A stretch of 64,000 bases of DNA. Source: Methylobacterium terrae. Lineage in GTDB: Bacteria; Pseudomonadota; Alphaproteobacteria; Rhizobiales; Beijerinckiaceae. The translations under genes were made by a program, and so were the position numbers. Positions 1-64,000 of this stretch are shown in pieces (within the stretch, counting starts at the first letter, position 1; each line of letters opens with the position of its first letter). The DNA lies in NCBI RefSeq assembly GCF_003173755.1, contig NZ_CP029553.1, positions 769,001-833,000 of the forward strand, in the 5' to 3' direction. Below the pieces are notes generated by a model that worked only from the letters and a program-made list of their open reading frames with translations, searched no databases and was not told where the DNA came from.

Positions 1-918
1 TGGGCGCCGACCGCGCGGACGGTCCAGGGCACGGTCTGCCTGGTGCAGGGCCGCGCGGAGTTCATCGAGAAGTACTTCGAGACCGTGACGGAGCTGCGCG
101 ACCGCGGCTTCCACGTCGTCGCCTTCGACTGGCGCGGGCAGGGCGGCTCCGACCGCACCGTCGAGGACCCGCACAAGGGCCACGTCGACGATTTCGCGGA
201 GTACCGCCTCGACCTCGCGGCGGTGGAGGCGCAGGTGATGGAAGGGCGGCTGCCGCGGCCCTTCTTCGGCCTCGCCCACTCGATGGGCGGCGCGATCTGC
301 CTCACCGCCGCCCGGGAGGGCTGGCTGCCGTTCAGCCGCCTCGTCGTGCTCGCCCCGATGGTGGCGATCTGCATGATCCGCCGGCCGAAGGCGGCGATGC
401 GCCTCGCCGCGGTCCTGCGCGCCCTCGGCTTCGGGCGCCGCTACGTGCCGGGCGGCTCGGCGGTCTCGATCGCCACCAAGCCGTTTCCGAACAACCGCCT
501 CACGGCCGATCCCGCCCGCTACGCCCGCAACGCCGCGGCGGCGCTCGCGGTCGGGGCCGGCGCCATCGGCGACCCGACCATCGGCTGGCTCGCCGCCGCC
601 TTCCGGGCGATGCGCCGCTTCGAGGATCCGCGCTATCCCCTGGGCCTTCGCGTGCCGGTGCTGGTGGTGGCCGCGGGCGCCGACCCGGTCTGCAGCACCC
701 CGGCGGTGGAGCGGTTCGCGGCCAGGCTCGCGGCCGGCCACACCATCACCCTGCGCGGCGCCCGCCACGAGATCCTGATGGAGCGCGACGCGGTCCGCGA
801 GCAGTTCTGGGCGGCGTTCGACGCCTTCGTGCCGGGCTCTGCGACCCCGGTGCCGGGCTCCGCGACCCCGGTGCCGGGCTCCGCGACCGCCGAGGAGGAG
901 CGCGAAGCGGTCGCGTGA
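1..918 (+). CDS. Alpha/beta hydrolase, lysophospholipase-like (5' end outside window)
   Basis: The reading frame is open from base 1, so the start lies upstream. A GTG at 43 is internal to the conserved part of the fold (QGRAEFIEKY follows it) and is unlikely to be the start. The protein has the alpha/beta-hydrolase layout of PldB-type lysophospholipases and monoacylglycerol lipases: strand-turn FDWRGQGGSDR, then the nucleophile elbow HSMGGA with the catalytic Ser near base 284. A late Asp (AGADPVC) and His (GARHEI) complete a plausible triad. The role is hydrolysis of an ester or lysophospholipid; the substrate is not determinable. The last residues are an odd tandem VPGSATP repeat before a charged tail. 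Family call is firm, substrate is not. Confidence 0.85.
   Translation, partial: WAPTARTVQGTVCLVQGRAEFIEKYFETVTELRDRGFHVVAFDWRGQGGSDRTVEDPHKGHVDDFAEYRLDLAAVEAQVMEGRLPRPFFGLAHSMGGAICLTAAREGWLPFSRLVVLAPMVAICMIRRPKAAMRLAAVLRALGFGRRYVPGGSAVSIATKPFPNNRLTADPARYARNAAAALAVGAGAIGDPTIGWLAAAFRAMRRFEDPRYPLGLRVPVLVVAAGADPVCSTPAVERFAARLAAGHTITLRGARHEILMERDAVREQFWAAFDAFVPGSATPVPGSATPVPGSATAEEEREAVA
829..888 (+). repeat. 21-bp tandem repeat in the hydrolase 3' end
   Basis: Nearly three copies of a 21-base unit (gtgccgggctctgcgaccccg and variants) start at 829, 850 and 871. They encode VPGSATP, VPGSATP and VPGSAT. The repeat is in frame, so copy changes would only lengthen the C-terminal tail of the hydrolase beyond its catalytic fold. 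Confidence 0.9.
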
Positions 919-934
919 GGCGGGGGCCTCCCGC

Positions 935-1822
935 TCACCCCCGCCAGCGCAGGCGATCGACGAGGGCGCGGAGCGCCGGCGTCGCCTGCCGGACCGGGTG
1001 ATAGAGGTGGAAGCCGGGGAAGGGCGGGCACCAACCGTCCAGCACCCGCACGAGGCGGCCCGCCGCCAGGTCCTCCGCCGCGTCCGCCTCCAGCATGAAG
1101 CCGAGCCCGGCGCCGGCGCGCACCGCCGCCGCCGTCAGGGCGCCGTCGTTGACGACGAGCCGGCCGCCGGGGCGCAGGCGGATCTCGCGCCCGCCTCGGG
1201 CGAAATCCCACGGCAGCAGCCCGCCGCCGGCGAGGCGGTAATTGACGCAGTCATGGGCCTCGAGGTCGGCCGGGCTCCCGGGCGCGGGACGGCGCGCGAA
1301 GTAGCCGGGCGTGCCCACCACCGCCATGCGCTGGTCCGGCCCGACCCGGACCGCCACCATGTCGCGTTCCACCGCCTCGCCGAAGCGGATGCCGGCATCG
1401 AAGCCCGCCGCCACGATGTCGGTCAGGCGATCGTCGACGACGACCTCGACCGAGACCGCCGGATGGTCGAGGAGGAAGCCCGGCAGGGCCGGATCGAGGA
1501 CGCGGCGCGCCGCCGCCGAGAAGGTCGTCAGCCGCAGGGTGCCGGAGGGCTCGCCCCGCCAGTCGGCGAGGCCGGCGAGGCCGCGGGCGACCTCGGCGAG
1601 GGCCGGGTCGAGGGAGCGCAGCAGCCGCTCGCCCGCCGGCGTCGGGGCGACGCTGCGGGTCGTGCGGGCGAGGAGCCGCACGCCGAGCCGCTCCTCGAGC
1701 CCGCGCAGCGCGTGGCTGAGCGCCGAGGGCGACAGGCCGAGCTCGGCCGCCGCCCGGGTGAAGCTGCGGGCCCGGGCCACCGCCGCGAAGGCCGCGAGAT
1801 CGTCGAGCGTGCCGCGCCGCAT
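935..1822 (-). CDS. LysR-family transcriptional regulator
   Basis: A 295-residue LysR-type regulator. The N-terminal winged helix-turn-helix (about residues 3-62) contains the classic pattern SFTRAAAELGLSPSALSHAL and ARTTRSVAPTPAGERLL. The rest is the periplasmic-binding-protein-like effector domain (about 90-290) with SGTLRLT at its start. It begins at ATG 1822 and is divergent from the aldo/keto reductase at 1918, leaving a 95-bp shared promoter region. That arrangement is typical of a LysR protein controlling its neighbour, so I infer that it regulates the reductase. The effector is unknown. Confidence 0.92.
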   Translation of the reverse strand: MRRGTLDDLAAFAAVARARSFTRAAAELGLSPSALSHALRGLEERLGVRLLARTTRSVAPTPAGERLLRSLDPALAEVARGLAGLADWRGEPSGTLRLTTFSAAARRVLDPALPGFLLDHPAVSVEVVVDDRLTDIVAAGFDAGIRFGEAVERDMVAVRVGPDQRMAVVGTPGYFARRPAPGSPADLEAHDCVNYRLAGGGLLPWDFARGGREIRLRPGGRLVVNDGALTAAAVRAGAGLGFMLEADAAEDLAAGRLVRVLDGWCPPFPGFHLYHPVRQATPALRALVDRLRWRG

Positions 1823-1917
1823 TGCTGAGCTTCCTTCACAAGCGCTTGCCGCCGATCCGGGCTAATCGCCCGAAGGCCCCCGGGCTATGCCTGTCCCACC
1901 ATCGAGGACATGCAGCA

Positions 1918-3039
1918 ATGGACCTGTCGGATTATCGCACGCTCGGCCGCTCGGGGCTCGGCGTCAGCCCGCTCGCGCTCGGCACCATGACCTTCGGCAC
2001 GGCGCGCTGGGGCCTCGACGAGGCGGGCGCGCGCGCCGTGTTCGACGCCTATGTCGAGCGCGGGGGCAACTTCGTCGACACGGCCGACGTCTATGCCGGC
2101 GGCGAGAGCGAGGCGATGCTCGGCCGCTTCATCGCCGAGCGCTCCTTGCGCGACCGGATCGTGCTCGCGACCAAGGCGGGATTCGCGGCGGGCTCCGGGC
2201 CGCATGCCGGCGGCAGCGGCGCCAAGCACCTCCACGCCGCCCTCGACGGCTCCTTGGCGCGCCTGCGCACCGAGTGGGTCGACCTGTACTGGCTGCACGT
2301 CTGGGACGGCGTCACGCCCGCCGAGGAGATCCTGGAGACGATGACCGGCCTCGTGCGGGCCGGCAAGATCCGCCACTGGGGCGTGTCGAACGCCCCGGCC
2401 TGGTTCGTCGCCAAGCTCGCCACCCTGGCCGCGGTGCGCGGCCGGCCGGGACCGATCGCCCTGCAGTACTTCTACTCCCTGGTGAGCCGGGAGGTGGAGG
2501 ACGAGCACGTCCCGCTCGGGCGCGAGTTCGGGATGGGGCTGGTCCCGTGGTCGCCGCTGGCCTACGGGCTCCTGACCGGCAAGTACGACCGCGCCGCCGT
2601 CGAGGCCGCCGCCCCGCGGGAGGACGGCCTGCCGCGCGAGGCCGCCGCCGGCGGGGCGCGGCCGGAGGGCGACCGGCGGCTCGACGGCGCCAATCCGTTC
2701 GGCGACAGCCTGTTCACCCCGCGCAACTGGGACGTCGTCGCGGCCCTGCGCCGGGTCGCGGCGGCGCTCGGGGAGCCGCCGGCCCGGGTCGCGCTGGCCT
2801 GGGTGGTGGGGCGGCCGGGCGTGGCCGCGACCCTGATGGGCGTCGGCCGCCCGGGTCAGGTCGCCGAGAATGCCGGCGCGCTCGCCCTCGTGCTGCCGCC
2901 GGAGCACCGCGCCGCCCTCGACGCGGCGAGCGCTCCGGCCGCGCCGCGCCTGGTCTACGCCCTGGCGCGGCCGCCGCTGCGCGAGCGGGCGGTGTTCGGG
3001 GGCGCATCGGTGCGGGGTACGACGGACGGGCCGGGGTAA
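1918..3039 (+). CDS. Aldo/keto reductase
   Basis: A 373-residue NADPH-dependent aldo/keto reductase of the YajO/Tas-like group. The start at ATG 1918 gives MDLSDYRTLGRSGL, the usual first strand of the TIM barrel; the frame is open further upstream but without homology. The catalytic tetrad is visible: Asp and Tyr in NFVDTADVYAGG, Lys in LATKAG and His in DLYWLHVWD. It reduces aldehydes or ketones in the cytosol; the substrate is not predictable. It is divergently paired with the LysR gene at 935-1822. Confidence 0.92.
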   Translation: MDLSDYRTLGRSGLGVSPLALGTMTFGTARWGLDEAGARAVFDAYVERGGNFVDTADVYAGGESEAMLGRFIAERSLRDRIVLATKAGFAAGSGPHAGGSGAKHLHAALDGSLARLRTEWVDLYWLHVWDGVTPAEEILETMTGLVRAGKIRHWGVSNAPAWFVAKLATLAAVRGRPGPIALQYFYSLVSREVEDEHVPLGREFGMGLVPWSPLAYGLLTGKYDRAAVEAAAPREDGLPREAAAGGARPEGDRRLDGANPFGDSLFTPRNWDVVAALRRVAAALGEPPARVALAWVVGRPGVAATLMGVGRPGQVAENAGALALVLPPEHRAALDAASAPAAPRLVYALARPPLRERAVFGGASVRGTTDGPG

Positions 3040-3634
3040 GCCGGCTGGCGGACGATTCCGGCGGGCGGTCCATGAAGGCGCTTCCTGCCGGCGCTTCCTG
3101 CCGATGGCGACCGGGAAAGCCCGGTCGCGGAACGCTGCCGGGCCCACGGCCGCGCCGGTCGTCGAGGACCGTTCGGCTCACGATCGTCTCCGTCCATCGA
3201 TCCGGTCCGGAACGATCGACATCGTCCGATTTCCATGCGAAATCATTCGGGCAGTACTTCCGCAAGATTACAGGTTAATGGAAATTTACGTAAATTTGTA
3301 ATTATCGTAGTGTAGGCCTGTCGTAGAACGGCAGTTGCGTTGCTTGGAACAGCATTCGCCCGGCCTTTGTCCGGTATGACAGAATTCCTCTCTGTCCGGC
3401 GACAGCACATCCCCTGCGATTGCGCGAACGGGCAAAACAGAGTGCGCGCTCGGGCAAGCGCGGGTTCTGCCGCTGCGGTAGGTTGGATCCAAGTTGGACG
3501 GTGGTCGTCGACCGGAAATGTTCGCCGCTGCGAAATCTAAGTACTATGCGGTAATCCATATAACGGTACAGACGTCGACAAGTCGCATCCTGGCTTGATA
3601 TGTCAAATTGCGTATTATAGCAGGATGTAAAGCG
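3040..3634. other. Intergenic region, AT-richer in its right half
   Basis: About 595 bp between the reductase and the MucR-like gene. From about 3230 the composition becomes clearly AT-richer than the surroundings (for example around 3276-3310 and 3585-3660), and this continues into the first codons of the next gene. Open frames here lack homology-like patterns or codon bias. It probably holds the promoter and leader of the regulator. I see no convincing promoter boxes or RNA structure. Confidence 0.5.
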
Positions 3635-4027
3635 ATGAAAAACTCTGATATTATAAGGATGACATCGGCTATTGCTGCAGCTTACGTATCTCGGAATCGC
3701 GTGTACTTGACCGAGGTGCCGGATCTGATCGCTCGCGTCCATGCCGGTCTGCTCGCGCTCACGACCCCGCCGGGGCACGGGCGGGCGCAGGCACGGCCGA
3801 GCGAGTCCCAGATCGCAGCCTCGGTGAAGCGCAACCGGATCATCAGCTTCATCGACGGCAAGCCCTACAAGTCGCTCAAGTGGCAGCTCGTGGCCCACGG
3901 CCTGACCCCGGACCAGTACCGGGCACGGTTCGGGCTGCCCGGTAATTACCCGATGGTTGCGCCGACCTACGACAAATCCCTTCGGCGCGACGACGAGACG
4001 GTCGCGCCGTCGAAGAAGCGCTCCTGA
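3635..4027 (+). CDS. MucR/Ros-family regulator with degenerate zinc finger
   Basis: A 130-residue protein of the MucR/Ros family, DNA-binding regulators of surface polysaccharide and cell-cycle genes in alphaproteobacteria. The start is ATG 3635; an upstream TTG at 3608 is less likely. Family marks are the N-terminal IVSAYVSRN-like segment (TSAIAAAYVSRNRV) and the C-terminal block KSLKWQLVAHGLTPDQYR followed by GLPGNYPMVAP. In zinc-binding members a Cys pair precedes the DGK motif. Here the segment reads NRIISFIDGKPYKSLK with no Cys, so zinc binding by the usual ligands is not possible. The first codons are AT-rich relative to the rest. Confidence 0.85.
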   Translation: MKNSDIIRMTSAIAAAYVSRNRVYLTEVPDLIARVHAGLLALTTPPGHGRAQARPSESQIAASVKRNRIISFIDGKPYKSLKWQLVAHGLTPDQYRARFGLPGNYPMVAPTYDKSLRRDDETVAPSKKRS

Positions 4028-4324
4028 CGGCAGGACCGTAACGGTCCGGGGAGGCACGCGGGCCGGAGCATGGACGATGGCAGGCCTCCGGGCCGGTCGC
4101 CCGTCCGTCTCCCCTGGCGTTCGGCGGCCGGCGAATGCCTGCCGTTCCGGCGTCGCTCGCTTCGTCGCTCCTCGGCCCGGCCCGCTCGACGGCGCCCGTC
4201 GCGACGTCGCGGGGGCTCCCGGCACGGCGGCGGGAGGACGTGAAGTTCAAGTGCAGCCCATTGATCCCGCGTCGGTGCCGACCGTGATCGACGCGTCTCG
4301 GCGCGTATCGAGGAGGATGAGCCA

Positions 4325-5095
4325 ATGGGTGCGATTTTGTTCGAACGCATCTTCGAGCGGGCGCGGGCGACCTTGTCGCGCCTGTTCGATGCGGCCGCCG
4401 ACGGGTGCATCGACATCCGGGAGGTCGAGGCCCTCGTCCATCCGGTCGTGCGGGCGCTGCAGGATGGCGGCGTGCAGCGGTGGCTCGTGGCCGTCCACGC
4501 CCATCCCAGCCAGGATACCGTCCAGCACTCGATGCACGTCGCCGGCCTGGCCGCCAACTTCGCCCATCATCTCGGCCTGTCCCCCTGGGACTGCGTGACG
4601 CTGGTTCGGGCCGGCCTGCTGCACGACATCGGCAAGGCGCGCATCCCGCGCGCGATCCTCGACAAGCCGGGCGCCCTGACCGCGCCGGAGATGGCCCTGA
4701 TGCGCATGCACGCCGCGATCGGCCACGAGATCCTGTTCGAATCCGGGGTGCGGGACCCGGTGGTGCTGGCGGTGACGCGGCATCATCACGAGATGCTCGA
4801 CGGGTCGGGCTATCCCGACCGGCTCGCCGGAGGCACCATCCGGGAGCTCGTGAGGCTCACGACCGTGTGCGACATCTACGCGGCGCTGACCGAGCTGCGG
4901 CCCTATCGCCCGGGGATGACGCGCGCCGACGCGCTGGCGATCCTGCGGGACATGGCTCCCACCCGGCTCGATCCGGTCCTGGTGCGCGCCTTCGAGGCCT
5001 CTCTCGATGCGCGCTGCATGATGGAGGCGGGGCGGACGATCCGCCTCTACCCGTCGATCGCCCGCGCCGCCCTGCGCGAGTGCGACGCCCCATAG
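4325..5095 (+). CDS. HD-GYP-type phosphohydrolase
   Basis: A 256-residue protein with one HD-GYP domain (about residues 60-230) and no sensory domain, only a short helical N-terminus. The motifs are complete: HSMHVAGLA, the metal-binding HDIGKARIP, then HHHEMLDGSGYPDRL, which contains the HD-GYP signature. These enzymes linearise cyclic di-GMP. It probably acts in the cytosol, as no membrane segment is seen. An AGGAGG-like ribosome site lies just before ATG 4325. It sits near a diguanylate cyclase (7569-8735), so both arms of c-di-GMP turnover occur within 5 kb. Confidence 0.9.
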   Translation: MGAILFERIFERARATLSRLFDAAADGCIDIREVEALVHPVVRALQDGGVQRWLVAVHAHPSQDTVQHSMHVAGLAANFAHHLGLSPWDCVTLVRAGLLHDIGKARIPRAILDKPGALTAPEMALMRMHAAIGHEILFESGVRDPVVLAVTRHHHEMLDGSGYPDRLAGGTIRELVRLTTVCDIYAALTELRPYRPGMTRADALAILRDMAPTRLDPVLVRAFEASLDARCMMEAGRTIRLYPSIARAALRECDAP

Positions 5096-5108
5096 GGCCG
5101 CCGACGGT

Positions 5109-6071
5109 TCACGCGCCGGAGTTCAGCGCCGTCTGCCGGTACTCGCTCGGCGTGGCGCCGTAGCGGTCCTTGAAGCGGCGGGCGAAATGCGCCTGGCTGA
5201 CGAAGCCGCACCCGTAGGCGAGCGCCCCGATCGACAGATGCGCGTGCCCGGGATCGGACAGCCGCCGGGCGGCGGCCTCCAGCCGGCGCTGCCAGAGCCA
5301 GTCCGCGATCGGCTGCCCGCGCTCGTGGAACAGCTGCTGCAGGTGGCGCAGCGACACGCCCAGCGCCGCCGCCAGCTGCGGCGGGTCGAGGGTCGGGTCG
5401 CCGAGATGGGCCTCCACGTAGGCCTTCGCCCGCTGCACGATCACGGTGCCCTGGAGGGGGCGGGGCGTCTCCTGCGCCAGCCGCTCGGCGAGGCTCGCGA
5501 CGATGAGGTCGGCGCCGATGCGGATCATGCGCTCGGCCGTGTCCGGGCTCATCTGGCGGTTCACGCGGATCAGGTCGTCGAAGAAGGTGCGCACCAGGGA
5601 CGCGCCGGGCAGGTTGCCCGGGACGCTGAGGCCGGCGAACAGGGGCGCTGCGCCGAGCGGGCCCTCGAGCCGCTCGCGCGGGAGTTCGATCAGCAGCGAG
5701 CTCGTCGGGCCGGGATACTCGTAGATCAGCGGCCGGTTGCGGTCGAAGACCGTCAGGTCGCCGGGCTGCTGCACCGCCGCCCGGTCGTACTGGCGGCTAT
5801 GCGCCGTCCCGGACAGCCGGATGACGACCGCGAGCGTACCCTGCTTGCAGTGGCGGCGGATCGTCAGCGGCGTCGCCTCGACGCGGTGCGCGCCGACTGC
5901 CGAGCGCGTCAGCAGCATGCTGCCGATATCGACCCCCTCGATCGTCGCCCTGAACGGCCCGTCGCCGGCCGGCGTGATCTCCGCCGGCACGAAGCGCGAC
6001 CTGACGACGTCGAGATAGGTCGTGAACCGCTTCGGCGAGGGCGTATCGTCCGACGAGAACAACTTGCGCAT
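5109..6071 (-). CDS. AraC-family regulator, tandem copy 1
   Basis: A 320-residue AraC/XylS-type regulator. The N-terminal two thirds is a ligand-sensing region of the AraC_binding_2 kind (RLSGTAHSRQYDRAAVQQPG). The C-terminal HTH_18 domain (about residues 215-312) includes LAAALGVSLRHLQQLF and ACGFVSQAHFARRFKDRYG-like elements ending in TPSEYR. The upstream neighbour on the same strand (6153-7115) is a full-length paralogue. The last 530 bases of the two genes are almost identical while the first halves are clearly diverged. The ligand is unknown. Confidence 0.9.
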   Translation of the reverse strand: MRKLFSSDDTPSPKRFTTYLDVVRSRFVPAEITPAGDGPFRATIEGVDIGSMLLTRSAVGAHRVEATPLTIRRHCKQGTLAVVIRLSGTAHSRQYDRAAVQQPGDLTVFDRNRPLIYEYPGPTSSLLIELPRERLEGPLGAAPLFAGLSVPGNLPGASLVRTFFDDLIRVNRQMSPDTAERMIRIGADLIVASLAERLAQETPRPLQGTVIVQRAKAYVEAHLGDPTLDPPQLAAALGVSLRHLQQLFHERGQPIADWLWQRRLEAAARRLSDPGHAHLSIGALAYGCGFVSQAHFARRFKDRYGATPSEYRQTALNSGA

Positions 6072-6713
6072 CGGCGCTACGCTCCCCCGGCTTTCCGGCC
6101 GGCATCCCGGATGCGGGGGGTGTGGCGGGAGGACGGTCCGGCCATGCGGGGATCAGGCCGTCGGAGCCGGGGCCGTCCGCCGGTACTCGCTCGGCGTGAC
6201 GCCGTAGCGGTCCTTGAAGCGGCGGGCGAAATGCGCCTGGCTGACGAAGCCGCACCCGTAGGCGAGCGCCCCGATCGACAGATGCGCGTGCCCGGGATCG
6301 GACAGCCGCCGGGCGGCGGCCTCCAGCCGGCGCTGCCAGAGCCAGTCCGCGATCGGCTGCCCGCGCTCGTGGAACAGCTGCTGCAGGTGGCGCAGCGACA
6401 CGCCCGTCGCCGCCGCCAGCTGCGGCGGGTCGAGGGTCGGGTCGCCGAGATGGGCCTCCACGTAGGCCTTCGCCCGCTGCACGATCACGGTGCCCTGGAG
6501 GGGGCGGGGCGTCTCCTGCGCCAGCCGCTCGGCGAGGCTCGCGACGATGAGGTCGGTGCCGATCCGCGTCATGCGCTCGGCCGTGTCCGGGCTCATCTGG
6601 CGGTTCACGCGGATCAGGTCGTCGAAGAAGGTGCGCACAAGGGACGCGCCGGGCAGGCTGGCCGGGACGCTGAGGCCGGCGAACAGGGGCGCTGCGCCGA
6701 GTGGGCCCTCGAG
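5135..6713. repeat. Near-identical 535-bp direct repeat (5135-5669 and 6179-6713)
   Basis: The two segments run in register at an offset of 1,044 bp and differ at only about ten positions that I could find by eye. They cover the 3' halves of the two AraC genes. Beyond 5669/6713 the identity falls abruptly to that of ordinary diverged paralogues. This is a candidate gene-conversion tract. Confidence 0.85.
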
Positions 6714-7115
6714 CAATTCGCGGGGAATCTCGATGAACAGCGAGCTCGTCGAAGCCGGATACTCGAACGCCAGCGGCTTGTTGCTGTCGAAGACGACGAG
6801 GTCGCCGGGCTGCTGCACCACCGCCCGGTCGTACTGGCGGCTATGCGCCGTCCCGGACAGCCGGATGATGACGGAGAGCTTGTCGTGCTTGTCGTGGCGG
6901 CGGATCGTCGACGGCGTGGTGTCGACGGCCTGGCCGTTGAAGCTCGACCGCGTGATCAGCATGCCGCCGATATCGACCCCCTCGATATGGGCGCGAAAGC
7001 GGCCGTCGCCGATCTTGCGGCACTCGCTCGGGACGAAGCGATCCCGGACGATGTCGAGATAGGTCTCGAATTTCTTCCGCGAGTTCAGATCGTCGGTCGA
7101 GATCAGGGTCTTCAT
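6153..7115 (-). CDS. AraC-family regulator, tandem copy 2
   Basis: Also 320 residues when started at ATG 7115 (MKTLISTDD); the frame extends 10 codons further only through a TTG. Domain layout matches copy 1: sensing region, then a two-HTH AraC domain. The N-terminal half differs at roughly every third residue from copy 1 (compare ITRSSFNGQAVDTTP with LTRSAVGAHRVEATP), whereas the C-terminal half differs at only a few. Different ligand specificity with the same DNA target is a reasonable inference. The gap to copy 1 is 81 bp, so the two could be cotranscribed. Confidence 0.9.
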   Translation of the reverse strand: MKTLISTDDLNSRKKFETYLDIVRDRFVPSECRKIGDGRFRAHIEGVDIGGMLITRSSFNGQAVDTTPSTIRRHDKHDKLSVIIRLSGTAHSRQYDRAVVQQPGDLVVFDSNKPLAFEYPASTSSLFIEIPRELLEGPLGAAPLFAGLSVPASLPGASLVRTFFDDLIRVNRQMSPDTAERMTRIGTDLIVASLAERLAQETPRPLQGTVIVQRAKAYVEAHLGDPTLDPPQLAAATGVSLRHLQQLFHERGQPIADWLWQRRLEAAARRLSDPGHAHLSIGALAYGCGFVSQAHFARRFKDRYGVTPSEYRRTAPAPTA

Positions 7116-7568
7116 CGAAGGTCGATGCAGGTCGTGTATTCGCAAGTCAGCGTCAGGGGCTGACTAGCAGCCAGGCGCATTGATGGCTAGCGAATCGAGC
7201 GCTCTCCTGAATGGAAAGATAGAAAATTTTCCTAGTTACATGAGCTGACTATCGACTGCGCCTACAGGATCGGCATATAAAATTTCCAATATAATCCGGC
7301 GGGGTATCGACATCATCGGATCCGGTTGTATCGGTTAGACGTCGGCCGTCCGTTAGGGCAAGGAGATGTGTATCATTGTCGCAGGGCCTTCCCTGTTCCC
7401 CGCGCCGACGGTCTCGCCCTGCGCCGCGCCGCGCCGCGCCGCGTCGCCTCGCTCGACCGGTCGGCGGCGCCGAGGCCGCGTCGAGCATCCGCGCGCCACC
7501 GCTGGCGTGCGTGGTCTGCCGGGAATCCCCTGGGCGGCACCCGATCGCGACCACGTTCGGCCTGAACC
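7116..7568. other. Intergenic region, no gene seen
   Basis: About 450 bp between the AraC copy 2 start and the end of the diguanylate cyclase gene. The part 7160-7340 is AT-richer and probably contains the promoter of the AraC pair. 7370-7560 is GC-rich without a plausible frame. No terminator or RNA gene was recognised. Confidence 0.5.
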
Positions 7569-8735
7569 CTATCCGGCCGTCTCCAGGGGCATGGCGGCCG
7601 ATGCCGCGCTCATCGTCAATCGCCCGCGGCCGCCCCGCTTCGCCGCGTAGAGGGCATTGTCCGCTTCCTCGAGCAGGTCGTCCAGGCGATGCGCGGGATC
7701 GCGCGCGAGGGCGGCCCCGATGCTCACCCCGATGCGGGCCTGGACCGCGCGCCCGGTGTCGAACGGCTGCGCGGTCGCCGCGATGATCGAGCGGCCGACG
7801 GACCGGACCCGCGCCTCGTCGGCCTCCGGCATCAGGAGGACGTACTCGTCGCCGCCGATGCGGCAGGCGGTGTCGCGGAGTCCCGCGTGACGGCGCAGGA
7901 TATCGGCGACGTGGACCAGGACCCAGTCTCCCGCGGCGTGCCCGAAGCGGTCGTTGATCTGCTTGAAGCCGTCCAGGTCGAGGCACAGGACGGCGACGCT
8001 GGAGGGCCCCTCGGTCGTCCCGAGTCCCGACAGGTGCCGCGCGAGCGTGTCGCGCATGCACGCCCGGTTGGGGAGCTTCGTCAGGGGATCGCGCAGGGAG
8101 AGGCGGTAATGGGCGCGCTGATTGCGGATGGCGCCGACGAGGGTCCTGTGGGTGCGCCGCGTCAGGATCCAGAAGGCGACGGTCGCGCCCGGGACCAGGA
8201 GGGCGAAGGGGCGGGTGACGTCGGACGGGCCGGTCGCCAGGCCCAGTTCCAGCGCACCGGTGAGCATCGCGATGTTGAGCATCGCGAGGACCGGAAAGGC
8301 CGTGAAGAGCGAGGCGACGTAGCCGCAGAATCCGACCGTCAGGATGATGGCGAGGATGGCCGCTCGATCGGAGCCGGCCTGGCTCAGGACGAGGATGTCG
8401 ACCGAGACGAGGGCGATCAGCCCGATATTGACCGGCACGAACCGCAGGGGAGGCGTGCCGGCGGAGCCGTGACCCGTCCGCGCCTGCCGCCGGCGCAGCC
8501 TCCAGCGCACGACGAACAGGGCGACGTCCGCGGCGACGAAGACGAGGATCCACGCCCAGCCCGTGACCGTCAGGGCCCAGACCCAGCCGATCTGCGTCCA
8601 GAACAGCACGGCGAACGACATGTGATCGTCGTCGTTCAGCGAGACGAGGGACAGTGCACGGATCTCGGGATTGCTCTCCCCCTCCTGGTGGAGCAGAACG
8701 TCCGTCGCACGCACGAGGAGTGAGGATTGGTTCAT
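7569..8735 (-). CDS. Membrane diguanylate cyclase (GGDEF)
   Basis: A 388-residue protein started at ATG 8735 (MNQSSLLVRAT). About six hydrophobic segments fill residues 35-200, for example WVWALTVTGWAWILVFVAADV and ALLVPGATVAFWIL. They are followed by a GGDEF domain (about 215-375) with DPLTKLPNRACM and FKQINDRFGHAAGD. The active-site loop is GGDEY, an accepted functional variant. The product is cyclic di-GMP from two GTP at the inner membrane. The position of the inhibitory RxxD site five residues before the loop reads GLRD, so classical product inhibition is probably absent. The membrane part carries no recognised sensor family. Confidence 0.9.
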   Translation of the reverse strand: MNQSSLLVRATDVLLHQEGESNPEIRALSLVSLNDDDHMSFAVLFWTQIGWVWALTVTGWAWILVFVAADVALFVVRWRLRRRQARTGHGSAGTPPLRFVPVNIGLIALVSVDILVLSQAGSDRAAILAIILTVGFCGYVASLFTAFPVLAMLNIAMLTGALELGLATGPSDVTRPFALLVPGATVAFWILTRRTHRTLVGAIRNQRAHYRLSLRDPLTKLPNRACMRDTLARHLSGLGTTEGPSSVAVLCLDLDGFKQINDRFGHAAGDWVLVHVADILRRHAGLRDTACRIGGDEYVLLMPEADEARVRSVGRSIIAATAQPFDTGRAVQARIGVSIGAALARDPAHRLDDLLEEADNALYAAKRGGRGRLTMSAASAAMPLETAG

Positions 8736-8919
8736 CCTGCGGATCGGGCCGAGCGAAGTGGAGGCTCGAACCTTACCCAAGGAAAGTTGATCAATCGTGC
8801 ACGAACGGGTCGCGCCTCAACGGCTGCGACGCGGCATCCGCCGCGTCGGATTCATGCTCCGGGTGCCTCGCTTGGCCGCCCGGGTCTGCCCCGCCCGGGC
8901 AGCGCCGATGGCGACGCCT

Positions 8920-9711
8920 TCAGGCGTTCAGCAGCGCCAGGGCCGCCTCGTGCAGCCGCTTGTCGCCGGCCGCCACGATCCGCCCGCCCTTGGCGGCGGA
9001 CGTCCCCTCCCAGGTGGTGACGACGCCGCCGGCGCCCTCGATCACCGGGATCATCGCCACGATGTCGTAGGGCTTCAGCTCGGCCTCGACCACGAGGTCG
9101 ATGTGGCCGGCCGCCAGCATCGCGTAGGCGTAGCAGTCGGCGCCGTAGCGGGCGAGGCGAGCCGCCTTCTCGACCCGGCCGTAGGCCTCCCGGTCGGAGG
9201 TGCCCTCGCCGAACAGGCGCGGGTCGGTGGTGTGCAGGACCGCGTCCGCGAGGTCGCCCTTGCGGCGGGTGCGCAGGCGGCGGGTGCCGTGCGGGCCCTG
9301 GTAGTGGGCGGCCTCGCCGTCGCCGAAGAAGCGCTCGCCGGTGAAGGGCTGGTTCATCAGGCCGTAGCAGGGCACCCCGCCACGGGTGAGCCCGATCAGC
9401 GTGCCCCAGATCGGCAGGCCGGCGATGAAGCCGCGGGTGCCGTCGATCGGGTCGAGCACCCAGACGTACTCGGCGTCCTCGCGCTCGGAGCCGAACTCCT
9501 CGCCGAGGATGCCGTGGTCGGGGAAGCTGCGCTGGATGAGCTGGCGCATCACCGCCTCGCCGGCCCGGTCGGCCTCGGTGACCGGATCGAACGCGGCGGT
9601 TCCCGCGGCCTTGTCCTCGGTGGCGAAGGAGGCGCGGAAGAAGGGCAGGATGGCCTGGCCCGACTGGGTGGCGAGCTCGTCCACGAACCGCGCGAAATCC
9701 ACCACGCTCAT
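8920..9711 (-). CDS. hisN: Histidinol-phosphatase, inositol monophosphatase family
   Basis: A 263-residue member of the inositol monophosphatase superfamily. The metal-binding motifs are present: GEE in HGILGEEFG, DPIDGTRGFIAG, and a late Asp in KPYDIVAMIPVIEGAGG. The long run of features (ATEDKAAGTAAFDPVTEAD at the start, GADCYAYAMLAAG) matches bacterial HisN-type enzymes, which remove phosphate from histidinol phosphate in histidine synthesis. Inositol-1-phosphatase or PAP phosphatase activity is the alternative. It stands alone, separated by 90 bp from the AI-2E-type gene on the same strand. Confidence 0.82.
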   Translation of the reverse strand: MSVVDFARFVDELATQSGQAILPFFRASFATEDKAAGTAAFDPVTEADRAGEAVMRQLIQRSFPDHGILGEEFGSEREDAEYVWVLDPIDGTRGFIAGLPIWGTLIGLTRGGVPCYGLMNQPFTGERFFGDGEAAHYQGPHGTRRLRTRRKGDLADAVLHTTDPRLFGEGTSDREAYGRVEKAARLARYGADCYAYAMLAAGHIDLVVEAELKPYDIVAMIPVIEGAGGVVTTWEGTSAAKGGRIVAAGDKRLHEAALALLNA

Positions 9712-9801
9712 GCTGTCCCCGATTCCGGCTCGGCGGGCCGGCGGCCCGCTCCCGCCGGATCGAAACGGCCGCGCGGTCCCGGCGTCAAGCCCCGGTGGCC
9801 G

Positions 9802-11895
9802 TCAGGCCTCGGCCCGCTCCGGCTCGCGGGCCGGGCGGCGCGCGGCGGGCGCATCCGGGGAGGGCGATTCCGGGACGGGCGAACCCGGTGGGGACGGCTC
9901 CGGGGCGACCCCGGTCGACGGCACGTCCCGCACCGCCTCCAGGCAGGCCTCGACGCCCTCGCGCAAGGAGACCGCGTAGTGGTCGGCGCCGAGGGTGGCG
10001 CGGGCATCGGGATCGGTCAGCACCGCGTCGTCCGCCGGCCACAGGCCGACCAGCACCTGCGCCTCCGGCGCCCGCCGCCGCAGCCGCTGGACGAGGTAGC
10101 GCAGATGGGCCGGCGTGCCGCTGATCTCGAGGTAGGAGATGCAGACCATCCGCGCGTCCTCGGCCGCGAGGGAGGCGATGCCGGAGCGCGTGACGTCCTC
10201 GAACGGCACCACCCGGGTGCCGAAGCCGTGCTTGCCGAGGAGCTGGGCCAGCATCATCGAGGCGGCCTCGTCGAGGGGCCCGCGGCCGGCGACGCAGAGT
10301 ACCGCGCCCTCGCGCCGCCACGCCTCCGGCAGCTGGTCCGGGGCGGGCGCGTCCGGCACCGCGGGGGCGGCCTCGCACGGCGCCTCCTCGTCCTGGCGGC
10401 CCGACAGGAGGCGGCCGGCGAGCGTCGGCTTCGTGTCCGGCGCCGCGTCGTCGCGGTCGGAGAGGTCCTCGATCAGCTGCGCGATGCCGACGCGGATCCG
10501 GTCGAGCTGGCTCTCGGTGAGCACCCCGCGGCGGGCATCCGTCGCGGCGAGCTGAAGGCCCTTGAGCGCCACCTCGTCGTAGTAGGAGGAGAGTGAGCAC
10601 TGGGCGAGGATGGCTTCGGCGAGTTCCTGCGCCTCGTCCGGGTCGTCGGCCAGCATGCGCTGGTAGAAGTTCTCGACCGGGGTGAGCGCCGGCCGGTCGC
10701 CGAACAGGACGTCGAGGAATTCGAGTTTGTCGACGTGGCGGCCGAGCACCACGAGGCAGACGGTGAGCGGCGTCGAGAGCAGGAGCCCGACCGGCCCCCA
10801 CAGCCAGGTCCAGAACAGGGCCGAGACCAGCACCGCGAAGGGCGACAGCCCGGTCGAGTGGCCGTAGACCAGGGGCTCGATGAACTGGCCGACCAGCGGC
10901 TCCAGCACGACGAACAGGGCGGCGGTCGCCAGCACCATGTTCCAGCCCGGATCGACGGCGGCGGCGAGGGCCAGGGGCAGCAGGGCCGACAGGAAGGCGC
11001 CGATATAGGGCACGAAGCGCATCAGCGCCGAGAAGATGCCCCACAGGATCGGGTTCGGCACGCCGATCAGCCACAGCCCGACGCCGATGACGAGGCCGAA
11101 CCCGGCATTGAGGGCGAGCTGGACCAGGAAGAACCGGCTCAGGCGCCGCGCCGCGTCGTCCATCGCCACGGTGGTGCGGTGCAGGTCGCTCGAGCCGACG
11201 AGGCGGATCATCCGGTCGCGCAGGTCCTCGCGCTGCACCAGGATGAAGATCAGCACCACGAAGACGATGCCGAGCGTGGCGAGCGGCGAGAGGACCGGCG
11301 CCAGGACCTTCTCGGCGAGCTCGACCGGGCTCGGGTCGCGGTCGCGCACCTCGACCAGGACCGGCTTGTCGGGGTTCTGCACCGCGGGCGGCGGGGCGGG
11401 CTTGCCGGGTGCCGGCTTCTGCTCGGGAGGCTTCTGCTCCGGCGCGCCGGCCTGCTGGAGCTGGTGGTTGATGCTGCGGATGTAGCCGGCGACGTCGCCG
11501 AGCGGCCCCGCCTTCAGGTTCTCGGCCTTCTGGGCGATGGTGCGCTGGTAGCGCGGCAGGCCGGTCGAGAGGTCGGCGACCTGCATGCCGATCAGGCCGC
11601 CCAAGCCCGCCACGACGGTGAGCAGCAGCAGCACCGCGACGCCGACGGACGGGATCCGCCCGAGGCGGAGCTTGCGCAGGAGCGCCACCAGCGGCCCGAT
11701 GACGAAGCTCAGGAGCACCGCGATGGCGATCGGGATCAGGATCTCGCGGCCGAAATAGAGGGCCGCCACGATCACCGCCGCGATGACCAGCGGCGCCGCG
11801 AGGCCGTCGCCGGGGGTCTCGGCGGCCTGGATCCGGGCCGGCTTCATCGGCAGGACCCGCCTGCGATCGTCTCCCGCTTCGGCCATGCGACGCAT
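9802..11895 (-). CDS. AI-2E/PerM-family transporter with extra C-terminal domain
   Basis: Up to 697 residues from ATG 11895; ATG 11847 (MKPARIQ) is an equally plausible start. The first 370 residues or so are an AI-2E transporter-family permease with about eight membrane segments (LVIAAVIVAALYFGREILI, GIVFVVLIFILVQREDL, LWGPVGLLLSTPLTVCLVVL) and a Pro/Lys-rich periplasmic loop (PEQKPPEQKPAPGKP). A soluble tail follows. Its last part (AVLCVAGRGPLDEAASM to AQVLVGLWPADD) looks like a Rossmann-type or B12-binding fold without the DxHxxG cobalamin motif. Usual family members are about 350-400 residues, so the tail nearly doubles the protein. The transported substrate is unknown. Confidence 0.82.
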   Translation of the reverse strand: MRRMAEAGDDRRRVLPMKPARIQAAETPGDGLAAPLVIAAVIVAALYFGREILIPIAIAVLLSFVIGPLVALLRKLRLGRIPSVGVAVLLLLTVVAGLGGLIGMQVADLSTGLPRYQRTIAQKAENLKAGPLGDVAGYIRSINHQLQQAGAPEQKPPEQKPAPGKPAPPPAVQNPDKPVLVEVRDRDPSPVELAEKVLAPVLSPLATLGIVFVVLIFILVQREDLRDRMIRLVGSSDLHRTTVAMDDAARRLSRFFLVQLALNAGFGLVIGVGLWLIGVPNPILWGIFSALMRFVPYIGAFLSALLPLALAAAVDPGWNMVLATAALFVVLEPLVGQFIEPLVYGHSTGLSPFAVLVSALFWTWLWGPVGLLLSTPLTVCLVVLGRHVDKLEFLDVLFGDRPALTPVENFYQRMLADDPDEAQELAEAILAQCSLSSYYDEVALKGLQLAATDARRGVLTESQLDRIRVGIAQLIEDLSDRDDAAPDTKPTLAGRLLSGRQDEEAPCEAAPAVPDAPAPDQLPEAWRREGAVLCVAGRGPLDEAASMMLAQLLGKHGFGTRVVPFEDVTRSGIASLAAEDARMVCISYLEISGTPAHLRYLVQRLRRRAPEAQVLVGLWPADDAVLTDPDARATLGADHYAVSLREGVEACLEAVRDVPSTGVAPEPSPPGSPVPESPSPDAPAARRPAREPERAEA

Positions 11896-12011
11896 ACTCG
11901 ACTCTTGCGCGGCGCACCCGTCTCGCCCCGCTTCCACGAGGGAGGAACGGGGTGGCGGGCGAAACGATCCGCCGGTGACGCAGGGCCAACCTCGCGAAAA
12001 CGTGTGCGGGC

Positions 12012-14108
12012 CTACTCGATCCGCACCATCACGCTGTCGCTCGCGCCCGCCGCGTCGAGGACCGAGATGCGCACGAAGCCGGCGCCGTCGGGCTGCCACT
12101 CGGCCTGGCGCCGGTCCGATTCGGTCACCGGCAGGCCACCGACGAGCCAGGTCAGCGGCGGCGTGCCCCCGAGCGCCTTGAGGGCGAGGCCGGCAGGGGG
12201 ACCGCCCTCGGCCCCGAGGTCGATCCGCGCCCCGTCCGGCGGGTAGGCGATGCGCAGGCGGTCGGCCGGGCCGGCGTCGCGGCGCAGGGCGCGCAGGGGC
12301 GGGGGAAGGGCGGAGGTCGTCGCCACCAGGGCGTCGCGAGGGCGCGGCACCGCCTCGGGCTCGCCCCCGAGGCGCGCGAAGGCGTCGAACAGGAGGGGCG
12401 CGGCGGCGATCCGCCCGACGAGGCCCGGCACCCCGGCCCCGTCCGGCCGGCCGAGCCAGGCCGCCACCGTGGTGCGACGGTCGAACCCCACCGCCCAGGC
12501 GTCGCGGTAGCCGTAGGACGTGCCGGTCTTGTAGGCGAGCGGGTTCGGCAGGGCGCTCTCCGGCGGGGGCGTGCCGCGCAGGACGTCGGCGACGTACCAG
12601 GCCGCCACCGGCTCGGCGATCCGCGGCAGGACCGCCTTGGGCATCGCCGGACCGTCGAGGCGGCGCCGGAGCACCGGCACGCCGCCGCCGCGGGCGAGGC
12701 CCGCATAGAGCCGGGCGAGGTCGGCGAGCGTGATCCCCAATCCCCCGAGCGCCACCGGCAGGCCGGGCGCGGCGTCCTTCGGCAGGACGATGGCGGCGCC
12801 GGCGCTCCGCAGGCGGGCGATGAAGCGGGCCGGGCCGACCGCCTCCATCAGCTCCACCGCCGGCACGTTGAGGGAGAGCTGCAGCGCGCGCCGCGCCGTC
12901 ACGGTGCCCTGGAAGGTGAGGTCGAAGTTCTCGGGCGCGTAGGACGCGCCGAACCGCGACGGACGGTCCTCGATCAGGGTCTCGGGATGGGCGAGGCCGG
13001 CCTCGAACGCCATGGCGTAGACGAAGGGCTTCAGCGCCGAGCCCGGCGAGCGGACCGCCCCCGTCATGTCGATCGCGCCCGCGCGCGCGGGATCGAGGTA
13101 GCCGGCGCTGCCGACCTGGGCCCTGACCTCGCCGCTGGCGTTGTCGATGACGAGAAGGGCCGCCGACAGGCCGGGGCCGAGCGAGGCCGCCCGCTCCGCC
13201 GCCAGGGGTTCGAGCCGGGCCTGCAGGCGGGCGTCGAGGGTGAGGCGGTGGATGGCCCGGCCCGGCTCCTGCGCCAGGGCCGCCTCGGCGGCGTGGGGAG
13301 CCAGCATCGGGAACGGCTTTCGCCCGTGCGGCACCGGCTCGGCCTTGGCGGAGGCGGCCTCCGCCGCCGGCACCACGCCGCGGGCGGCCGCGAGGTCGAG
13401 CACCCGGTCGCGGGCGCGCCGCGCGGCCCGCGGGAAGCGGTCGGGCCGGCGCGCCTCCGGCGCCTGCGGCAGGGCGACCAAAAGGGCGGCCTCGGCGAGC
13501 GTGAGGCGCGCCGGCTCGCGCCCGAAATAGGCGAGGCTCGCGGCCCGGAGGCCCTCGACCGGCCCGCCATAGGGCGCGAGCGCCAGGTAGAGCCGCAGCA
13601 CCCCGTCCTTGCCGAGACGCCGCTCCAGTTCGATCGCCCGGGCGATCTGGCGCAGCTTCGCGCCGAGCGAGCGCGCGCCCCGCGGCTCGACGAGGCGCGC
13701 CACCTGCATCGACAGGGTCGAGGCGCCCGACACGATCCGCCCCGCCGCGAGCCACTGCCCGGCCGCCCGCAGGAGCGCCAGAGGATCGACGCCCGGATGG
13801 TCGCGGAAGCGCCGGTCCTCGTAGGCCGTCAGCAGGGCGAGGAAGCGGGGATCGGTCGCCGCGGGCTCGAGCGGCAGCCGCCAGCGGCCGTCACCGGTCG
13901 CGAAGGGACGCAGCAGGGTGCCGGCGCGGTCGAGGACGACGGGGGAGCGGGCCTCGGCGGCGGTGAGGTCGAGGGGAGGGAGCCGGGCGAGGGCGACTCC
14001 GAGCCAGGCGCAGGCCGCGAGGCCGGACACGGCCGCGACGCCCGCGAGACGCCACGCCGCCCGTCGCCACGCCGCCCGTCGCCTCGCCGATGTCTCGCGC
14101 TCGCTCAT
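12012..14108 (-). CDS. pbpC: Penicillin-binding protein 1C
   Basis: A 698-residue bifunctional peptidoglycan synthase of the PBP1C type. In order it shows a membrane anchor (about residues 18-42), then a family 51 glycosyltransferase with AYEDRRFRDHPGVDPLA and GASTLSMQVARL. A transpeptidase follows with the active-site SxxK in SPGSALKPFVY and the KTGTS motif in AYKTGTSYGYRDAW. A BiPBP_C-type beta domain ends the protein (about 600-698). It polymerises lipid II and is expected to bind beta-lactams at the periplasmic face. The alpha-2-macroglobulin gene that often accompanies pbpC is not next to it here. Confidence 0.93.
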   Translation of the reverse strand: MSERETSARRRAAWRRAAWRLAGVAAVSGLAACAWLGVALARLPPLDLTAAEARSPVVLDRAGTLLRPFATGDGRWRLPLEPAATDPRFLALLTAYEDRRFRDHPGVDPLALLRAAGQWLAAGRIVSGASTLSMQVARLVEPRGARSLGAKLRQIARAIELERRLGKDGVLRLYLALAPYGGPVEGLRAASLAYFGREPARLTLAEAALLVALPQAPEARRPDRFPRAARRARDRVLDLAAARGVVPAAEAASAKAEPVPHGRKPFPMLAPHAAEAALAQEPGRAIHRLTLDARLQARLEPLAAERAASLGPGLSAALLVIDNASGEVRAQVGSAGYLDPARAGAIDMTGAVRSPGSALKPFVYAMAFEAGLAHPETLIEDRPSRFGASYAPENFDLTFQGTVTARRALQLSLNVPAVELMEAVGPARFIARLRSAGAAIVLPKDAAPGLPVALGGLGITLADLARLYAGLARGGGVPVLRRRLDGPAMPKAVLPRIAEPVAAWYVADVLRGTPPPESALPNPLAYKTGTSYGYRDAWAVGFDRRTTVAAWLGRPDGAGVPGLVGRIAAAPLLFDAFARLGGEPEAVPRPRDALVATTSALPPPLRALRRDAGPADRLRIAYPPDGARIDLGAEGGPPAGLALKALGGTPPLTWLVGGLPVTESDRRQAEWQPDGAGFVRISVLDAAGASDSVMVRIE

Positions 14109-14183
14109 GCGGCTCTTCCGCGCCCGCCGCGACTCTGCCCGCCCGCCGCCGCCGGGGCAATCCCGGCCGCGGAGGGGACCGCG

Positions 14184-15227
14184 CTACGGGCCGGGCGCCG
14201 CCCCGCACCGCTCGATGAAGCCGACGGCGCGGGCGCCGCCCGCGGCCGAGCTCACCGAGACCATCGCGACCGGCCCCGGGGAGGTGCGGTGCGGCGGGTC
14301 GGCGAGCGCGAGGGCGGGCAGCAGCAGGCCGGCCGCGGTCCCGCAATCGCCGAGCTGGAGCGCCGGCGTCTCCGGGTCGGCGGCGAGCCCGGCGATGCCG
14401 GCCTCCGGGCCGGCCGCCCGCGCCACCGCGACGCCGAACTCCTCGGCCCGCCAGCGCTCGCCGTTGAGGTCGGCGAGCAGACGGTCCGGCGGCAGGAAGC
14501 GCGCGCCGCGCGCGAAGGCCCTGGCCAGCCCCCGCCCGACGAGGCCCCTGGGCGCAGCGACGTCCTCCTCCTCGACGCCGCGGAACACGCCGAGCACGTG
14601 ACCGAGCGCCGATCCGGGCGGCCGCAACTCCACCGGGCCGAGCGCCACCACCGCCGCCGCCTCGCCGGGGATCAGGCCCCAGGGATTGCCGCGCATCAGG
14701 ATCCGTCCCTCCACCGCGAGACGGTCGAGCAGGAGCGGGTGGATGTGACTGTCGAGGGCGCCGACCAGGACGTGGTCCTCCCCCTCGTCCCGGACCGCCA
14801 GGGCCGCGTAGGCGAGATCGGACAGGGCCTCGGCCGGCCCGCCCGGGCGGAGGTCGATGTCGCGCAGCAGGCCCGCATGGGGTCCGAGGAGGAGGGCGCG
14901 GATCGCCTCGCGGTCGGGCCCGTCGCAAAGGTCCGGCCGCACGGTGAGCCGCAGGAGCCAGCCGCCCGGGGGCGGCGCCACCTGGCCGGCGCAATCGGCG
15001 AGCGCCGCGGCGAGCAGGCGCCGCAGCCGCTCGTGGTAGTCCCGGCATTCGGTCGTCGGGATCGCCCGGGCGAGGGTCGGCGGCAGCCCGTCCGCGCCGA
15101 CGAGGGCGCGCTCGAGCCGCTGCGCCCGCTCGCCGGCCGCGTAGCGCCGGGTCGTCTCGGCGAAGCTGGTGCCGAGCGGAGAGCAGAGACCAACCGCGAG
15201 GATTGCAGGAACACGTTCAGCCATCAT
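14184..15227 (-). CDS. Ketosynthase-like (thiolase-fold) protein, probably non-catalytic
   Basis: 347 residues from ATG 15227, which has a GAGGG-type ribosome site. The start AILAVGLCSPLGTS and the block GRILMRGNPWGLIPGEAAAVVAL resemble beta-ketoacyl-ACP synthases. The catalytic Cys context (usually TACSS or similar) is replaced by GGPAEALSDLAYAAL. The usual histidine element (NIGH) reads LQLGDCGTAAG. Cys and His are both missing, so condensation activity is not expected. It lies on the same strand just downstream of the type VI-style effector locus (15364-18708), and I infer an accessory role there. It could instead be an unrelated remnant. Confidence 0.65.
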   Translation of the reverse strand: MMAERVPAILAVGLCSPLGTSFAETTRRYAAGERAQRLERALVGADGLPPTLARAIPTTECRDYHERLRRLLAAALADCAGQVAPPPGGWLLRLTVRPDLCDGPDREAIRALLLGPHAGLLRDIDLRPGGPAEALSDLAYAALAVRDEGEDHVLVGALDSHIHPLLLDRLAVEGRILMRGNPWGLIPGEAAAVVALGPVELRPPGSALGHVLGVFRGVEEEDVAAPRGLVGRGLARAFARGARFLPPDRLLADLNGERWRAEEFGVAVARAAGPEAGIAGLAADPETPALQLGDCGTAAGLLLPALALADPPHRTSPGPVAMVSVSSAAGGARAVGFIERCGAAPGP

Positions 15228-15363
15228 AGCCCTCAAATTTGCTCAAGCGAGTGAATATCTGATTTGGCAAATCATCGTGCGCAATTTTGAAAATTAAATT
15301 TATATTTACATATTTATCATAAATATCGTTCAGCGTCGACCTATCATTAAAAACATTTTTTTA

Positions 15364-16350
15364 TCAGTCAAACCGACGAATCCACTTCAAAGTTTCTTCC
15401 ATGCTATCGAGTGGCGCAGGCGCGTCGAGGAGTGGGCGTGGGTAATTCTCGAAACGGATGGATTTCAGGGCGTGGGCCACGCTCTTGTAGGCTGGGGGGG
15501 ACAGCCCAAGATTTATATCGCCGAGTACAGGCCTGGCGCCTGCTTGGATGATGATGCCACCCTCAAAAGGATGGATTAGGCAATCCTCGGTGAGCGAGTT
15601 CCTGAGAGATTGTAGCCCACCGAGCACGTTGATGAACGTCTCGTCGATGATCGTAAGCCAATTGATCGTTCTAATAGATCTTTGGTTTTGACGATTCATT
15701 ATTGAGTACCATCGCGAGGACTCCGGCATATCAAGTCCGATAAATCTTTTTATGAGGGGAAATGCTGTAAGTCTATCTTCTAAGCTCTCCTGCCCTTCAT
15801 TGAAAACGACGGAAAGTCCTGCCGTTCCATACGATGGCCGGATCCATTCGCACCATCGTTTCACGAGACTAATATATAATCCATAGCCATTGACCTCTGG
15901 CCAGCTGGCAGGAATATATGCTGACGCGCTAGAGAAGCGGCGATGCGGCGTTGCGGAAGTTACATTCATAAAATAAAGCGTTGGCTCTTCATTATCTAAG
16001 CCCTCGGGAAAACCATAGACGGCGGCATCAAAGCCCTGATTTTCATCGTAATCATAGGGCGCTTGAGCGCGGTTGTCCAAATATGTCACTAGGCTGACTT
16101 CGCCGAGCGGCGCGAGTTGTAGCGAGTCGTGCGGGTGATAGTGGGTAATGTTTTCCCGGAATGTTTCTACGTAATCAAGAATCAATCGCGACAATACTTG
16201 CTTAAGCTCGACATTGTCACCCCCATCGATAGACATGTCTACATAGTGGCCAAGTCGCAGGCTGGAATTTCCCCGAGCCGAACGAACTCCAATGCAGTCT
16301 AAATCTGCGAGATTAAATTTGCTATCAGCAATAAGATGAGATATCGACAT
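15364..16350 (-). CDS. DUF3396 type VI immunity-family protein
   Basis: 328 residues from ATG 16350, chosen because GGAGAG lies five bases upstream; longer starts would overlap the toxin gene. The C-terminal half has the DUF3396 pattern: GLSVVFNEGQESLED, then TINWLTIIDETFINVLGG, then GGIIIQAGARPVLGD. Proteins of this family neutralise cognate effectors encoded upstream. The gene directly follows the PAAR-like nuclease gene with a 28-bp gap, as expected for an effector-immunity pair. Base composition is strikingly lower in GC than the neighbours, which suggests recent acquisition. Confidence 0.82.
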   Translation of the reverse strand: MSISHLIADSKFNLADLDCIGVRSARGNSSLRLGHYVDMSIDGGDNVELKQVLSRLILDYVETFRENITHYHPHDSLQLAPLGEVSLVTYLDNRAQAPYDYDENQGFDAAVYGFPEGLDNEEPTLYFMNVTSATPHRRFSSASAYIPASWPEVNGYGLYISLVKRWCEWIRPSYGTAGLSVVFNEGQESLEDRLTAFPLIKRFIGLDMPESSRWYSIMNRQNQRSIRTINWLTIIDETFINVLGGLQSLRNSLTEDCLIHPFEGGIIIQAGARPVLGDINLGLSPPAYKSVAHALKSIRFENYPRPLLDAPAPLDSMEETLKWIRRFD

Positions 16351-16378
16351 TCTGCTCTCCCGCATTTCCGGTAATCTA

Positions 16379-17392
16379 TCATTGTGTTGCAGATAATCCA
16401 AGTGCACCAACGCCTAAAGTTCCCGCAACTACAGGCACTCCAAAATACAAGACGGCCCCTCCAGTGCCTAAGACCGCCGCAGCGCCGAGGCCGGTCGCTA
16501 CGTATGGATGATCGTTGGAAAACTGCTTGACCTTACCTGATAGCGATGTTGCTGGAGCCGTGGCTGTGCCGTCCTTGTCATCTCCACTCCCCGAGCAGTC
16601 GCAATCTTTTTTGAAATTTATGTCTTCTCGAACCAAGCCATTATCCGCTGCTATACTATTTAAATTCTCAGATTGTCCGCGACGCAATCGGTCGCGCGGC
16701 CCTTTATATTCATGAATGCCGCCTAGGTCCATGTCTATGAAATCGCCGGGACGTTTTCCTCCGCCACGCAACGGTCTTCCGTCTGGACCCTGGCGCATTT
16801 GCCAGATGCCATCAACGATTTCCCAAGCAACTTCTGGCATGATGTTGCGTCCGAGTTTCCTAGCCCAAGACTCGACTTTATCTGCTACGCACTTCCCTGA
16901 CATAGTTCCTGCGGCTTCGCACTCACAAGCAGCTTTACAAATTTGCTCGGCGAGAACTCGATTTTTCTCATCCCGTGGCTTGCCTGTATAATACCCCCCG
17001 ACACTGACGGTATTCCCCCGGTTCATCAGCATCTTGTCGGTCAGCCGGGTGACCGGCCGGCCCTCCATGAACACGTTCGGCGACCACGACAGCCACGTCG
17101 CCTCGTGCCGGTTCACCCCCGATGTCACGCCCCCGCCCGTCCCGGGCTCGTCGTCGTAGGACGGGTAGAAGCGCGAGCCCTTCACCCCGTTCATCGCGCC
17201 CCCGTGCGAGCGCACGCTCACCGTCCCGTTCTCCAGGTCGCGGGCGTAGGCCACGTTGGAATACGGCACCGGCGCCACGGGCGAGCGGCACACGTCCGGC
17301 AGCGTCGCCCGCACGAAGCCGATCGCCGAGTGCTTGTGGCACAGGGTCAGGTCGTTCACCTTCACCGTCTCGGTCGACGTCGGCCCGCTCAT
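16379..17392 (-). CDS. PAAR-like (DUF4150) effector with predicted nuclease tail
   Basis: 337 residues from ATG 17392, overlapping the DUF2169 stop by four bases (ATGA). Residues 5-135 are a DUF4150/PAAR-like domain (VNDLTLCHKHSA, PVPYSNVAYARDLENGT, NVFMEGRPVTRLTDKMLMN), the tip module that carries type VI effectors. The variable part begins near residue 138. It holds a Cys-rich helix and a PD-(D/E)XK-like core: PGDFIDMD (215-222), HEYK (227-230) and a following Gln at 240. Two hydrophobic segments end the protein. GC content drops sharply at the domain boundary (about base 16,980). The DNase function is inferred from the motif; no secretion genes are in the window. Confidence 0.78.
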   Translation of the reverse strand: MSGPTSTETVKVNDLTLCHKHSAIGFVRATLPDVCRSPVAPVPYSNVAYARDLENGTVSVRSHGGAMNGVKGSRFYPSYDDEPGTGGGVTSGVNRHEATWLSWSPNVFMEGRPVTRLTDKMLMNRGNTVSVGGYYTGKPRDEKNRVLAEQICKAACECEAAGTMSGKCVADKVESWARKLGRNIMPEVAWEIVDGIWQMRQGPDGRPLRGGGKRPGDFIDMDLGGIHEYKGPRDRLRRGQSENLNSIAADNGLVREDINFKKDCDCSGSGDDKDGTATAPATSLSGKVKQFSNDHPYVATGLGAAAVLGTGGAVLYFGVPVVAGTLGVGALGLSATQ

Positions 17393-18435
17393 CGCGCCAC
17401 CCCCGCCATCTGCCGCACCGTCACGGTCGAGCCCTCGACCGCGTGGTCGCGCCCGTTGCACGCCACCGCGGCGTTGAAGATCAATTCGACCCGGCGCGCG
17501 CTGCCGTCGAGGATCGCCGCGACGAGGCGCAGCCGGTCCTGCACGCGGGTCGCGCCGATGCGGGTGCGCGCCTCCAGCAGGACCTGCGGCAGCCGGAAGG
17601 CGTAGGGGCCGTCCGGGTGCAGGCCCTCGACCTCGACCGGCTCGCCGCCGCGCAGCACGCCCGGATAGATCTGGTCGGCGGGGGCGGTCTGGTGGAAGCG
17701 CTCCGAGAAATCCTCCGGCGGCAGCGGCGCGCGCGTCGCCATCCAGGTCTCGTCGTAGGTGCCGGCATGGTCGAGGCGCGGGCGCCAGGCCGGCTGCAGC
17801 GGCCCGAAGCCGTGCGGCGGAGGCAGCGGCCGGCCGGGCACGACCGGCCGGGCCGGATCCTCGATCAGCGGCAGCGCCAGTTCGGCGCCCTCCGGCAGAT
17901 CCGTCCACCGTGCCGTCCAGCCCCGGCCGACGGGGTTGTCGGGGTGCGGCTCGGCGGCGGCGCTGCCGGGTTCGGCGAACGGGTCGGCGCCCCCGAGGGC
18001 GGCGCGCCAGACCAGCCGCACGCCGGCGAAGTCCTCCGGGCCGTCGAGGGCGAGGCGCCCGCGGCGGCCGCCGATGCGCCGCAGCACCCGCGGGCCGGTG
18101 ATGCGGGCGCGCTTCTCGATCGCTCCCACCCGCACCCGCACCGCGCAGCCGCGCACGGCGGCCTCGCCGGGCGCGCAGGCGGTGCCCCGCACCAGGATGT
18201 CGGCCGCCGGCCGGAACGGCGCGATGTCGGCGGCGGCCTTCAACTCGCGGAACTGCCCGTCGGCGTAGTCACCGGCGAGCCGGACCGGGGGTGGGTCGGG
18301 CTCCACGTCCAGAAGGCCGTCGGCGCGCACCGAGAAGCAGGCCCTGACCGCCACCACCCAGTGCTCGACCCCGTGCCGGTCGCGCAGGAACGACCCTTGC
18401 GCCGCGAACGGGGTCCGGTCGTCCACCGCCCACAT
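17389..18435 (-). CDS. DUF2169 protein (type VI effector-associated)
   Basis: A 348-residue DUF2169 protein. The family pattern is visible in the start (WAVDDRTPFAAQGSFLRDRHG), ADILVRGTACAPG, and RWTDLPEGAELALPLIEDP to FSERFHQTAPADQ. DUF2169 genes are regular companions of DUF4150/PAAR-like effectors, and adaptor or chaperone functions have been proposed for effector loading. Here it overlaps the effector start by four bases, indicating translational coupling, and follows the small gene 18445-18708 by nine bases. Composition is high-GC like the backbone, unlike the downstream toxin tail. Confidence 0.85.
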   Translation of the reverse strand: MWAVDDRTPFAAQGSFLRDRHGVEHWVVAVRACFSVRADGLLDVEPDPPPVRLAGDYADGQFRELKAAADIAPFRPAADILVRGTACAPGEAAVRGCAVRVRVGAIEKRARITGPRVLRRIGGRRGRLALDGPEDFAGVRLVWRAALGGADPFAEPGSAAAEPHPDNPVGRGWTARWTDLPEGAELALPLIEDPARPVVPGRPLPPPHGFGPLQPAWRPRLDHAGTYDETWMATRAPLPPEDFSERFHQTAPADQIYPGVLRGGEPVEVEGLHPDGPYAFRLPQVLLEARTRIGATRVQDRLRLVAAILDGSARRVELIFNAAVACNGRDHAVEGSTVTVRQMAGVAR

Positions 18436-18444
18436 GGCGGCGGC

Positions 18445-18708
18445 TCAGTTGAGGTCGATCACGGCGGCGTGGAGCGCGATCGCCTCGTCGGCCGTCCCGA
18501 CGATCCGCACGCCCTCGACCCGGACGGTGCCGTCGCGCTTGAGCACCAGGCGGGCGGCGCCGTTGGCGATGACGAGATCGCCGGTGGCGGCGTCGATCCG
18601 CACCATCCGGGCGAGCGCCGCGAGGTCGGCGGGCGGCGTCCCGATCGGCGACGTCTCGGCGGGGTCGAGCGGGTGCGCACCCGCCAGGTCGTGGCGCATC
18701 TGGTTCAT
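18445..18708 (-). CDS. Small protein at head of effector locus
   Basis: 87 residues from ATG 18708 (MNQMRHDLAGAHPLDP). The C-terminal half (GDLVIANGAARLVLKRDGTVRVEG) has short alternating beta strands like the needle or spike-associated ends of VgrG/DUF3540 proteins, but I do not assign a family. It is the first gene of the four-gene unit that runs to 15364, with a 9-bp gap to DUF2169. A structural role at the spike or in effector handling is inferred only from position. Confidence 0.6.
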   Translation of the reverse strand: MNQMRHDLAGAHPLDPAETSPIGTPPADLAALARMVRIDAATGDLVIANGAARLVLKRDGTVRVEGVRIVGTADEAIALHAAVIDLN

Positions 18709-19022
18709 GACCCTGCTTCCCCGCTTCCCGCAGCGACGGTCGAACCGCCGATGATGCAACCTACATTCGCCTCGCACGAAAGTCGATGCAGCCTGCATGA
18801 CGCAGAAGTCGGAGAGACCATTCGCCGGGATCGTGGCGGGCACGATCCTTCGCCCCGGCGCATTGCCGGGAGACGACAGCACCGCGGCGACGGGTTTACT
18901 CGGTCATGTTGTCTCGCAGGTTTTCTCGCAAGGGCACCTCGGGCGCCGGCGAGGTCGGGATCGCGGCCGGGAGGAGAACCGCGCGCCGCCCCCGACGAGC
19001 GGCCGGGCCGCCGCGCCGGCGA
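18709..19022. other. Intergenic region upstream of the effector locus
   Basis: About 314 bp between the start of the small effector-locus gene and the stop of the DUF808 gene. It should contain the promoter of the effector locus reading leftward. I see no terminator hairpin and no plausible gene. Confidence 0.4.
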
Positions 19023-20063
19023 TCACGCCCCGGTCCGCGCGGGGCGCTCCCCGGCGGGGGACTTGCCGGAAGGGGACTTGCCAGAAGGGGATTTGCCGCC
19101 ACGGCGCAGCAGGCCCGACACGACGTTCGCCGCCGGGATCAGCGCCCCACCGACGAGGAGGCCGACGAGGCCCGACGCCACCGCCGTCACCAGCCACTCG
19201 ACGACGCCGCGGATCGACGGAACGAGCGCTCCCAGGCTCGCCGCCGCCGCGTGCGCCGCATGCGCCGGACCCGACAGGCCGTACTCTTCCAGCCCGTGCA
19301 GCAGGATGCCGCCGCCGACCCAGACCATCGCCGCCGTCCCGACGATGGAGAGGAGCTTGAGCAGGACCGGCATCCCCTTGACCACGAAGCGGCCGATCCC
19401 GCGGACGAGGTGGCCGAAGGGCGGTCCGGCCCGGCTGCCGGCGAGCGCCATCCCGGCATCGTCGGCCTTCACGATCACGGCGACGGCGCCGTAGACCGCA
19501 ACCGTGATGCTGATGCCGACGACCGCCAGCACGGCCGCCTTCGTCCACACGCTGCCCTCCGGCAGGGCGGCGAGCGTGATGGCCATGATCTCGGCCGACA
19601 GGATGAAGTCGGTCTTGATGGCGCCGGCCACGCGGCGCTCCTCCAGCGCCGGATCGTGGCCCGCGCCGGCCCCGGGTTCCTCCTCGTCGCCGTGTCGGCG
19701 ATGCGGAAAGACCGCCTCGTAGACCTTCTCGGCGCCCTCGTAGCAGAGATAGGCGCCGCCCAGCATCAGGAGCGGGGTGATCGCCCAAGGCGCGAAGGCG
19801 CTGAGCGCGAGGGCGCCGGGGAGCAGGAACAGGAGCTTGTTGCGCAGCGAGCCGAGCGCGATCTTGCCGACGATCGGCAATTCGCGCTCGGCCGCGAAGC
19901 CCACGACGTAGCGCGGCGTCACCGCCGCGTCGTCGATGACGACGCCGGCGGCCTTCGTGCCGGCCCGCGCCGCCTGCGCGGCGACGTCGTCGAGGGAGGC
20001 CGCCGCGCTCCTCACCATGAAGGCGACGTCGTCCAGAAGAGCCAACAACCCGACGCTCACCAC
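19023..20063 (-). CDS. DUF808 (YedI-like) membrane protein
   Basis: A 346-residue DUF808 protein. The start VSVGLLALLDDVAFMV and later FILSAEIMAITLAALPEGSVWTKA are family-typical. About six hydrophobic segments indicate an inner-membrane protein; its function is unknown. Translation probably starts at one of two adjacent GTG codons (20063 or 20060). A run of nine G on the coding strand (20065-20073) lies just upstream of them. The C-terminus repeats SGKSPSGKSPSGKSP, from 15-base repeats near 19060-19105. Confidence 0.85.
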   Translation of the reverse strand: MVSVGLLALLDDVAFMVRSAAASLDDVAAQAARAGTKAAGVVIDDAAVTPRYVVGFAAERELPIVGKIALGSLRNKLLFLLPGALALSAFAPWAITPLLMLGGAYLCYEGAEKVYEAVFPHRRHGDEEEPGAGAGHDPALEERRVAGAIKTDFILSAEIMAITLAALPEGSVWTKAAVLAVVGISITVAVYGAVAVIVKADDAGMALAGSRAGPPFGHLVRGIGRFVVKGMPVLLKLLSIVGTAAMVWVGGGILLHGLEEYGLSGPAHAAHAAAASLGALVPSIRGVVEWLVTAVASGLVGLLVGGALIPAANVVSGLLRRGGKSPSGKSPSGKSPAGERPARTGA

Positions 20064-20147
20064 ACCCCCCCCCGGCCCACCACGGCTTCGCTGGAAACGG
20101 GGCAGAAACGGTTTGGATCCGGGCCGCGATCCGGACGGGCGCCGTCC

Positions 20148-21872
20148 CTACAGGAACGGCGCCGGATCCTTCGGGTCGCGGGCCGGCTTCACGTCGCGCC
20201 GGTTCCACCAGCCGCCGCCGAGGGCCTGGAACAGGGCCGCGGTGTCGGCGTACTGGTTGGCCTGGGCCTGGGCCTGGGTCACCACCGCCTGCAGGTAGGC
20301 CGACTGGGTGATGAGCAGCGAGGCGCTGCTGACCGCGCCGAGGCCGAATTGCTTGCGCACCAGCTCCACGCTCTGCCGGCTCGCCGAGACGGCGGCGTTG
20401 GCCGCCGCGACCGCGCGGCCGTCGGACTGGAGGGCGCGCAGCGCGTCGGCGACGTTCTGGTAGGCGGCGATGACGGTGGCGCGATACTGCGCCTGGGCCG
20501 CCACCAGGGTCTCCTCCGCCGCCTGCTGGCGCCGGAACAGCGTGCCGCCGTCGAAGAGCGGCTGGGCCACCGCGCCGGCGATGGTCCAGAGGCTGGCCGC
20601 CGGGTTGAGGAGCGCCGCGAAGTTGGTGGCGCTGGCGCCGACCGCGCCCGAGATGGTGAATTGCGGCAGGCGGTTCGCCACCGCGACGCCGACCTGGGCG
20701 CTCGCCGCGTGCACGGCGGCCTCCGCCGCCTTGACGTCGGGGCGCTGCTCGACGAGCCGCGAGGGCAGGCTCACCGGCAGGTTGCGGGGCAGGTGCAGCG
20801 AGGCGAGCGTGAAGGTCTGGCTCACCTCCTCGCTCGGGAAGCGGCCGGCGAGCGCGGTCAGGAGGTTGCGCTGCTGCGCCAGCGCCCGCTGCAGCGGCGG
20901 CAGCAATTGCTGCGACTGGGCCAGCAGCGCGGTCTGCTGCACCACGTCGGCGCCCGCGACCTGGCCGGCATTCGACTGCTTGGTGATCAGGTTCAGAAGG
21001 TCGGTCTGGGCCTGGATCACCTTCTCGGTCGCGGCGATCTGGGCCCGCAGCGCCGCCTCCTGGATCGCCGCCGCGACGACGTTGGAGGTGAGCGTCAGAT
21101 AGGCCGCCTCGAGCTGCCAACGCTGCCCCTCCTCCTGCGCCGCCTGCGATTCCAGCGCCCTGCGGGTGCCGCCGAACACGTCCGGGGCGAAGCTCACCGT
21201 CACCTGCGGGGTGACGAGGCTGTAGAGCAGGGAGTTGTCGTTGAGGGGCGATTGCAGGTCGCCGCCCGGCGCCTTGTTGTAGGAGGATTGCGCCCCGAAC
21301 CCGACCTGCGGAAAGAGCGCGCCGCGCTGCGCCTCGGTTGTCGCCCGCGCCGCGCGCAAGCTGGCCTGGGCCGCGTCGAGGGTCGGGTTGCGGGCGAGCG
21401 CTTCCGCCACCAGGCTGTCGAGGGCGCGGGAGCGAAACAGCCTCCACCACTCGCCCGGCACGTCGCGCCCCTGCGCGAAGGTCTGGCTCACCGCACCGTT
21501 GCGGCGGTCCTCGTCGCTCGTCGGCGGATTGCGCAGGCCCTCCCGGGTGTAGGCGGCGACCGGCGGCGGCGTCGCGCCCTGGAAGTCGGGCCCGACCATG
21601 CAGGCCGAGGCCGACGAGGCCGCGAGAGCGGCCGCCAGGATGCGGGCGGCGGTGCGGGCCGACGGGCGCGGTCCGGCGCGGTCCGGCGCGGCCTCGTCGC
21701 CCGGGCGGGCGCCGCCCTCCGGTGCCGGACCGGGCGCGGGCGCGCCGGCGCGCGGCGGCACCACGATGGCGGTCGAGAGGCGCAGGAGGGCGCGCATGGG
21801 AAGGGGCAGCTTCACGTCGGCGGGGGAGGGCGAGGGCGGGGCCGGCAAGGGCGAGGGGAGATCGGCCTGCAT
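20148..21872 (-). CDS. RND efflux outer-membrane lipoprotein (NodT/OprM-like)
   Basis: Up to 574 residues. A long Pro-rich leader precedes a signal-like segment (AARILAAALAASSASAC) and the typical CMVGPDFQGATPPPVAAY start of NodT-family lipoproteins, so the true start may lie downstream of 21872. Two outer-membrane efflux (OEP) domains follow, with long coiled-coil helices such as TEKVIQAQTDLLNLITKQ and the second-repeat element LVEQRPDVKAAEAAVHAA. It forms the outer-membrane channel of the tripartite pump encoded with the next two genes. It lies five bases downstream of the RND gene, so they share an operon. Confidence 0.9.
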   Translation of the reverse strand: MQADLPSPLPAPPSPSPADVKLPLPMRALLRLSTAIVVPPRAGAPAPGPAPEGGARPGDEAAPDRAGPRPSARTAARILAAALAASSASACMVGPDFQGATPPPVAAYTREGLRNPPTSDEDRRNGAVSQTFAQGRDVPGEWWRLFRSRALDSLVAEALARNPTLDAAQASLRAARATTEAQRGALFPQVGFGAQSSYNKAPGGDLQSPLNDNSLLYSLVTPQVTVSFAPDVFGGTRRALESQAAQEEGQRWQLEAAYLTLTSNVVAAAIQEAALRAQIAATEKVIQAQTDLLNLITKQSNAGQVAGADVVQQTALLAQSQQLLPPLQRALAQQRNLLTALAGRFPSEEVSQTFTLASLHLPRNLPVSLPSRLVEQRPDVKAAEAAVHAASAQVGVAVANRLPQFTISGAVGASATNFAALLNPAASLWTIAGAVAQPLFDGGTLFRRQQAAEETLVAAQAQYRATVIAAYQNVADALRALQSDGRAVAAANAAVSASRQSVELVRKQFGLGAVSSASLLITQSAYLQAVVTQAQAQANQYADTAALFQALGGGWWNRRDVKPARDPKDPAPFL

Positions 21873-21877
21873 CTAGC

Positions 21878-24800
21878 TCACTCCGCCGGCTCGGGCTGTC
21901 GCGCGGGAGCGACAGGCACCCGCGGACGGTGGCGCGAGAACGCCGCGATCAGCACCGGCAGCACCACCAGGATCAGGATCGGGGCGAGCAGGATGCCGCC
22001 CACCACCACGAGCGCCAGGGGTTTCTGCACCTGCGAGCCGATGCCGGTCGAGATCGCGGCCGGCAGCAGGCCGACGCAGGCCGCCACGCAGGTCATCATC
22101 ACCGGGCGCATCCGCACGTCGGCGGCGTGGTGGATGGCCCGCGCCCTCTCCCAGCCCTCGTCCATCAGCTGGTTGCAGTAGGAGAGCAGGATCACGCCCT
22201 CCATGGTCGAGATGCCGAACAGCGCGATGAAGCCGATCGCCGCCGACACCGAGAACGCCGTGCCGGTGAGGACGAGGGCGAAGATGCCGCCGATCAGCGC
22301 CATCGGGATCACGCTCAAGGTGAGAAGGGTGTCGGTGAGCGAGGCGAAATTGACGTAGAGGAGCAGCGCGATCAGCCCGATCGTCAGGGGCACCACCAGC
22401 TTCAGCCGGGCGATCGCCCCTTGCAGGTTCGTGAACTCGCCGACCCATTCGAGGTGGTAGCCGGCCGGCAGCTCGACCTGCTCGGCGACGCGCCTCTGCG
22501 CCTCGATCACCGCGCCGCCGAGGTCGCGCCCGCGCACGCTGAACTTGACCGGGATGTAGCGCTCCTGGTTCTCGCGGTAGATGAAGGCCGCGCCCGAGAC
22601 GAGCTGAACCCGGGCGATCTCCGAGAGCGGCACCTGGACCACGCCGTTCGGCGCGCTCACGCCGACCGTGATGTTGCGGATGGTCTCGAGCGAGCGGCGG
22701 TATTCCGGCGCCAGCCGCACCCGCATCGGGAAGTGGCGGTCGCTGCCGTACTCGTAGAGGTCGCCGGCGGTCTGCCCGCCGATCGCCGCCGAGATGGTGG
22801 TGGCGATGTCGCCGGGCGCGAGCCCGTAGCGGGCCGCCCGCGCCCGGTCGATGTCGATGCGCACCGTCGGCTGGCCGAGCGAGGTGAACACCGCGAGGTC
22901 GGTCACCCCCGGCACCGTGGCGAGCGCCGCCTTCACCTCGTTGGCCGTGCGGGTGATCTGCTCGAGGTCGGTCCCGTAGATCTTGACCGAGTTCTCGCCC
23001 TTCACGCCCGAGGCCGCCTCCTGGACGTTGTCCTGGATGTACTGCGAGAAGTTGAACTCGATGCCGGGCAGCTCCTCGCGCAGGCGGCCCGAGATCTCCT
23101 CGATCAGCTTCTCCTTGGTCAGGCCCGGCCGCCACTGGTCGGCGGGCTTGAGGGGCGCGAAGATCTCGACGTTGAAGAAGCCGGTGGCGTCGGTGCCGTC
23201 GTCGGGCCGTCCCTGGTGCGAGACGACCGTGGTCACCTCCGGGTAGGAGCCGATCAGCTTGCGCATCCGCTCGACGTAGGGGTTGCCCGCCTCCAGCGAG
23301 ATCGAGGCCGGCATCGTGCCGCGGATGTAGAGGTTGCCCTCCTCCAGCGTCGGCAGGAACTCGAGGCCGAGCGTGCGCATCGCGAGGCCCGTGCAGCCGA
23401 GCATCGCCACCGTCACCAGGATCGTCAGGATCCGGTTGTCGAGGGTGAAGCCCTGGAGCGGCCGGAACAGGGCGCGCAGCACCTTCACCACGACGGTGTC
23501 GCGCTCCTCGACGTGGTTCGGCAGGATCAGGGCCGAGAGCGCCGGCGACACCGTGTAGGTGGCGATCAACCCGCCGACCAGCGCGTAGGCATAGGTCTTC
23601 GCCATCGGCCCGAAGATGTGGCCCTCGACGCCGGTCAGCGTGAAGAGCGGCAGGAAGCCCACGATGATGATCGAGGCGGAGAAGAAGATCGCCCGGTTCA
23701 CCTCGCGGGCGGCCGCCGCGATCAGCCCGATCTTGACCCCGCTGCCGCGCTGATGCGGCCCCTTGTGCTCGGCGAGGTGGCGGAAGATGTTCTCCACCAT
23801 GATCACCGTCGCGTCGACGATGAGGCCGAAATCGATCGCGCCGAGCGACAGGAGATTCGCCGATTCGCCCCGCGCCACCATGATGGCGATGGCGAATCCC
23901 AGCGCGAAGGGAATCGTGGCGGCGACGATGATCGCGCTCTTCAGGCTGCCGAGGAAGAGCCACTGCACCAGGAACACCAGCACCACGCCGAAGACGAGGT
24001 TGTGCATCACCGTGTGGGTGGTGGTGTGGATCAGCGCGCTGCGGTCGTAGAGCGGCACCACCTGAACGCCCGGCGGCAGGATGCCGGACGCGTTGATCTT
24101 CTGGATCTCGGCCTCGACGCGCTGGATCGTCGGCAGGCTCTTGCCGCCGCGGCTCAGGAGCACGATGCCCTCGACGATGTCGCCGTCGTTCTCGTGGCCG
24201 ACCATGCCGAGGCGCGGCGCGTTGCTGACCTGGACCTGCGCCACGTCGCCCACCAGCACCGGCACGCCGTTGACCTGGCTGATCATGGTGCTGCGGATGT
24301 CGTCCATGTCGCGGATCAGGCCGATGCCGCGCACCACCGCCGATTGCTCGCCGACATTGAGGGTCTGGCCGCCGACGTTGGTGCTCGAGTTGTTGAGCGC
24401 CGTGACGAGCTGGACCAGGGTCAGCCCCTGCGCCTGGAGCCGGCGCAGGTCGACCGCGACCTCGAATTCCTTGGTCTTGCCGCCGAAGGCCGAGACGTCG
24501 ACGACGCCCGGGATCGCCTTGAAGCGGCGCTGCAGCACCCAGTCCTGCAGGGTCTTCAGGTCGGTCGAGGAGAAGCCCGGCGGGCCCGCCACCTGGTAGC
24601 GCATGATCTCGCCGATCGGGCTCGTCGGCGAGATCTGCGGCTGGGCGTTGTTGGGCAGGGGCTGGAGCTGCGACAGGCGGTTGAGCACCCGCTGCAGCGC
24701 TTCCTGGTAGGTGAAGTCGTAGGTGAACTGGATCTTCACGTCCGACAGGCCGAAGACCGAGATCGTCCGCGTCACCGTGGCGTTCGGGATGCCGGCGAGC

Positions 24801-25012
24801 TGCACCTCGAGCGGGATGGTGATGTAGCGCTCGATCTCCTCGGCGGACTGGCCGGGATTCTGGGTGATGACGTCGACGAGCGGCGGCACCGGGTCCGGAT
24901 AGGCCTCGATGTTGAGCTGCTGGAAGCTCGCGTAGCCGATCCCGAGCGTCGCCAGGAACAGCAGCAGCACCAGCACCCGCTGGCGCAGGGCGAAGTCGAT
25001 CAGGCGGTTCAT
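21878..25012 (-). CDS. CzcA/CusA-type heavy-metal RND transporter
   Basis: 1,044 residues, the normal length for an RND proton antiporter. The start MNRLIDFALRQRVLVLLLFL is typical of the HME subfamily. Transmembrane helix 4 carries AIDFGLIVDATVIMVEN, with the two Asp residues used for proton relay in CzcA-type pumps. Further marks are PDPVPPLVDVITQNPGQSAE and TMEGVILLSYCNQLMDEG. It exports metal cations (Co/Zn/Cd or Cu/Ag) across the envelope with its partners. I cannot tell the metal: the CusA methionine ladder is not clear and no metal sensor gene is adjacent. Confidence 0.92.
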   Translation of the reverse strand: MNRLIDFALRQRVLVLLLFLATLGIGYASFQQLNIEAYPDPVPPLVDVITQNPGQSAEEIERYITIPLEVQLAGIPNATVTRTISVFGLSDVKIQFTYDFTYQEALQRVLNRLSQLQPLPNNAQPQISPTSPIGEIMRYQVAGPPGFSSTDLKTLQDWVLQRRFKAIPGVVDVSAFGGKTKEFEVAVDLRRLQAQGLTLVQLVTALNNSSTNVGGQTLNVGEQSAVVRGIGLIRDMDDIRSTMISQVNGVPVLVGDVAQVQVSNAPRLGMVGHENDGDIVEGIVLLSRGGKSLPTIQRVEAEIQKINASGILPPGVQVVPLYDRSALIHTTTHTVMHNLVFGVVLVFLVQWLFLGSLKSAIIVAATIPFALGFAIAIMVARGESANLLSLGAIDFGLIVDATVIMVENIFRHLAEHKGPHQRGSGVKIGLIAAAAREVNRAIFFSASIIIVGFLPLFTLTGVEGHIFGPMAKTYAYALVGGLIATYTVSPALSALILPNHVEERDTVVVKVLRALFRPLQGFTLDNRILTILVTVAMLGCTGLAMRTLGLEFLPTLEEGNLYIRGTMPASISLEAGNPYVERMRKLIGSYPEVTTVVSHQGRPDDGTDATGFFNVEIFAPLKPADQWRPGLTKEKLIEEISGRLREELPGIEFNFSQYIQDNVQEAASGVKGENSVKIYGTDLEQITRTANEVKAALATVPGVTDLAVFTSLGQPTVRIDIDRARAARYGLAPGDIATTISAAIGGQTAGDLYEYGSDRHFPMRVRLAPEYRRSLETIRNITVGVSAPNGVVQVPLSEIARVQLVSGAAFIYRENQERYIPVKFSVRGRDLGGAVIEAQRRVAEQVELPAGYHLEWVGEFTNLQGAIARLKLVVPLTIGLIALLLYVNFASLTDTLLTLSVIPMALIGGIFALVLTGTAFSVSAAIGFIALFGISTMEGVILLSYCNQLMDEGWERARAIHHAADVRMRPVMMTCVAACVGLLPAAISTGIGSQVQKPLALVVVGGILLAPILILVVLPVLIAAFSRHRPRVPVAPARQPEPAE

Positions 25013-25053
25013 GTCGCCCCTCCCGCGGGGGTTCTCGAATCAGGGGCCGGGGG

Positions 25054-26382
25054 TCAGGAGGCCTTCTCGCCGGAAGCGGCCCGGTCGATGAACAGGCTGC
25101 CGCGGGTCACCACGCGCTCGCCGACCTTGAGGCCGTCGACGACCTGCACGAGGCCGCCGCCGGTGAGGCCGAGGGTGACGCCCCGCGACGCGATGGTGCC
25201 GTCCGGCCGCTCGACCCAGACCCGGGCGCGGGCGCCCTCGTAGACGATCGCCGCGGCGGGGATCGCCGGGGCGCTCTCGTCGCGCCCGGTCAGGATCGTG
25301 AAGGTGGCGAACATCTCGGGGCGCAGCAGGCCCTCGGCGTTGTCGATCTCGGCCCGCACCGGCAGGCGGCGGGTCGCCGGGTCGAGGGCGGCCGCCATGT
25401 AGCTGATCCGCGCCTTGAACACCCGGTCGGGAAAGCCGATGACGCTCGCCTCGAGCTCCTGGCCGATCTTGATCCGCGGCACCTCCGTCTCGCGCACGTT
25501 GGCGACGAGCCACACGGTCGAGAGGTCGCCGATGACGAAGGCGGGGTCGCTGCCCGAGCCGAGATACTGGCCGAGGCCCACCTTGCGCTGCACGATGGTG
25601 CCGGCGATCGGCGCGCGGATCTCGGTCTCCGGGCTCATCGCGCCGCTCCGCGCGAAGGCGTCGATCTCCTGGTCCGACTTGCCCAGCAGGCGCAGGCGGT
25701 TGCGCACCGCCTGGAGGGCGGCCTCGGCCGAGCGCTGGTCGCTCTGCGCCGCGATCACGTCGTTCTGGGCCTGCTGCCAGTCCTTCAGCGCCACCGCCTT
25801 GGCCTGGAACAGCTCCTGGAGCCGGGCCGCCACGGTCTGGTTGAGCTTGAGCAGGGCGGAGTTCTTGGCAAGCGAATTCTGCGCCGCCTGATAGTCGTTG
25901 AGGGCGGAGACCATGTCGGCGGCCTCCAGGGTGAACAGCACCTGGTTGGCCTTCACGCGGTCGCCCGCGCGCACCATCACCTTGGTCACCCGGCCCGCAT
26001 AGGGCGAGTAGACCGGGACGTTGTCGTCCTCGTTGACGCCGATCCGCCCCTCCGCGAAGCCCTCGGGCCGGAACTCCCGGGCCTGCACGGTCTCGATGCC
26101 GAAGCTCGCGAGCTGCTGCCTGGTCGGCCGGAAGACAGGCGCCACCGCGGTCTCGCCCGGCTCCGGCGCCTGACCCGAGGTTCCCTGGCCCTCCACCCCC
26201 TCGCGCTGCACCAGTAGGCCGGCGAGGCGCTCGCGCACGGGCGAGAGGGCGGGCACGAGCCACAGCGCCAGGCCGCCGCCGGCCAGGAGCAGGATCGTCA
26301 CGGCCCAGCCGAGGCCGCGCCGCCGCCGCGCCGGCGCCCGGGTGGTCAGGGACTCCTTGGTCAGGGGATTGCTGGTGTCCAT
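25054..26382 (-). CDS. RND periplasmic adaptor (membrane fusion protein)
   Basis: 442 residues from ATG 26382 (MDTSNPLTKE). An N-terminal membrane anchor (GWAVTILLLAGGGLALWLV) is followed by a barrel-sandwich hybrid domain with YAGRVTKVMVRAGDRVKANQ. A helical hairpin and beta-barrel domain follow (PIAGTIVQRKVGLGQYLG, DLSTVWLVANVRETEVPRI). This is the CzcB/CusB class that bridges the RND pump and the outer-membrane channel. It is first in the three-gene efflux operon (adaptor, pump, channel), 41 bp before the pump gene. Confidence 0.92.
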   Translation of the reverse strand: MDTSNPLTKESLTTRAPARRRRGLGWAVTILLLAGGGLALWLVPALSPVRERLAGLLVQREGVEGQGTSGQAPEPGETAVAPVFRPTRQQLASFGIETVQAREFRPEGFAEGRIGVNEDDNVPVYSPYAGRVTKVMVRAGDRVKANQVLFTLEAADMVSALNDYQAAQNSLAKNSALLKLNQTVAARLQELFQAKAVALKDWQQAQNDVIAAQSDQRSAEAALQAVRNRLRLLGKSDQEIDAFARSGAMSPETEIRAPIAGTIVQRKVGLGQYLGSGSDPAFVIGDLSTVWLVANVRETEVPRIKIGQELEASVIGFPDRVFKARISYMAAALDPATRRLPVRAEIDNAEGLLRPEMFATFTILTGRDESAPAIPAAAIVYEGARARVWVERPDGTIASRGVTLGLTGGGLVQVVDGLKVGERVVTRGSLFIDRAASGEKAS

Positions 26383-26907
26383 CGCGCGCCGACCATTCGT
26401 CGGGGGGCGGCCGAGGTCCGGGACGCTCCCGGCGACGGGCCCCGGCGACGGGGCGCGTCCGAGCAGTCCCAGGCCGGCCGAACGGCCCCCGTCTGTGCCT
26501 CGATACCGGTATCCACCGGCGTCCTGCCGTCTCCTTACGTCAATTCCATGACAGGGACGGACGACGAGGCAGGTTCCGGGCCGCGGCGCCGCACCTCGCG
26601 GGCGGCGCCCCGTGGCCGTCTCTTGGCGAGCAAACCGAACCCAAGTCAAGGACGCCCGGACGCCCATCCACCCGCCGCGGGGGCCCGCGGTCGAGGCCTG
26701 CCGGAAGAGCCGATCCCGGCGGGAAAACCCTGTATTTGTCGTATCTTGCCGCCGCTGAAAAATTCTTTTCGACGGCAGGGATTAAGCCGTCAGGACGAGT
26801 CCGGACGGGACTGTTAGATCGTGAGGCATCGGCCCGGCGCCTTGACCCAAGGGACGGCGTGGCCGAGTTTCCAGGGTCCGGCGCGGTGCCCGCGCGCGAG
26901 AGCCCCG
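26383..26907. other. Intergenic region between divergent units
   Basis: About 525 bp separating the efflux operon (leftward) from the ParB-like gene (rightward). It should hold both promoters. A slightly AT-richer patch lies at 26725-26790. I see no convincing metal-regulator operator, terminator or further gene. Confidence 0.45.
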
Positions 26908-27534
26908 ATGACCCGAATGTCCGTCCGCGACCCGATCCTCCACAGCACGCCGATCGCCGAACTGCGTCCGACCCAGATGACGGTCGGGTACCGGGAGGTC
27001 GCGGCCAAGCGCGAGCGCTGGCGCGAGATCGACGACAAGGACCGGGAAGCGTTCCTCGGCTCGCACATGATCCCGGTCCTGCTCGGGCCCAAGAAGCGCC
27101 GCTACGTCATCGACCACCACCACCTCGCCCGCGCCCTCCAGGAGGAGGGCGTCGAGAGCGTGTTCACCACCGTGGTGGCCGATCTGCATCACCTCGAGAA
27201 GGACGCGTTCTGGGTCGTGGCCGATCACCGCGCCTGGGTCCACCCCTACGATGCCGACGGCCTGCGCCGGGACCCCGGCGACCTGCCCAAGCGCATCGAG
27301 GACCTGGCCGACGATCCCTTCCGCAGCCTCGCCGGCGAGTTGCGCCGCGCCGGGGGCTTCGCCAAGGACACGACGCCGTTCAGCGAGTTCCTGTGGGCCG
27401 ACTTCCTGCGCCGGCGCATCAAGCGCAAGGACGTGACGCAGGACTTCTCCGACGCGATGGAGGAGGCGATGGCGCTCGCCCGCTCCAAGCACGCGGTGTA
27501 CCTGCCGGGCTGGTGCGGGCCGCACGGGGATTGA
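26908..27534 (+). CDS. ParB-like nuclease-family protein (ParBc_2)
   Basis: 208 residues from ATG 26908 (MTRMSVRDPIL); ATG 26917 is an alternative, and upstream sequence in frame lacks homology. The N-terminal part has the short ParB-N-like pattern HSTPIAELRPTQMTVGYREV followed by IPVLLGPKKRRYVIDHHHL, which places it in the stand-alone ParBc_2 group. That group lacks the HTH and dimer domains of chromosome-partitioning ParB. A true partition role is unlikely: there is no parA partner and parB is usually near the origin. The biochemical function is unknown. Confidence 0.8.
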   Translation: MTRMSVRDPILHSTPIAELRPTQMTVGYREVAAKRERWREIDDKDREAFLGSHMIPVLLGPKKRRYVIDHHHLARALQEEGVESVFTTVVADLHHLEKDAFWVVADHRAWVHPYDADGLRRDPGDLPKRIEDLADDPFRSLAGELRRAGGFAKDTTPFSEFLWADFLRRRIKRKDVTQDFSDAMEEAMALARSKHAVYLPGWCGPHGD

Positions 27535-27687
27535 ACGCCGAGCTTGAGGCAGGGCCGTCTCACGAGTGATCGCGCGCCGATCGCAGCGCTGTCCCGGTCC
27601 GGGGAAGCCGGTTGCCGGGCGGTGCTGACAAGGTCATCCGCGGGGCCAGCTCTCGTCTCATGTCACGCGAATTCGCAGGTCGATACC

Positions 27688-27912
27688 GTGGGGAGGTGCC
27701 GAGGTCGGGTTTCCGGCGACCTTGACATCGTCGTACTGACCGCCCCGGCCATCGGCGACGACGGCGCATCGATTCCGGCCGGCACCGAGGGGACCATCGT
27801 TTCCGTGGACGACCCGGGTGCGATGTCCGTCGTGGAGTTCGCAGAGCCGGACGGAACGTTCGCGACTGTCGAGCCTCATGACATTCGCCTCGCCGAGAAC
27901 ATCGGGCGCTGA
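27688..27912 (+). CDS. DUF4926-like small protein
   Basis: About 74 residues if started at GTG 27688; no good ribosome site is visible, so the start is uncertain. The core DLDIVVLTAPAIGDDG, AGTEGTIVSVDDPGAMSVVEF and VEPHDIRL resembles DUF4926 proteins, small beta-barrel proteins of unknown function often found with toxin-antitoxin or other accessory genes. No partner gene is evident on either side. Confidence 0.5.
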   Translation: MGRCRGRVSGDLDIVVLTAPAIGDDGASIPAGTEGTIVSVDDPGAMSVVEFAEPDGTFATVEPHDIRLAENIGR

Positions 27913-28203
27913 TCGCGGCGCGGGCCCCATAGCCTGGGCGATCGATGGTCGAAAGATTTCGGAGTACTTGCCGAATCTCGCGCATCCCTATGGCGGTCCA
28001 AAGGCGAAGTACCTGATGCGCTTCGGCTTCAGGCCTGAAGAACCCGGTATCCCGGCAATAGCGAATGCAGGGAGGTCTCCTCCCACCCCTCGCTCCGGGA
28101 ACCCCGATCCCCTCCCATCAAGTTTATTTGCCGCAGGCCGCCCGCCCGGCCTAGTCTCGGCCCGGGCGCGACGGAGGTCGCGCCGGAACGAGGGACCTCC
28201 GCG

Positions 28204-28446
28204 ATGTTCGAGTCGCTCCTGAAGGGCATCGGCGCCGAGCCGGTCGACAACGAGACCCACTTCTACCGGTTCGAGCCCAAGCCCGACATCACCGCCTACG
28301 AGCTCGCCCTGATCCTGCGGCGCTTCGGCGCCCTCACGGCGGGGGCGGCGCCGCTGCACGGCGTGATGCTGATGCCGTGGGAAACCCTCGAGGAGGAGTA
28401 CGCCCGGCACTTCGAGCTGGCACCCCACGGCATGTTCCAGGGCTGA
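28204..28446 (+). CDS. Small conserved-looking protein, unknown
   Basis: 80 residues from ATG 28204. The sequence is acidic and amphipathic (PKPDITAYELALILRRFGAL, WETLEEEYARHF) with no signal or membrane segment. A ribosome site GAGGGA lies 11 bases upstream. It precedes ftsW by 120 bp on the same strand and could be cotranscribed with the division cluster. I do not recognise the family. Confidence 0.65.
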   Translation: MFESLLKGIGAEPVDNETHFYRFEPKPDITAYELALILRRFGALTAGAAPLHGVMLMPWETLEEEYARHFELAPHGMFQG

Positions 28447-28567
28447 CGCTCCCGGTCGCGAGGGCCGACGGCCCGGGCGGGATCCGCAGCCCTGAGGCGG
28501 CGCGGCAACACTCGGTTTACCATTCCGTCCGATGGTCGCGGCTGGTGAACGAGGGGCCCAGCAAGCC

Positions 28568-29707
<1,140 letters not shown>

Positions 29708-29868
29708 TCCTCGCCCCTCCGGGGGGGGCGACCTGTTCCAAAGGGGCGACTTTTCCCCCGAAGGGGTGACCCGGCGGTCCCGTCGTGACACACGGGGCCG
29801 CTCGACCCGACCGGAGACCGCATGTCCGGAGACCGCCCATCCATGCCCCGCCCCGCCCCGGCCGCCCG

Positions 29869-31062
29869 ATGACCGTCGCCCAGCCCCTCGTCCTCCTCGC
29901 CGCGGGCGGCACCGGCGGCCACCTCTTTCCCGCCGAGGCCCTGGCGCTTCGCCTGCGCGAGCGCGGCATCCGGGTCGTGCTCGCCACCGACAGCCGGGTC
30001 GCGGCGCTCTCGGGCGAGTTCCCGGCCTCGGAGATCGTGGCGGTGCCCGCCGCCACCCCGTCGAGCGGGCGCTCGGCCCTGCGCCGCGTCACCGCCTTCG
30101 CGACCCTCGGGCGCGGCTTCGCGGCGGCGGTCCGTGAGGTGCGCCGCCTCAACCCGGCGGTCGTCGTCGGCTTCGGCGGCTATCCGACCGTGCCGCCGCT
30201 GCTCGCCGCCCAGATGCTGCGGGTGCCGACGCTCCTGCACGAGCAGAACGCCGTGATGGGCCGGGCCAACGGGTTCCTGGCCCGCGGGGCCAGCGTGATC
30301 GCCACCGGCTTTCCCGAGGTGCGGGGCGTGCCGGCGAAGGCGCGGGCGCGCCGCGTCCATACCGGCAACCCGGTCCGCCCGGCGGTGCTGGCGGCGGCCG
30401 CGATACCCTACCCGGCGGTCGGGCCCCACTCGGCCCTCCAGCTCCTCGCCTTCGGCGGCAGCCAGGGCGCCCGGGTGATGAGCGACGTCGTGCCCGACGC
30501 GGTGGTGCGCCTGGATCCCGCCCTGCGCGCCCGCCTCACGGTGATCCAGCAGGCCCGCGCGGAAGACCTCGCCCGGGTGCAGGCGCTCTACGAGGGCGCG
30601 GGGCTCGCTGCCTTCGCGGTGGCGCCGTTCTTCAAGGACCTGCCGGCCAAGATGGCGACCTCCCACCTCGTCGTCGCCCGCTCGGGCGCCTCGACGGTGG
30701 CGGAACTGGCGGTGATCGGGCGGCCGTCGATCCTGGTGCCGCTGCCCGGCGCCCTCGACCAGGACCAGGCGGCGAACGCCGCGGTGCTGGAGCGGATCGG
30801 CGCCGCCTTTCCCAGACCACAAACGGACTTCACCCCTGAGCGGCTGGCCGGCGATCTCGGCGCGCTGCTCGGCGATCCCGACCGGCTCGCCGGGGCGGCG
30901 GCCGCCGCCGGGGCGTCGGCCTGCCCGACGCCGCCGAGCGCCTCGCCGCCCTGGTGGTCGAGACCGCCGTCGCGGCCCGCTAGCGGCCCTCGATCGATCA
31001 GGGCGGCCCGCGAGCGGCCGTCACCCCAAGAAGAAGACACGCAAGGACCCCGACTCCCATGA
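29869..31062 (+). CDS. murG: UDP-GlcNAc transferase MurG, C-terminus frameshifted
   Basis: From ATG 29869 the protein begins with the MurG pattern [19 protein letters not shown] and continues with [32 protein letters not shown] and [17 protein letters not shown]. It adds GlcNAc to lipid I to give lipid II at the cytoplasmic face. The annotated frame runs to 31062 (397 residues) with an atypical Pro/Ser/Arg-rich end after GAAAAAGA. The normal family end ([21 protein letters not shown], shown here broken: GLPDAAERL then [12 protein letters not shown]) is encoded in the next frame and stops at 30983. One base appears to be missing near 30,901-30,922. With it restored, the protein would be 371 residues, the usual length. 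Confidence 0.93.
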
Positions 31063-32474
31063 AGCTGCCGAACCAGCTCGGACCCATCCACTTCATCGGC
31101 ATCGGCGGCATCGGCATGTCCGGCATCGCCGAGGTGATGAACAATCTCGGCTACACGGTGCAGGGCTCGGACGCGTCCGACAACGCCAACGTGCGCCGCC
31201 TGACCGAGAAGGGCATCCGCACCTTCGTGGGCCACCGGGCCGAGAACCTCGCCGACGCCGCCCTGGTGGTGGTCTCGACCGCGATCCGCCGCGACAACCC
31301 GGAGCTGGTCTCCGCCCGCGAGCGCCGCCTGCCGGTGGTGCGCCGGGCCGAGATGCTGGCCGAGCTGATGCGCTTCAAGTCCTGCGTGGCGGTGGCCGGC
31401 ACCCACGGCAAGACCACCACCACGTCGCTCGTCGCCACCCTGCTCGATGCCGGCGAGCTCGACCCCACCGTCATCAACGGCGGCATCATCAACGCCTACG
31501 GCACCAACGCCCGCATGGGCGAGGGCGACTGGATGGTGGTCGAGGCCGACGAATCCGACGGCACCTTCCTGAAGCTGCCGGCCGACATCGCCATCGTCAC
31601 CAACATCGATCCCGAGCACCTCGACCATTTCGGCTCGTTCGACGCGATCAAGGACGCCTTCCGGGCCTTCATCGACAACATCCCGTTCTACGGCTTTGCC
31701 GTGATGTGCATCGACCACCCGACGGTGCAGGACCTCGTCGGGCGCATCGAGGACCGGCGCATCATCACCTACGGCGAGAACCCGCAGGCCGACGTGCGCC
31801 TGATCGACGTCGACCTGAAGGGCGGCCAGAGCCGGTTCCGGGTGATGATCCGCGACCGCCGCCCCGGCTTCCGGATGGAGATGGAGGACCTCGTCCTGCC
31901 GATGCCGGGCAAGCACAACGCGCTCAACGCCACCGCCGCGCTCGCGGTCGCCCACGAGCTCGGCGTCTCGCCCGACGCGATCCGCAAGGCGCTGGCGAAT
32001 TTCGGCGGCGTCAAGCGCCGCTTCACCCGCACCGGCGAGTGGAACGGCTGCCAGATCTTCGACGATTACGGCCATCACCCGGTCGAGATCCGGGCGGTGC
32101 TGAAGGCCGCCCGCGCCTCCACCGACGGCCGCGTCGTCGCCGTGGTGCAGCCGCACCGCTACTCGCGCCTCGCCTCGCTGTTCGACGATTTCTGCACCTG
32201 CTTCAACGACGCCGACACGGTCATCGTCGCCCCCGTCTACGCCGCCGGCGAGGCGCCGATCGAGGGCATCGACCGCGACACCCTGGTGGCGGGCCTGACC
32301 TCCCGCGGCCACCGCAACGCCGTCGCGCTCGAGCGCACGGAGGATCTCGCCGGCATCGTCGGCGGGCTCGTGGGGCCGGGCGACTACGTGGTGTGCCTGG
32401 GCGCCGGCAACATCACCCAGTGGGCCTACGCGCTCCCGGGCGAACTCGCCTCGATCGGCGAGAAGGCGGCGTGA
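31059..32474 (+). CDS. murC: UDP-N-acetylmuramate-L-alanine ligase MurC
   Basis: 471 residues, normal for MurC. It starts with the Rossmann element [18 protein letters not shown]. The ATP loop is [14 protein letters not shown], the Mur-ligase acidic motif [11 protein letters not shown], and the C-terminal domain includes [12 protein letters not shown]. It joins L-alanine to UDP-MurNAc, the first step of stem-peptide assembly in the cytosol. It follows murG in the division cluster; the out-of-frame murG extension overlaps its start by four bases. Confidence 0.96.
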
Positions 32475-32489
32475 GGCTCTGATACTCCG

Positions 32490-33062
32490 ATGCGTGGCCC
32501 CGACGATCCCGGTACGGCGCGGGCCCGCACCCTGAGGCGGACCCAGACCGATTCCGAGCGGGCACTCTGGTCGCGATTGCGTGACCGGCGCTTGGCGGAA
32601 GCGAAGTTCGTGCGCCAGATGCCGATCGGCCGCTACTTCGCCGATTTCACCTGCCGGGAGGCGAAGCTCGTCGTCGAACTCGACGGCAGCCAGCATGCGG
32701 AGAGCGGCTACGACCGTGAGCGCGATGCGTGGCTGGCCTCTCAGGGCTGGCGCGTGCTTCGGTTCTGGAACGGCGAGATCGCGCGCAACCTGCAAGGCGT
32801 CCTCGAAACCATCCTGGCTGCCATCACGGAGCGCCACTCCTCCTCCTCTCCCCGCGGGCGGGGAGAGGGCCGTGTCCCCCTCGTTGGGGACACGGCGAGC
32901 CCGCAGGGCGAGGGTGAGGGGGTGTTTCCGAAGAAGCCACATCCGGCACCACCCCCTCACCCTCGGCTGCCGCCTCGTTTCGCCCCCGACAAGGGGGGCG
33001 AAACCCTCTCCCCGCCCGCGGGGAGAGGGGATGGGCGGCCTTCATCCCGATCGGATCCATGA
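32490..33062 (+). CDS. DUF559 (endonuclease-like) protein with repeat-derived tail
   Basis: 190 residues from ATG 32490. Residues 10-115 are a DUF559 domain, related to very-short-patch-repair-type nucleases: [49 protein letters not shown] and [12 protein letters not shown]. The E/D residues fit a PD-(D/E)XK-like core. After about residue 118 the protein is low-complexity ([13 protein letters not shown] onward) and is encoded by a nested inverted repeat. The stop overlaps the murB start by four bases (33059-33062). DUF559 genes are mobile passengers in many genomes; a role in wall synthesis is not implied. Confidence 0.82.
32845..33029. repeat. Nested inverted repeat of REP/RIME type
   Basis: A 185-bp palindromic block. 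The outer arms 32845-32868 and 33005-33028 are reverse complements, and each is itself a hairpin (cctctccccgc / gcggggagagg). A second hairpin lies at 32871-32894 (cgtgtcccc / ggggacacg). A 16-base inner pair, 32909-32924 with 32950-32965, surrounds the centre. Such CTCTCCCCGC-type palindromes are dispersed repeats in many alphaproteobacteria; copy number was not tested here. It forms the 3' end of the DUF559 gene and ends 30 bp before murB. Confidence 0.85.
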
Positions 33063-33979
33063 CGACCTCCGCCGCCATCCTCGCCGCCCTGGAACCCGCC
33101 GCCCTGCGCGGTCGCCTCCTGCCCGACCATCCGCTCGCCGACCTGACCTGGTTCCGGGTCGGGGGACCGGCGGACGTGCTGTTCACCCCCGCCGACGAGG
33201 ACGACCTCGCGGCCGCTCTGGCGGCCCTGCCGTCCGGGGTTCCCGTGACGGTGATCGGGCTCGGCTCGAACCTGATCGTGCGCGACGGCGGGGTGCCGGG
33301 TCTCGTCATCCGCCTCGGCGGCAAGGCCTTCGGGTCGATCGCGATCGACGGCGAGACGATCCGGGCCGGCACCGCGGTGCCGGACATGAAGCTCGCCCGC
33401 GCCGCGGCGGAGGCCGGGCTGGACGGGCTCGCCTTCTATCGCGGCATCCCGGGCTCGGTCGGGGGCGCGCTCCGGATGAATGCCGGGGCGCATGGCGGCG
33501 AGACCACCGACGTGCTGGTCGAGGCCCGCGGGATCGACCGCTCGGGGATCCTCCACGTCCTCTCGCACGCCGAGATGGGCTTTTCCTACCGCCACTGCGC
33601 CGCGCCCGCCGACCTGATCTTCACCCAGGCGACCTATCGCGGGAGGCCCGGCGACCGGGCGGCGATCGAGGCCGAGATGGACCGGGTGACGGCGGCCCGC
33701 GAGGCGGCCCAGCCGATCCGCGAGCGCACCGGCGGCTCGACCTTCAAGAACCCGGACGGGGCCAAGGCCTGGCAGCTCGTCGACGCCGCCGGCTGCCGCG
33801 GGCTCATCCGCGGCGGCGCCCAGGTGTCGGAGATGCACTGCAACTTCCTGATCAACCGCGGCGGCGCCTCGGCGGCCGACATCGAGGGCCTGGGCGAGGA
33901 GGTGCGGGCGCGGGTGCGCGAGACCTCCGGGATCGACCTGCACTGGGAGATCAAGCGGGTCGGCGTGGCCGCCCGCTGA
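33059..33979 (+). CDS. murB: UDP-N-acetylenolpyruvoylglucosamine reductase MurB
   Basis: 306 residues, a type I MurB. FAD-domain elements are [16 protein letters not shown] and [13 protein letters not shown]. The substrate domain has [20 protein letters not shown] and the catalytic-Ser segment [12 protein letters not shown], with AAGCRG and [16 protein letters not shown] near the end. It reduces UDP-GlcNAc-enolpyruvate to UDP-MurNAc with NADPH. The start overlaps the DUF559 stop by four bases. Confidence 0.96.
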
Positions 33980-34543
33980 TTCGCGAATCATCCGGGCGTT
34001 AACCACCCGGGCGGCCGACAGGCCCGAAGGCCCTGCGACGGGATGACCGGGCCTTAACCGACGACGGGCGGGCACGGGGCCCGGGCAACGCCGGCGATCC
34101 CGAGGCCCGCGAGTGTCCCGCCGTCCCGTGGAGGAGGCGATCCCGCGGCGGGCAAGTCCTTGTCGAAGCAGGGGCTTCGGGCCGCGATCCGGGTTCCCCG
34201 CCGCCCGGGCCGTCGGCGCCCGGACGGCCGGGCTCCGGCCGATCGCCGGGGGAGGCCGCGCCGCCGCACCGGGCCGCGGCGGACGCGCGATCCCTGTGCG
34301 GGGACCGAAAATTTTACCGGATATTTACCAGCGAGTTCGAGAGTTGGCGTTAACGGCGCATCAAGCACTTGGATGCCGGGCGTGAGCCGTGCCGACCTCT
34401 CGCGACGACGCGGACCGGTCCCTTCAGCGACCGGTGCGCCCGCAGCTTCAGGCCGACACGGGGACAGCCCGGACGACCGAGACCCAAGCCCTGCGCCGGA
34501 GATCGCAGCCCATGCCGGGTATCGTTTTCGGTGAACTCGTCCG
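33980..34543. other. Gene-free gap where ddl usually lies; CcrM-type sites
   Basis: 564 bp between murB and ftsQ. In most relatives D-alanine ligase (ddl) occupies this position; no frame here resembles it. Two GANTC sites face each other at 33978-33982 and 33985-33989, overlapping the murB stop. TTAA cores occur at 33999-34002, 34054-34057 and 34350-34353, but none forms a full CtrA box (TTAA-N7-TTAA). An AT-richer stretch at 34308-34360 is the best candidate for a ftsQAZ promoter. Confidence 0.5.
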
Positions 34544-35551
34544 ATGGATGGTGGTGGACGTTTCCCTGAGCCGCTGACCGTCGCCGGCTATGCCGGCGAG
34601 GAGGCCGGCACGCCCGCGCCCCAGCCGGGGACGGCGCCGACCTGGGGCGCTCCCGCGCGCGAGGCGCGCCTCGGCGGGGTGATCCTCGCCCGCGTCCTGC
34701 CGCGGTTCCTGCGCCCGCGCCGCGCCTCGGTGGCGGTGCCGATCGAGCGGCGGATGCCGCGCCATCTCGGGATGGGCCTGGCCTTCGGGTTCTTCGGCCT
34801 CGTCGCGGTGGCCGGCTTCGTGTCCGGCGGCGGCTACGCCGAGATCTCGGCCCGCTACGGCACGCCCGCCGACATGGCCGCGCGGGGCCTCGGCTTCGGC
34901 CTCGACAAGGTCACGATCTCGGGGCTGGTGCAGCTGCGCTCGGCCGAGATCCTCAAGGCCGCCGGCATCGACCAGCGCAACTCGCTGCCCTTCCTCAGCG
35001 TGGTCGACGTGCGCGACCGCCTGTCCACCGTCCCGCTGATCGGCGCGGTGTCGGTGCGCAAGATCTACCCGCGCGAGCTCCTGATCACGCTGACCGAGCG
35101 CGAGCCGAGCGCCCTGTGGCAGCGCAACGGCGAGATCGCCGTGATCGCCGCCGACGGCACGGTGATCGACCAGATGCGCGACGGCCGCTTCTCCGACCTG
35201 CCGCTGGTGGTGGGCGACGAGGCGAACCTGCGCACCAAGGAGTACCTCGCGCTGCTCGAGGCCGCGGGGCCCCTCCGGGAGCGCATCCGGGCCGGCACCC
35301 TGGTCTCGGGGAGGCGCTGGACCCTCAAGCTCGACGGCATCGACGTGCGCCTGCCCGAGGCCGGCGCCCGCGAGGCGGTCGCTCGCCTCGTCAAGCTCGA
35401 GGCCGAGTCGAGCCTGCTCGAGAAGGACATCATCGCGGTCGACCTCAGGCTGCCCGACCGGGTGGTGGTGCGGCTGACCGAGGAGGGCGCGGCGGCGCGC
35501 CTGGAGGCCCAGAAGAAGCAGCAGAAGAAGCCGAAGGGGACCGAGACATGA
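34544..35551 (+). CDS. ftsQ: Cell-division protein FtsQ
   Basis: 335 residues from ATG 34544. A cytoplasmic N-terminus of about 80 residues precedes one membrane helix (GMGLAFGFFGLVAVAGFV). A POTRA domain follows (GFGLDKVTISGLVQLRSAEI), then the FtsQ beta domain with VSVRKIYPRELLITLTER and EREPSALWQRNGEIAVI. The C-terminus is Lys/Gln-rich. FtsQ links early and late divisome proteins in the periplasm. It is 100 bp upstream of ftsA. Confidence 0.93.
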   Translation: MDGGGRFPEPLTVAGYAGEEAGTPAPQPGTAPTWGAPAREARLGGVILARVLPRFLRPRRASVAVPIERRMPRHLGMGLAFGFFGLVAVAGFVSGGGYAEISARYGTPADMAARGLGFGLDKVTISGLVQLRSAEILKAAGIDQRNSLPFLSVVDVRDRLSTVPLIGAVSVRKIYPRELLITLTEREPSALWQRNGEIAVIAADGTVIDQMRDGRFSDLPLVVGDEANLRTKEYLALLEAAGPLRERIRAGTLVSGRRWTLKLDGIDVRLPEAGAREAVARLVKLEAESSLLEKDIIAVDLRLPDRVVVRLTEEGAAARLEAQKKQQKKPKGTET

Positions 35552-35651
35552 CCCGCGCGCGAGACGTGACGCCCGCGGGTCTGCCGGGATCCTTGCCCGC
35601 CGGTTCCACCCGCCCCGCCATCACCGTTTCCTCGTCCGTGAGCGTCGCGTC

Positions 35652-36977
35652 ATGAGTCTCCTCCAGCACGGTCTCACGCCGCGCTTAAAGCCGCTCTCGG
35701 CGCGCCGCAGCGCGACCCTGTCGGTGCTCGACATCGGCACCAGCAAGATCGTCTGCCTCGTCGCCGAGCTGCAGCCGGTCGAGACCCTGGCGACCCTGCG
35801 CGGCCGCACCCACCTCGCCCGCATCATCGGCATCGGCCACCAGCGCTCCCTCGGCCTCAAGGGCGGCGCCGTGGTCGACCTCGAGGCGGCCGAGACCGCG
35901 ATCCGCCAGGCGGTCCACGCCGCCGAGCGCATGGCCCGGGTCGAGGTGCAGTCGGTCATCGTCAGCCTGTCGGGCGGCCGGCTCGGCTCGCAGCACTTCG
36001 ACGCCAAGGTCCCGGTGCGCACCGGCGCCGTCACCGGCTCGGACGTGCAGCGGGTGCTGGAGGCGGCGAGCACCCACAGCATCAGCCCGGGGCGCGCGGT
36101 GCTGCACGCCCTGCCGACCGGCTACTCCCTCGACCAGCAGAGCGCGGTGGTCGACCCGTCGGGCATGCTCGGCGAGCGCCTCGGCGTCGACCTGCACGTC
36201 GTCACCGCCGAGATCGCCGCCGCCCGCAACCTGATGCTGGCGGTCGAGAACACCCACCTGCGGGTCGAGGCGGTGATCGCCACCCCCTACGCCTCGGGCC
36301 TCTCGGCGCTGGTCGACGACGAGGCCGAGATGGGTGTGGCTGTCGTCGACATGGGCGGCGGCACGACGAGCGTCGGGGTGTTCTCCGGCGGCCACCTCGT
36401 CCATTGCGACGCGCTGGCGGTCGGCGGCCACCACGTCACCATGGACATCGCCCGCGGCCTCTCGACCCGGGTGGCGGCGGCCGAGCGTCTCAAGACCCTG
36501 TACGGCGCCGCGATGGCGACGGCGTCGGACGAGCGCGACATGATCGCGGTCCACGGCGTCGACGAGGACGAGCGCGACCTGCCCCACCACATCCCGAAGT
36601 CGCACCTCGTGCGGATCATCCGCCCGCGGGTCGAGGAGGTGCTGGAGCTGGTGCGCGACCGCCTGCGCAACGCGGGCTTCGCCGCCCAGGCCGGGCGCCG
36701 GGTGGTGCTGACCGGCGGCGCGAGCCAGCTCGTCGGCCTGCCGGAGGTCGCCCGCCGCATCCTGCAGGGCCAGGTCCGGATCGGCCGGCCGCTCGGCATC
36801 AAGGGGCTGCCCGAGGCCGCCAAGGGACCGGCCTTCTCGGCCGCCGTCGGCCTCCTGGTCTACCCCCAGGTCTCGCATGTCGAGCACTTCGAGCCCCGCG
36901 GCCAGTCCGGCCATGCGGGCCTCGGTTCCGACACATACCTCTCCAAGGTCGGACGCTGGATCCGGGAGAGCTTCTAA
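35652..36977 (+). CDS. ftsA: Cell-division protein FtsA
   Basis: 441 residues, an actin-like ATPase. Phosphate-binding elements are [16 protein letters not shown] and [14 protein letters not shown], and the adenosine motif is [13 protein letters not shown]. The SHS2-type domain 1C lies between, around [13 protein letters not shown]. The C-terminal membrane-targeting helix is [12 protein letters not shown]. It tethers FtsZ filaments to the inner membrane. It is followed by ftsZ after 116 bp. Confidence 0.96.
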
Positions 36978-37093
36978 CGGGATCGCCTCCCGGCGCGGGC
37001 CCCGGAAACGGGCCGCATCGGCGGGGTGGGACGGCAAGCGGCGCCGATGAGGCGCCAACCAGAAACGTAACGATCATCAGAGGCTCGCGCATC

Positions 37094-38953
37094 ATGGCCA
37101 TCTCCCTGCAAGCTCCGGACATCCGCGAACTGAAGCCCCGCATCACCGTGTTCGGCGTCGGCGGCGCCGGCGGCAACGCCGTCAACAACATGATCGAGTC
37201 GGGCCTCCTCGGCTGCGAGTTCGTGGTCGCCAACACCGACGCCCAGGCGCTGACCTCCTCGAAGGCCGAGCGCGTGATCCAGATGGGCATCGGCGTGACG
37301 CAGGGTCTCGGCGCCGGCTCGCAGCCGGACGTCGGCCGCGCCGCCGCCGAGGAGGTGATCGACGAGATCCGCGACCAGCTCTCGGGCGCCCACATGTGCT
37401 TCATCACCGCCGGCATGGGCGGCGGCACCGGCACCGGCGCGGCCCCGGTCATCGCCCGCACCGCCCGCGACATGGGCATCCTGACGGTCGGCGTCGTGAC
37501 GAAGCCGTTCCAGTTCGAGGGCGTGCGCCGCATGCGCACCGCCGAGTCGGGCATCAACGAGCTGCAGCAGGCCGTCGACACCCTGATCGTGATCCCGAAC
37601 CAGAACCTGTTCCGGGTCGCCAACGAGAAGACCACCTTCGCGGACGCCTTCGCGATGGCCGACCAGGTGCTCTACTCGGGCGTGGCCTGCATCACCGACC
37701 TGATGGTGAAGGAGGGTCTCATCAACCTCGACTTCGCCGACGTGCGGGCGATCATGCGCGGCATGGGCAAGGCGATGATGGGCACCGGCGAGGCGTCGGG
37801 CGAGAAGCGCGCCAACCGCGCGGCGGAAGCCGCGATCGCCAACCCGCTCCTCGACGACGTCTCGATGAAGGGCGCCCGCGGCCTCCTGATCTCGATCACC
37901 GGCGGCAACGACCTGACCCTCTACGAGCTCGACGAGGCCGCCACCCGCATCCGCGAGGAGGTCGATTCCGACGCCAACATCATCCTGGGCGCCACCTTCG
38001 ACGAGAGCCTCGACGGCATCATCCGGGTCTCGGTCGTCGCCACCGGCATCGAGCCGGCCCTGATCAACGCCAACGCGATCGGCTCGCCGGAGATCGCCCA
38101 GACCGAGCAGCGCATCGCCGAGGTCGCCGAGCGCCTGCGCGCCGAGGCCCGGGCCCGCGCCGCCGCCCCGTCGGCGCCCCCCTCCACCGCCTCCTTTCGT
38201 CCCGCCGAGGCCCCGGTAGCGCGGGCCCCGGCGCCGGAGCCGGTGGCGCATGCCCCGATGCACGCTCCGATGCATCAGGCCTCCGCCCCCGAGCCCGTGC
38301 GGATGGAGCTGCCCCCCGTCCACCAGGCCGCCGGCCTGATGCGCGACGAGGTGCAGATCACCCCGGCCCAGCCGCGCACCGCCCCGGTCTACGAGCCGGC
38401 CCCGGCGCCGGCCCCCGAGCCGCAGATGCCGATGGCGTCGGGCCCGTTCATCCCGCCGTCCCCGGCGGTGGTGCGCGCGCCGCGCATGCCCCGGGTCCAG
38501 GACCTGCCGATGCCGGCCCAGAACCAGATCCGGGCCAGCCGCGGCGAGGAGCCGGTGCAGCAGGTGACCCCGGACGCCAAGCGCACCTCGCTCCTGCGCC
38601 GCCTCGCCACCGTCGGCTTCGGCGGCCGGCGCGAGGACGAGGCCGGCCAGCCGGCGCAGGCTCCCGCCCACGCCCCCGTGGCGCACGCCCCGCAGCCGGC
38701 GCCGCGGCCGATGGCCCAGGCTCCGATGCAGCAGGCTCCGATGCAGCAGGCCCCGGTGCAGCACCACGCCGCCCCGGCCCCGCGCCAGGCCGCCCCGCAA
38801 TACGCCCCGCAGGGCTACGCGCCGCAGCCCCAGGGCTACCGCCCGGCGCAAGGCAACCTCGACCCGCAGGGCCGCGCGGTGCCGGCCGGCACCCGCATGA
38901 TGGACGACGACCAGCTCGAGATCCCGGCCTTCCTGCGCCGCCAGGCGAACTGA
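37094..38953 (+). CDS. ftsZ: Cell-division GTPase FtsZ with long linker
   Basis: 619 residues from ATG 37094 ([17 protein letters not shown]). The tubulin-like GTPase has the signature loop [15 protein letters not shown] and the catalytic T7 loop [11 protein letters not shown], ending near residue 320. A disordered Pro/Ala/Gln-rich linker of about 280 residues follows. It contains HAPMHAPMH and 15-base tandem repeats at about 38717-38763 encoding QAPMQ units. The protein closes with [14 protein letters not shown], the conserved tail that binds FtsA and other partners. The linker is longer than in many bacteria but usual for this order. Confidence 0.97.
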
Positions 38954-39065
38954 GACGACCGGACCGGGACGACGGACGGGGCCCGCCGAAAGGCGGTGCC
39001 CCTGCGTCGCCCGGAGAGCGCCACGATCCCGCCACGCGGGCCGCCGGTGCCGCCCAAAAGACACA

Positions 39066-39092
39066 CCCCGAGGCCCCCCGGCCTCGGGGTTT
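39066..39092 (+). terminator. Intrinsic terminator downstream of ftsZ
   Basis: Perfect 10-bp stem ccccgaggcc (39066-39075) and ggcctcgggg (39080-39089), loop cccc, followed by ttt. It lies 110 bp after the ftsZ stop and separates the division cluster from lpxC. The rest of the gap (38954-39345) shows nothing else clear. Confidence 0.85.
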
Positions 39093-39345
39093 ACGCGTTG
39101 TTCAAGCTTTTGATGCAGAACGGTTTTTCGCGGTCGAAGCCGGGCCGCCGGACTGTTACAGAGCGTAAGAATCCGTGATTTGGCCGTGCTTGAGAGCGCG
39201 ACTATAGGTGTCCTACGCACAAGGGCGAAGGCCGCGCCACCCGCCGGCACCGACACCCACAGGGGCTTCAAGCAACGGACGGATCGCCTCGAACGTGGGC
39301 CCGGCAACGGGACACGCTGGTGAGTCGCGGCCGAGGGCTGAGGTA

Positions 39346-40293
39346 ATGAGAACAAGTCAGCAGACGACCCTACGCTCGGCCGCGAGCCTTTCAGGCATCG
39401 GCGTCCATTCCGGCAACCCCGTCTCGATCACTCTCCATCCCGCGGAGGCGAATCACGGCATCGCCTTCCTGCGCACCGGCCTCGCGAACGGCCGCGACCG
39501 CCTGATCCAGGCCCACCACGCCCAGGTCAGCGCCACCGAGCTCTGCACCGTCATCGGCAGCCGCGAGACCGGCGCCGTCGCCACCATCGAGCACCTGATG
39601 TCCGCCCTCTACGGGCTCGGCATCGACAACTGCCTCGTCGAGATCGACGGGCCCGAGATGCCGATCCTCGACGGCAGCGCCGGCCCCTTCGTGACGGCGA
39701 TTGAGGCGGTCGGCACCACCTCCTGCGGCACGCCCCGCCGCTTCATCAAGGTGCTGAAGACCGTCCGGACCGAGAAGGGCCGCGCCTATTCCGAGCTGCG
39801 CCCGTTCGAGCGCGGCTTCCACCTCGACGTCGAGATCGACTTCGAGAGCCCGGTGATCGGCCGCAGCCGCAAGGCGCTCACCCTCACCCCCGCCGCCTAT
39901 CGCCGCGAGATTGCCCGCGCCCGCACCTTCGGGATGATGCGCGACGTCGAGCGCTACTGGAAGGCCGGCTTCGCGCTCGGCGCCTCGCTCGAGAACACCG
40001 TCGCGGTCGGCGACGGCGGGGTCGTGAACCCCGAGGGCCTGCGCTACCCGGACGAGTTCGTCCGCCACAAGCTCCTCGACGCGGTCGGCGACCTGGCGCT
40101 CGCGGGCCTGCCGATCCTCGGCGCCTACCAGTCCTTCTGCGGCGGCCACGGCCTCAACGTCGCGGTGCTGACCGCGCTCTTCGCCGACCGGTCGAACTAC
40201 GCCATCGTCGAGGGGGCGGCCGCCCGGCGCGAGCCGGTCTTCGCCGAGTTCGGCGTCGGCCTCGGCGCCGCGGTCTACGCGCCCGAGCTCTGA
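39346..40293 (+). CDS. lpxC: UDP-3-O-acyl-GlcNAc deacetylase LpxC
   Basis: 315 residues from ATG 39346, which has a GAGGT ribosome site; the frame opens earlier without homology. Typical features are SLSGIGVHSGNPVSITLHPA, the zinc motif ATIEHLMSALYGLGID, NCLVEIDGPEMPILDGSA, and HKLLDAVGDLAL with the other zinc ligands. It catalyses the committed step of lipid A synthesis in the cytosol. Its position after ftsZ is conserved in many bacteria. Confidence 0.96.
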   Translation: MRTSQQTTLRSAASLSGIGVHSGNPVSITLHPAEANHGIAFLRTGLANGRDRLIQAHHAQVSATELCTVIGSRETGAVATIEHLMSALYGLGIDNCLVEIDGPEMPILDGSAGPFVTAIEAVGTTSCGTPRRFIKVLKTVRTEKGRAYSELRPFERGFHLDVEIDFESPVIGRSRKALTLTPAAYRREIARARTFGMMRDVERYWKAGFALGASLENTVAVGDGGVVNPEGLRYPDEFVRHKLLDAVGDLALAGLPILGAYQSFCGGHGLNVAVLTALFADRSNYAIVEGAAARREPVFAEFGVGLGAAVYAPEL

Positions 40294-40544
40294 GACCTCG
40301 TCTCCGCGGGCTGTTGCGATCGGGCAACGGCCGGCCGCTTTCGCCGCTCCGCGGCGCAACCTCCACCTCTTCGCGCCGCTTTGGCGCCCTATTCGCCCCG
40401 CAGGGTTAAGAGGTTCCTGACCGATGGCCGCTCCGCTCTTTCCGGGCATGGCGGCCGTCACGGGCTTGGCGCGCCGCGCCGGCCTGCGCTAAGGGGCTCG
40501 TGAATCAGCGGCGTGCAAAGCCGCCTGCTTGGGGAAGAACCCGA

Positions 40545-41447
40545 ATGCCGTTCGCCCACCCGCTTCGCGACGCGAAGGTGACCGTTCTGCGGACCGTGCT
40601 GCTCGGGGCGTGCGGCCTGGGGCTCGCCGGTTGCGACGCGATCGACTCCATCAACCCGTTCGCGAACGAGAAGTACAAGCCCGAGGTCGTCGCCGACGTC
40701 CCGGCCGACAAGCTCTACAGCCAGGGCCTCGGCAAGCTCGAGGACCGCGACTACGAGGGCGCGACGAAGCGGTTCGAGGACCTCGACAAGCAGTACGCCT
40801 ATTCCGACTGGTCGCGGAAGGCGGTGCTGATGACCGCCTACTCGAACTACGAGGGCGGCCGCTACGAGGACGCGATCACCGCCTCGAAGCGCTACCTGCA
40901 GCGCCACCCGGGCTCGAAGGACGCGGCCTACGCCCAGTACCTGCTGGCGATGTCCCACTACAAGCAGATCCCGGACGTGACCCGCGACCAGGACCGCTCC
41001 GAGAAGGCCCTCGTGGCGCTCACCGAGCTGGTGCAGAAGTACCCGACCTCGGAATACGCCGCCGACGCCAAGGCCAAGATCCAGATCACCCGCGACCAGC
41101 TCGCCGGCAAGGAGATGGAGATCGGCCGCTACTACCTCGAGCGGCGCAACTTCCCGGCGGCGATCAACCGCTTTCGCGACGTGGTGAGCAAGTACCAGAC
41201 CACCCGCCACGTCGAGGAGGCGCTGGAGCGCCTGGCCGAGGCCTACATGGCGCTCGGCATCACCGGCGAGGCCCAGACCGCCGCGGCGGTGCTCGGCCAC
41301 AACTTCCCCGACTCGCCCTGGTACAAGGACGCCTTCAACCTGCTCCAGAGCGGCGGCCTGCAGCCGCGCGAGGAGAAGGGATCGTGGATCAGCAAGGCGT
41401 TCCGCGGCGTGATCGGGATGGACACCCGCACCGCCGAGGCGCAGTAA
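40545..41447 (+). CDS. bamD: Outer-membrane assembly lipoprotein BamD
   Basis: 300 residues from ATG 40545, with GGGGAAG upstream. The lipoprotein signal ends in LGLAGC, with Cys as the first mature residue. TPR helices follow (LYSQGLGKLEDRDYEGATKR, YPTSEYAADAKAKI, MEIGRYYLERRNFPAAINRF), the pattern of BamD/ComL. It is part of the Bam complex that inserts beta-barrel proteins. The 250-bp gap from lpxC probably includes its promoter. Confidence 0.93.
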   Translation: MPFAHPLRDAKVTVLRTVLLGACGLGLAGCDAIDSINPFANEKYKPEVVADVPADKLYSQGLGKLEDRDYEGATKRFEDLDKQYAYSDWSRKAVLMTAYSNYEGGRYEDAITASKRYLQRHPGSKDAAYAQYLLAMSHYKQIPDVTRDQDRSEKALVALTELVQKYPTSEYAADAKAKIQITRDQLAGKEMEIGRYYLERRNFPAAINRFRDVVSKYQTTRHVEEALERLAEAYMALGITGEAQTAAAVLGHNFPDSPWYKDAFNLLQSGGLQPREEKGSWISKAFRGVIGMDTRTAEAQ

Positions 41448-41575
41448 GGGCCTGACGGCTCGGGGCCGGACATGCGGCCGTGGCGCGCACTCGCGCCGCG
41501 GCCCGTTCGGCTGTAGATACCCGCCCGAAATCGTCCTCCGAGTCCCTTCCTCTTCAACGTCCCGGCAAGGGTGGC

Positions 41576-43249
41576 ATGCTGGTTCAGCTCGCGATCCGCG
41601 ACATCGTCCTGATCGATAAGCTCGAGCTGAACTTTCGCGAAGGCCTGAGCGTCCTGACCGGGGAGACCGGCGCCGGCAAGTCGATCCTCCTCGATGCCTT
41701 CACGCTGGCGCTGGGCGGGCGCGGCGACGGGCGCCTGGTGCGCCAGGGCGAGGCGCAGGGGCAGGTCACGGCGGTGTTCGACGTACCCGCCGACCATCCG
41801 GCCCGGACGCTGGCGGCCGCCGCCGACATCGACACCGAGGGCGACCTGATCCTGCGCCGCATCCAGGTCGCGGACGGGCGCACCCGCGCCTTCGTCAACG
41901 ACCAGCCGGTGGGCGTGCAGGTTCTGCGCGCGATCGGGGCGGCGCTCGTCGAGATCCACGGCCAGCACGACGACCGGGCGCTGTCCGATTCCACCACCCA
42001 CCGGGCGATCCTCGACGCCTTCGGCGGGCTCGGATCGCGCCAGGCCGCGGTGGCGGACGGGGCGCGCCGGGTGCGCCAGGCCCGTACCGCGCTCGCCGAG
42101 CACCGTGCCCGGGTCGAGGCCGCCCGCAAGGAGGTCGATTTCCTGCGCCACGCCGTCGAGGAGCTCGCCGCCCTCGACCCGAAGCCCGGCGAGGAGACCG
42201 AGCTCGCCGAGCGCCGCACCGCGATGCAGCAGGGCGAGAAGGTCGCCCGCGAGCTCAACGAAGCCCTCGACGCCGTCGCCGGCCAGGGCTCGCCGACCGC
42301 CCATCTCTCGGCGGCTTTGCGCAAGCTCGAGCGCCGCGCCGCCCAGGCGCCGGGCCTCGTCGAGCCGAGCATCAACGCCCTCGACAACGCCCTCGTCGCC
42401 CTCGACGAGGCCCGCACCAGCCTGGAGGACGCGCTCCAGGCGGCGGAGTTCGATCCGCGCGAGCTGGAGCGGGTCGAGGAGCGCCTGTTCGGCCTGCGCG
42501 CCGCGGGACGAAAGTACAACGTCGCGGTCGACGACCTCGCGGCGCTCCGCCAGCGCTACGAGGGCGACGTCGCGGTCATCGATGCCGGCGAGGAAGCGCT
42601 CGGCCGGCTCGAGGCCGACCTCGCCACCGCCGATGCAGCCTATCTCGAGAAGGCGCAAAGCCTGAGCAAGGGGCGGCGCAAGGCGGCGGCCGCCCTCGAC
42701 AAGGCGGTGCAGGCCGAGTTGCCGCCCTTGAAGCTCGAGCGCGCCCGCTTCATCACCGAGATCGTCACCGATCCGGAGGCCCGCGATCCCGCGGGCCTCG
42801 ACCGGGTCGAGTTCTGGGCCCAGACCAATCCGGGCACCCGGCCCGGGCCGATGATGAAGGTCGCCTCGGGCGGCGAGCTGTCGCGGTTCATGCTCGCCCT
42901 CAAGGTGGTGCTGGCCGACAAGGGCTCGGCCCCGACGCTGATCTTCGACGAGATCGATACCGGCGTCGGCGGTGCGGTGGCGGACGCGATCGGCGCGCGC
43001 CTCGCCCGGCTCTCGGCCCGGGTCCAGACCGTGGCCGTCACCCACGCGCCCCAGGTCGCCGCCCGCGCCTCGACCCATTTCCTGATCGCCAAGGAGGCGG
43101 TGAAGGGCTCCGACCGGGTCGCCACCCGGGTCAAGCCGCTCGCCGCGATGCCACGCCAGGAGGAGATCGCCCGGATGCTCGCCGGCGCCACGGTCACCGA
43201 GGAGGCGCGCGCCGCCGCGGCCCGGCTGCTTCAGGCGGCCGAAGCCTGA
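41576..43249 (+). CDS. recN: DNA repair ATPase RecN
   Basis: 557 residues from ATG 41576 (MLVQLAIRDIVLIDKLEL), with AAGGG before it. It is an SMC-like protein: Walker A in LTGETGAGKSILLDAFTLAL, the RecN-specific EIHGQHDDRAL, a central coiled coil, then the ABC signature ASGGELSRFMLALK and Walker B LIFDEIDTGVGG. It acts in double-strand break repair by holding or bridging DNA. It follows bamD by 128 bp. Confidence 0.95.
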   Translation: MLVQLAIRDIVLIDKLELNFREGLSVLTGETGAGKSILLDAFTLALGGRGDGRLVRQGEAQGQVTAVFDVPADHPARTLAAAADIDTEGDLILRRIQVADGRTRAFVNDQPVGVQVLRAIGAALVEIHGQHDDRALSDSTTHRAILDAFGGLGSRQAAVADGARRVRQARTALAEHRARVEAARKEVDFLRHAVEELAALDPKPGEETELAERRTAMQQGEKVARELNEALDAVAGQGSPTAHLSAALRKLERRAAQAPGLVEPSINALDNALVALDEARTSLEDALQAAEFDPRELERVEERLFGLRAAGRKYNVAVDDLAALRQRYEGDVAVIDAGEEALGRLEADLATADAAYLEKAQSLSKGRRKAAAALDKAVQAELPPLKLERARFITEIVTDPEARDPAGLDRVEFWAQTNPGTRPGPMMKVASGGELSRFMLALKVVLADKGSAPTLIFDEIDTGVGGAVADAIGARLARLSARVQTVAVTHAPQVAARASTHFLIAKEAVKGSDRVATRVKPLAAMPRQEEIARMLAGATVTEEARAAAARLLQAAEA

Positions 43250-43460
43250 GCACGGCGTCCGAGGGCCGCGCGGCTCTCGACAGGCGTTTCTGAACGGTTA
43301 AGCTTCAAAGGCGATTCGCGGAACGGCCGCTCCCGGTCCCGACATGGTGAACAAAGAGCAAATTTTAACTCTTTTTTTACCACGTCCGGCGAGAGTGCTT
43401 CGTCTCGGCGCGGGTCAGCCTTCCTTCGGACCCGCGCGACGGTACGGGGCCAGCGGTCCG

Positions 43461-43664
43461 ATGAAGCAGGAAGTGAGTTCGTCTCGGGAGTCCATCCAGG
43501 ATCCGACCCTGCCGGCGATCTGCGTCGAGGCGCAGCATCGGCTCGGGCGGACGTTGCGCTCGCTCTACGAACGCACCGTGGATGGCGAGCCCATCCCCCT
43601 CGATCAGGTCGATCTGCTGCTGCGCCTGCGCCACCGCGAGCGCGAACTGCAGCGTCAACGCTGA
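43461..43664 (+). CDS. NepR-like small protein (possible second anti-sigma factor)
   Basis: 67 residues from ATG 43461 (MKQEVSSSRES). The core LGRTLRSLYERTVDGEPIP and VDLLLRLRHRERELQ lines up with the NepR pattern seen 1 kb away (IGSHLRAMYDELMQQPIPDR, FADLIAEL): helix, short linker with PIP, second helix. NepR proteins sequester sigma-EcfG until phosphorylated PhyR binds them. A divergent paralogue here could tune that switch or be a vestige. No sigma-EcfG promoter was found just upstream. Homology rests on this short match only. Confidence 0.5.
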   Translation: MKQEVSSSRESIQDPTLPAICVEAQHRLGRTLRSLYERTVDGEPIPLDQVDLLLRLRHRERELQRQR

Positions 43665-43826
43665 GGGATCGGGTCCAGGATCCGCGCCCGGCCTCGCCGG
43701 GTGCTACCCGCCCCGAACGGGGGAGGCCGTCCGGATCGAGGGGCGGCCGGAGAAGCCCGGCCGCGATCATTCGCTCGTCGTGTCACGCCGGGCCGGCCCG
43801 TGGGAGCCCGCCCGGCACGGTCCGCC

Positions 43827-44021
43827 TCACCGCCGGCGGCGGTCGCGCACCCGGACCGGGACGAGGGCCGGAGCCTGGGCCCGGGCACCGGCGAGCGCCA
43901 GGGCGCCCGCAAGGCCGAGCGCCGCGACGATCCCCGTCACGACCATCGGGGAGGCCGTGAGGAGACCCGCCAGCAGGGCGAGCAGCACGAGGCCGGCACG
44001 CAGGGCATTGGAACGGATCAT
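43827..44021 (-). CDS. Small two-helix membrane protein
   Basis: 64 residues from ATG 44021, with a strong GGAGG ribosome site 8 bases upstream. Two hydrophobic segments (AGLVLLALLAGLLTA and VVTGIVAALGLAGALALAG) are followed by a basic tail VRVRDRRRR. A good sigma-EcfG promoter (44051-44076, minus strand) lies directly upstream, so it is probably induced in the general stress response. The family was not recognised. Confidence 0.65.
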   Translation of the reverse strand: MIRSNALRAGLVLLALLAGLLTASPMVVTGIVAALGLAGALALAGARAQAPALVPVRVRDRRRR

Positions 44022-44050
44022 CTTCGAGCCTCCATCCAGACGCCGGGAAG

Positions 44051-44076
44051 AACGTGTGGTGCGAAATCGGAGTTCC
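44051..44076 (-). promoter_or_regulatory. Sigma-EcfG promoter for the 44021 gene
   Basis: On the minus strand GGAAC (44076-44072), spacer of 17, CGTT (44054-44051). It lies about 30 bp upstream of the small membrane protein start. Confidence 0.7.
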
Positions 44077-44144
44077 GCCCGGCCGCTCCCCAGCCGCAAT
44101 CCGAATGTGGGGTGCCCGATCGGTTTGCGCTACCTGCGACAAAC

Positions 44145-44169
44145 GGAACCCAAAGTCAGGCTTGACGTT
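44145..44169 (+). promoter_or_regulatory. Sigma-EcfG promoter for the DUF1328 gene
   Basis: GGAAC at 44145-44149, spacer of 16, CGTT at 44166-44169. It lies 54 bp upstream of ATG 44224. It is divergent from the promoter at 44051-44076. Confidence 0.75.
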
Positions 44170-44223
44170 GTCTGAGCACGATCGGCCCGAGGGGGCCGAG
44201 ACAACAGACAAGAGGGTCTCGCC

Positions 44224-44400
44224 ATGCTGGGTTGGGCTGTTACTTTCCTCGTCGTGGCCCTGGTGGCCGCGCTGTTCGGGTTCGGCGGCATCGCCGGCAC
44301 GGCCGTCGAGGCGGCCAAGCTGATCTTCTTCGTCGCCGTCGTGCTGTTCGCGATCTCGGCCGTGGTCGGCCTGATGCGGGGCCGTTCGCCCACGCTCTGA
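44224..44400 (+). CDS. DUF1328 (YtjA-like) membrane peptide
   Basis: 58 residues from ATG 44224, just after a GAGGG-like site. The protein is almost entirely hydrophobic: MLGWAVTFLVVALVAALFGF, a GIAGTA turn, then KLIFFVAVVLFAISAVVGLM. It fits the DUF1328/YtjA family of small inner-membrane proteins, whose role is unknown but which are frequent in stress regulons. The sigma-EcfG promoter upstream supports stress induction. Confidence 0.88.
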   Translation: MLGWAVTFLVVALVAALFGFGGIAGTAVEAAKLIFFVAVVLFAISAVVGLMRGRSPTL

Positions 44401-44480
44401 CGCGACGGGCCCGCGTCCCCTCCCGCGCCGTCCCTCTCTCCCGCGAGGGACGGCGTCGCCGCCGTGCCGCATCCGCGACT

Positions 44481-44738
44481 TCAGGCTTCCGGCGGCGAGG
44501 AAGGGGAGGGCGGGGCCGCCTCGGCGGCGTTGCGCTCGAGTTCGGCGATCAGATCGGCGAACCGGTCGGGAATAGGTTGCTGCATCAGCTCGTCATACAT
44601 GGCACGCAGGTGCGAGCCGATGCGTCCCTGGACGCTGCGGTCGAGAGCGGGCTGCTCGGGCCCAGGCCCCGGATCGTCGTCCCCGGACGCTCGCGGGCCC
44701 TGTCCCCCCGGGCCCTGCATCCCCTTGCCATCGATCAT
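44481..44738 (-). CDS. nepR: Anti-sigma factor NepR
   Basis: 85 residues from ATG 44738, with AAGGGGA upstream. After a disordered acidic N-terminus comes the NepR core RIGSHLRAMYDELMQQPIP and DRFADLIAELERNA, then a Pro/Ser tail. NepR holds sigma-EcfG inactive. On stress, phosphorylated PhyR binds NepR through its sigma-like domain and frees the sigma factor. It is divergent from phyR across a 190-bp region with one sigma-EcfG promoter in each direction, implying autoregulation. The ecfG gene is not in the window. Confidence 0.9.
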   Translation of the reverse strand: MIDGKGMQGPGGQGPRASGDDDPGPGPEQPALDRSVQGRIGSHLRAMYDELMQQPIPDRFADLIAELERNAAEAAPPSPSSPPEA

Positions 44739-44821
44739 GCCGTTCCCCTTCGCCCGTCCTGGACACGCGGACAGAGCGATGCCATGGCGCCCGGTATGCC
44801 GGGTCGCGCGCTTGCGGCGAC

Positions 44822-44846
44822 AACGCACGCCGGCGCAGTGAGTTCC
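44822..44846 (-). promoter_or_regulatory. Sigma-EcfG promoter for nepR
   Basis: Minus strand GGAAC (44846-44842), spacer of 16, CGTT (44825-44822), 84 bp before the nepR ATG. Its -35 element is only 9 bp from the -35 element of the divergent phyR promoter. Confidence 0.78.
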
Positions 44847-44855
44847 GCGCCGGTC

Positions 44856-44880
44856 GGAACGAACGCGGCCGCGGGGCGTT
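44856..44880 (+). promoter_or_regulatory. Sigma-EcfG promoter for phyR
   Basis: GGAAC at 44856-44860, spacer of 16, CGTT at 44877-44880, 48 bp upstream of the phyR ATG at 44929. Confidence 0.8.
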
Positions 44881-44928
44881 GAGGGCGTGAGGGCCGTCGC
44901 GCACAACGACAAGACCAAGGGGACCTGA

Positions 44929-45732
44929 ATGTCGACAGCACAACTCGTGGTGCAGCACCTGCCTTACCTGCGTCGCTACGCGCGCGCCCTGACGGGCAGC
45001 CAGGTGGCCGGCGATGCCTACGTGGCCGCGACGCTCGAGACGCTCGTGAACGAGCCCGAGACCCTCGGGCGCAGCACCAACGTCAAGGCCGACCTGTTCC
45101 GCGTCTTCACCCGGATCTGGAACTCGCTCTCCGTCAACGGCCAGACCGAGCAGGCGCAGCACGACCTGCCGGCCGAGGTGCGCTTAGGCCAGATCACGCC
45201 GCTGCCGCGTCAGGCCTTCCTGCTCTCCTGCCTCGAGGGCTTCTCCGAGGAGGACGCCGCGACCATCCTGGGCGTCGACGTCTCGGAGGTCCGCGACCTC
45301 GTCGACGAGGCCGGCCGCGAACTCGCCGCCGACATGGCGACCGAAATCCTCATCATCGAGGACGAGCCGCTGATCGCCATGGACCTCGAGGCCCTGGTCG
45401 AGGGCCTGGGCCACAACGTCACCGGCGTCGCCCGCACCCGCACGGAGGCCGTCAAGCTCGCCTCGACCAAGCGTCCGGGCCTGATCCTCGCCGACATCCA
45501 GCTCGCCGACGGCTCCTCGGGCCTCGACGCGGTCAACGATCTCCTGAAGTCGTTCGAGGTGCCGGTGATCTTCATCACCGCCTACCCGGAACGCTTCCTC
45601 ACCGGCGAGCGGCCGGAGCCGGCCTTCCTGATCGCGAAGCCCTTCCAGCCCGCCAACGTCTCGGCGGTGATCAGCCAGGCGCTGTTCTTCCAGCAGAGCG
45701 CCCGCCGGCGCGAGGCGCCCGCCACCGCCTGA
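44929..45732 (+). CDS. phyR: General stress response regulator PhyR
   Basis: 267 residues. The N-terminal half (about 1-135) is a sigma-factor mimic with sigma-2-like YLRRYARALTGSQVAGD and sigma-4-like PRQAFLLSCLEGFSEEDAA elements. The C-terminal half is a receiver domain with acidic pocket IIEDEPLIAMD, phospho-acceptor Asp189 in LILADIQLADGSSG, switch Thr in FITAYPERFLTG and the conserved Lys in IAKPF. Phosphorylation exposes the mimic domain, which traps NepR and releases sigma-EcfG. It is divergent from nepR. No PhyR-type kinase gene is in the window. Confidence 0.96.
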   Translation: MSTAQLVVQHLPYLRRYARALTGSQVAGDAYVAATLETLVNEPETLGRSTNVKADLFRVFTRIWNSLSVNGQTEQAQHDLPAEVRLGQITPLPRQAFLLSCLEGFSEEDAATILGVDVSEVRDLVDEAGRELAADMATEILIIEDEPLIAMDLEALVEGLGHNVTGVARTRTEAVKLASTKRPGLILADIQLADGSSGLDAVNDLLKSFEVPVIFITAYPERFLTGERPEPAFLIAKPFQPANVSAVISQALFFQQSARRREAPATA

Positions 45733-45789
45733 GAGCCTGTTTGACGTGTAAGGACGGTCTCGCGAGACACTCAATTATCCCACCCGCGA

Positions 45790-45907
45790 CCTCATCCTGA
45801 GGTGCGACCGACGGAAGCCTCGAAGGAGGCCTCCAGCGATCGCGAGACCTCTGGAGGCCTCCTTCGAGGTCAGTCGATGAACAATCGACTGACACCTCAG
45901 GATGAGG
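45790..45907. repeat. 118-bp palindromic element with nested hairpins
   Basis: Outer 15-base arms CCTCATCCTGAGGTG (45790-45804) and its reverse complement (45893-45907) enclose two hairpins. The first has 19-base arms 45818-45836 and 45851-45869 (cctcgaaggaggcctccag). The second has 8-base arms at 45871-45878 and 45884-45891. It looks like a dispersed miniature element; no coding capacity. Confidence 0.85.
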
Positions 45908-46265
45908 TTGTGAGGGGGAATAAGATTTGCCACTCAGCCAAACAGGCTCTGAGGCATCAGGTTCACATCACCCCGTACCGTCGATCCGACGCGAGGTCCC
46001 GGGCTCACCGAGAGGTGGGTGCCGGGACCTCGTCGTTCCGGGGTCGGACGAGGCACGAGACAGCCTCGGTCCATACGCAGCCATCGCGCCGAGATAAGAC
46101 GCGGCGCGCGCGGTGCTCCGGCGGGAGCGAGGTCGGGGGGATTCCGGGAGGGGTGGAGGCGTGCCCGCCCGGCGCACGGGAGAGTGGCGAGTCTCGGGCC
46201 CGGACGGGGGACGTGCACCATGGCGGAAGGCACCCCGCAACGATGTCGCACGGCCTCTCCCATCC

Positions 46266-46314
46266 GCAGGAATACTTGCGTTTGCAGGAATACTTGCGTT
46301 TGCGGGAATACTTG
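46266..46314. repeat. 18-bp tandem repeat, 2.7 copies
   Basis: Units gcaggaatacttgcgttt at 46266-46283 and 46284-46301 are identical; a third, degenerate partial copy runs to 46314. The unit is AT-rich for this genome and falls in non-coding sequence. Confidence 0.9.
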
Positions 46315-46337
46315 GTCGGTCCCGAAAACCCGCTCTC

Positions 46338-46433
46338 AATACAAAAGAACGGGCCGGATCGGGATCCGGCCCGTTGAAAGAGTTTCCGGCCAATGCACAA
46401 GGGGAATGCGGGGAGGACCAGGTGGCCGGGTTG
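46338..46433 (-). ncRNA. Predicted stress-induced small RNA
   Basis: A sigma-EcfG promoter match on the minus strand (46466-46441) would start transcription near 46433. No protein gene lies downstream on that strand. Instead, about 60 nt later there is an intrinsic terminator: 13-bp perfect stem 46375-46363 / 46360-46348, then CTTTTGT. The transcript of about 95 nt would expose CCTCCCC (46416-46410) and TTCCCC (46406-46401) in an unpaired-looking 5' part. These are anti-Shine-Dalgarno-like stretches of the kind seen in alphaproteobacterial regulatory RNAs. The call is a prediction from promoter and terminator only. Confidence 0.42.
46341..46375 (-). terminator. Intrinsic terminator, minus strand
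   Basis: Arms AACGGGCCGGATC (46348-46360) and GATCCGGCCCGTT (46363-46375) with a 2-base loop. On the minus strand the stem is followed by CTTTTGT. There is no T run on the plus side, so it works leftward. Confidence 0.75.
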
Positions 46434-46440
46434 CCATATC

Positions 46441-46466
46441 AACGGGAATCCCACCGGATTGGTTCC
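46441..46466 (-). promoter_or_regulatory. Sigma-EcfG promoter match facing the predicted sRNA
   Basis: Minus strand GGAAC (46466-46462), spacer of 17, CGTT (46444-46441). No coding sequence follows on this strand before the terminator at 46375-46341. Confidence 0.6.
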
Positions 46467-46616
46467 GTGCGGCGGCGAGCGCGATGCCTTTTCCGTTGCA
46501 TGTGGCGAAATTGCTTCGCTTGGTCCTCGCTCAGGGCCGTGCCGCGTCGGTTAACGCCAGGTTGACAGGGTGTCCGGCATTCTCGCCATGAACTGTCCCG
46601 TCCGGGCACGACGTCG

Positions 46617-46642
46617 GGAACTACTTGGGACGGGCGCGCGTT
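46617..46642 (+). promoter_or_regulatory. Sigma-EcfG promoter for the 46682 gene
   Basis: GGAAC at 46617-46621, spacer of 17, CGTT at 46639-46642, 39 bp upstream of ATG 46682. Confidence 0.75.
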
Positions 46643-46681
46643 AAGGAAGCATTCTAAAGCTTCGCCGCGAGGGCCACGCGT

Positions 46682-47188
46682 ATGCTCCGCCCGCACTTCT
46701 TCTTCGGCATTACGGTCCCGGCCGCGCTCCTCGCCCTGGTCGGTCAGCCGCTGATCGAGCACTCGGTCGAGGCGCTCGCCCGCCCGGCCGGCGTCGAGCA
46801 GGCGGCGATCAAGGGCGACCGCCTGGCGCCGGTCCGGCCGGCCGCGAGGGCGCAGGTTCCGGTCGCGGTCGAGATCACCGGTCTCGGCGCTGCCAAGGTC
46901 ACCATGCGCAACGCCGCCGGCGACGTCGTCTACCAGGCCGACGCGACCCGCAACACGACGCTCGTCGCCCGCGACACCGCGGTGCCCCACGTCACGGTGC
47001 GCGAGCGCGCGGGCGCTCCCGTGGCGCAGCGCGAGCCCGTCGCGGCCGGGCAGACCGGCCGGCGGATGCTGGAGGGCTGCGAGGGAGCGATCAGCGGCCT
47101 GGCCGGCCACGAGGCCCGCCGCCTGCTGCCGAGCCGCTGCCTGGCCGATGCCGGCGACGTCATCCCCGCCCGCGTCGCGACGCTCTAG
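46682..47188 (+). CDS. Exported protein of unknown function, stress-induced
   Basis: 168 residues from ATG 46682. An N-terminal signal-like segment (FFFGITVPAALLALVGQPL) precedes a mature part with PVAVEITGLGAAKVTMRNA and two Cys (EGCEG, PSRCLAD) that could form a disulphide in the periplasm. No family was recognised. The sigma-EcfG promoter immediately upstream places it in the general stress regulon. The next gene follows after 35 bp. Confidence 0.75.
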   Translation: MLRPHFFFGITVPAALLALVGQPLIEHSVEALARPAGVEQAAIKGDRLAPVRPAARAQVPVAVEITGLGAAKVTMRNAAGDVVYQADATRNTTLVARDTAVPHVTVRERAGAPVAQREPVAAGQTGRRMLEGCEGAISGLAGHEARRLLPSRCLADAGDVIPARVATL

Positions 47189-47223
47189 CGCCCCCGCGCG
47201 GGATACCAGCAGAGAGCCGCCCC

Positions 47224-47430
47224 ATGATCGACCTGCGTGACTACGAGGCGCCCTCGCCTCAGCCGCTTCCGCCCGAGCGGGCCCACCGCGACGGATATGT
47301 CGAGCCGGATGTCGACCGGCTCGCGAGCCTGCTGGCCGGCGTCACGGCCGTGCGGCCCGTCGACGACGTGATCTGCGCCGCCCTGGCGCGACGCAACCTC
47401 GTGGTCACGGCCCGGGCCCTCGCGGCCTGA
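47224..47430 (+). CDS. Small soluble protein, unknown
   Basis: 68 residues from ATG 47224. The sequence is acidic at the start (MIDLRDYEAPSPQPLPPERA), then has one amphipathic helix (DRLASLLAGVTAV) and ends with NLVVTARALAA. There is no membrane segment and no recognised family. It is 35 bp downstream of the 46682 gene and upstream of a strong hairpin, so the two probably form one stress-induced transcript. Confidence 0.6.
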   Translation: MIDLRDYEAPSPQPLPPERAHRDGYVEPDVDRLASLLAGVTAVRPVDDVICAALARRNLVVTARALAA

Positions 47431-47449
47431 GAACGCACCACTCCCGAAA

Positions 47450-47487
47450 CGAGGCTCCCCGGGCGCGGCAGCGCCCGGGGAGCCTCG
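47450..47487 (+). terminator. Terminator-like hairpin after the 47224 gene
   Basis: Perfect 17-bp stem: arms 47450-47466 (cgaggctccccgggcgc) and 47471-47487, loop ggca. There is no U run after it, so termination strength is uncertain. Confidence 0.65.
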
Positions 47488-47670
47488 TCGCGTCTCGTGA
47501 CCGCAGCGACGGCTCACGCTGATGCGCCGGAGGCGAGACGGGCTCCCTCCGGCGCATGAGCGTAAGTCTCGTATGGTCCGTGTCGAGCGGGTGCCTTACG
47601 AACCGGGCGGACGCCCGGTCACGCGGAGCGGGTCCTCGGCGGGCTGGGCCGGCCGGGCCTGATCCGCCCC

Positions 47671-47865
47671 TCACTCGTCGGTGGCGCGCCCGCTGCCCGA
47701 GGCCTGGCCGCCCTTGCGGCCGGCCGACGAGGCCAGTTCGCGATCCTGCGAGAAGGACCGCTTCTCGGCCGGCACGCTGCGGCCGCCCTTGCTGGCGATC
47801 TCGCGCTGACGCTCCAGGTCCATGGACGCGAAGCCGCGCTTCGAGGTCGAATTTCCGGTAGCCAT
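47671..47865 (-). CDS. KGG-motif stress-induced protein
   Basis: 64 residues from ATG 47865. It is a hydrophilic protein with KGG repeats: RGFASMDLERQREIASKGGR and SSAGRKGGQASGSGRA, as in the GsiB/YciG (con-10) family of desiccation and starvation proteins. It has no hydrophobic core and is probably disordered. A near-consensus sigma-EcfG promoter lies upstream on the minus strand (47900-47924). Confidence 0.88.
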   Translation of the reverse strand: MATGNSTSKRGFASMDLERQREIASKGGRSVPAEKRSFSQDRELASSAGRKGGQASGSGRATDE

Positions 47866-47899
47866 GATTGCCTCCTTGGCCGGTGTTCTCAGTCCGGAC

Positions 47900-47924
47900 A
47901 ACCTTCAGCGGAAATGATGGTTCC
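47900..47924 (-). promoter_or_regulatory. Variant sigma-EcfG promoter for the KGG gene
   Basis: Minus strand GGAAC (47924-47920), spacer of 16, then GGTT (47903-47900) in place of CGTT. It lies 35 bp before ATG 47865. Confidence 0.55.
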
Positions 47925-48066
47925 TGCCACGCATGCGGGTCGCCGCACTGAAGGTCCCGAATCGGGGCAGTAGAGGTGGGCCCCTGCGACACTCCGCCGG
48001 ATCGGTGACTTGGACTAACAGCACGCGGCCGGCGCGAAACTTGGCCGTAGGGCGTCCTCGTCACGC

Positions 48067-48091
48067 GGAACCCGCCGGGTGGCCCGGCGTT
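48067..48091 (+). promoter_or_regulatory. Sigma-EcfG promoter for the 48177 gene
   Basis: GGAAC at 48067-48071, spacer of 16, CGTT at 48088-48091, 85 bp upstream of ATG 48177. Confidence 0.65.
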
Positions 48092-48176
48092 CGCCCCTGA
48101 TTCCGCGGCGGAGGCATCGGTTGCGGGGCGCACGGCCCCGGCCTGCCCGCCGCGCAGCCGCGAGCGGAGCAGCCCG

Positions 48177-48395
48177 ATGACGAACAAGACCATGGTGAGC
48201 CGCGAGGCCGCCGCCCATCCGGAGACGGCGCCGGCCCCCAACCGCGGCGCCACGCCGCCGATGCCGGCCGAGGAGGGCAGCCCGCGCCCGACCACCACCG
48301 AGGAGCCCGGCGACTCGCCCCAGCCGAACCGCCAGTTCGGCGACGAGCCGATCGGCGGCCTGACCACCCGCAAGGAGTACACCCGCCGGGATTAA
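48177..48395 (+). CDS. Small disordered protein, unknown
   Basis: 72 residues from ATG 48177. It is rich in Pro, Thr, Glu and Gly (RGATPPMPAEEGSPRPTTTE) and ends with FGDEPIGGLTTRKEYTRRD. No fold is predicted and the family was not recognised. The upstream sigma-EcfG promoter suggests a stress-protective role. The ABC-type gene starts 93 bp later on the same strand and could receive read-through. Confidence 0.65.
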   Translation: MTNKTMVSREAAAHPETAPAPNRGATPPMPAEEGSPRPTTTEEPGDSPQPNRQFGDEPIGGLTTRKEYTRRD

Positions 48396-48488
48396 ACCCG
48401 GCCCGGCCGGCGACGCCCGACGCGGCGGCGGTTTCCAGTCCCGCTCCGGCCCTCTACACAGGCAGGCGGGATCTGGGGCGGCAAGACC

Positions 48489-51400
48489 ATGAGCGGCGGG
48501 GCGGGAGCGGCGGAACGGGCGGGCGGCGTCGCCGAGGGAGCGGGGGGCGCGGCCGGCGACGGATCTGCCGTCGCCCGCAACGCCCGCGCCGCCCCCCGGG
48601 CCGCGCAGGAGCCGGTCCCGGCCCGCGCCGGCAACGACCCGGAGGCCGCCGACGCCTCCGGCGGCCTCGACCGCAGCCTGTTCCGCTACATCTGGCGGCA
48701 CTCGAAGCGCGATCAGATCCTGATCTGTTGCGTCGTGCTCGCCTCGCTGCCGCTCTACTTCGCCTCCCTCGACCTGCCGCGGCGCATCGTCAACGAGGCG
48801 ATCCAGGGCCACGCCTTCGAGAAGGGCAACGAGACCGCCAAGTTCCTGGTCCTGCGCCTGCAGATGCCGGACTGGTTCGGCCACGACGTCTCGCTGTTCG
48901 ACGGCTTCGACGTCGACCGGTTCGAGCTCCTGTTCGGCCTGTCCTCGATGTTCCTGCTGCTGGTGCTGATCAACGGCGCCTTCAAGTACTGGATCAACGT
49001 GGCCAAGGGCGCGCTCGGCGAGCGCATGCTGCGGCGCCTGCGCTACCAGCTGTTCTCGCTGATCATGCGCTTCTCGCCGGACGCGCTGCGCCACACCAAG
49101 GCCTCCGAGGTCGCCACCATCATCCGCGACGAGGTCGAGCCGATCGGCGGCTTCATCGGCGACGCCTACATCCTGCCGGCCTTCCTCGGCACCCAGGCCG
49201 CCACCGCGATGGCGTTCATCCTGCTCCAGAACGTCTGGCTCGGGCTCCTCGCGGCCGGGGTGGTGGGGGTGCAGTTCGTGGTGATCCCGCGCCTGCGGCG
49301 CGAGCTCCTGCGCCTCGGGCGCCAGCGCCAGCTCGCCTCGCGCCGCCTCGCCGGCCGGGTCGGCGAGGTGGTGGACGGTATCGCGGCGGTGCATTCCAAC
49401 GGGGCCGAGGCCTGGGAGCGGGCCGAGATCGGCCACCGCCTCGGCGGGCTGTTCGACCTGCGCCTGCGCATCTACCGGCGCAAGTTCATGGTCAAGTTCC
49501 TGAACAACCTGCTGGCGCAGATGACGCCGTTCCTGTTCTACTGCATCGGCGGCTACTTCGCCCTGAAGGGCCAGCTCAGCATCGGCCAGCTCGTCGCGGT
49601 GATCGCGGCCTATCGCGACCTGCCGCCGCCGCTCAAGGAGCTGATCGACTGGGACCAGCAGCGGCTCGACGTGCAGGTGAAGTACGAGCAGGTGCTGCAG
49701 CAATTCCTGCCCGAGCGCCTGCTGGGCCTCGACGCGCCCGGCCGCGACGACTCCTTGTGCGGGCACCTCGCCGCCGAGGGCGTCGGCGTCCAGGAGCCGC
49801 ACGGGCCGGTGCTGGCCAACGTCTCGCTCGAACTGGCGCTCCCGGCCGTGGTCGGCATCGTCAGCGACGGCGGTCCCGCCGCCTCGACCTTCGCCCGGGT
49901 GCTGGCGCGGCGGGCGACGCCGACCTCCGGCCGGGTCACCCTCGAGGGCCACGACCTCGCGGAATGGTCGGGCGCCGCGCTCACCCGGCGCATCGCCTAT
50001 GCGGGGGTCGACCCGATCCTGTTTCCGGGCTCCCTGCGGGACAACATCGTGTACGGCCTCAACCGCCGCCCGCCCGAATCCGCCGCCACGGACGCGAAGG
50101 CCCTCGCCGAGGCCCACCGGACCGGCAACCCGGTCGAGCCGTTCCCGGCCGACTGGACCGACTACGCCCAGGCCGGCGTCGCGGATGCGAGCGCCCTCGA
50201 CGCCCTGATCCTCGACTGGCTCACCCGCATCGGCATGGGCGAGGAGGTCTACCGCTTCGGCCTCCTCGGGCAGGTCGATCCGGAGCGCCACCCCGACCTC
50301 GCCGCCTGGCTGATCGAGGCCCGGACCGCCTTCCGCGAGCGCCTGGCGGCGGAGGGGCACGCCCACCTCGTCGAGCCGTTCGACCCCGCCCGCTACAACC
50401 GTCAGGCGACGGTGGCCGAGAACCTGCTGTTCGGCGTGCCGACCACCACGGCGCTCACCGGCCGGGCACTCGCCGAGCACGCGGTGGTGCGCCTCGTCCT
50501 CGATCGCACGGGGCTCGCCGACGACCTCGTCACCATGGGCGAGCGGATCGCCGCCACGATGCTGGAGATCTTCCGCGGCCTGCCGAGCGGGCATCCGCTG
50601 TTCGAGCAGTTCTCGTTCCTCTCCGCCGACGAACTGCCGGAATACGAGGCGATCCTCGCCCGCCGCACCGCCACCGAGGCCTCCGCCGAGCGCCACGGCG
50701 GCGGCGCGCTCAACCGGATCCGGCGGCGCTGGATCGGGCTCGGCCGCTACGGCTCGGCCGACGCGACCCGGCTCATCGCCCTGCCGCTCGCCTATATCGA
50801 GCCGCGCCACCGCCTCGGCCTGATCGACGACGCCTTCCGCGAGCGGCTGGTCGCGGCGCGGGGCGAGCTGCGCACCACCCTCGACGAGGCCGGCCTCGGC
50901 GGCGTCGACTTCTACGACCCCGACCAGGTCTGCGCCGCGGCCCCCTTGCGCGACAACCTCCTGTTCGGCCGCATCAACCAGTCGGTCGCCGACGCCGTCG
51001 AGACCGTGACGGCCACCGGCACCGCCCTCGTGCAGGAGATGCGCCTCGCCCCCGCCATCACCCGGGTCGGGCTCGACCATCAGGTCGGCCCGGAGGGGCG
51101 CTTCCTGTCGAGCGGCCAGCGCGCGGTGGTGAGCCTGGTGCGCGCCCTGATCCGCCGGCCCGACCTCCTCGTCCTCGACGGCGCCCTCTCGCCGATGGGC
51201 GAGAACCGCGCCCGCACGGTGTTGGGCCTGCTGCTCGAGCGGTTCGGCCGCGAGAACAGCCTCGTGGTGGTGCTGCCGAACGACCGCGTCGCCGACCGCT
51301 TCGAGTGGGTGCTGCGGGCGGCGGGCACGCAGGTCCACGGCCCGGAGCGGCCGGCGAGAGGCGAGGGAGCCCCCGCCGAGGGCCATGAATCCGCCCCCGG

Positions 51401-51614
51401 CGGTGGTGAGTCCGCCTCCGGCGGCGAAACCGCGGAAACCGTCGGCGAAGCGTCCCCCGAAGCGTCCCCAGAAGCGTCCCCCGGTGGCGAAGCGTCCCCC
51501 GGAGAGACGGCGGCGGGGGCTGGCGTTGCGGGCCCGGCTGCGGCAGTCTCCGGACGCGCCGGGGATGAGACGGGGCCGGAGCCGGCGCGCGTCGAGCAGG
51601 ATGTGAAGGCATGA
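48489..51614 (+). CDS. ABC exporter-like protein with degenerate, expanded ATPase region
   Basis: 1,041 residues. Residues about 70-400 form a type I exporter membrane domain (IVNEAIQGHAF, FLNNLLAQMTPFLFYCIGGY, GQLSIGQLVAVIAAY). The following nucleotide-binding region is aberrant. The Walker A position (about 454) reads VGIVSDGGPAAST with no GxxGxGK and no Lys. The signature (about 873) is LSSGQRAVVSLVRAL, and Walker B is DLLVLDGALS with Ala where the catalytic Glu belongs. About 420 residues separate the first and second motifs instead of about 100. The exporter motif LRDNIVYG recurs three times (about 511, 640 and 819). ATP hydrolysis is doubtful. The tail repeats EASPEASPGGEASP. It overlaps the next gene by four bases. 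Confidence 0.8.
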   Translation: MSGGAGAAERAGGVAEGAGGAAGDGSAVARNARAAPRAAQEPVPARAGNDPEAADASGGLDRSLFRYIWRHSKRDQILICCVVLASLPLYFASLDLPRRIVNEAIQGHAFEKGNETAKFLVLRLQMPDWFGHDVSLFDGFDVDRFELLFGLSSMFLLLVLINGAFKYWINVAKGALGERMLRRLRYQLFSLIMRFSPDALRHTKASEVATIIRDEVEPIGGFIGDAYILPAFLGTQAATAMAFILLQNVWLGLLAAGVVGVQFVVIPRLRRELLRLGRQRQLASRRLAGRVGEVVDGIAAVHSNGAEAWERAEIGHRLGGLFDLRLRIYRRKFMVKFLNNLLAQMTPFLFYCIGGYFALKGQLSIGQLVAVIAAYRDLPPPLKELIDWDQQRLDVQVKYEQVLQQFLPERLLGLDAPGRDDSLCGHLAAEGVGVQEPHGPVLANVSLELALPAVVGIVSDGGPAASTFARVLARRATPTSGRVTLEGHDLAEWSGAALTRRIAYAGVDPILFPGSLRDNIVYGLNRRPPESAATDAKALAEAHRTGNPVEPFPADWTDYAQAGVADASALDALILDWLTRIGMGEEVYRFGLLGQVDPERHPDLAAWLIEARTAFRERLAAEGHAHLVEPFDPARYNRQATVAENLLFGVPTTTALTGRALAEHAVVRLVLDRTGLADDLVTMGERIAATMLEIFRGLPSGHPLFEQFSFLSADELPEYEAILARRTATEASAERHGGGALNRIRRRWIGLGRYGSADATRLIALPLAYIEPRHRLGLIDDAFRERLVAARGELRTTLDEAGLGGVDFYDPDQVCAAAPLRDNLLFGRINQSVADAVETVTATGTALVQEMRLAPAITRVGLDHQVGPEGRFLSSGQRAVVSLVRALIRRPDLLVLDGALSPMGENRARTVLGLLLERFGRENSLVVVLPNDRVADRFEWVLRAAGTQVHGPERPARGEGAPAEGHESAPGGGESASGGETAETVGEASPEASPEASPGGEASPGETAAGAGVAGPAAAVSGRAGDETGPEPARVEQDVKA

Positions 51615-52057
51615 CGCTTGAGACCGAGGTGCAGTCGCTGCGCCAAGTGCCGATGTTCCGCGAGGTGGATCCGGCGCGCCTGAAGCTGCTCGCCTTCACC
51701 AGCGAGCGGGTGCATTTCGCCGACGGCCAGCGCTTCTTCGACCGGGGCGACGCGGCGGACGCGGCCTACCTGATCCTGGAAGGGGAGGCCGCCGTCACGC
51801 TGGACGGCCCGGGGGGACCGATCCGCCTGGCGCTCCTCGGGGCCAACGCGCTCGTCGGCGAGATGGGCATCCTGGCCGACCAGCCCCGCTCCGCCACCGT
51901 GACCGCGGTGACGCCGACGACGGCCCTGCGCATCGACCGCCGGGTCTTCCTCGAACTCCTGAGCCAGTTCCCGCAGATCGCCATCGCGGTCATGCGCGAG
52001 CTTGCCCACCGCCTCGAGATGACGAACCAGCAGCTCGCGCAGATGCGGACCGGCTGA
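51611..52057 (+). CDS. Cyclic nucleotide-binding domain protein
   Basis: 148 residues, a single Crp-type cNMP-binding beta-roll without any DNA-binding domain. The fold start SLRQVPMFREVDPARLKLLA and the phosphate-binding cassette GEMGILADQPRSATVTA are visible. The Arg contacting the cyclic phosphate is kept. Its start overlaps the ABC-like stop by four bases (ATGA), so the two are translationally coupled. It is therefore a candidate sensor subunit for that membrane protein. Confidence 0.88.
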   Translation: MTLETEVQSLRQVPMFREVDPARLKLLAFTSERVHFADGQRFFDRGDAADAAYLILEGEAAVTLDGPGGPIRLALLGANALVGEMGILADQPRSATVTAVTPTTALRIDRRVFLELLSQFPQIAIAVMRELAHRLEMTNQQLAQMRTG

Positions 52058-52122
52058 CACGACCAGCACCGGCGAGGCGCGCCCGAGCAAGAGGCCGCGC
52101 CCGCGACAACGGGGGAGACGCC

Positions 52123-52884
52123 ATGGATCTCGCAGCCGGTCTGAGGGGCCGCCACGTCCTCGTCACCGGGGCCTCGAGCGGCCTCGGCGACCACTTCGCC
52201 CGGCTCTGCGCGGGGTGCGGCGCCGCCGTCACGGTGGCGGCGCGGCGCAAGGAGAAGCTCGACGCCCTGGTGGGCGAGCTGCGCGAGGCCGGCGCTCCGC
52301 AAGCTCGCGCCGTCGCCCTCGACGTCGCCGACCCGGACTCGATCGCCGCCGCCTTCGCGAGCCTGCACGCCCTGCCGGACGTGGTGGTCAACAATGCCGG
52401 CATCGCCGAGGGCGGAGCGGCGATCGACCTCGACCTCGCGGCCTTCGACCGGGTGATCGACACGAATCTCCGCGGGGTCTGGGCGGTCTCGACCACGGCC
52501 GCCCGGGCCTGGCGCGACGCGGGGCGCGGCGGCGTGATCGTCAACGTCGCGTCGATCCTCGGCCTGCGGGTCGCCGGCGGCGTCGGGCCCTACACGGTCT
52601 CGAAGGCCGGCGTGGTGCAGATGACCCAGGCGCTCGGCCTCGAATGGGCCCGCTACGGCATCCGCGTCAACGCGCTGGCGCCGGGCTACATCGGCACCGA
52701 CATCAACCGCGAGTTCTTCGAGACGCCGCCCGGCCAGGCGATGCTCAAGCGCATCCCGATGCGCCGCCTCGGCCGGCCGGAGGATCTCGACGGCGCCTTC
52801 CTGCTGCTCGCCGGCGACGCGTCGGGCTGGATGACCGGGGCGACGCTCCCGGTCGATGGCGGCCACCTCGTCTCGGGGCTGTGA
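52123..52884 (+). CDS. Short-chain dehydrogenase/reductase
   Basis: 253 residues, classical SDR. The cofactor motif is VTGASSGLGDHF with ARRKEKL, which favours NADPH. The structural motif is NNAGIAEGG, and the catalytic Ser, Tyr and Lys lie in IVNVASILGLRV and GPYTVSKAGVVQ. It ends with WMTGATLPVDGGHLVSGL. It is an oxidoreductase of unknown substrate. It starts 65 bp after the cNMP-binding gene and may share its transcript. Confidence 0.93.
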   Translation: MDLAAGLRGRHVLVTGASSGLGDHFARLCAGCGAAVTVAARRKEKLDALVGELREAGAPQARAVALDVADPDSIAAAFASLHALPDVVVNNAGIAEGGAAIDLDLAAFDRVIDTNLRGVWAVSTTAARAWRDAGRGGVIVNVASILGLRVAGGVGPYTVSKAGVVQMTQALGLEWARYGIRVNALAPGYIGTDINREFFETPPGQAMLKRIPMRRLGRPEDLDGAFLLLAGDASGWMTGATLPVDGGHLVSGL

Positions 52885-53028
52885 CCGTCATCCTGTCGCC
52901 GATCGCGTACCCTACCGCAGCGCCTGCGAACGGATCCGTCCGAAGGCGCTGGCTCAGCCCGAACGGGCGTCGGCGCTGATGCGCCGGACGCCCCGGCATC
53001 GACGGGCCGACGCCGGGGCGCGAGGGTG

Positions 53029-54342
53029 TCAGTCGGTCAGCCGGACCTGCGCGAAGGTGTTGAACAGCGTCGCCATCGCGTCGCCGATCGAGCCGGACTT
53101 GCCGGCCGTCATGTAGAAGTCCTTGCTGGTCGCGCAGGCGGTCAGCTGGGACGGGATGTCGTCGCGGCGCGTGCCCCGGCCGCCGACCTGGCTCGGCTGG
53201 CCCAGGGTGGCGTTGTAGCCCCAGTCCCAGGGCATCGCCAGGTAGGGCGTGTAGATCACGCCGACCGAGACCGGCAGCTTGGCGGAGCCGCCCGGAGCCT
53301 TGAGGGCCGCGCATTGCGCCGGATCGAACGGGGTGACGAGGGCGCGCTTGGGCTCGTCCCAGGTCCAGGACCGTCCCGGATCGGCGACGCCGTCGGTCGC
53401 CAGGATCACGAGCTTCTTCGGGGTGGTGATGCCGTCGCCGCTCGTGCCGACCGCCCTGGTGAAGTCCGGCATGATGGTGCCGAACAGCGTCGCGCCGTCG
53501 CTCTCGCCCGAGGCGCTCGGCGCCTTCGGCAGGTTGCCGGCCACCTGCGACAGGTCGCTGGTCAGGTCGAGCACCTTGGTGAGCGCCGTGCTGAACGCGT
53601 AGATCGAGATCCGCATCCGCTTGCTGACCGCGTCCTGCTTGCGCAGCCAGCCGACGAAGTCGAGGATCCCCTGGTTCATCTCGTCGAGGCGTAAGGTAAT
53701 GCCGTTCGCCTTGGCCCAAAGGTAGCTGTCCTTGCCGCTGTTCTTGACGGCGACGCCGTCGTGGCAGGCGAAGGCGCAGTTCAGGTTGGCCTGGAGCGCG
53801 TTGATGTCGGCGGTCGTCGCGCCCAGCGCCATCGAGCCCGACACGTCGATCAGCAGGTAGACGTCGATCAGCGGCGACAGGTCGACGCTGGACTTGGCGA
53901 CGCCGGAATACGGGATCGCCTTGGTGCCGGCGAGGCCCATGAGCGTCGTCTTGGTCGAGGCGGCGTAGCTGCCCGAGACGGTGACGCCGCGCCCGGCGAG
54001 GGCGACGTCGAACCGCGCCTGCGGGGCGTTGGCGGCGGCGGACGCGAAGCTGGTGAAGACCTCCGCGGCCGCCGCCGCCCCGGCCTGGCGGAGCTCCGCG
54101 TCGGTCTTCCCCTTGGCATCCGCGGCCTTGACCGCCTGGGCGCCCGCCAGCACCGCGGCGTCGAGGGCCGCGTCCAGGCGCGCCTCGTCCTTGCGGGCCC
54201 GGGCGTAATCGACGCCCGCGCCCGCGAGCGCCAGCAGCACGAAGCTCGTCAGGGCCGTCAGGATCGCGACGTTGCCCCCGCGGTCGTGCCGGAGGGCCGA
54301 GATCGTCCGCGGACGAGGCATGGGGGGCAGGGGAGCGGGCAT
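53029..54342 (-). CDS. Tad-type surface protein with VWA domain
   Basis: 437 residues. An N-terminal TadE/TadG-like anchor (DRGGNVAILTALTSFVLLAL) is followed by a pseudopilin-like helix (RKDEARLDAALDAAVLAGAQ). A von Willebrand A domain carries the metal site DVYLLIDVSGSM. TadG-type proteins sit in the envelope with their bulk outside the inner membrane and act in Flp/Tad pilus biogenesis or attachment. No other tad genes are in the window. A structural relative lies at 54953-56206. ATG 54321 is an alternative start. Confidence 0.85.
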   Translation of the reverse strand: MPAPLPPMPRPRTISALRHDRGGNVAILTALTSFVLLALAGAGVDYARARKDEARLDAALDAAVLAGAQAVKAADAKGKTDAELRQAGAAAAAEVFTSFASAAANAPQARFDVALAGRGVTVSGSYAASTKTTLMGLAGTKAIPYSGVAKSSVDLSPLIDVYLLIDVSGSMALGATTADINALQANLNCAFACHDGVAVKNSGKDSYLWAKANGITLRLDEMNQGILDFVGWLRKQDAVSKRMRISIYAFSTALTKVLDLTSDLSQVAGNLPKAPSASGESDGATLFGTIMPDFTRAVGTSGDGITTPKKLVILATDGVADPGRSWTWDEPKRALVTPFDPAQCAALKAPGGSAKLPVSVGVIYTPYLAMPWDWGYNATLGQPSQVGGRGTRRDDIPSQLTACATSKDFYMTAGKSGSIGDAMATLFNTFAQVRLTD

Positions 54343-54425
54343 GACGGTGGACCGGAGGAGGTCTGTCCGTCATCCCACGTCGATTGTTTCCCCGGGGTAA
54401 ATCCGTTTCCTGAATGCACGGGCGT

Positions 54426-54869
54426 TCAGCCCGTCGGGTAGGTGATGAACTCGAGCAGCGAGCCGTCCGGATCGCGGAAGTAGACGCTGATCCCGTCCCC
54501 GACGGCGCCGTGGCGCGGGACGGGCCCCAGCTCGACCGGCACGCCGTGGCGCTCGAGATGGGCCGCAGCCTCCTCGATCGCCCCGTGCCAGCGGAAGCAG
54601 AGGTCGCTGTTGCCGGGGGCCACCGGCAGCCGGGCCCGGGGCTCGCCAATCTGGCCCGGCCCGTGGCAGTTCAGCTGCACGCCGCCGAAGCGGTAGGCGT
54701 AGCCCCGGCCGACCGGGATCACCTCGGCCCCGAGGACGTCGCGGTAGAAGGCGGTGGAGCGCTCCCAGTCCGAGACGTGGATGACGCAGTGGTCGAGGTG
54801 GATTGCCGGGCGCAAAACCGCCTCCGGCGGCCCGGTCACGATTTCGGGCAGGTTCTCGGTCTCCGGCAT
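54426..54869 (-). CDS. VOC-family (glyoxalase-like) protein
   Basis: 147 residues from ATG 54869 (MPETENLPEIVTG). It is a vicinal-oxygen-chelate fold with the two beta-alpha-beta-beta-beta halves: HLDHCVIHVSDWERSTAFYR and YRFGGVQLNCHG, then DLCFRWHG and ISVYFRDPDGSLLEFITYPT. The metal-ligand positions His and Glu are present. Dioxygenase, glyoxalase or resistance roles are all possible. It sits between two Tad-type surface genes on the same strand with no evident link. Confidence 0.88.
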   Translation of the reverse strand: MPETENLPEIVTGPPEAVLRPAIHLDHCVIHVSDWERSTAFYRDVLGAEVIPVGRGYAYRFGGVQLNCHGPGQIGEPRARLPVAPGNSDLCFRWHGAIEEAAAHLERHGVPVELGPVPRHGAVGDGISVYFRDPDGSLLEFITYPTG

Positions 54870-54952
54870 CGTGGATCTTCCCCAAGGATGTCCGGAGTGG
54901 GAATCCGGGCGGCGCTCCGGAGGTTCCGGTCCGGCGCCCGTCACTGGACCCG

Positions 54953-56206
54953 TCACTGGGCCAGGCGAACCGGCTGGTCCTTCGGCGGGCCGACGCCGGC
55001 CGGCACCGGCACGCTCGAGCCGCCGTAGTTGGAGTTGATGAAGAGGTTGGCGCTGCCCATCGTCCGGATCGTGCGCGCCACCACCACCGTCCAGGGCGAC
55101 TGGTCGGCGACCCGGTTGTTGTTGCCGTTCACGGTCAGGCTCGCGTTCGGCAGGTAGACCGTGCCGAGGAGCCTGCGGGCGTTGCTGGTCGAGATCTCGA
55201 CGTCGCCGAAATAGCTCCGGTCGGTGATCAGCACGAAACCCGCATAGGGCCCGCTCTTTCGGCCCTCGAGCTGCAGCACGGCATTGCCGGTGATCTGCGC
55301 CGACAACAGGCCGCGGAGGATGACCACGACGTCGCTGCCGGTGATCGTCGATTGCCCGCCGACGCTGAGGCCCGGCCCGACGAAGTAATGGTCCCCGGGA
55401 GCCAGGACGAGGGTCGCGTTCCCGAGCAACGAGATCGTGCCGCAATGCACGCCGGGATTGAGGTAGAACGTGCCGCTCCCGAGGCTGAGCGAGAGCGAGT
55501 CGCACAGGAGCGGCCCGGCGATCGCCATGCCGGTGAAGGGGTCCGTCACCGGCGGGGCGTCGGTCACGGCATCCGGGCGGATCGCCCCCGAGGCGCTGCC
55601 GGCGGCGCGGGCCTCGCCGGCCCAGACCGTGGCGCCTCCCGACACCGTCAGGTTGGCGTTGCTCTGCACGAGGCAGTCGCTCGCCGTGATCTGGGAATTG
55701 CCCTGGACGGCGATGCTGTCCTGGCCGATCCCGAGGGGGCCGGCGCCCTGCGATCCGAGCACGCACAGGGGCTTCCTCGCGGTGCGGATCGCCGTCGCGG
55801 CGGCCTCGAGGTTCCAGCCTCCCGGCGGCAGCAGGCTGCCGAAGAACGACGCCCGGTGCGCGGTCTGGCGCACCGTGACGGCGCGCGACGCGGCATCGAT
55901 CGAGGCGGTCGAGGCGATCGTCCAGCGCAGGCGCAACGGCGCGGCCGAGCCGTCGGCGTAGAGGCGCGTGCGCTCCGCCGTGGCGGCGGACTGGTCGACG
56001 CCGTATTCGCCCGCCCCCTGGAGCGCCGCCGCATCGACGTTGCTCTGGAGCTTCGCCTTCGCGAGCATCACCTCGGTCACCTCGGCGACGCCGACCGCGC
56101 CCATCGCCAGGATCGGCAGCAGCAGGCCGAACAGCACGACGACCGTGCCGCCCCGACAGCGTCGGAAGCGCGCGAGGTGGGGGCCAAGGTCCGGGCGCAA
56201 GCGCAT
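54953..56206 (-). CDS. Tad-type (TadG-like) surface protein
   Basis: 417 residues with an N-terminal anchor RGGTVVVLFGLLLPILAMGAV and the following helix LAKAKLQSNVDAAALQGAGE, the Flp pilus-assembly TadE/G pattern. The remainder is Ser/Gly/Ala/Val-rich beta sequence (TISLLGNATLVLAPGDHYFV and YFGDVEISTSNARRLLGTVY) that looks like a right-handed repeat structure. It is probably anchored and exposed to the periplasm. It is related in plan, not in C-terminal sequence, to 53029-54342. Confidence 0.78.
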   Translation of the reverse strand: MRLRPDLGPHLARFRRCRGGTVVVLFGLLLPILAMGAVGVAEVTEVMLAKAKLQSNVDAAALQGAGEYGVDQSAATAERTRLYADGSAAPLRLRWTIASTASIDAASRAVTVRQTAHRASFFGSLLPPGGWNLEAAATAIRTARKPLCVLGSQGAGPLGIGQDSIAVQGNSQITASDCLVQSNANLTVSGGATVWAGEARAAGSASGAIRPDAVTDAPPVTDPFTGMAIAGPLLCDSLSLSLGSGTFYLNPGVHCGTISLLGNATLVLAPGDHYFVGPGLSVGGQSTITGSDVVVILRGLLSAQITGNAVLQLEGRKSGPYAGFVLITDRSYFGDVEISTSNARRLLGTVYLPNASLTVNGNNNRVADQSPWTVVVARTIRTMGSANLFINSNYGGSSVPVPAGVGPPKDQPVRLAQ

Positions 56207-56410
56207 CGTCGGGACGGGACAGCTATCCAGTGTATGGCCGGATCAGCTACCATCGACGGTTGTTGTTCGATGCCGCGAAGCCATCACGGCTCCGTTCTGG
56301 GCGACAAGTCCGAACAAACACCTAACGCGATTGTTCGGTTGTGCTTGCGCTGGGCACGATGCACTGAGCGGTTGCAGCGCCCGGCCCCGTCGGCGCCGGG
56401 CGCCCTTGCG

Positions 56411-57409
56411 TCAGCCGGTCACGTCGTGCTCGATCGCCCCGAAGAGCGAGTGGCCGCCGGGATCCTTCATCTCGACCCGCAGGCGGTCGCCCGCCGCGAG
56501 GTAGGGCGTGCGCACCCAGCCGCCGCTCAGGGCCTCGGCGGCGCGGGCCTCGGCGAGGCAGGCATAGCCCGCCCCGCCCTCGGCGGCGGGGCGGCCGGGG
56601 CCGCCGTCGATGCCGCGGTTCGAGACCGGGCCGGCGCTGACGATGGTGCCGGCCCCGAGCGACCGGTGGCGCGCCGCCTCCGCCACCAGGGCGACGAGGC
56701 CGCGCCCGAGATCCGCCCCGGCATCCGGGCAGCCGAGGGCCTTGCCGTTGCGGCCGACGAGCAGCGGGCGGTGCAGGCCGCCGTCGCGCCAGGCCTCCCC
56801 GAGCTCGTCGGGCGTCACCGCCACGGGGGCGAGGCTCGCGGCGAGCGCCGGCGCCTCGGCGCCGTCGAGATCGAGCCCGTCGGGCCGGAGGCGGTCGTGG
56901 CGGATCACCTCCGCCACCAGCGTCACCAGCCGGATCGCGGCCCCGGCGGCGGCGGCGTCGGCGCCCTGCGCGAGGTCCCCGGTGATCGCCGCGAGGCCCG
57001 CCGAGAGGTCGAGGGAGGCGGCGGGATCGTCGTGCCGCAGGGGATCGCGCGGCCCCAGGAAGGCGTCGGAGGCGGCGTGGCGAAGCGCTCCCGTCTCGCC
57101 GGCCGGGGCCTCGGCGCCCGCGGCCTGGCGCAGCAGCGCCGGGTAGCCGGGCCAGGCGGCGGCGTGGCAGCGGGCATAGGCCCGGGGGAGGGGGGCGGCG
57201 CAATCGTGCTCGTGGAAGCGGAACGAGGGCACCGAGCCGTGCTCGAGCTGCTCGGCCAGGGCCGCGAGGGCGGGGGCGTAGCGCTCCCACTCGTCGAGCG
57301 CCCGCTGCAGCGTCGGCACCACGATGAAGGCGTCGGTGGCGCGGGTCAGGTCGCGCGAGACCACGACGAGGCGGCCGTCGCGGCCGTGCTTGAGGCTGGC
57401 GAGCTTCAT
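56411..57409 (-). CDS. Fumarylacetoacetate hydrolase-family protein
   Basis: 332 residues from ATG 57409 (MKLASLKHGRDGRLVVVSRD). It resembles the fumarylacetoacetase N-terminal plus catalytic domain pattern: long N-terminal part, then EDPLM-like regions and a C-terminal segment GTIVSAGPVSNRGI and YLAAGDRLRVEMKDPGGHSL. Members cleave C-C bonds in aromatic catabolism (fumarylacetoacetate, acylpyruvates). No other tyrosine or homogentisate genes are adjacent, so the substrate is open. Confidence 0.85.
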   Translation of the reverse strand: MKLASLKHGRDGRLVVVSRDLTRATDAFIVVPTLQRALDEWERYAPALAALAEQLEHGSVPSFRFHEHDCAAPLPRAYARCHAAAWPGYPALLRQAAGAEAPAGETGALRHAASDAFLGPRDPLRHDDPAASLDLSAGLAAITGDLAQGADAAAAGAAIRLVTLVAEVIRHDRLRPDGLDLDGAEAPALAASLAPVAVTPDELGEAWRDGGLHRPLLVGRNGKALGCPDAGADLGRGLVALVAEAARHRSLGAGTIVSAGPVSNRGIDGGPGRPAAEGGAGYACLAEARAAEALSGGWVRTPYLAAGDRLRVEMKDPGGHSLFGAIEHDVTG

Positions 57410-57714
57410 TCGGCGTCCCTCCTTGGGCCCGCTGGCGCGGGCGTTCGGGCCCGCTGTTCACGGGCATTCGGCCTGCCGGGGCGGCAGGCCGGCGGCCCGA
57501 TTCTTCGGGCGCGTTGCCCCATCATGGACCGGCCCGGCCGCGGAGGCTACGGCCGGGATGCGGGGATTCCTCTGGGTCATCCGAAATCCGATCGACTGCT
57601 TCGCGATGCGGATTTCGGCTTCGCTCATGCGCGTGGAGCCGTCGGCTCCCCCGCGCGGGCTCGTGACACCATCTCCGGAAGGAGGCTTCCGGAGATGGTG
57701 TCGGTCGGCGGGCG
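57410..57714. other. Intergenic gap with two inverted repeats
   Basis: About 305 bp. A perfect 17-bp hairpin (arms 57665-57681 and 57686-57702, gacaccatctccggaag, loop gagg) lies just beyond the metallopeptidase stop and probably terminates that gene, though no U run follows. A second pair CCGAAATCCG (57581-57590) and CGGATTTCGG (57609-57618) looks like part of a dispersed palindrome. No gene seen. Confidence 0.65.
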
Positions 57715-58776
57715 TCAGACCGTTCCGTGGACGAGGCCGTGGATGAAGCCGAGCTTGGCGATCACCGGCGGGGCCAGCACGAAGGGGTAGAGGTCGCCCT
57801 GGCCCATCGCCCGGTTGACGCTGTTCAGCGCGAAGACGAAGGGCAGCCAGGCCTTGACGATCTGCTCGATGCTCTGCGCCTCGTAGGGGTCGAAGTCGAT
57901 CCGCGCCGCGAGCTCGCCGCCCGCGTCGAGCAGCGGATGGACCTGCATGCCGAAGGCGCTCGCCATCTCCAGCGTGTCGACGATGTGCAGGTAATGCGCC
58001 CAGGTCTCGGCGAAGTCCTCCCACGGATGGGTGGTGGCGTAGGCCGAGACGTAGTTCTCCTGCCAGTTGGCCGGCGTGCCCTGCTCGTAGTGGCGCTGGA
58101 GCGCCGCGTTGTAGTCCTGCGAATCGTCGCCGAACACCGCCCGGCAGGCCTCGAGCCGGCCGGCGTCGCGCACCAGGAGGTCCCAGTAATGGTGCCCGAC
58201 CTCGTGGCGGAAATGGCCGAGCAGGGTGCGGTAGGGCTCGCCCATCTGGCGCCGCCGCTTCTCGCGCTCGGCGTCGTCGGCCTCGACGAGCGCGATGGTG
58301 ATCACGCCGTTGTCGTGCCCGGTCATGACCTTCGGGCCCCCGTTCTCCGGCGGGTCGGCCAGGAAGTGGAAGATCAGCCCGTGCTCCGGGTCCTCGGCCC
58401 GGGTCTTCAGCGGCAGGTTCCAGCGCAGGAGGCTGTAGAACAGCCGGTGCTTGGCGAATTCCATCTCGCGCCACTTGGCGAGATGGTCCGGGTTCGAGAC
58501 GTCGGGGATCGTGCCGTTGTGGCGGCAGGCGAGGCAGAACGCATCGCCCGAGCCCGGCGGCACCAGCCAGTTGCAGGCATCGTGCACCGCGTTGGCGCAG
58601 AACCGGCTCGGCCGGTCGGGCACCGCGAGCGGCGACCAATCCTCGGCCCCGGCCGGCGCGAGCGCCGAGAGCGTGCGGGTCTCCGGCAGGTAGGCGAGGC
58701 GGTGGCCGCAGCGCTGGCAGGCCCGGTTCTCGAAATACAGGATGTTGCCGCAGGACTGGCACTGGAACAGCTTCAT
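57715..58776 (-). CDS. Putative zinc metallopeptidase with zinc ribbon
   Basis: 353 residues from ATG 58776 (MKLFQCQSCG), with GGAGAT upstream. An N-terminal zinc ribbon has two CxxC pairs (CQSCGNILYFENRACQRCG). A second Cys-containing segment lies around ANAVHDACNWLVP and FCLACRHNG. The catalytic motif is HEVGHHYWDLLV (HExxH), with a plausible third ligand in WEDFAETWAHYLH. This matches a family of putative zinc-binding peptidases of unknown substrate. It is probably cytosolic. Confidence 0.87.
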   Translation of the reverse strand: MKLFQCQSCGNILYFENRACQRCGHRLAYLPETRTLSALAPAGAEDWSPLAVPDRPSRFCANAVHDACNWLVPPGSGDAFCLACRHNGTIPDVSNPDHLAKWREMEFAKHRLFYSLLRWNLPLKTRAEDPEHGLIFHFLADPPENGGPKVMTGHDNGVITIALVEADDAEREKRRRQMGEPYRTLLGHFRHEVGHHYWDLLVRDAGRLEACRAVFGDDSQDYNAALQRHYEQGTPANWQENYVSAYATTHPWEDFAETWAHYLHIVDTLEMASAFGMQVHPLLDAGGELAARIDFDPYEAQSIEQIVKAWLPFVFALNSVNRAMGQGDLYPFVLAPPVIAKLGFIHGLVHGTV

Positions 58777-58978
58777 CGGGATCTCCACCGGGTGCACCAC
58801 CCGCCGCACGGTGCAACGAACGTGCTAGCGGGGCGGGGGTTGCGGTGCCGCCGCCTCTCGTTGGGCAGCCGCGCCTTCAGACACACGCGAAAAAGCGGAT
58901 CCGGGAGGCAGCGGTTCGATCGATACCGGCGGGCGGCGAGTTGGAACAGATCGTGCCTGCGGGCATTCCGGGCAGGCG

Positions 58979-60169
58979 TCAGCGACAGGCCGGCATGCCG
59001 TTCAGCGCCCCCTGAAGATCGGCGATGATGTCGCTCGGCTCTTCCAAGCCGACACCGAGGCGCACCAAACCTGCGGGCAGACCCGACGCTGCCAGTTGCT
59101 CGGAGGTCATCATGCCCGCCCACATGGCGGCCGGATGGACGACGAGGGTCGAGAAGGAGCCGAAGCTCGCTGAACGATGGGCGTGGCACAGGCCCGCGAC
59201 GACCGCCTCTCCACCTGCCAAGCCACCGCCAACCTCGAAAGACAGCACGCCGCCGAAGCCGCTCATCTGGTCCCTCGCCAGGGCGTGTTCCGGGTGCTGC
59301 GCGAGACCGGGATAGTGGACTGCGGCGACCGCGGGATGCACCGACAGATATCGTGCCACGGTGATCGCCGTCGCGTTGTGACGCTCAACGCGAAGCGGCA
59401 GCGTGCGGAGTCCCCGCAGCGCCAGCCACGCGGCAAATGGATCGAGGGTTGCGCCGAACAGGCACGCCTTGTCCGACGCAGACTTGATGCGCTCGGCCGA
59501 ACCGACGAGGATCCCGGCTGACAGATCGCTGTGTCCGCCAATGTACTTGGTTGCGCTGTGCACCACCAAGTCCGCTCCCAAGCTCAGCGGCTGCTGATTG
59601 ATCGGCGAGGCGATGGTGTTGTCCACCAGCGTGACGACACCGCGAGCGCGGGCGATGGCCGTGACGGCCCGCAAGTCGGTCAGCCGCATCATCGGGTTTG
59701 AGGGTGTTTCCAAAACGAGGAGACGGGTCGTGGATCGGATGGCGCTCCTGAACGCATCCGGGTCGCGCTGGTCCACGAATGTGACATCGATCCCGAGGTA
59801 TGGAGCGAGGTTCCGCAGCCAGCCGACAGTGCCTCCATAGAGCACCTCCTGAGCGACGACGTGATCGCCTCGGCCAACGACATCTAGGATGGCCACCATG
59901 ATCGCGGCCATGCCCGACGCCGTCGCGAGTGCGGCCTCGCCTCCTTCCAGCGCCGCGACCGCGTCCTCGAAGGCGCGGGTCGTCGGATTGCCGTAGCGGG
60001 TGTAGAAGGCCGGGTGCCGCGCCTGCGTCGCCATGGCGGCGAAGCAGCCCGGGGTCTCGGCCCAGAAGGTGGAGGTCTGGAACAAGGGCGGCGCGACGGG
60101 GTGAGAGGTCACGGGTTCCTCGACCGCGATGCGCGCGAGGAGTGTGGACGAGGCCAGGGGCAGGGACAT
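58979..60169 (-). CDS. PLP-dependent trans-sulfuration-family enzyme
   Basis: 396 residues from ATG 60169 (MSLPLASSTLLAR). It belongs to the Cys/Met metabolism PLP family (cystathionine gamma-synthase, gamma/beta-lyase, O-acylhomoserine sulfhydrylase, methionine gamma-lyase). Marks are FYTRYGNPTTRAFEDAVAAL, ATASGMAAIMVAIL, ETPSNPMMRLTDL and the Schiff-base Lys in HSATKYIGGHSDLSAG. Exact reaction not assigned. Its start overlaps the start of the divergent AraC gene. Composition is slightly less GC-rich than its neighbours. Confidence 0.9.
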   Translation of the reverse strand: MSLPLASSTLLARIAVEEPVTSHPVAPPLFQTSTFWAETPGCFAAMATQARHPAFYTRYGNPTTRAFEDAVAALEGGEAALATASGMAAIMVAILDVVGRGDHVVAQEVLYGGTVGWLRNLAPYLGIDVTFVDQRDPDAFRSAIRSTTRLLVLETPSNPMMRLTDLRAVTAIARARGVVTLVDNTIASPINQQPLSLGADLVVHSATKYIGGHSDLSAGILVGSAERIKSASDKACLFGATLDPFAAWLALRGLRTLPLRVERHNATAITVARYLSVHPAVAAVHYPGLAQHPEHALARDQMSGFGGVLSFEVGGGLAGGEAVVAGLCHAHRSASFGSFSTLVVHPAAMWAGMMTSEQLAASGLPAGLVRLGVGLEEPSDIIADLQGALNGMPACR

Positions 60170-61073
60170 GCGGAGCCTTGACAGCGCGGGTGAGCCGGCG
60201 AGCATCAACACCCGCCCCTCCGTCACCGTCTTGTCCGATCCTGCTGAGCGCCATCCCTCGCCCGACCGTGCCCTGTTCTGGCCCGAACGGGATGGTGTGT
60301 CGGTGATGGCCGCGCGCTTCGTCCGTCATCGCTTCCGGCCGCATACCCACGATACCTTGATGATCGGCCTGATCGAGGCCGGCACGAAAGGCTTCGCGCG
60401 TGAGCGGGCGTCCCACGTGGCTGGACCGGGCACCATCTCGGTGGTCAATCCGGGCGAGATGCATACCGGGGAAAGGCTGGCCGGGCCGGAACTGCGCTAC
60501 CGCGCCCTGTACGTTCCTCTGGGCATCCTGAGCATCGCAAGCGATAAGGCCGGCCAGGCGACGAGCGAGATGTCCTTTGCGGCGGGAACCATTGATGATC
60601 CGGCGACCCATGCCGCTCTCATGCTGGCACACGATGCCATAGCGAGTGGAGAAGGGCGCCTCGCCCGAGAGTGCCTTCTGCTCGACGCGGTCGCGGGGCT
60701 GATCCACCGGCACGCAGTCCGGCCCGTGACATTGCCCCGGCCGCTCCCCATCCCTCGGGCGGTACGGCGGGCGCAGGACATCCTCCACTCCCGCTTCTCC
60801 GAGGAGTTGCCGATCGGCGAGATCGCCGCCGCGACGGGGCTGAGCGCCTTCCACCTTATGCACGCCTTTCGCCGCGCCATGGGCCTCCCGATCCATGCCT
60901 ATCAGATCCAACTCCGCGTCGAGGCGGCCAAGCGCCTGCTCGACTCCGGCCTCGCACCCGCCGATGTCGCGCTGGAAGTCGGCTTCGCCGATCAGAGCCA
61001 CCTGACCCGCCGGTTCAAGGACTTGGTCGGAACGTCGCCGGGTCGCTACCAGCGCGCCATGCTGACGGCTTGA
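60168..61073 (+). CDS. AraC-family regulator divergent from the PLP enzyme
   Basis: 301 residues from ATG 60168; ATG 60129 is also in frame. An AraC-type cupin N-terminal domain (HTHDTLMIGLIEAGTKGF, VVNPGEMHTGE) is followed by a two-HTH AraC domain (IGEIAAATGLSAFHLMHAFR, DVALEVGFADQSHLTRRF, SPGRYQ). The group resembles regulators of amino-acid exporters and metabolism. Divergence from the PLP gene suggests it controls that gene. The start codons share the bases CATG (60167-60170), so one of the two starts may be wrong. Confidence 0.88.
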   Translation: MRSLDSAGEPASINTRPSVTVLSDPAERHPSPDRALFWPERDGVSVMAARFVRHRFRPHTHDTLMIGLIEAGTKGFARERASHVAGPGTISVVNPGEMHTGERLAGPELRYRALYVPLGILSIASDKAGQATSEMSFAAGTIDDPATHAALMLAHDAIASGEGRLARECLLLDAVAGLIHRHAVRPVTLPRPLPIPRAVRRAQDILHSRFSEELPIGEIAAATGLSAFHLMHAFRRAMGLPIHAYQIQLRVEAAKRLLDSGLAPADVALEVGFADQSHLTRRFKDLVGTSPGRYQRAMLTA

Positions 61074-61247
61074 CGAACGCGACGACCCGTTCGGAACCTG
61101 CGAGCTGGGGTCATCCGCGATCAGGTCCGCTCCTGCTCCGCCGGACCCATGTCCCCCACGCCCTCACACTCAACCCGCGAAATCCCCTATCACCAGGGTC
61201 ACAACCCGAACCGGGCCGCCAGATGCCCGCGAGACGAGGAGACGCCG

Positions 61248-62798
61248 ATGGCGATGAACGGGGCCGAGAGCCTGGTGCGCACCCTGGTGGCGGGGGGCGT
61301 GGAGGTGTGCTTCACCAATCCGGGCACCTCGGAGATGCACTTCGTCGCCGCTCTCGACCGGGTCGAGGGGATGCGGGCGGTGCTGTGCCTGTTCGAGGGC
61401 GGGGCGACGGGGGCCGCCGACGGCTATGCCCGCATGGCCGACAAGCCGGCCTCGACGCTGCTGCATCTCGGGCCCGGCCTCGGCAACGGCATCGCCAACC
61501 TGCACAATGCGCGGCGCGCCCGCTCGCCCCTCGTCAACATCGTCGGCGAGCACGCCACCTATCACCGCACCTTCGACGCGCCGCTCACCTCCGACATCGA
61601 GGGGCTGGCCGGCCCGGTCTCGGCCTGGGTCCGCACCGGCATGAGCGCCAAGGCCGTCGCGGCGGACGGGGCCGACGCGATCGTCGCCGCCCGCACGGCG
61701 CCCGGCGGCGTCGCCACCCTGATCCTGCCCGCCGACACCGCCTGGGAGGAGGGGAGCGGGATCGCACCCCTGCCGGCGATTCCTGAGCGCCCGCGGGCGA
61801 GCGACGAGGCGATCGCCCACGCGGTCGCGGCGCTCCGCAGCGGCGAGCCGGTGCTGCTGCACCTCGGCGACCGGGCGGTGCGCGGCGAGGGACGGCGCGT
61901 CGCCGACCGCATCGCGCGCAAGACCGGCGCGAAGCTGCTCGCCATGACCTCGAACGCCCGCATCGACCGCGGCGCCGGCACGGTGCCGATCGAGCGCCTG
62001 CCCTATCCGGTCGATCCGGCCCGCGAGGTGCTGGCGCCCTACAAGCACATCATCCTCGTCGGCGCGACGCTGCCGGTGGCGTTCTTCGCCTATCCGGGCA
62101 AGCCGAGCGCGCTCGCTCCGCCGACCTGCGACGTCTTCGCCCTCGCGACCCCGGAACAGGACCAGATCGACGCCCTCGAGCGCCTCGCCGAGGCGGTCGG
62201 GGCGCCGCCCGAGGCGCCGATTCCGGCGGGCCCCCGGCCGGAACTGCCGGGAGAGGGCCGCCTCGACCAGGATTCGATCGCCCGGGTGCTCGGCGCGCTG
62301 ATCCCCGAGGGGGCGGTCGTCTGCGACGAATCGGTCACGACCGGTCGCAACTTCTTCCCCGCGACGCACGCGGCGGCGCCCCACAGCTGGCTCCAGCTCA
62401 ACGGCGGCTCGATCGGGCTCGGCATCCCGATGGCGACCGGCGCCGCGGTGGCCTGCCCGGACCGCAAGGTGATCTCGCTCCAGGCCGACGGCAGCGCCCT
62501 CTACACCGCCCAGGCGCTCTGGACCCAGGCGCGCGAGCGCCTCGACGTCGTGACGCTGATCTGGTCGAACCGCTCCTACGCGATCCTGCGCCACGAACTG
62601 ACCAATGTCGGCGCCAATCCGGGCCGCAAGGCGATCGACATGCTGACCCTCGACGATCCGCCGATCGACTGGGTGAGCCTGTCGCGCGGCTACGGCGTCG
62701 AGGCGCGCCGGGTCGAGACCCTGGCCCAGTTCGTCGACACCCTGACGGGGGCGCTGGCGCGGCGCGGGCCGTTCCTGATCGAGGTGGCTTTGGCGTAG
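61248..62798 (+). CDS. Thiamine-diphosphate enzyme, acetolactate synthase-like
   Basis: 516 residues from ATG 61248, with GAGGAG upstream. It has three ThDP-enzyme domains: the N-terminal PYR domain VEVCFTNPGTSEMHFVAAL, with FEGGATGAADGYARM containing the catalytic Glu; a middle domain; and a C-terminal PP domain with QADGSALYTAQALW and IWSNRSYAILRHEL, where the GDG...N cofactor motif reads ADG...N. It belongs to the IlvB-like set annotated as acetolactate synthase large subunit homologues. No small subunit gene is near, so decarboxylase or carboligase activity on another 2-oxoacid is as likely. Confidence 0.88.
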   Translation: MAMNGAESLVRTLVAGGVEVCFTNPGTSEMHFVAALDRVEGMRAVLCLFEGGATGAADGYARMADKPASTLLHLGPGLGNGIANLHNARRARSPLVNIVGEHATYHRTFDAPLTSDIEGLAGPVSAWVRTGMSAKAVAADGADAIVAARTAPGGVATLILPADTAWEEGSGIAPLPAIPERPRASDEAIAHAVAALRSGEPVLLHLGDRAVRGEGRRVADRIARKTGAKLLAMTSNARIDRGAGTVPIERLPYPVDPAREVLAPYKHIILVGATLPVAFFAYPGKPSALAPPTCDVFALATPEQDQIDALERLAEAVGAPPEAPIPAGPRPELPGEGRLDQDSIARVLGALIPEGAVVCDESVTTGRNFFPATHAAAPHSWLQLNGGSIGLGIPMATGAAVACPDRKVISLQADGSALYTAQALWTQARERLDVVTLIWSNRSYAILRHELTNVGANPGRKAIDMLTLDDPPIDWVSLSRGYGVEARRVETLAQFVDTLTGALARRGPFLIEVALA

Positions 62799-63048
62799 CG
62801 GGGTCGTCGCGATTCGCGGCGCAGCCGGCCGGCCTCAAGGGCCCGGACCGGCTCCGGATCGGACGGGTTGGGCGGCTCGAAGGTCCCGGGGCCGTCTCGG
62901 CCCATCCCTACTTTCCCGGCCTTTGAGTCCGGGAGGACACAACCCGCGGCGGCGGGAGCGGCTAGGCATGGGGACGATTCTCGGGGACTGCCCCTCCTTG
63001 GGGACATCCCCTCCTTGGGGACAGCCCTTGCCGAAAGGTTACCGCCAC

Positions 63049-63693
63049 ATGCTCCCGCGCCGCCTCGTCCTCGCCCTCCTCGCCGGGCTGCCGCTCGCGG
63101 CCTGCAACGCCCGCGGGCCCGCGACCGTCGCGGCGGTGGATCCGGACGCGGCCTGGTACATCGGCACCATGCCCGACCAGCCCTACGACGTGCCGCTGGT
63201 CGACCGCAGCCGGATGGATCCGAAGTACCGGCGCCAGACCGTCGCCTATACCGGCCTGGAGAGGCCCGGCACCGTCGTGGTCGATATCGACGAGCGGGTG
63301 CTCTACCTCGTCCAGGAGGGTGGCCAGGCGCTCCGCTACGGCGTCGGCGTCGGCAAGCTCGGCTTCTCCTGGAAGGGCACCGCCACGGTCGGCCGCAAGG
63401 GCGTCTGGCCCGATTGGGGCCCGACCGCCAAGATGGTCAGCCTCAATCCCGACCTGCCGCGCACGCGCAAGGGCGGCGTCGACAACCCGCTCGGCGCCCG
63501 GGCGCTCTACCTCTACCAAGGTGGCCGCGACATCCTGTTCCGCATCCACGGCACCAACGAGCCCTGGAGCATCGGCGAGCAGATGTCGTCGGGCTGCGTG
63601 CGGATGCTGAACGAGGACGTGGTCGATCTCTACAACCGCGTGCCGGTGGGCACGACCGTGATGGTGAAGCGCAACGGGAAGTACCGGGTCTAG
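63049..63693 (+). CDS. L,D-transpeptidase (YkuD) lipoprotein
   Basis: 214 residues from ATG 63049 (MLPRRLVLALLAG). The lipoprotein signal ends LPLAAC. The YkuD domain runs from about residue 75 and has the catalytic motif FRIHGTNEPW with SSGCVRML, giving HxxN and SxGCxR with the nucleophilic Cys. It makes 3-3 cross-links in peptidoglycan or attaches proteins to it in the periplasm. A direct repeat (62991-63006 and 63008-63023, cccctccttggggaca) lies just upstream. Confidence 0.92.
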   Translation: MLPRRLVLALLAGLPLAACNARGPATVAAVDPDAAWYIGTMPDQPYDVPLVDRSRMDPKYRRQTVAYTGLERPGTVVVDIDERVLYLVQEGGQALRYGVGVGKLGFSWKGTATVGRKGVWPDWGPTAKMVSLNPDLPRTRKGGVDNPLGARALYLYQGGRDILFRIHGTNEPWSIGEQMSSGCVRMLNEDVVDLYNRVPVGTTVMVKRNGKYRV

Positions 63694-63724
63694 GGGAAAG
63701 CGTCCGGCCGGACACGCCCTCGAA

Positions 63725-63748
63725 CCCTCCCCCGCAGAAGGGGGAGGG
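63725..63748. terminator. Hairpin between convergent genes
   Basis: Arms ccctccccc (63725-63733) and gggggaggg (63740-63748), loop gcagaa. It lies between the YkuD gene and the convergent membrane-protein gene and could serve both. No U run. Confidence 0.5.
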
Positions 63749-63762
63749 CTCGATCGCGCGTC

Positions 63763-64000
63763 TCACAGCGGCGGGTGCATCCAGAACTGGGCGATCAGGG
63801 CCGCGCCCAGGAACGTGCCGGCATTGGCCATGAACGACACCACCACGATGCGCCAGCCGAGGCGCCGGAAGGCCGGGAAGTCCTTGGCGAGCGACAGGCC
63901 CGCGAAGGCGAGGATCGGGGTGGCGAGGGCCAGGAAGTTGATCCGGCCCGTCGCCGCCGCGATCTCGGCCGAGAACGGCGTGCCCGGATAGGTGAGCGCC
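63763..64000 (-). CDS. 3' end of a membrane protein
   Basis: The last 79 codons of a gene that begins beyond the window. It reads ALTYPGTPFSAEIAAATGRI, then two hydrophobic segments (FLALATPILAFAGLSLAK and IVVVSFMANAGTFLGAALIA) and ends FWMHPPL. It is an inner-membrane protein, probably a transporter, but the fragment is too short for me to name the family. Confidence 0.75.
   Translation of the reverse strand, partial: ALTYPGTPFSAEIAAATGRINFLALATPILAFAGLSLAKDFPAFRRLGWRIVVVSFMANAGTFLGAALIAQFWMHPPL

Follow-up and report, generated by a model that had tools for sequence, protein, structure and literature searches.

A probable sigma-EcfG stress island around phyR, with a candidate small RNA, in Methylobacterium and its relatives

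Introduction

The partner switch built on PhyR was discovered in Methylobacterium extorquens (PMC8103513), and the general stress response (GSR) core of strain AM1 is described with the promoter consensus GAAC-N16,17-C/GGTT (Francez-Charlot 2016, PMC4814048). The same paper reports that the EcfG3 protein of M. extorquens rises after stress in a PhyR-dependent manner that does not involve transcriptional control; its discussion says that the protein may be regulated, 'possibly by a small RNA'. Two small RNAs of the GSR have been described. ReC64 of R. etli, which is 88 nt long and lies downstream of phyR-tcrY, has a sigma-EcfG promoter; its start was mapped by 5' RACE, and its expression is abolished in an ecfG1 mutant (PMC3892343). 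GsrN of Caulobacter is driven by sigma-T and carries an exposed 5' C-rich loop (Tien 2018, PMC5869019). The Caulobacter nepR-sigT mRNA co-elutes with GsrN, yet no feedback on sigma-T was found; gsrN-like RNAs were predicted in Rhizobiaceae, R. palustris and B. diazoefficiens, usually near GSR genes, and the main text of that paper makes no mention of Methylobacterium (PMC5869019).

Here we describe a locus of Methylobacterium terrae, a methylotrophic bacterium of soil and leaves. The window, to which all coordinates refer, is the whole stretch of 64,000 nt that was analysed (NZ_CP029553.1, 769,001-833,000, forward strand), and the part discussed is 43461-48395. This part probably forms a general-stress-response island conserved in Methylobacterium and its kin, comprising eight sigma-EcfG promoters and a candidate small RNA that may pair with ribosome-binding sites.

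Results

Promoter-like sites are concentrated around nepR and phyR

An initial annotation had listed eight sigma-EcfG-type sites around nepR and phyR and had noticed no further match in the window. A pattern count on both strands recovered all eight, each with GGAAC and C/GGTT boxes at 16-17 nt spacing (Table 1). GGAAC-N16/17-CGTT occurs seven times in the 64 kb, always within the island, and GGAAC-N16/17-GGTT once, before the KGG-protein gene; the window contains 113 GGAAC words, both strands counted, and outside the island no correctly spaced partner box follows any of them. The sites are arranged as four divergent pairs, and the -35 boxes of the nepR and phyR promoters are 9 bp apart. Most sites had been placed 30-90 bp before a small gene. 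For seven of the eight an ORF does begin 29-85 bp further on (at 44021, 44224, 44738, 44929, 46682, 47865 and 48177), two of these sites serving nepR and phyR themselves, but the site at 46441 precedes a candidate small RNA.

Table 1. Positions of the genes, promoter-like sites and candidate small RNA of the island
Feature	Position	Strand	Remarks
Small protein with two hydrophobic stretches	43827-44021	(-)	function unassigned; no Pfam match
Sigma-EcfG-type promoter, N17	44051-44076	(-)	before the two-helix protein
Sigma-EcfG-type promoter, N16	44145-44169	(+)	before DUF1328
DUF1328 membrane protein, 58 aa	44224-44400	(+)	PF07043, 49.9 bits
nepR, anti-sigma factor	44481-44738	(-)	PF18557, 58.4 bits (cut-off 25.7)
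Sigma-EcfG-type promoter, N16	44822-44846	(-)	before nepR
Sigma-EcfG-type promoter, N16	44856-44880	(+)	before phyR
phyR, anti-anti-sigma response regulator	44929-45732	(+)	PF22029, PF22233, PF00072; NF006623, 374 bits
Candidate small RNA, ~92 nt	46343-46434	(-)	hairpin with C-rich loop and intrinsic terminator (stem 46348-46375)
Sigma-EcfG-type promoter, N17	46441-46466	(-)	before the small RNA
Sigma-EcfG-type promoter, N17	46617-46642	(+)	before the two-Cys protein
168-aa protein, hydrophobic N-terminus, two invariant C-terminal Cys	46682-47188	(+)	function unassigned
68-aa ORF downstream of the two-Cys gene	47224-47430	(+)	without its own site; homologs in 3 of 80 loci
KGG-repeat stress protein	47671-47865	(-)	PF10685, 66.1 bits
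Sigma-EcfG-type promoter, N16, GGTT -10	47900-47924	(-)	before the KGG protein
Sigma-EcfG-type promoter, N16	48067-48091	(+)	before the 72-aa protein
72-aa low-complexity protein	48177-48395	(+)	function unassigned; no Pfam match

The motif is short, and the 32 matches of the backwards pattern in the genome show that it also arises by chance here, which would favour a chance or compositional pile-up of GGAAC and CGTT words without regulatory meaning. The enrichment scan that the annotation had proposed, run genome-wide with the strict pattern, gave 112 matches in 6.16 Mb, of which seven fall in a 4.04-kb interval of the island. Since the expected count for such an interval is 0.073, the probability of seven or more is 2e-12. 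No 5 kb received more than five sites in 20,000 random placements of the 112, and outside the island the richest 5 kb of the genome contains four, three of them standing before copies of one repeated element. With seven of the 112 strict sites, the island would be where the presumed regulon is most concentrated, but it would not make up most of it.

The same concentration was seen in the loci of 27 relatives, from which the window itself was left out. Within 2.5 kb of the phyR start, strict sites reached 14.4 per 10 kb on one side and 8.6 on the other; at a distance of 7.5-10 kb they fell to 0 and 0.5 per 10 kb, and the reversed pattern gave no match in any distance bin. Neighbouring sites no more than 350 bp apart were divergent in 86 cases, convergent in 3 and tandem in 5, with 172 of the 224 sites belonging to divergent pairs. 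The genes flanking the island vary among the relatives while the island stays beside the switch.

Conservation of each site was followed in 15 Methylobacterium/Methylorubrum loci and 11 Microvirga-type loci. Both groups retain seven of the eight positions while the spacers have diverged (median identities to the window of 0.24-0.79 across sites). The nepR site (15/15 and 11/11) and the small RNA site (15/15 and 11/11; median spacer identity 0.38 and 0.24) are present throughout; a minus-strand counterpart of the 44051 site was found in 15/15 and 10/11 loci, the DUF1328 site in 15/15 Methylobacterium loci and in 10/10 Microvirga-type loci having the gene, the KGG site in 15/15 and 9/10, and the two-Cys site in 14/15 and 7/7. 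The phyR site is kept in 15/15 Methylobacterium but only 5/11 Microvirga-type loci, and a homolog of the 43827-44021 ORF was recognised in four loci of each group, the site preceding it in 2/4 and 4/4, respectively. The exception is the 48067 site, which is restricted to close kin (2/11 Methylobacterium loci with the gene and 1/1 Microvirga-type). Genome counts, P value and conserved positions together leave an accidental cluster with a negligible probability, and we reject it; we infer that the sites are read by sigma-EcfG. The proposal of a stress regulon clustered around its own switch is accordingly upheld by density, conservation in relatives and divergent pairs, but was incomplete as regards the small RNA, the promoters of nepR and phyR, and the 48067 site.

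Genes of the island

PhyR combines sigma-like domains and a receiver domain in one protein. NepR, recognised by its Pfam model, scores 26.1 bits against NCBIfam NF051865, under that model's cut-off of 100. The ORF at 43461-43664, with which the annotated interval opens, was considered as nepR and rejected: it is weakly NepR-like (PF18557, 15.7 bits against a cut-off of 25.7), no GGAAC-N16/17-C/GGTT occurs upstream of it, and its sole full-length homolog among 80 loci is in M. variabile. Eight ecfG-like genes of the genome match NF009198 at 143-234 bits, none above the cut-off of 270. The phyR locus lacks an ecfG gene and several ecfG paralogues lie elsewhere, as described for M. extorquens AM1 (PMC4814048), which also has the promoter consensus and NepR paralogues in common with this genome. 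For the two-Cys protein, the structure model was uninformative (mean pLDDT 58), no convincing Pfam family was found (one of 21 members matched, at E 0.048), and 19 database relatives carried no usable functional name.

A candidate small RNA beside phyR

The site at 46441 would drive an unannotated small RNA rather than a gene, as judged from the sequence. A coding gene behind this promoter was rejected because the relatives' sequences diverge past the terminator. The candidate, whose 5' end is placed from the promoter position, consists of a GC stem, a nearly invariant C-rich loop of ~30 nt and a terminator with compensatory changes. Loop and first stem hardly vary among 28 sequences; over 38 sequences, 97.2% of cells are paired, against 25-43% in slid controls, and 12 of 21 pairs have changed on both sides. 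In the predicted fold UCCCCUU of the loop is unpaired and the CCUCCCC stretch partly paired.

One copy was found in the genome, beside phyR, and the RNA takes the same place in the loci of 26 relatives. A search of the family matched at least 20 of 149 genomes, 17 strongly; among the 17 strong matches, phyR always lies within the same 3 kb and a site stands directly upstream in 16. With model R2, at least 9 of 297 genomes of the order and at least 2 of 289 of the class matched. In the order and class searches scoring covered ~14-15 candidates per genome out of as many as thousands, so absence there means little, and the 129 unmatched family genomes call for the same caution. Rfam 15 returned four matches at E up to 1 across 42800-49200, none overlapping the small RNA, and none in six relatives' loci; no family matched the RNA at or above its gathering score.

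The element, which lies downstream of phyR, ends in a terminator-like hairpin and might instead be a terminator or leader; or its C-rich loop, which hardly varies, could equally be the binding site of a protein. Against a terminator or leader, a promoter-spaced site stands directly before the element in every one of the 15 and 11 loci, and the terminator follows within ~90 nt of that site, with sequences diverging beyond. Taken together, we regard these readings as unlikely.

With a near-consensus site directly upstream, GSR regulatory genes nearby and a predicted exposed 5' C-rich loop, the RNA resembles GsrN as described (PMC5869019) in promoter type, neighbourhood and loop; it differs in that its ~30-nt loop is specific and nearly invariant. 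By description it also resembles ReC64 in size, place downstream of phyR and sigma-EcfG promoter (PMC3892343); our RNA models gave no match in two Rhizobium/Rhizobiaceae-group loci (L079, L091). In the account of the M. extorquens AM1 locus in PMC4814048 we found no small RNA described.

Loop complementarity to the phyR and nepR ribosome-binding sites

The loop is complementary to the unusual AGGGG ribosome-binding site of phyR. AGGGG precedes phyR in 27/27 loci, against 27 of 676 background starts, and in 12/12 further new genomes (16 examined). Complementarity to the nepR site is less consistent; under a first-ATG rule nepR passes in 21/27 loci but in only 4/12 new genomes. Before the other island genes AGGGG is mostly absent (DUF1328 1/26, KGG 0/25, two-Cys gene 0/16, 72-aa gene 0/12). 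Partner sequences differ between lineages: UUCCCCUU goes with AAGGGGAA-like sites in Methylobacteriaceae, and CCCUCCC with GGGAGGG in 12 of the 15 Xanthobacteraceae-type loci having the RNA. Exact matches between loop and phyR site were longer for own than for shuffled pairs (permutation P 0.0003), in a sample of 16 representatives picked afterwards, several of them related.

Energy calculations were not selective as target tests and ran partly against pairing. In the window, 30% of the 36-nt segments of the locus equal or exceed the phyR site in binding to the loop, and in an own-versus-swapped test 38% of the loops from other lineages outperformed the native loop on a given phyR site (18% in Methylobacteriaceae, 73% in the Xanthobacteraceae-type group). 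Net co-folding energy was -3.6 kcal/mol for phyR, weaker than the -6.2 of a loop-altered control, and -19.6 for nepR against -15.3.

The complementarity to both ribosome-binding sites suggests that the small RNA may feed back on the switch, which the energy models do not favour. That an RNA driven by the stress sigma factor pairs with the phyR and often the nepR ribosome-binding site, loop and phyR site having co-evolved across Hyphomicrobiales to give a built-in feedback, is a reading we advance tentatively. Another, which we also rate at somewhat under an even chance, accepts island and RNA as real sigma-EcfG targets but has the RNA act downstream only, on the mRNAs of stress effectors (katG is such a target of GsrN), and not back on phyR or nepR; the phyR AGGGG would then be just a tolerated Shine-Dalgarno variant. 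The Caulobacter result, duplex and co-fold energies that fail to single out phyR, and the presence of AGGGG before phyR in 10 of 28 loci (L071-L098) where neither RNA model matches beside phyR are in its favour. It sits less well with AGGGG at every phyR start of the two samples over a background of 4%, with its scarcity at the other island genes, and with the longer matches of own pairs in that post hoc sample.

Discussion

In the mechanism that we propose, stress-activated PhyR would pull NepR off sigma-EcfG, which would then read all eight units together: nepR, phyR, the DUF1328, KGG and two-Cys genes, the genes of two small proteins, and the small RNA. As for the RNA, we infer that most likely its C-rich loop would base-pair with ribosome-binding sites rich in G, with the strongest support for phyR as a target and less for nepR. 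Such pairing would damp or reset the partner switch, and further mRNAs are probably targets too, as for GsrN in Caulobacter. We found no report of this RNA in Methylobacteriaceae, or of any Methylobacterium GSR small RNA, in the open-licence literature.

The leaders of ecfG were rejected as targets: in the 600 nt before the core of each of the eight ecfG-like ORFs exact complementarity never reached 8 nt, and there were six 7-mers in total, one of them at a Shine-Dalgarno site. The small RNA is a concrete candidate for the control of EcfG3, although the leaders lack such a complement. The island also draws attention to a few small stress proteins as yet unstudied, and in its layout of divergent promoters it presents a stress regulon retained beside its switch while the flanks change.

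Clustering of sigma-EcfG-type sites around nepR and phyR

The initial annotation had named eight sigma-EcfG-type sites (GGAAC-N16/17-CGTT, one with GGTT) around nepR and phyR. A pattern search of the 64-kb window located all eight, and neither GGAAC-N16/17-CGTT nor its -GGTT form occurred elsewhere in it. The window (G000:C1:769001-833000) belongs to a Methylobacterium-like genome of 6.16 Mb, in which the strict pattern matched 112 times and its reversed form 32 times. All 112 were taken with their surroundings, and a crude codon-usage gene caller placed 98 in intergenic and 14 in intragenic DNA, with a gene start at most 300 nt from 63 of the 98; these counts are rough, because the caller overlooked nepR. 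The proposed physical clustering held at genome scale: seven strict sites fall in 4.04 kb of the island (P = 2e-12), and the maximum in any other 5-kb stretch was four, of which three stand before copies of one element.

A hairpin element carrying AGGTCCTATCCCTC was present in exactly four copies in the genome as searched, all outside the window. Each copy had a perfect sigma-EcfG-type site about 60-80 nt before it, and the element is possibly a second, multicopy stress-driven RNA.

Features of the island and related elements. Positions are those of the window unless a contig or locus is given. Fractions are loci with a site before the gene over loci with the gene recognised.
Feature	Location	Methylobacterium/Methylorubrum	Microvirga-type
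Two-helix protein site (minus-strand site at equivalent place)	44051(-)	15/15	10/11
DUF1328 site	44145(+)	15/15	10/10
nepR site	44822(-)	15/15	11/11
phyR site	44856(+)	15/15	5/11
Small RNA site	46441-46466(-)	15/15	11/11
Two-Cys protein site	46617(+)	14/15	7/7
KGG protein site	47900(-)	15/15	9/10
72-aa protein site	48067(+)	2/11	1/1
Small RNA (predicted)	46343-46434(-)
67-aa ORF	43461-43664(+)
Palindromic repeat	45772-45935
18-bp tandem repeat	46266-46301
GC-rich hairpin	47447-47511
AGGTCCTATCCCTC hairpins (L125, L206, L232-L235)	G000:C1 224600, 5802344, 5802830, 5804126
ecfG-like ORF with site	G000:C1:4800991-4801958
R2 phyR-side positions (E up to 0.2)	L055, L062, L063, L065, L066, L068, L069, L070
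Second, shorter Microvirga RNA	L036 12865-12940(-), L034 8851-8928(-); also L033, L035, L038, L039, L044, L048

Conservation and layout of the island

A single PhyR scan of the GTDB genome collection provided 80 phyR loci. The closest named relative was M. variabile (L019; PhyR identity 99%), although the scan may omit records very near the window. Sites were compared in 15 Methylobacterium/Methylorubrum loci, not counting the window, and 11 Microvirga-type loci. The small gene behind the 44051 promoter was recognised in just four loci of each group. Spacer identity between relatives and the window had medians of 0.24 to 0.79, mostly 0.3-0.5, and therefore the promoter boxes have been kept while the DNA between them has changed. 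Among the 80 loci, the recN flank was full-length in L019 alone and the ABC-transporter gene flank was found in L019 and L020 alone, with the island core retained. Two relatives, L024 and L041, have their KGG gene across phyR from its place here, ~5-6 kb upstream and no more than about 6 kb away, accompanied in L041 by the 72-aa gene.

Neighbouring sites at most 350 bp apart were divergent in 86 cases, convergent in 3 and tandem in 5 across 27 loci of relatives. The corresponding numbers in 50 other Hyphomicrobiales loci were 36, 3 and 15, and the divergent layout is therefore weaker outside the family. The -35 boxes of the nepR and phyR promoters are separated by 9 bp in the window and are similarly near in most relatives.

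The 67-aa ORF is weakly NepR-like (15.7 bits); it had a full-length homolog in M. variabile alone among the 80 loci, and the pattern search of the 64 kb found no sigma-EcfG-type site upstream of it. A strong GC-rich hairpin separates a 68-aa ORF from the KGG gene and is possibly a terminator shared by the two; its match to Rfam P37 scored 33.9 bits, below the gathering threshold of 50.

A predicted small RNA beside phyR

Some 90 nt after the small RNA site comes a hairpin that resembles a terminator and has a T-rich tail. In 28 sequences, a single CCGGCC/GGCCGG hairpin encloses the nearly invariant loop CUGGUCCUCCCCGCAUUCCCCUUGUGCA, and the terminator follows. The fold of the window RNA was 4.5 standard deviations below shuffled versions. 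In an alignment of 38 sequences, 97.2% of cells were paired, compared with 25-43% for control structures slid by 1-3 columns; the alignment was fitted to the structure, which biases these figures towards it. Changes on both sides were seen in 12 of 21 pairs (nine in the terminator, three in the first stem) and in no pair of the two small helices within the loop.

Covariance model R1 found a single place in the genome (99.5 bits). It matched 20 of 149 sampled family genomes, including all same-genus genomes among those listed (109 unmatched genomes lie outside the list). Strong matches had phyR in the same 3 kb in 17/17 cases and a site directly upstream in 16/17. The wider model R2, made from 38 rows, found the phyR-side position at E up to 0.2 in 8 of 46 loci that had contributed no row; seven of these had been seen earlier by pattern, so the recovery was not blind. 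At the same threshold, R2 also matched L060 at a second place, L048 at its second RNA, and L074 and L087 away from phyR. This second, shorter RNA of Microvirga islands is of like design; its loop is CCCCC, and it has a separate sigma-EcfG-type site. Rfam gave no match to the small RNA in the window island or in six relatives' loci. We consider the existence of the RNA near certain, and its control by sigma-EcfG very likely.

Between phyR and the terminator of the RNA lies a palindromic element of ~160 bp. This interspersed repeat, matched 79 times in the genome with both strands counted, may be the reason for the larger phyR-RNA distance here compared with relatives. A tandem repeat of the 18-bp unit GCAGGAATACTTGCGTTT lies just past the terminator.

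Candidate pairing with ribosome-binding sites

Structure prediction leaves UCCCCUU of the loop unpaired and its CCUCCCC stretch partly paired. AGGGG occurs within 22 nt before the phyR start at 27/27 loci, window included, and in 12/12 new genomes among 16 examined; the background was 27 of 676 predicted ATG starts, which are themselves uncertain. With the nepR start taken as the first in-frame ATG past the predicted transcription start, AGGGG preceded nepR at 21/27 loci and then in 4/12 new genomes. The figures for other island genes were 1/26 (DUF1328), 0/16 (two-Cys), 0/12 (72-aa) and 0/25 (KGG, start taken one codon early). At Xanthobacteraceae-type loci with the RNA, the phyR site has GGGAGGG, the complement of the loops' CCCUCCC, in 12/15. 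Loop shuffling gave P = 0.0003 for the exact-match length between loop and phyR site, for 16 representatives chosen afterwards, several of them related.

Against this evidence, duplex energy did not single out phyR, a loop swap test did not favour own pairs overall, and co-folding against a control favoured nepR slightly and did not favour phyR. Of 28 loci where the models matched nothing beside phyR, 10 likewise had AGGGG before it. In Caulobacter, nepR-sigT mRNA is described as co-eluting with GsrN, yet GsrN is reported to show no feedback there (PMC5869019). Taking both sides together, we therefore put the chance that the RNA feeds back on phyR slightly below even.

Relation to known general stress response systems

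The usual alphaproteobacterial layout is described as ecfG-nepR divergent from phyR, with sigma-EcfG promoters; M. extorquens AM1 is presented as an exception, its phyR locus being without ecfG (PMC4814048). The present genome likewise appears to be without ecfG at phyR. Outside the window, one of eight ecfG-like ORFs is preceded by a sigma-EcfG-type site, ~270 nt ahead of the start predicted for it.

R. etli is reported to have an experimentally known RNA, ReC64, that lies downstream of phyR and depends on sigma-EcfG (PMC3892343), and predictions of GsrN-like RNAs are described for Rhizobiaceae, R. palustris and B. diazoefficiens (PMC5869019). Homology to gsrN, if shown, could make the novelty of the Methylobacteriaceae RNA smaller. 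As far as searches of open-licence papers reach, this RNA with its nearly invariant loop is new, as are the covariance model joining it to the Xanthobacteraceae-type RNAs, the island of four divergent pairs, and the match of the loop to the phyR ribosome-binding site.
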